A stretch of DNA of 8,873 nt, from contig JAKAEH010000017.1 of assembly GCA_021825955.1 (NCBI GenBank), positions 1 through 8,873 of the forward strand. Direction: 5' to 3'. The DNA is from a bacterium (GTDB lineage Bacteria; Patescibacteria; Microgenomatia; Levybacterales; UBA12049). The translations under genes and the position numbers were made by a program. Positions 1 to 8,873 of this stretch are shown piece by piece (the stretch's first letter is position 1; the number at the start of each line of letters is the position of its first letter). Below the pieces are notes generated by a model that did not search any database, was not told the DNA's origin, and saw only the letters and a program-made list of their open reading frames with translations.

Positions 1-128
1 ACAAAACCAATAGCAGGACTTCAAGAGATGAAAGGCGAAAAACATTCTTCAACAAATATTACTCATTTGCAGCCAACACCTGCGGACTAATCCCCCCCAA
101 ATTTTTACTCGGTTTAAGCAAATAGTTT
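1..128. other. Left-edge stretch, possible 3' end of an upstream gene
   Basis: Frame 1 on the + strand is open from the window edge to a TAA at 88-90 and would encode a 29-residue tail ending in HLQPTPAD. Frame 3 is also open, to a TAG at 123-125, and gives a basic tail ending in PPKFLLGLSK. A minus-strand frame is open for about 21 codons here too. Nothing in these peptides is recognisable, so I cannot say which frame, if any, is the end of a real gene. A run of seven C (94-100) follows the frame-1 stop. Confidence 0.25.
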
Positions 129-156
129 TTGAGTCCTAGCTTAAACAATTTCGCAA

Positions 157-184
157 TTGACAACCCGACAGAAAGTAATATAAT
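157..184 (+). promoter_or_regulatory. Consensus sigma-70-type promoter
   Basis: TTGACA at 157-162 and TATAAT at 179-184 match both consensus hexamers exactly, with a 16-bp spacer. The expected transcription start, about 7 nt past the -10 box, lies near 190-192, only 3-5 nt before the ATG at 195. The message would therefore be almost leaderless. It also argues against the upstream in-frame TTG at 129, which lies in front of the promoter. Confidence 0.8.
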
Positions 185-194
185 TTGCTCTATT

Positions 195-584
195 ATGGGT
201 GGTTTGGAAGAGGTACGTTATGCTGATGTTCGTGCTCAAGAAGGAGCTTTGCTTCAAAGAGAAACTACTGATGTAGCAAAACAATTTCCACAAGGTAAGT
301 TCCCTTTCTCAGAGGGAAGGAATGGAGAAAGCATCCCCGGGAAAGTAGTAGGTTATCAAATGCGAGGGGCAGAAACGAGAGCTGTAAGCGGAGCTTTTGT
401 TTTGGGGCCTGATGGCGTTTTCCTTCATGATGTAGGTTTCGAAATGAGAATAGGGGGAGGAATAGTGCCATACGTTACTCCTTGCAAAGTCAGAGAAGCA
501 ACTCCGGAGGAACATTTTGATCTTCGAGGGGAAATCAGGAGAGCAAACGACAAACTAAAGGATATAAAGATGAGAAATGGGTAG
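195..584 (+). CDS. Unrecognised small protein (129 aa)
   Basis: I do not recognise this protein. The frame extends back to a TTG at 129, but a perfect promoter lies at 157-184, so the ATG at 195 is the likely start. No Shine-Dalgarno sequence precedes it. The product is soluble, with no signal peptide or membrane helix. Its middle part (about residues 50-95) is rich in glycine and beta-branched residues and looks like beta strands (VVGYQMRG, AFVLGPDGVFLHDVGFEM). The C-terminal 30 residues are charged and helical (EEHFDLRGEIRRANDKLKDI). It is a single-gene unit: the next gene has its own promoter 50 nt downstream. Reality of the gene is supported by the promoter and the long open frame; function is unknown. 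Confidence 0.6.
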   Translation: MGGLEEVRYADVRAQEGALLQRETTDVAKQFPQGKFPFSEGRNGESIPGKVVGYQMRGAETRAVSGAFVLGPDGVFLHDVGFEMRIGGGIVPYVTPCKVREATPEEHFDLRGEIRRANDKLKDIKMRNG

Positions 585-633
585 CTTTTGGCCGGAGACG
601 CATAATCCCCAATTTTCCCAAAACTCCAAATTC

Positions 634-642
634 TGATATTAT
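634..642 (+). promoter_or_regulatory. Extended -10 promoter of the 650 gene
   Basis: TGATATTAT is an extended -10 element (TG at 634-635, TATTAT at 637-642). The -35 region (about 613-619, TTTTCC) is poor, which is usual for extended -10 promoters. The box ends 7 nt before the ATG at 650, so transcription should start at or next to the start codon. Confidence 0.6.
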
Positions 643-649
643 TAAACAT

Positions 650-1042
650 ATGGGTTTAGCAGGATTTTATTTACTATTTGTTGTGGGTGGTGTTTTGGTT
701 GAAACTTTGGCTACTAAACTATATTTTGGTTTGACCAAGAGACACCTACACAAATCCCATTTCAGGTTTGCTCGCTATTTTTTTCTTCTAACTTTTCCTC
801 TGGTCGGTACTTTAGTTGTGATTAATTTCCAAGGTTTGTCTTTGCTTAAAATATTTCTCGTATTTTCATTAATTGGTCCATTTTTTGAATGGCTAGTTGG
901 TTTTTCTTATTATCAAGTTGTTGGAGCAAGGCTTTGGACGTATAAAAAATTTACTTACCTAGGGCATTCTAGTCTTCTCGCTGCCCCTCTTTGGGGAATG
1001 GCCGGAGTTCTCTTTTGGCTCCTCGCACAGAAGGTAATATAA
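650..1042 (+). CDS. Four-helix membrane protein, possibly PF06541-like
   Basis: A 130-residue integral membrane protein with predicted helices at about residues 5-20, 42-58, 64-84 and 108-127, joined by a basic loop (KRHLHKSHFR, about 30-39). The C-terminal half has a pattern reminiscent of the putative ABC-transporter/CmpB permease family (PF06541): a Glu within helix 3 (FFEWLVG, E80), then GARLWTY (92-98), then a loop and a final helix beginning with PLWGMAG. That family is longer, so this would be a short or divergent relative; the match is from memory and tentative. The ATG is preceded by an extended -10 box and no ribosome binding site. It converges with the next gene, with a 5-bp gap and no visible terminator. 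Transport substrate unknown. Confidence 0.7.
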   Translation: MGLAGFYLLFVVGGVLVETLATKLYFGLTKRHLHKSHFRFARYFFLLTFPLVGTLVVINFQGLSLLKIFLVFSLIGPFFEWLVGFSYYQVVGARLWTYKKFTYLGHSSLLAAPLWGMAGVLFWLLAQKVI

Positions 1043-1047
1043 ATAAT

Positions 1048-1488
1048 TTACTTGAATATTTTTTGTGTTCTGAGGACTTCAATTATCTTTCCGCGGGTTC
1101 CAAGCGCGCGTCCAAACAGAATTCCCGAAAGGAGCGCAAATCCTACCGTTCCGACCTCAAAATTATGAGTAAAATATCCCACAATTCTTGTTCGAAGCAG
1201 CGTAAAAAAAATATAAAGTACGAGTATTCCTATGCCAAAAACATCAAGCCTGCTTACTACTTTTTTTGCATCATGACTCCAAGAAATATGAAACATCCTT
1301 GAAGCGATAATTCCTATCCCACAGCCTGCAAACAAACCGAAAATGGCATAATCCAGGCGCAGTGTTCCTTGAAAGATGTCGTAAGCGAGTAGACAAACCA
1401 GAATTAAAGAGATTAAAAAATAAAGTCGTAATCTGAAGCGCAAACGTTTATCAATGTGGTGGGAATGACGGCGTAAAGACTTGGGCAC
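1048..1488 (-). CDS. Four-helix membrane protein of unknown function (146 aa)
   Basis: A strongly basic N-terminus (residues 1-21, about a dozen Arg/Lys/His) precedes four predicted transmembrane helices at about 21-38, 44-63, 82-99 and 110-127. By the positive-inside rule the N-terminus should be cytoplasmic. The loop between helices 2 and 3 carries a striking SRMFHISWSHDAKKVVSRLD stretch (63-82), the most conserved-looking part, with two His and one Asp. It resembles small CcdC-like or hypothetical membrane proteins, but I cannot assign a family. The start is GTG; its predicted promoter sits 6 nt upstream and there is no Shine-Dalgarno sequence. It is transcribed away from the PLD gene, with 104 nt between the two starts. 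Confidence 0.7.
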   Translation of the reverse strand: MPKSLRRHSHHIDKRLRFRLRLYFLISLILVCLLAYDIFQGTLRLDYAIFGLFAGCGIGIIASRMFHISWSHDAKKVVSRLDVFGIGILVLYIFFTLLRTRIVGYFTHNFEVGTVGFALLSGILFGRALGTRGKIIEVLRTQKIFK

Positions 1489-1494
1489 AACTTG

Positions 1495-1503
1495 ATTGTA
1501 TCA
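1495..1503 (-). promoter_or_regulatory. Extended -10 promoter of the 1488 gene
   Basis: Read on the minus strand, TGATACAAT forms an extended -10 element. It ends 6 nt before the GTG at 1488, so the predicted transcription start coincides with the start codon. No good -35 box is seen. Confidence 0.55.
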
Positions 1504-1576
1504 AATTTTCTGTGACCCTAAGGTTCATCTATTCGAACTATTTTTAGGTTGGATGGCTGAGTTATATTCAGTCTTT

Positions 1577-1584
1577 GAGGAGGT
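1577..1584 (+). promoter_or_regulatory. Strong ribosome binding site of the PLD gene
   Basis: GAGGAGGT lies 8 nt before the ATG at 1593 and fixes that start. A weak -10-like TATATT at 1563-1568 lies just upstream. This gene thus uses a Shine-Dalgarno start, unlike the neighbouring solitary genes. Confidence 0.75.
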
Positions 1585-1592
1585 AGAATCGG

Positions 1593-2054
1593 ATGAATAA
1601 GCCTCAAAACATACTTTTTAGTTCAGAACTGTTTGATGAAGATACATTCTACAAAGCTTTTTTAAATGACTTAGAAAACTGTAAAAAAGAAATCATTATC
1701 GAAAGCCCTTTTATCACAACAGAAAGGATGAATAGCTTTCGATCGGTCTTTAAAAAGATTTTAGAAAAAGGAATTAGAATTTATGTCATTACGCGTGATC
1801 CAAAAGAGCATAAAGAAACCATGGAATACCAGTCGGAAGAAGAAATAACTAACTTCGAGACAATGGGCGTTCAAACGTTTCTTTGTTCCGGCAATCATCA
1901 TCGGAAGCTGGCTATTATTGACAGAAAGATACTTTGGGAAGGAAGTTTAAATATTCTTTCACAAAACAACAGTAGGGAAATAATGAGAAGAATCGAAAGT
2001 CAAGATTTTGCTTTTGAAATGTTTAATTTTTTAAGACTCAATGAATATATTTAG
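1593..2054 (+). CDS. Phospholipase D-like protein with one HKD motif
   Basis: A 153-residue PLD-superfamily protein (PLDc_2 type, PF13091). The N-terminal half shows the usual strand-helix layout (EIIIESPFIT at 33-42, GIRIYVITRD at 60-69). The catalytic motif is complete: H103-x-K105, D110, then GSLN at 117-120, followed by a conserved-looking EIMRRIES (129-136). Proteins of this kind with a single HKD act as dimers, and the close resemblance of this segment to PLD domains attached to superfamily 1 helicases points to nucleic-acid cleavage and not lipid hydrolysis (family knowledge plus inference). Here the domain stands alone, with no helicase in the window. It has a strong ribosome binding site. 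Its TAG overlaps the stop codon of the convergent XRE gene by 3 nt. A role in nucleic-acid defence together with the adjacent ATPase is possible but not shown. Confidence 0.88.
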   Translation: MNKPQNILFSSELFDEDTFYKAFLNDLENCKKEIIIESPFITTERMNSFRSVFKKILEKGIRIYVITRDPKEHKETMEYQSEEEITNFETMGVQTFLCSGNHHRKLAIIDRKILWEGSLNILSQNNSREIMRRIESQDFAFEMFNFLRLNEYI

Positions 2055-2257
2055 AAAGGCAATATCTCCGAGGATTTAACTTTCAAGGCTTTTGCAATTT
2101 TCTCGATAATATCTATTGATGGGTTTTCTTCCCCTCTTTCGATCCGGGCAAAATAATTTACGTGAATCTCTGCCATATCAGCAACTTCAGCTTGTGTTAA
2201 TTCAGCCTTCAGTCTTGCCTTTTTTATATTTTTTCCGAGTTGTATTTGTGAACCCAT
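2051..2257 (-). CDS. Small XRE-family transcriptional regulator (68 aa)
   Basis: This is a single helix-turn-helix domain of the Cro/C1 (XRE, HTH_3) type that fills the whole protein. The pattern is GKNIKKARLKAELTQAEVAD (8-27), then the recognition-helix region HVNYFARIERG (32-42), then ENPSIDIIEKIAKALKV (44-60). It resembles controller-type repressors of restriction and mobile modules in size and in the IERGxxNPS signature. The frame reaches back to a TTG at 2272, but a TATAAT box lies inside that extension and ends 6 nt before the ATG at 2257, so the shorter start is chosen. It lies 41 nt downstream of the AAA-TOPRIM gene on the same strand but with its own promoter, and plausibly regulates that gene or itself (inference). 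Confidence 0.88.
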   Translation of the reverse strand: MGSQIQLGKNIKKARLKAELTQAEVADMAEIHVNYFARIERGEENPSIDIIEKIAKALKVKSSEILPF

Positions 2258-2263
2258 GAGGTG

Positions 2264-2269
2264 ATTATA
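2264..2269 (-). promoter_or_regulatory. -10 box of the XRE regulator gene
   Basis: A perfect TATAAT on the minus strand ends 6 nt before the ATG at 2257, predicting a transcript that starts on the start codon. No clear -35 hexamer is visible 16-18 bp upstream. The sequence CACCTC between box and ATG is not a ribosome binding site. Confidence 0.6.
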
Positions 2270-2298
2270 CAACTTTTAGGGATAATTTTACTATGTAC

Positions 2299-3762
2299 TT
2301 AACTATAGAGGAAATTTGTGAATTTTTTATCAAATACTTTTTTAAGCTGTTTCTTTATTTTTAAATTTTCTAGATATTTCTTAGCAAAACTTTCTTGAGT
2401 AAATCCAAGCTTAGAGATAAGGTCTAAGAGAAAGTATGAAGAATCAAAATTAGCAAAATCCTTTTCTTTAAGCATGCTTGGTTTAATATCTCCCATTAAT
2501 ACAAGTTTATGTTCTTTCTTTTTCTTTGTATTGATTATTTGGCAGATCATTTTTTTAATCTGTTCCGTTGATTTTCCTGAAATCTTTGATAATATTTTGT
2601 AATTTACAAAATATGATTCTAAGCAATATCTAGATAATTTTATAAAATGTGGGTCAGTAGGATGCGGATCTACTTGGTTATCTCCATCAATCAAAAAGTA
2701 CGCTTCTTTGAACAGACCGCGTGATTGACGTTGAGATACACCCGCATACAATGTTGAAATGGCAGTCTTACCATTTAATGACTGAATATTAATACAATTA
2801 CTGGGTTTCCCTATTGTTAATAAAAACTGTTTGATAACTAATTCATGAAACGGATCTTCAACAAACACAGTTTTTGAATCTTGATCTGAGATTACAAATT
2901 TAACAATGTCTCCGCTGATTTCTCTTTTTATAGAATCTGGAACAGATTTGTTAATAATAATTCTTTTTTGTTCATTAAAATATAAAAACTTACAGTTAGC
3001 CCTAAAGCTATCTTCAAAAACAATTCTTGCATGAGTAGTTACAATCACCTGTTTTTTATATGTCTTAGAAAATGTTTTTAGAAATTTGAATAAATTTTCC
3101 TCAAGCGCCCAATTTAAATGAATCTCAGGTTCATCAATAAGTAAAATCTCAAATGAATCACGGAAAAATTGAATATTAAAAACAAGAGATAGAATCTCTT
3201 GCTCACCAGTACTTAATTGGTCTGACTCAAATATATACTTATCGAATTTTTCTACCTGAAAATATGGGGCTCCATTTTTAAAATCCCAATTTATTAATTT
3301 ATAATTTGGAAATATGCTCTTGATTAATTTTCCATATTCTTCTTTAAGTTGCTCGATAATCTGTCCAGCGTTCAAGGTTTTACCTAATTCTTTAAATCTT
3401 TCAAGAAAATCTCTTCCTACAACTTCAGGAAAAGAATAGTAAGGGTCATAAGTATTATCATTAAACACTTTGTTAATAAAATTACCTATAATTGCCGCTT
3501 TTCGTTCTCCACTCCTTTCTATATCTTGATAAATCTGTAATATATTCTTTCGTTCTGAATTTCTTTTTGGGTTGTATAGGAGAGATTTATCTGCTTTTTC
3601 TTCTTTCACTTTTTTAAGTATTGTTGATTTACCAGTACCGTTAGGTCCCGACAAGATAGTAAGCCACTCTTCAAATTCAATTTGGAAATCAATTAGAGGT
3701 AAGTTATCACCCTGCGGATAGAGGTTTATTGCAACATTTTGTATAGGTAAGTTTTTTTCCAC
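2299..3762 (-). CDS. ABC-type ATPase with C-terminal TOPRIM/DUF4435-like region
   Basis: A 487-residue single-polypeptide ATPase of the AAA_15/AAA_21 (OLD-like) kind. All ABC-ATPase motifs are present in order: Walker A GPNGTGKST (39-47), signature LSTGEQE (183-189), Walker B ILLIDEPE (206-213) and switch His in TTHA (His244). After the ATPase, VFVE (Glu302), FLIDGD (Asp359, Asp361) and CLESYF (380-385) fit the acidic core of TOPRIM-type nucleases, in particular DUF4435, whose members show a similar 'sIEnYl' signature. ATPase plus TOPRIM/DUF4435 recalls OLD nucleases and the AriA/AriB pair of PARIS anti-phage systems, here fused (inference). The frame runs 41 codons upstream of GTG 3762, but that extension overlaps the M23 gene out of frame and is not ATPase-like. 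GTG 3762 is the only usable start before Walker A. The gene starts right at the T-tract of the operon terminator and has no ribosome binding site. Confidence 0.85.
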   Translation of the reverse strand: MEKNLPIQNVAINLYPQGDNLPLIDFQIEFEEWLTILSGPNGTGKSTILKKVKEEKADKSLLYNPKRNSERKNILQIYQDIERSGERKAAIIGNFINKVFNDNTYDPYYSFPEVVGRDFLERFKELGKTLNAGQIIEQLKEEYGKLIKSIFPNYKLINWDFKNGAPYFQVEKFDKYIFESDQLSTGEQEILSLVFNIQFFRDSFEILLIDEPEIHLNWALEENLFKFLKTFSKTYKKQVIVTTHARIVFEDSFRANCKFLYFNEQKRIIINKSVPDSIKREISGDIVKFVISDQDSKTVFVEDPFHELVIKQFLLTIGKPSNCINIQSLNGKTAISTLYAGVSQRQSRGLFKEAYFLIDGDNQVDPHPTDPHFIKLSRYCLESYFVNYKILSKISGKSTEQIKKMICQIINTKKKKEHKLVLMGDIKPSMLKEKDFANFDSSYFLLDLISKLGFTQESFAKKYLENLKIKKQLKKVFDKKFTNFLYS

Positions 3763-3781
3763 AAAAAAAGCCCTTTCGGGC
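3763..3781 (-). terminator. Rho-independent terminator of the T4SS-like operon
   Basis: On the minus strand GCCC-GAAA-GGGC (3781-3770) is followed at once by seven T (3769-3763). The stem has only 4 G-C pairs, but C(GAAA)G is a very stable tetraloop. It lies 13 nt after the TAA of the M23 gene. The + strand has no T-tract after the hairpin, so it works in one direction only. The GTG of the ATPase gene follows the last T directly. Confidence 0.75.
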
Positions 3782-3783
3782 AG

Positions 3784-3799
3784 ATGTATACATATTATA
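3784..3799 (-). promoter_or_regulatory. TATAAT box and adjoining 10-bp palindrome before the ATPase gene
   Basis: A minus-strand TATAAT (3799-3794) overlaps the stop codon of the M23 gene, and the perfect palindrome ATGTATACAT (3784-3793) directly follows it. If this -10 box is used, the transcript would start near 3787, inside the palindrome, and its roughly 25-nt leader would consist largely of the terminator hairpin. The palindrome could be an operator for the XRE protein. No -35 box is apparent, and AT-rich stop-codon context could produce such a box by chance. Confidence 0.35.
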
Positions 3800-4427
3800 T
3801 AGGATTTCCAGACAAAAATGTTCTCGGGTTCACAGGTATTCCAAAAACATCTATTTGAAAATGAACATGTGGTCCGGTTGACCAACCCGTGCTTCCCTCA
3901 AGTCCAATTACTTGATCCGTTGTCTTTATTTCTTCACCGGGAATAACCAAAATCTTATCTAAATGCCCATAAATTGACGTTATATTGTTCCCATGGTCAA
4001 TTATGATGTGTTTTCCATATCCCCAGAATATCTCCCCTGCATATATTACTTTTCCGGGCATAAAAGCAGTTACGGGGTCACCAGTTCTGCTTTCGGGGTT
4101 TGCGATATCAATTCCGGTATGAAGTGGTTGATATGGAAGGTCTATTGCACCAAACTCTAAGGTTACAACCCCATGAACAGGCCAAACCATAGGGGCATTA
4201 ATTGTTGCTATAACCTTGCCTGTTGCCGGGTCATGGATTTGGATAGCATTTGTTTGGGTATTAACCGTTGCAAGACGGTCTGAGACTATATCTATTCCAC
4301 TTTGGGTAAGCAAAATGACGGCAACAAAGGGTAAAAGTAAAACTCCGACAAATGTCAAAATGACGTACTTTAATTCTTTTCTAAAAGAAAAGGCTGCAAT
4401 AATTGATTTTATATATAATGGATTCAC
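3795..4427 (-). CDS. Membrane-anchored M23 (LytM-type) metallopeptidase
   Basis: A 210-residue peptidoglycan hydrolase. A short cytoplasmic N-terminus is followed by one transmembrane helix (about 21-41), a linker and a complete M23 domain (about 83-205). The zinc site is intact: H103 and D107 in HTGID, H155 in IYGH, and H187/H189 in GPHVHF. Family members cut peptide cross-links in the wall, outside the membrane. The start is GTG, overlapping the TGA of virB4 (GTGA, 4425-4427), so translation is probably coupled. It is the last gene of the operon and ends 13 nt before the terminator. In conjugation systems such an enzyme opens the wall for the channel; in an episymbiotic Patescibacterium it could also act on the host wall (inference). 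Confidence 0.93.
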   Translation of the reverse strand: MNPLYIKSIIAAFSFRKELKYVILTFVGVLLLPFVAVILLTQSGIDIVSDRLATVNTQTNAIQIHDPATGKVIATINAPMVWPVHGVVTLEFGAIDLPYQPLHTGIDIANPESRTGDPVTAFMPGKVIYAGEIFWGYGKHIIIDHGNNITSIYGHLDKILVIPGEEIKTTDQVIGLEGSTGWSTGPHVHFQIDVFGIPVNPRTFLSGNPI

Positions 4428-6232
4428 TTAAGTTTAAAGCGCTCGGAAGGGGATGTGGTGATAAAAGGATGTTCTTTTTCCGAGGCTACAACTTTTATAG
4501 CAACATGGTTTTGGTCGGCTATTATTAACGCTTCACCTCTGTCGCATCCCAACAAAAACTTTTGTTCGTATTCGCTTAACTTAAATTCACGTGCAACCCC
4601 CCTGATGGTTGTCGTATCTTGTCTCATTAGAATCCTAAGTGATGCTTGCGAGGCTATAGCTTTTCCGTATTCGCTGTTTAAAAAGTCATTTGCTTGCTGG
4701 GAGATAATACTAACCCCTAAAAAGTATTTACGAGCCCTTCTGGTTAATCCCGATACAAACTTTGCACTTTCTTCGTGCTGTAGTAGCATCCACCCTTCAT
4801 CAATAACAAGTAGTCTTTTTTGTAAGTTACTTTTTACTTGGTTATAAACAAAGTTTGAGATAACCATCATCATAATTTGCCTTAATGACTCTGAAAGATC
4901 TTTAATATCAAAAACAACAAGCCTGTTATCAAGTTTTATGTTTGTTTGGGAATCAAAAACGGAAGACAATGAGCCAGTAACATACTTTTCTAGCCTAGTT
5001 GCAAGTTTTCTTTCATGTATTGCCTTAAGTGTTTTATAAAGGTCTTTAAGTAGTGGGTATTCCTGTTCTTTTTTTGGTCTACCCCTGCGTGGTTTTAAGG
5101 ATTTTTTGATTTGCTTCCCTTTGAGGGTAAAACCGAAACCTTTGTAGGTTTGAATTATTGCCTTATCAACCACCGCTTTTTCTTCAGGCGTTAATCCTTC
5201 AACCATTAAAGATACAAGCTCGGTTAAATCTTGTATGTGCTCCGATAAATTGCCCTCACTACTATATGAACTTAAAGAAAAGTCGAAGGGATTTATTTTC
5301 TCTTTCGATTTAACGGAAAACTTTATATACGTTCCCGACACGGAATTTGTTAGTTGTTTATATTCGCGTTCCGGATCAATAACTATCACTTTTGTCCCCT
5401 GCATTAACTGCCTTAGAATTTCCACTTTTGCGGTATATGATTTACCGCTTCCCGACTGGGCAAAGATAATACTGTTTGCGTTATTTAATGAAAATCTGTC
5501 GATTGTTACTAAAGAGTTACTAGATTTATTTATGCCGTAAAGAATCCCTGATTCTGAAACGAGTTCGGAGGATATAAACGGAAAAGTTAGGGCAGCAGAT
5601 GAACTGTCTAAATTCCTTTTTTGCGAAAGTTTATTTTCTCCTCTTGGCAATACCGATTGCAGGGCTTCAAGTTGTTGAAATGTAGCTGTTTTTGCGTAAA
5701 AAAGACGGGTTGATAATACGGTTTCTAAAAGTGTAGTTATTTTATTAAGTTCTATTAAAGAGTTTGCGGTAAGTGTTACATAAATTGAGATTTGGAATAG
5801 CTTTTCCTGCCCTCTTTGGATTTTGTTCTTAAGCTCAATTGCAGACTCTAGCGGATCTAATATTTCAGAACCGATAATTTTTCCTGTCTGTTGCATTGAG
5901 CGTTTGGTTGACTCTAATTCCGTTATTTTCCTATTTAGCTTTGGAAGGGCAAGATAAGGGTCGATTTGTTCAATGTGATAGGAGATATCAATGTTATGGT
6001 TAAAGTTAATAAGCATATTAAGCCATCCGGTTGAGGCAACATAAGGAAAACCGGAAATAAATAGTGTTCGAACAAATTTATTCTCCATCTGAAGGTAGGT
6101 AGACTGTTCTTCAAGCCCCGAATAAGAAATAAGATCAATTTGATCTTGTTCTCCGAAATTGAAGTTTAGGGATTCCGAAAGCTTTTTCGCTTTCTTCTTT
6201 TTGCTTTCAAGATATTTTAGGTTAAATAGCAT
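4424..6232 (-). CDS. virB4: VirB4/TraC-type secretion ATPase
   Basis: A 602-residue VirB4-family ATPase that powers type IV secretion/pilus assembly at the inner face of the membrane. An N-terminal region typical of PrgI-associated VirB4 (NKFVRTLFISGFP then GWLNML, about 51-74) is followed by the RecA-like motor: Walker A AQSGSGKS (258-265), DPEREY (286-291), Walker B LLVIDEGW (474-481), SQQ (511-513) and GCDRGEA near 562. A basic insert, PRRGRPKK, with an AT-hook-like RGRP core lies at about 381-388. Two starts are possible: GTG 6265 (613 aa) or ATG 6232 (602 aa). The ATG is preferred because it overlaps the preceding stop by only 11 nt and because the extra 11 residues lie wholly in the overlap. 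Neither has a ribosome binding site, so coupling is likely. Confidence 0.93.
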   Translation of the reverse strand: MLFNLKYLESKKKKAKKLSESLNFNFGEQDQIDLISYSGLEEQSTYLQMENKFVRTLFISGFPYVASTGWLNMLINFNHNIDISYHIEQIDPYLALPKLNRKITELESTKRSMQQTGKIIGSEILDPLESAIELKNKIQRGQEKLFQISIYVTLTANSLIELNKITTLLETVLSTRLFYAKTATFQQLEALQSVLPRGENKLSQKRNLDSSSAALTFPFISSELVSESGILYGINKSSNSLVTIDRFSLNNANSIIFAQSGSGKSYTAKVEILRQLMQGTKVIVIDPEREYKQLTNSVSGTYIKFSVKSKEKINPFDFSLSSYSSEGNLSEHIQDLTELVSLMVEGLTPEEKAVVDKAIIQTYKGFGFTLKGKQIKKSLKPRRGRPKKEQEYPLLKDLYKTLKAIHERKLATRLEKYVTGSLSSVFDSQTNIKLDNRLVVFDIKDLSESLRQIMMMVISNFVYNQVKSNLQKRLLVIDEGWMLLQHEESAKFVSGLTRRARKYFLGVSIISQQANDFLNSEYGKAIASQASLRILMRQDTTTIRGVAREFKLSEYEQKFLLGCDRGEALIIADQNHVAIKVVASEKEHPFITTSPSERFKLK

Positions 6233-6839
6233 AAGTGTTATTAAATAAAGCCTTAAAGGTTTCACTTGTTAATTCTTGGGATTTAATCTGGTCGGGGTTA
6301 TAGAACTTATAGAATAACTCCAATAATTCAAGATTGTTTAGTGGTCTTGTTTTCATCCCTAACTTCTCAAGTCCCTTTGAAACAATATCCTGATTAAGTA
6401 AAATTTGCTCTTTTACCATTGAAAAATCGGTTGTTTTGTCCGTTGGTTTATAAGGAATAACAATATAAAACTTACGGGACAAAATCTTATTTCCCGAAAC
6501 CAAGTTTTGGATAAACTCGCAATAGTTTTTTATTTGTTCAATGTACACTTTTTCCGCTTCTCCGCTTAAATTCTTGGAAAACTCTTCCAAGTAACGATCA
6601 ATGTCTACTTCTCTAACTCTTATAAGTATTTGAAGGGGACAAGGAAGAGAGTTTAAAAAGTTTTGGAAGTTATCGATTAAAGTGTCCTGCTCATCCTCAC
6701 TTTTAAGCTCAAAATTAATAGAAGAGGTTTCAAGAATTGTCCGGTAATTATTGTTTGGTAAAACCAAAACACTATCCCTTACTTCTTTTATTTGTATTTG
6801 AGATCTTGCGGATGCTTTAGATTTTTTGAAGGTGAACAT
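6222..6839 (-). CDS. VirB4 N-terminal-like (TraC-type) protein
   Basis: A 205-residue soluble protein matching the N-terminal, non-ATPase region of VirB4/TraC proteins: INFELKSEDEQ (41-51), FLNSLPCPLQI (61-71), KFYIVIPY (123-130) and ELFYKFYNP near its end (174-182). There is no Walker motif. It therefore looks like a separate gene for a VirB4 docking domain, encoded just before the ATPase itself. Such small TraC-like proteins are, as far as I recall, common in Patescibacteria clusters. It presumably binds PrgI/VirB6 at the membrane and VirB4 (inference). Translation starts at ATG 6839, 5 nt after a perfect AAAGGAGG, within the end of the PrgI gene (23-nt overlap). Confidence 0.85.
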   Translation of the reverse strand: MFTFKKSKASARSQIQIKEVRDSVLVLPNNNYRTILETSSINFELKSEDEQDTLIDNFQNFLNSLPCPLQILIRVREVDIDRYLEEFSKNLSGEAEKVYIEQIKNYCEFIQNLVSGNKILSRKFYIVIPYKPTDKTTDFSMVKEQILLNQDIVSKGLEKLGMKTRPLNNLELLELFYKFYNPDQIKSQELTSETFKALFNNTYAI

Positions 6840-7311
6840 TTACCCCTCCTTTCTGAAAGCTTATTTTGGCATTAGGATTATTGAGCAAGTTTTCAATTAT
6901 TGCCTGTTCTGCAATTTTAAGTTTATTAACAACTTTTGTGTCTTTTGCGTGTGATTTAGCTTTAGTTTTATTCTTAGTCTCAAAAATAGGCAAAACAACA
7001 TCTCTTAGCGTTACGTCATTTTTATTAAATACATAGAAACGTGGTCTAAAGTAATAGGCCGATAAAACAAATAGCCAATTTAAAACAACGCGCCCCTTTA
7101 TACGTAACGAAAGCGTAATAAATGTTATGAAGTTAATGATAAATAAAGGGAATTTATAGAAGGTTAAAGATAGCCTGTGGGGAAATACAGCATAAATAAA
7201 GGTTGCAACAAAAAGAGATGCGAGCAATAAGATAATTTGAGTTAAATTAAGATTTGCCGCAATTCTATCCTCAACCGTTGTAATTTGTGCCGGTATTACT
7301 GTTGTTCTCAT
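6817..7311 (-). CDS. PrgI-family inner-membrane protein
   Basis: A 164-residue PrgI-family protein (PF12666 type), the VirB3-like partner of VirB4 in type IV systems lacking an outer-membrane complex. The N-terminus has the family signature IPAQITTVEDRI (6-17), followed by two membrane helices (about 23-43 and 53-70) and the conserved segment LNWLFVLSAYYFRPRFYVF (77-95). The C-terminal 60 residues are basic and probably cytoplasmic. ATG 7311 overlaps the TGA of the VirB6-like gene (ATGA) and has an AAGGAGG ribosome binding site 5 nt upstream, inside the end of that gene. Its 3' end overlaps the next gene by 23 nt, which indicates tight co-expression. Confidence 0.9.
   Translation of the reverse strand: MRTTVIPAQITTVEDRIAANLNLTQIILLLASLFVATFIYAVFPHRLSLTFYKFPLFIINFITFITLSLRIKGRVVLNWLFVLSAYYFRPRFYVFNKNDVTLRDVVLPIFETKNKTKAKSHAKDTKVVNKLKIAEQAIIENLLNNPNAKISFQKGGVNVHLQKI
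6845..6852 (-). promoter_or_regulatory. Ribosome binding site of the VirB4-N gene
   Basis: AAAGGAGG on the minus strand, 5 nt before ATG 6839, inside the 3' end of the PrgI gene. It decides the start. Confidence 0.8.
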
Positions 7312-8597
7312 GCCATCCTCCTTCTTGGCGCAATTTTTGGTGCGACCGCTTTTGTAGCAGTAGCAGTTGCCTCTCCCGCGCTGGAGATAACATTCATAAC
7401 CTGTCCTCCTATTTTTTTAATGACTTGCCGTCCACCGCTATACATGACTAACTGCATCATAATTGATGGGGTTTTAAGAAGAGTAAAAAAGAGCCCGATT
7501 CCGACAAGTATTGATAAAAGTGAGTTTGTTCCATGTTGTCCAGGAACTGTTAAGAATGCCGATGCAAGCTGAATTAAAACAACATGAACAAACACGCTAT
7601 AAACTGCACTGATATATGTTTTAACAGAAATTTCGGCGTAATCTGCAAATTTGGGAACGGACCAAAGAAGAAATATTAAAGGGGAAAGTACTGCTCCCAA
7701 TGCTATAACAATAAGTCGGGAGATATAAAATAATAGTAGAACTACTGCTAAAATTACAAACAGGATCATAAATATAAGAGTTATTAAGTTTGTTGATCCG
7801 GCAACAAGACTTGATGGGTCAAAGGCATTTAAAACCCATGCGCTATTTATCCCTCCGGTTGAATGAAGTACGGCTTGTACAAGCACGTTACATGATAAAA
7901 CTACCCAATCAACCAAAAATATAGAAATGTTTGCGCCCAAAAATGCTAACCCTACACGGGGAAGAAGGTGTTTAAATTCTATTTCGTCAAACCCGAAAGT
8001 TGAGGCACTCATCACATGAAAGCCTAAAAGTGCCACCATTAAAGCAAAGAGGGAATTTGTGATCCCTAAAATTACTAACCAAAAGTTAAAGATAACGGAG
8101 TTTGTGACAATTGAAGGTGTTGTTGTAAGAAATGAGATTATTCCATCGGTCAAGGGTTTTGTAGCACTTTGAATGATGTTTTGTAAAAACCCTGCTATTG
8201 CATCAATCAGAACTTGGGTTAACCCACCGCTAGGTGTTGTTGGAGTAATGGGAGTAAGACTTAATTGAGAAGAAGTTGAAGATATTGTCGGGGCATTGAA
8301 AGCATTTTGGAAAAGGGATGAGATAAACCCTGCTCCAATTACTAAGACTAGACCGATTAAAGAATTTCTAATAGTTTTTTTTGCTTCCTCAATAGAATCG
8401 GGTTTTCCGACTGAGGTTATATACATATATCCTCCACGGATTAAAAATAAGACTGAGGCAAGAGAAGTAATAATAAAAAGGGTGGATAGTGTTTGATTAG
8501 TGAAGTTTAAAACATCACTGTTTTGTGCGGCATATGCTTTTATCGGCATAGCCACGAATATAAATCCTACAAAAAATAAAATTTTTAATAATTTCAT
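7308..8597 (-). CDS. VirB2-like pilin fused to VirB6/TrbL-like channel protein
   Basis: A 429-residue polytopic protein. Residues 1-23 form a signal peptide (lysines, hydrophobic core, likely cleavage at AYA-A). Residues 24-100 are a TrbC/VirB2-type pilin domain with two helices and the signature YMYITSVGKPDSIEEAKKTI (57-76). A Ser/Thr/Pro/Gly linker (about 101-124) leads to a VirB6/TrbL-like domain (125-400) with five or six further helices (about 168-192, 215-243, 270-310, 326-350, 358-375). The basic tail PRRRMA ends it. VirB6 proteins build the inner-membrane channel; fusion to a pilin domain would tether a pilin-like unit to the channel. The pilin part closely parallels the preceding gene. 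ATG 8597 has no ribosome binding site but lies 13 nt after the pilin stop. Confidence 0.87.
   Translation of the reverse strand: MKLLKILFFVGFIFVAMPIKAYAAQNSDVLNFTNQTLSTLFIITSLASVLFLIRGGYMYITSVGKPDSIEEAKKTIRNSLIGLVLVIGAGFISSLFQNAFNAPTISSTSSQLSLTPITPTTPSGGLTQVLIDAIAGFLQNIIQSATKPLTDGIISFLTTTPSIVTNSVIFNFWLVILGITNSLFALMVALLGFHVMSASTFGFDEIEFKHLLPRVGLAFLGANISIFLVDWVVLSCNVLVQAVLHSTGGINSAWVLNAFDPSSLVAGSTNLITLIFMILFVILAVVLLLFYISRLIVIALGAVLSPLIFLLWSVPKFADYAEISVKTYISAVYSVFVHVVLIQLASAFLTVPGQHGTNSLLSILVGIGLFFTLLKTPSIMMQLVMYSGGRQVIKKIGGQVMNVISSAGEATATATKAVAPKIAPRRRMA
7317..7323 (-). promoter_or_regulatory. Ribosome binding site of the PrgI gene
   Basis: AAGGAGG on the minus strand, 5 nt before ATG 7311. 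It also encodes the Arg-Arg-Arg near the C-terminus of the VirB6-like protein. Confidence 0.75.
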
Positions 8598-8610
8598 TTT
8601 GTTTTAAAGT

Positions 8611-8808
8611 TTAATGTGTTCCAAAAGCTCCCGTTGCTGTTTGAGCAACAATATTACTTATTACAAATGCTCCAAGAGTTACAGCAAGACCAATTGCTGA
8701 GTACATAATTGTTTTTTTTGCTCCATCTAAAGCTTCGGGATTTCCACTTGATGTTATGTATCTGACCCCTCCCCATACAAAAAAGCCTGACGCTAGTAAT
8801 CCTGCCAT
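8611..8808 (-). CDS. TrbC/VirB2-like pilin, N-terminal part apparently disrupted
   Basis: From ATG 8808 the product has 65 residues: a first membrane helix (about 1-16), the motif GGVRYITSSGNPEALDGAKK (13-32), which aligns with the pilin domain of the next gene, and a second helix (about 35-52). This is the core of a TrbC/VirB2-type pilin. The homologous sequence continues upstream of the ATG without a break in frame (AADVTKVQSFIENIIQ, 8868-8821) up to a TAA at 8871-8869, just where a signal peptide should end. ATG 8808 is therefore probably not the native start: it lacks a ribosome binding site and would begin inside helix 1. The gene is either damaged, affected by a sequence error, or differently started beyond the window. 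It is the first gene of the operon visible here. Confidence 0.7.
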   Translation of the reverse strand: MAGLLASGFFVWGGVRYITSSGNPEALDGAKKTIMYSAIGLAVTLGAFVISNIVAQTATGAFGTH

Positions 8809-8873
8809 GGTAGTTAGGATCTGGATAATATTTTCAATAAAACTTTGGACTTTTGTAACGTCTGCAGCTTAGA
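8809..8873 (-). other. In-frame upstream extension of the pilin gene with a stop codon
   Basis: Codons 8868-8809 on the minus strand encode AADVTKVQSFIENIIQILTT, in frame with the pilin, and align without gaps to the mature start of the pilin domain in the VirB6-like protein. TAA at 8871-8869 precedes them, so the expected signal peptide would have to lie in another frame beyond the edge. No standard start codon occurs in frame between the TAA and 8808. Confidence 0.6.

Follow-up and report, generated by a model that had tools for sequence, protein, structure and literature searches.

A compact single-gene ABC ATPase-TOPRIM protein from a patescibacterial genome, a candidate defence nuclease related to PARIS and HEC-04/IbfA

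The defence system PARIS is reported both as "a two-gene cassette" and in a fused form with a single gene (Rousset 2022, PMC9122126). AriA holds AriB until a trigger such as Ocr frees AriB, which then dimerises and cuts tRNA (PMC11455837); PMC12409363 gives the same trigger and tRNA-cutting scheme. Two related one-gene proteins are described in PMC12111858. HEC-04 is an ABC ATPase fused to a TOPRIM domain and is reported to be active against T4 and T5, and IbfA is a protein of 518 residues from an IncI1 plasmid that is reported to act against a P22-like phage. With PARIS fusions and the HEC-04/IbfA defences described, fusion as such is not new. An earlier note on the locus analyzed here had considered the fused form itself unusual, which does not hold in view of these reports; its proposal of a single-gene PARIS-like system stands for the kind of system, but not for the novelty of the architecture. 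An aquifer genome survey (PMC12259885) notes that CPR may hold systems missed by present methods.

The window, a stretch of 8,873 nucleotides from a member of the Patescibacteria, carries the fused ABC ATPase-TOPRIM ORF that the earlier note had described (Table 1). In Pfam, the protein matches AAA_15 (PF13175; 2.8e-13, 50.7 bits) and AAA_21 (PF13304; 5e-12, 46.9 bits), both above cut-off. It has a Walker A G39-PNGTGKS, a signature L183-STGE, a Walker B LLIDE211, a D-loop HLNW and an H-loop at H244. DUF4435 (PF14491) gave no Pfam match in the window protein, and 11 of the 63 aligned family members match it at E<=0.01; on the same question, hhalign gave 98.9% to 38 fused-PARIS rows plus 5 stand-alone TOPRIM rows (both defined below).

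Table 1. Features of the window; residue numbers are those of the fused protein.
Feature	Positions	Strand	Remarks
151-aa ORF	129-584	+	no match in PADLOC or NCBIfam
PLD-like protein, 153 aa	1593-2054	+	PF13091 6e-13; convergent with the HTH gene
Small HTH (Cro/C1-like) regulator	2051..2257	-	ATG 2257, longer TTG start 2272; downstream of the fused gene, same strand
Compact fused ABC ATPase-TOPRIM protein	2299..3762	-	487 aa; GTG start at 3762, 487 codons plus stop, end at 2299; from ORF, Pfam, PADLOC and 62 aligned homologues
TOPRIM nuclease domain	2299..2913	-	residues 284-487: E302 D303 H306 / D359 D361 / E382-S-Y
ABC-type ATPase domain	2953..3762	-	residues 1 to ~270
ATPase motifs			Walker A 39-46, PKRN 65-68, signature 183-187, Walker B 206-211, D-loop HLNW 215-218, H244
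Hairpin GCCC-GAAA-GGGC plus seven T	3764-3782	-	directly before the GTG start
Patescibacterial T4SS module	3795-8808	-	pilin, TrbL-like, PrgI-like, orf, VirB4-like, M23 peptidase

The protein search listed 69 homologues, of which 62 were aligned with the query (63 rows); the seven omitted (P0049, P0065-P0070) are truncated or ATPase-only. With 23 invariant columns in an alignment where 57 of the 62 other rows share just 25-39% identity with the query, conservation is far beyond chance. The full set of ABC-ATPase motifs, present as the earlier note had read it, is kept across the alignment. The acidic core that it had picked out is likewise retained among homologues, with E302, D303 and D359 each in 63/63 rows and D361 in 62/63. 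Further along the nuclease half, E382 is found in 58/63 rows and Tyr384 in 60/63, while His306 occurs in 50/63 and is replaced by Gln in 10. The CLESYF stretch, previously likened to a DUF4435 motif, aligns with the C/H-(I/L/F)-E-N-Y of fused PARIS proteins.

Structure prediction supported the TOPRIM fold suspected for the C-terminal half rather than an unrelated one, and the nearest solved structure to this half is AriB. In the models, E302 directly follows strand 297-301 and D359/D361 directly follow strand 354-358, as is usual in TOPRIM domains; fold and alignment together suggest that the three residues cluster. The whole-protein model has a pTM of 0.63, a low figure that we count against the reading preferred below. 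Its first Foldseek match is the class 1 OLD nuclease 6p74 (E 3.9e-9) and its second GajA, and a first match to OLD rather than to PARIS weighs in the same direction. PtuA leads the VIA structure search with the whole protein, but the VIA matches span almost exclusively residues 1-288, so this search did not probe the TOPRIM half. Against the viral fold library, no match reached E<=0.001.

We consider it likely that the window protein, a member of the ABC-ATPase-TOPRIM superfamily from a compact clade related to PARIS and HEC-04/IbfA, acts by itself as a nuclease against phages or mobile elements. The basis for this reading is the ORF, its two domains, the predicted fold, the conserved catalytic residues, clade membership, patchy spread, and restriction-modification (R-M) genes near some relatives. 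As far as the searched libraries and literature show, what is new is that these compact proteins form a clade of their own, marked by a distinctive metal loop. No description of the clade was recognized in the literature searched. That the literature searched gave no functional test of a clade member is counted against the defence reading.

A pattern-limited scan with one genome per species yielded 232 relatives, and the best 80 of the 232 loci were retained. Among the best 14 loci, the ORF has 481-507 residues in 11. The ORF at L002 is longer (565 residues) because its first start sits upstream, and L006 and L014 have truncated ORFs of 358 and 400 residues. These truncated copies (L006:7941-9017 and L014:3165-4367) end inside the TOPRIM part, by decay, sequencing error or a contig effect. 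Another 52 loci were examined, 43 of them with long ORFs of 619-738 residues, which we label fused PARIS; AriAB came first in PADLOC for all five that were scored, and of two scanned with Pfam, one was above the DUF4435 cut-off and one below. A TOPRIM match of >10 bits to the compact profile was obtained for 38 of the 43, mostly from residue ~420-460. The remaining nine ORFs are shorter and include five stand-alone TOPRIM ORFs (L034, L046, L050, L064 and L066). An AriB label for these five was dropped: they are merely stand-alone TOPRIM ORFs where the match runs on from the ATPase part. Pfam gave no DUF4435 match in any of the five, and L066 had no AriB match in the PDB.

The compact proteins combine features of both known single-gene kinds. 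The signature serine follows the Walker A lysine at a median distance of 146 residues in 39 compact rows versus 274 in 26 fused PARIS rows, with 151 in four HEC-04 and 232 in three OLD rows; median ORF size is 491 residues in the compact clade and 507 in HEC-04. The first metal loop of the compact rows reads V-E-D-x-x-(H/Q), with D303 in 39/39, H306 in 32/39 and Gln in 6/39, versus V-E-G-x-x-D in fused PARIS (Gly and Asp each in 26/26). The four HEC-04 rows have E-D as in the compact clade, but an Ala at the later loop position. Compact and fused PARIS rows share an (N/S)-Y after E382 and a D-E-P-E-x-H-L-N Walker B/D-loop, both absent from the four HEC-04 rows; in fused PARIS, E382, N383 and the D-E-P-E, H, L and N positions are kept in 26/26. 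Private to the compact clade is a P-K-R-N motif at residues 65-68 (39, 35, 39 and 38 of 39 rows), and its D-loop carries H-L-N-W. It is these spacing, metal-loop, E-N-Y and Walker B/D-loop features that make the clade a mixture. Being compact, at ~490 residues, with shared and private active-site features, these proteins are suited to tests with single-gene constructs.

Within the preferred reading, the window protein could be a divergent, shorter single-gene PARIS (AriAB), triggered by the same class of proteins (anti-restriction proteins or DNA mimics) and with an effector that likewise cuts tRNA, a sub-case that we regard as possible without favouring it. Like PARIS, the protein joins an ABC ATPase to an AriB-like TOPRIM domain, whose fold is closest to AriB among solved structures, and has the E / DxD / E-N-Y and D-E-P-E-x-H-L-N motifs. 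AriAB is also its best PADLOC family (86 bits, best stretch 124-408). The AriAB model matches all 63 aligned members at E<=1e-5, although its genome search finds matches in 14/14 control genomes and so is no test of membership. Scored alone in PADLOC, the TOPRIM halves of L003 (25.5 bits) and L010 (36.6 bits) also have AriAB first, and the L004 homologue sits inside a type I R-M operon. However, four other compact members reach just 51-97 bits in partial matches to AriAB, compared to 248-650 bits for five long fusions. The compact proteins (~490 residues versus ~690 for the fusion) have ~130 fewer residues between Walker A and signature, differ at the metal loop from all 26 fused PARIS rows, carry the PKRN motif and form a clade of their own. 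The partial AriAB match and the short spacing thus suggest, from sequence, that the window protein lies outside PARIS proper.

A full-length phylogenetic tree was built from 72 rows, 39 of them compact and 26 fused PARIS rows hand-chosen from the 43 long ORFs. In this full-length tree, the 39 compact rows form one side of a branch (SH-aLRT 100), while the branching among PARIS, HEC-04 and the compact clade is not settled. The ATPase-part tree also places the compact rows on one side of a branch (100/100) and weakly favours a union with PARIS (52/36); the union with HEC-04 is absent, but not rejected (AU p 0.083). The TOPRIM-part tree groups the compact rows with HEC-04 (99/97.8), which speaks against PARIS, though the PARIS union is not rejected either (AU p 0.225). 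Neither forms a clean group in this tree, as two changes are needed for the compact rows (one in 18% of 200 bootstrap trees) and three for the 26 rows of fused PARIS.

The TOPRIM tree leads to the other sub-case, a HEC-04/IbfA-type abortive-infection factor acting on phage DNA or transcription instead of tRNA, which we find rather doubtful. The likeness to HEC-04 lies in a single gene of ~500 residues with a short insert, near-equal median lengths and spacings, V-E-D and D-G-D motifs common to both, and the neighbouring position in that tree; in PADLOC, HEC-04 is also the top family when the TOPRIM half of the window protein (21.9 bits) or of L001 (14.9 bits) is scored alone. On the whole protein, however, the HEC-04 model gives 43.9 bits, compared to 640 bits for a true member. 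The four HEC-04 rows lack E-N-Y and have a different Walker B/D-loop, and in the ATPase tree the two do not join. IbfA itself was compared by description only.

For the window protein we infer a defence role with ATP gating and growth arrest. The ATPase halves would dimerise on ATP and keep the TOPRIM nuclease inactive in cis until an infection signal alters the ATPase conformation. The TOPRIM domains could then pair and cleave nucleic acid via a putative E302 / D359-x-D361 / E382 metal site, and growth would stop before the phage cycle is completed. As nuclease and sensor are on one chain, a free nuclease would not be released as in two-gene PARIS, and a rearrangement in place would be required. 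By analogy with AriB the substrate might be tRNA, which we put forward tentatively: at E+1 and E+4, the metal loop has other residues than fused PARIS and the stand-alone TOPRIM ORFs, which makes a tRNA substrate uncertain and a carry-over from AriB unsafe. An anti-restriction protein as trigger is a guess by the same analogy.

Gabija and OLD class 1 nucleases share the ABC ATPase fused to TOPRIM, and lead the whole-model structure search, but the nuclease half of the window protein scores lower against them than against AriB. The OLD-like TOPRIM family PF20469 gave no match in the window protein at E up to 1, and no GajB-type UvrD-like helicase was found among the 10 window ORFs scanned with Pfam. 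The ATPase-TOPRIM effector of type I-B retrons has the same domain order and size; the PADLOC model ATPase-Toprim_I-B gives 61.7 bits for the window protein and 66 bits, over nearly the full length, for L001. That the protein is such an effector with its reverse transcriptase elsewhere is nonetheless highly improbable and already disfavoured. Pfam detected no reverse transcriptase among the 10 window ORFs, the window has no Rfam match, and none lies near the gene in relatives with matchable contigs. RVT_1 was found in 7 of 13 relatives' genomes (that of L007 not included) and is absent from the other six; four carry it on a different contig or >400 kb away from the gene, and in three (G385, G433 and G435) the gene contig could not be matched to RVT_1. 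True type I-B ATPase-TOPRIM proteins were sought in 38 genomes at E<=1e-40 and in 229 at E<=1e-50, with no match in either set, and none of 14 controls matched; this group is therefore missing from the trees.

Upstream of the gene, the order TrbL-PrgI-orf-VirB4-M23 of the T4SS module is kept in relatives (20 loci examined). In 12 loci with a whole M23 gene (L107-L112 and L114-L119), the 0.86-0.89 kb beyond M23 contain no match to the window gene, which therefore looks like accessory cargo ending a conserved secretion module. The VirB4-like ATPase marks the window as Microgenomates-like patescibacterial sequence. Of its best 120 homologues, those that carry a name (75-79% identity) belong mostly to Levybacteria, Woykebacteria, Daviesbacteria, Gottesmanbacteria, Microgenomates or Patescibacteria, and two differently named MAGs are included. 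The genome of L001 has both a clade member and a window-type T4SS, on different contigs (C93 and C85). The hairpin preceding the GTG has a 4-bp stem and a T-run, folds weakly better than shuffles (z -1.6) and contains a Shine-Dalgarno-like AAGGG; it is missing from the terminator-scan output and could be the terminator of the T4SS operon, or else an attenuator.

The small HTH protein (HTH_3 2.5e-14; RstR-like 54.7 bits, under the cut-off of 80) had been proposed as the system's own regulator. When the ORFs at 14 loci of relatives were searched with it by phmmer, a single weak match emerged (L010, 1.4 kb from the gene), so the HTH is probably local and outside any conserved system. The PLD-like and T4SS proteins of the window had no phmmer match in the same ORFs. 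The PLD-like protein, with MkoC as its best PADLOC match (46.8 bits), may represent a further nuclease carried as cargo. No restriction gene or other nameable defence gene was identified in the window, which we count against the defence reading.

Neighbouring ORFs were listed at 14 loci, and 20 hand-picked ones from ten of them (L001-L004 and L007-L012) were scanned, with none from L005, L006, L013 or L014. R-M or OLD genes occur at four of these ten loci (L004, L009, L011 and L012). As the ORFs were hand-picked and had no control set, the figure does not demonstrate enrichment, and we count this limit against the defence reading. At L004 (L004:1718-6383), the homologue lies between an N6-methylase/HSDR_N ORF and an HsdS-like ORF with gaps of a few bases, an arrangement that makes it a candidate restriction-guarding operon. 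L009 has an OLD neighbour, L011 an EcoRI-type methylase and GmrSD/HNH, and L012 a LexA-methylase ORF and a restriction-like ORF under Pfam cut-offs. Such neighbours, and the similarity to experimentally tested defences, argue against an OLD-like ATPase-nuclease for DNA maintenance or element stability on mobile elements, a non-defence role that we consider improbable. Pointing towards it are the position of the window gene after a T4SS module, Replic_Relax and DUF2958 genes at L001, the first Foldseek match to OLD, and the other host roles proposed for IbfA homologues (PMC12111858); all but the L001 genes count against the defence reading as well.

Returning to that reading, the clade might even be a third, unnamed lineage of one-gene ATPase-TOPRIM defences, neither PARIS nor HEC-04. 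It would combine a sensor as short as that of HEC-04, ATPase and E-N-Y motifs of the PARIS kind and a metal loop rewired to E-D-x-x-H, with a sensor-tied nuclease that is switched by rearrangement and protects the restriction systems of tiny-genome bacteria and archaea. We offer this as speculation, unlikely to hold in full.

The best 14 loci come from five patescibacterial genomes (L001, L002, L004, L011 and L012), two archaea, two Bacteroidota, two Pseudomonadota (Thermomonas and Methylomagnum), and one each of Archangiaceae (Myxococcota), Dehalococcoidales and Poribacteria. This patchy spread fits horizontal transfer of a defence gene. Matches at E<=1e-20 were found in 3 of 379 sampled Patescibacteria genomes, which is not an unbiased rate because the same three were already known from the species scan. 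Viral contigs gave no match in the single-protein search and six loci in the alignment search (21-29% identity in the best segment), none of them a close member; seven plasmid records and one phage record matched, none spanning 80% of the query. Patescibacteria thereby gain one more candidate defence gene, of a kind to which the profile libraries applied here respond weakly.

The other neighbours scanned are varied, with PIN and nucleotidyltransferase genes at L003, a phage baseplate gene at L008, Fic at L010 and an RDD protein at L007. At L002 (L002:1722-7363), the clade member follows three co-directional ORFs, namely HATPase_c_3, an ORF with no Pfam match, and RNAP-alpha-CTD/sigma70_r4, possibly forming an unusual operon.
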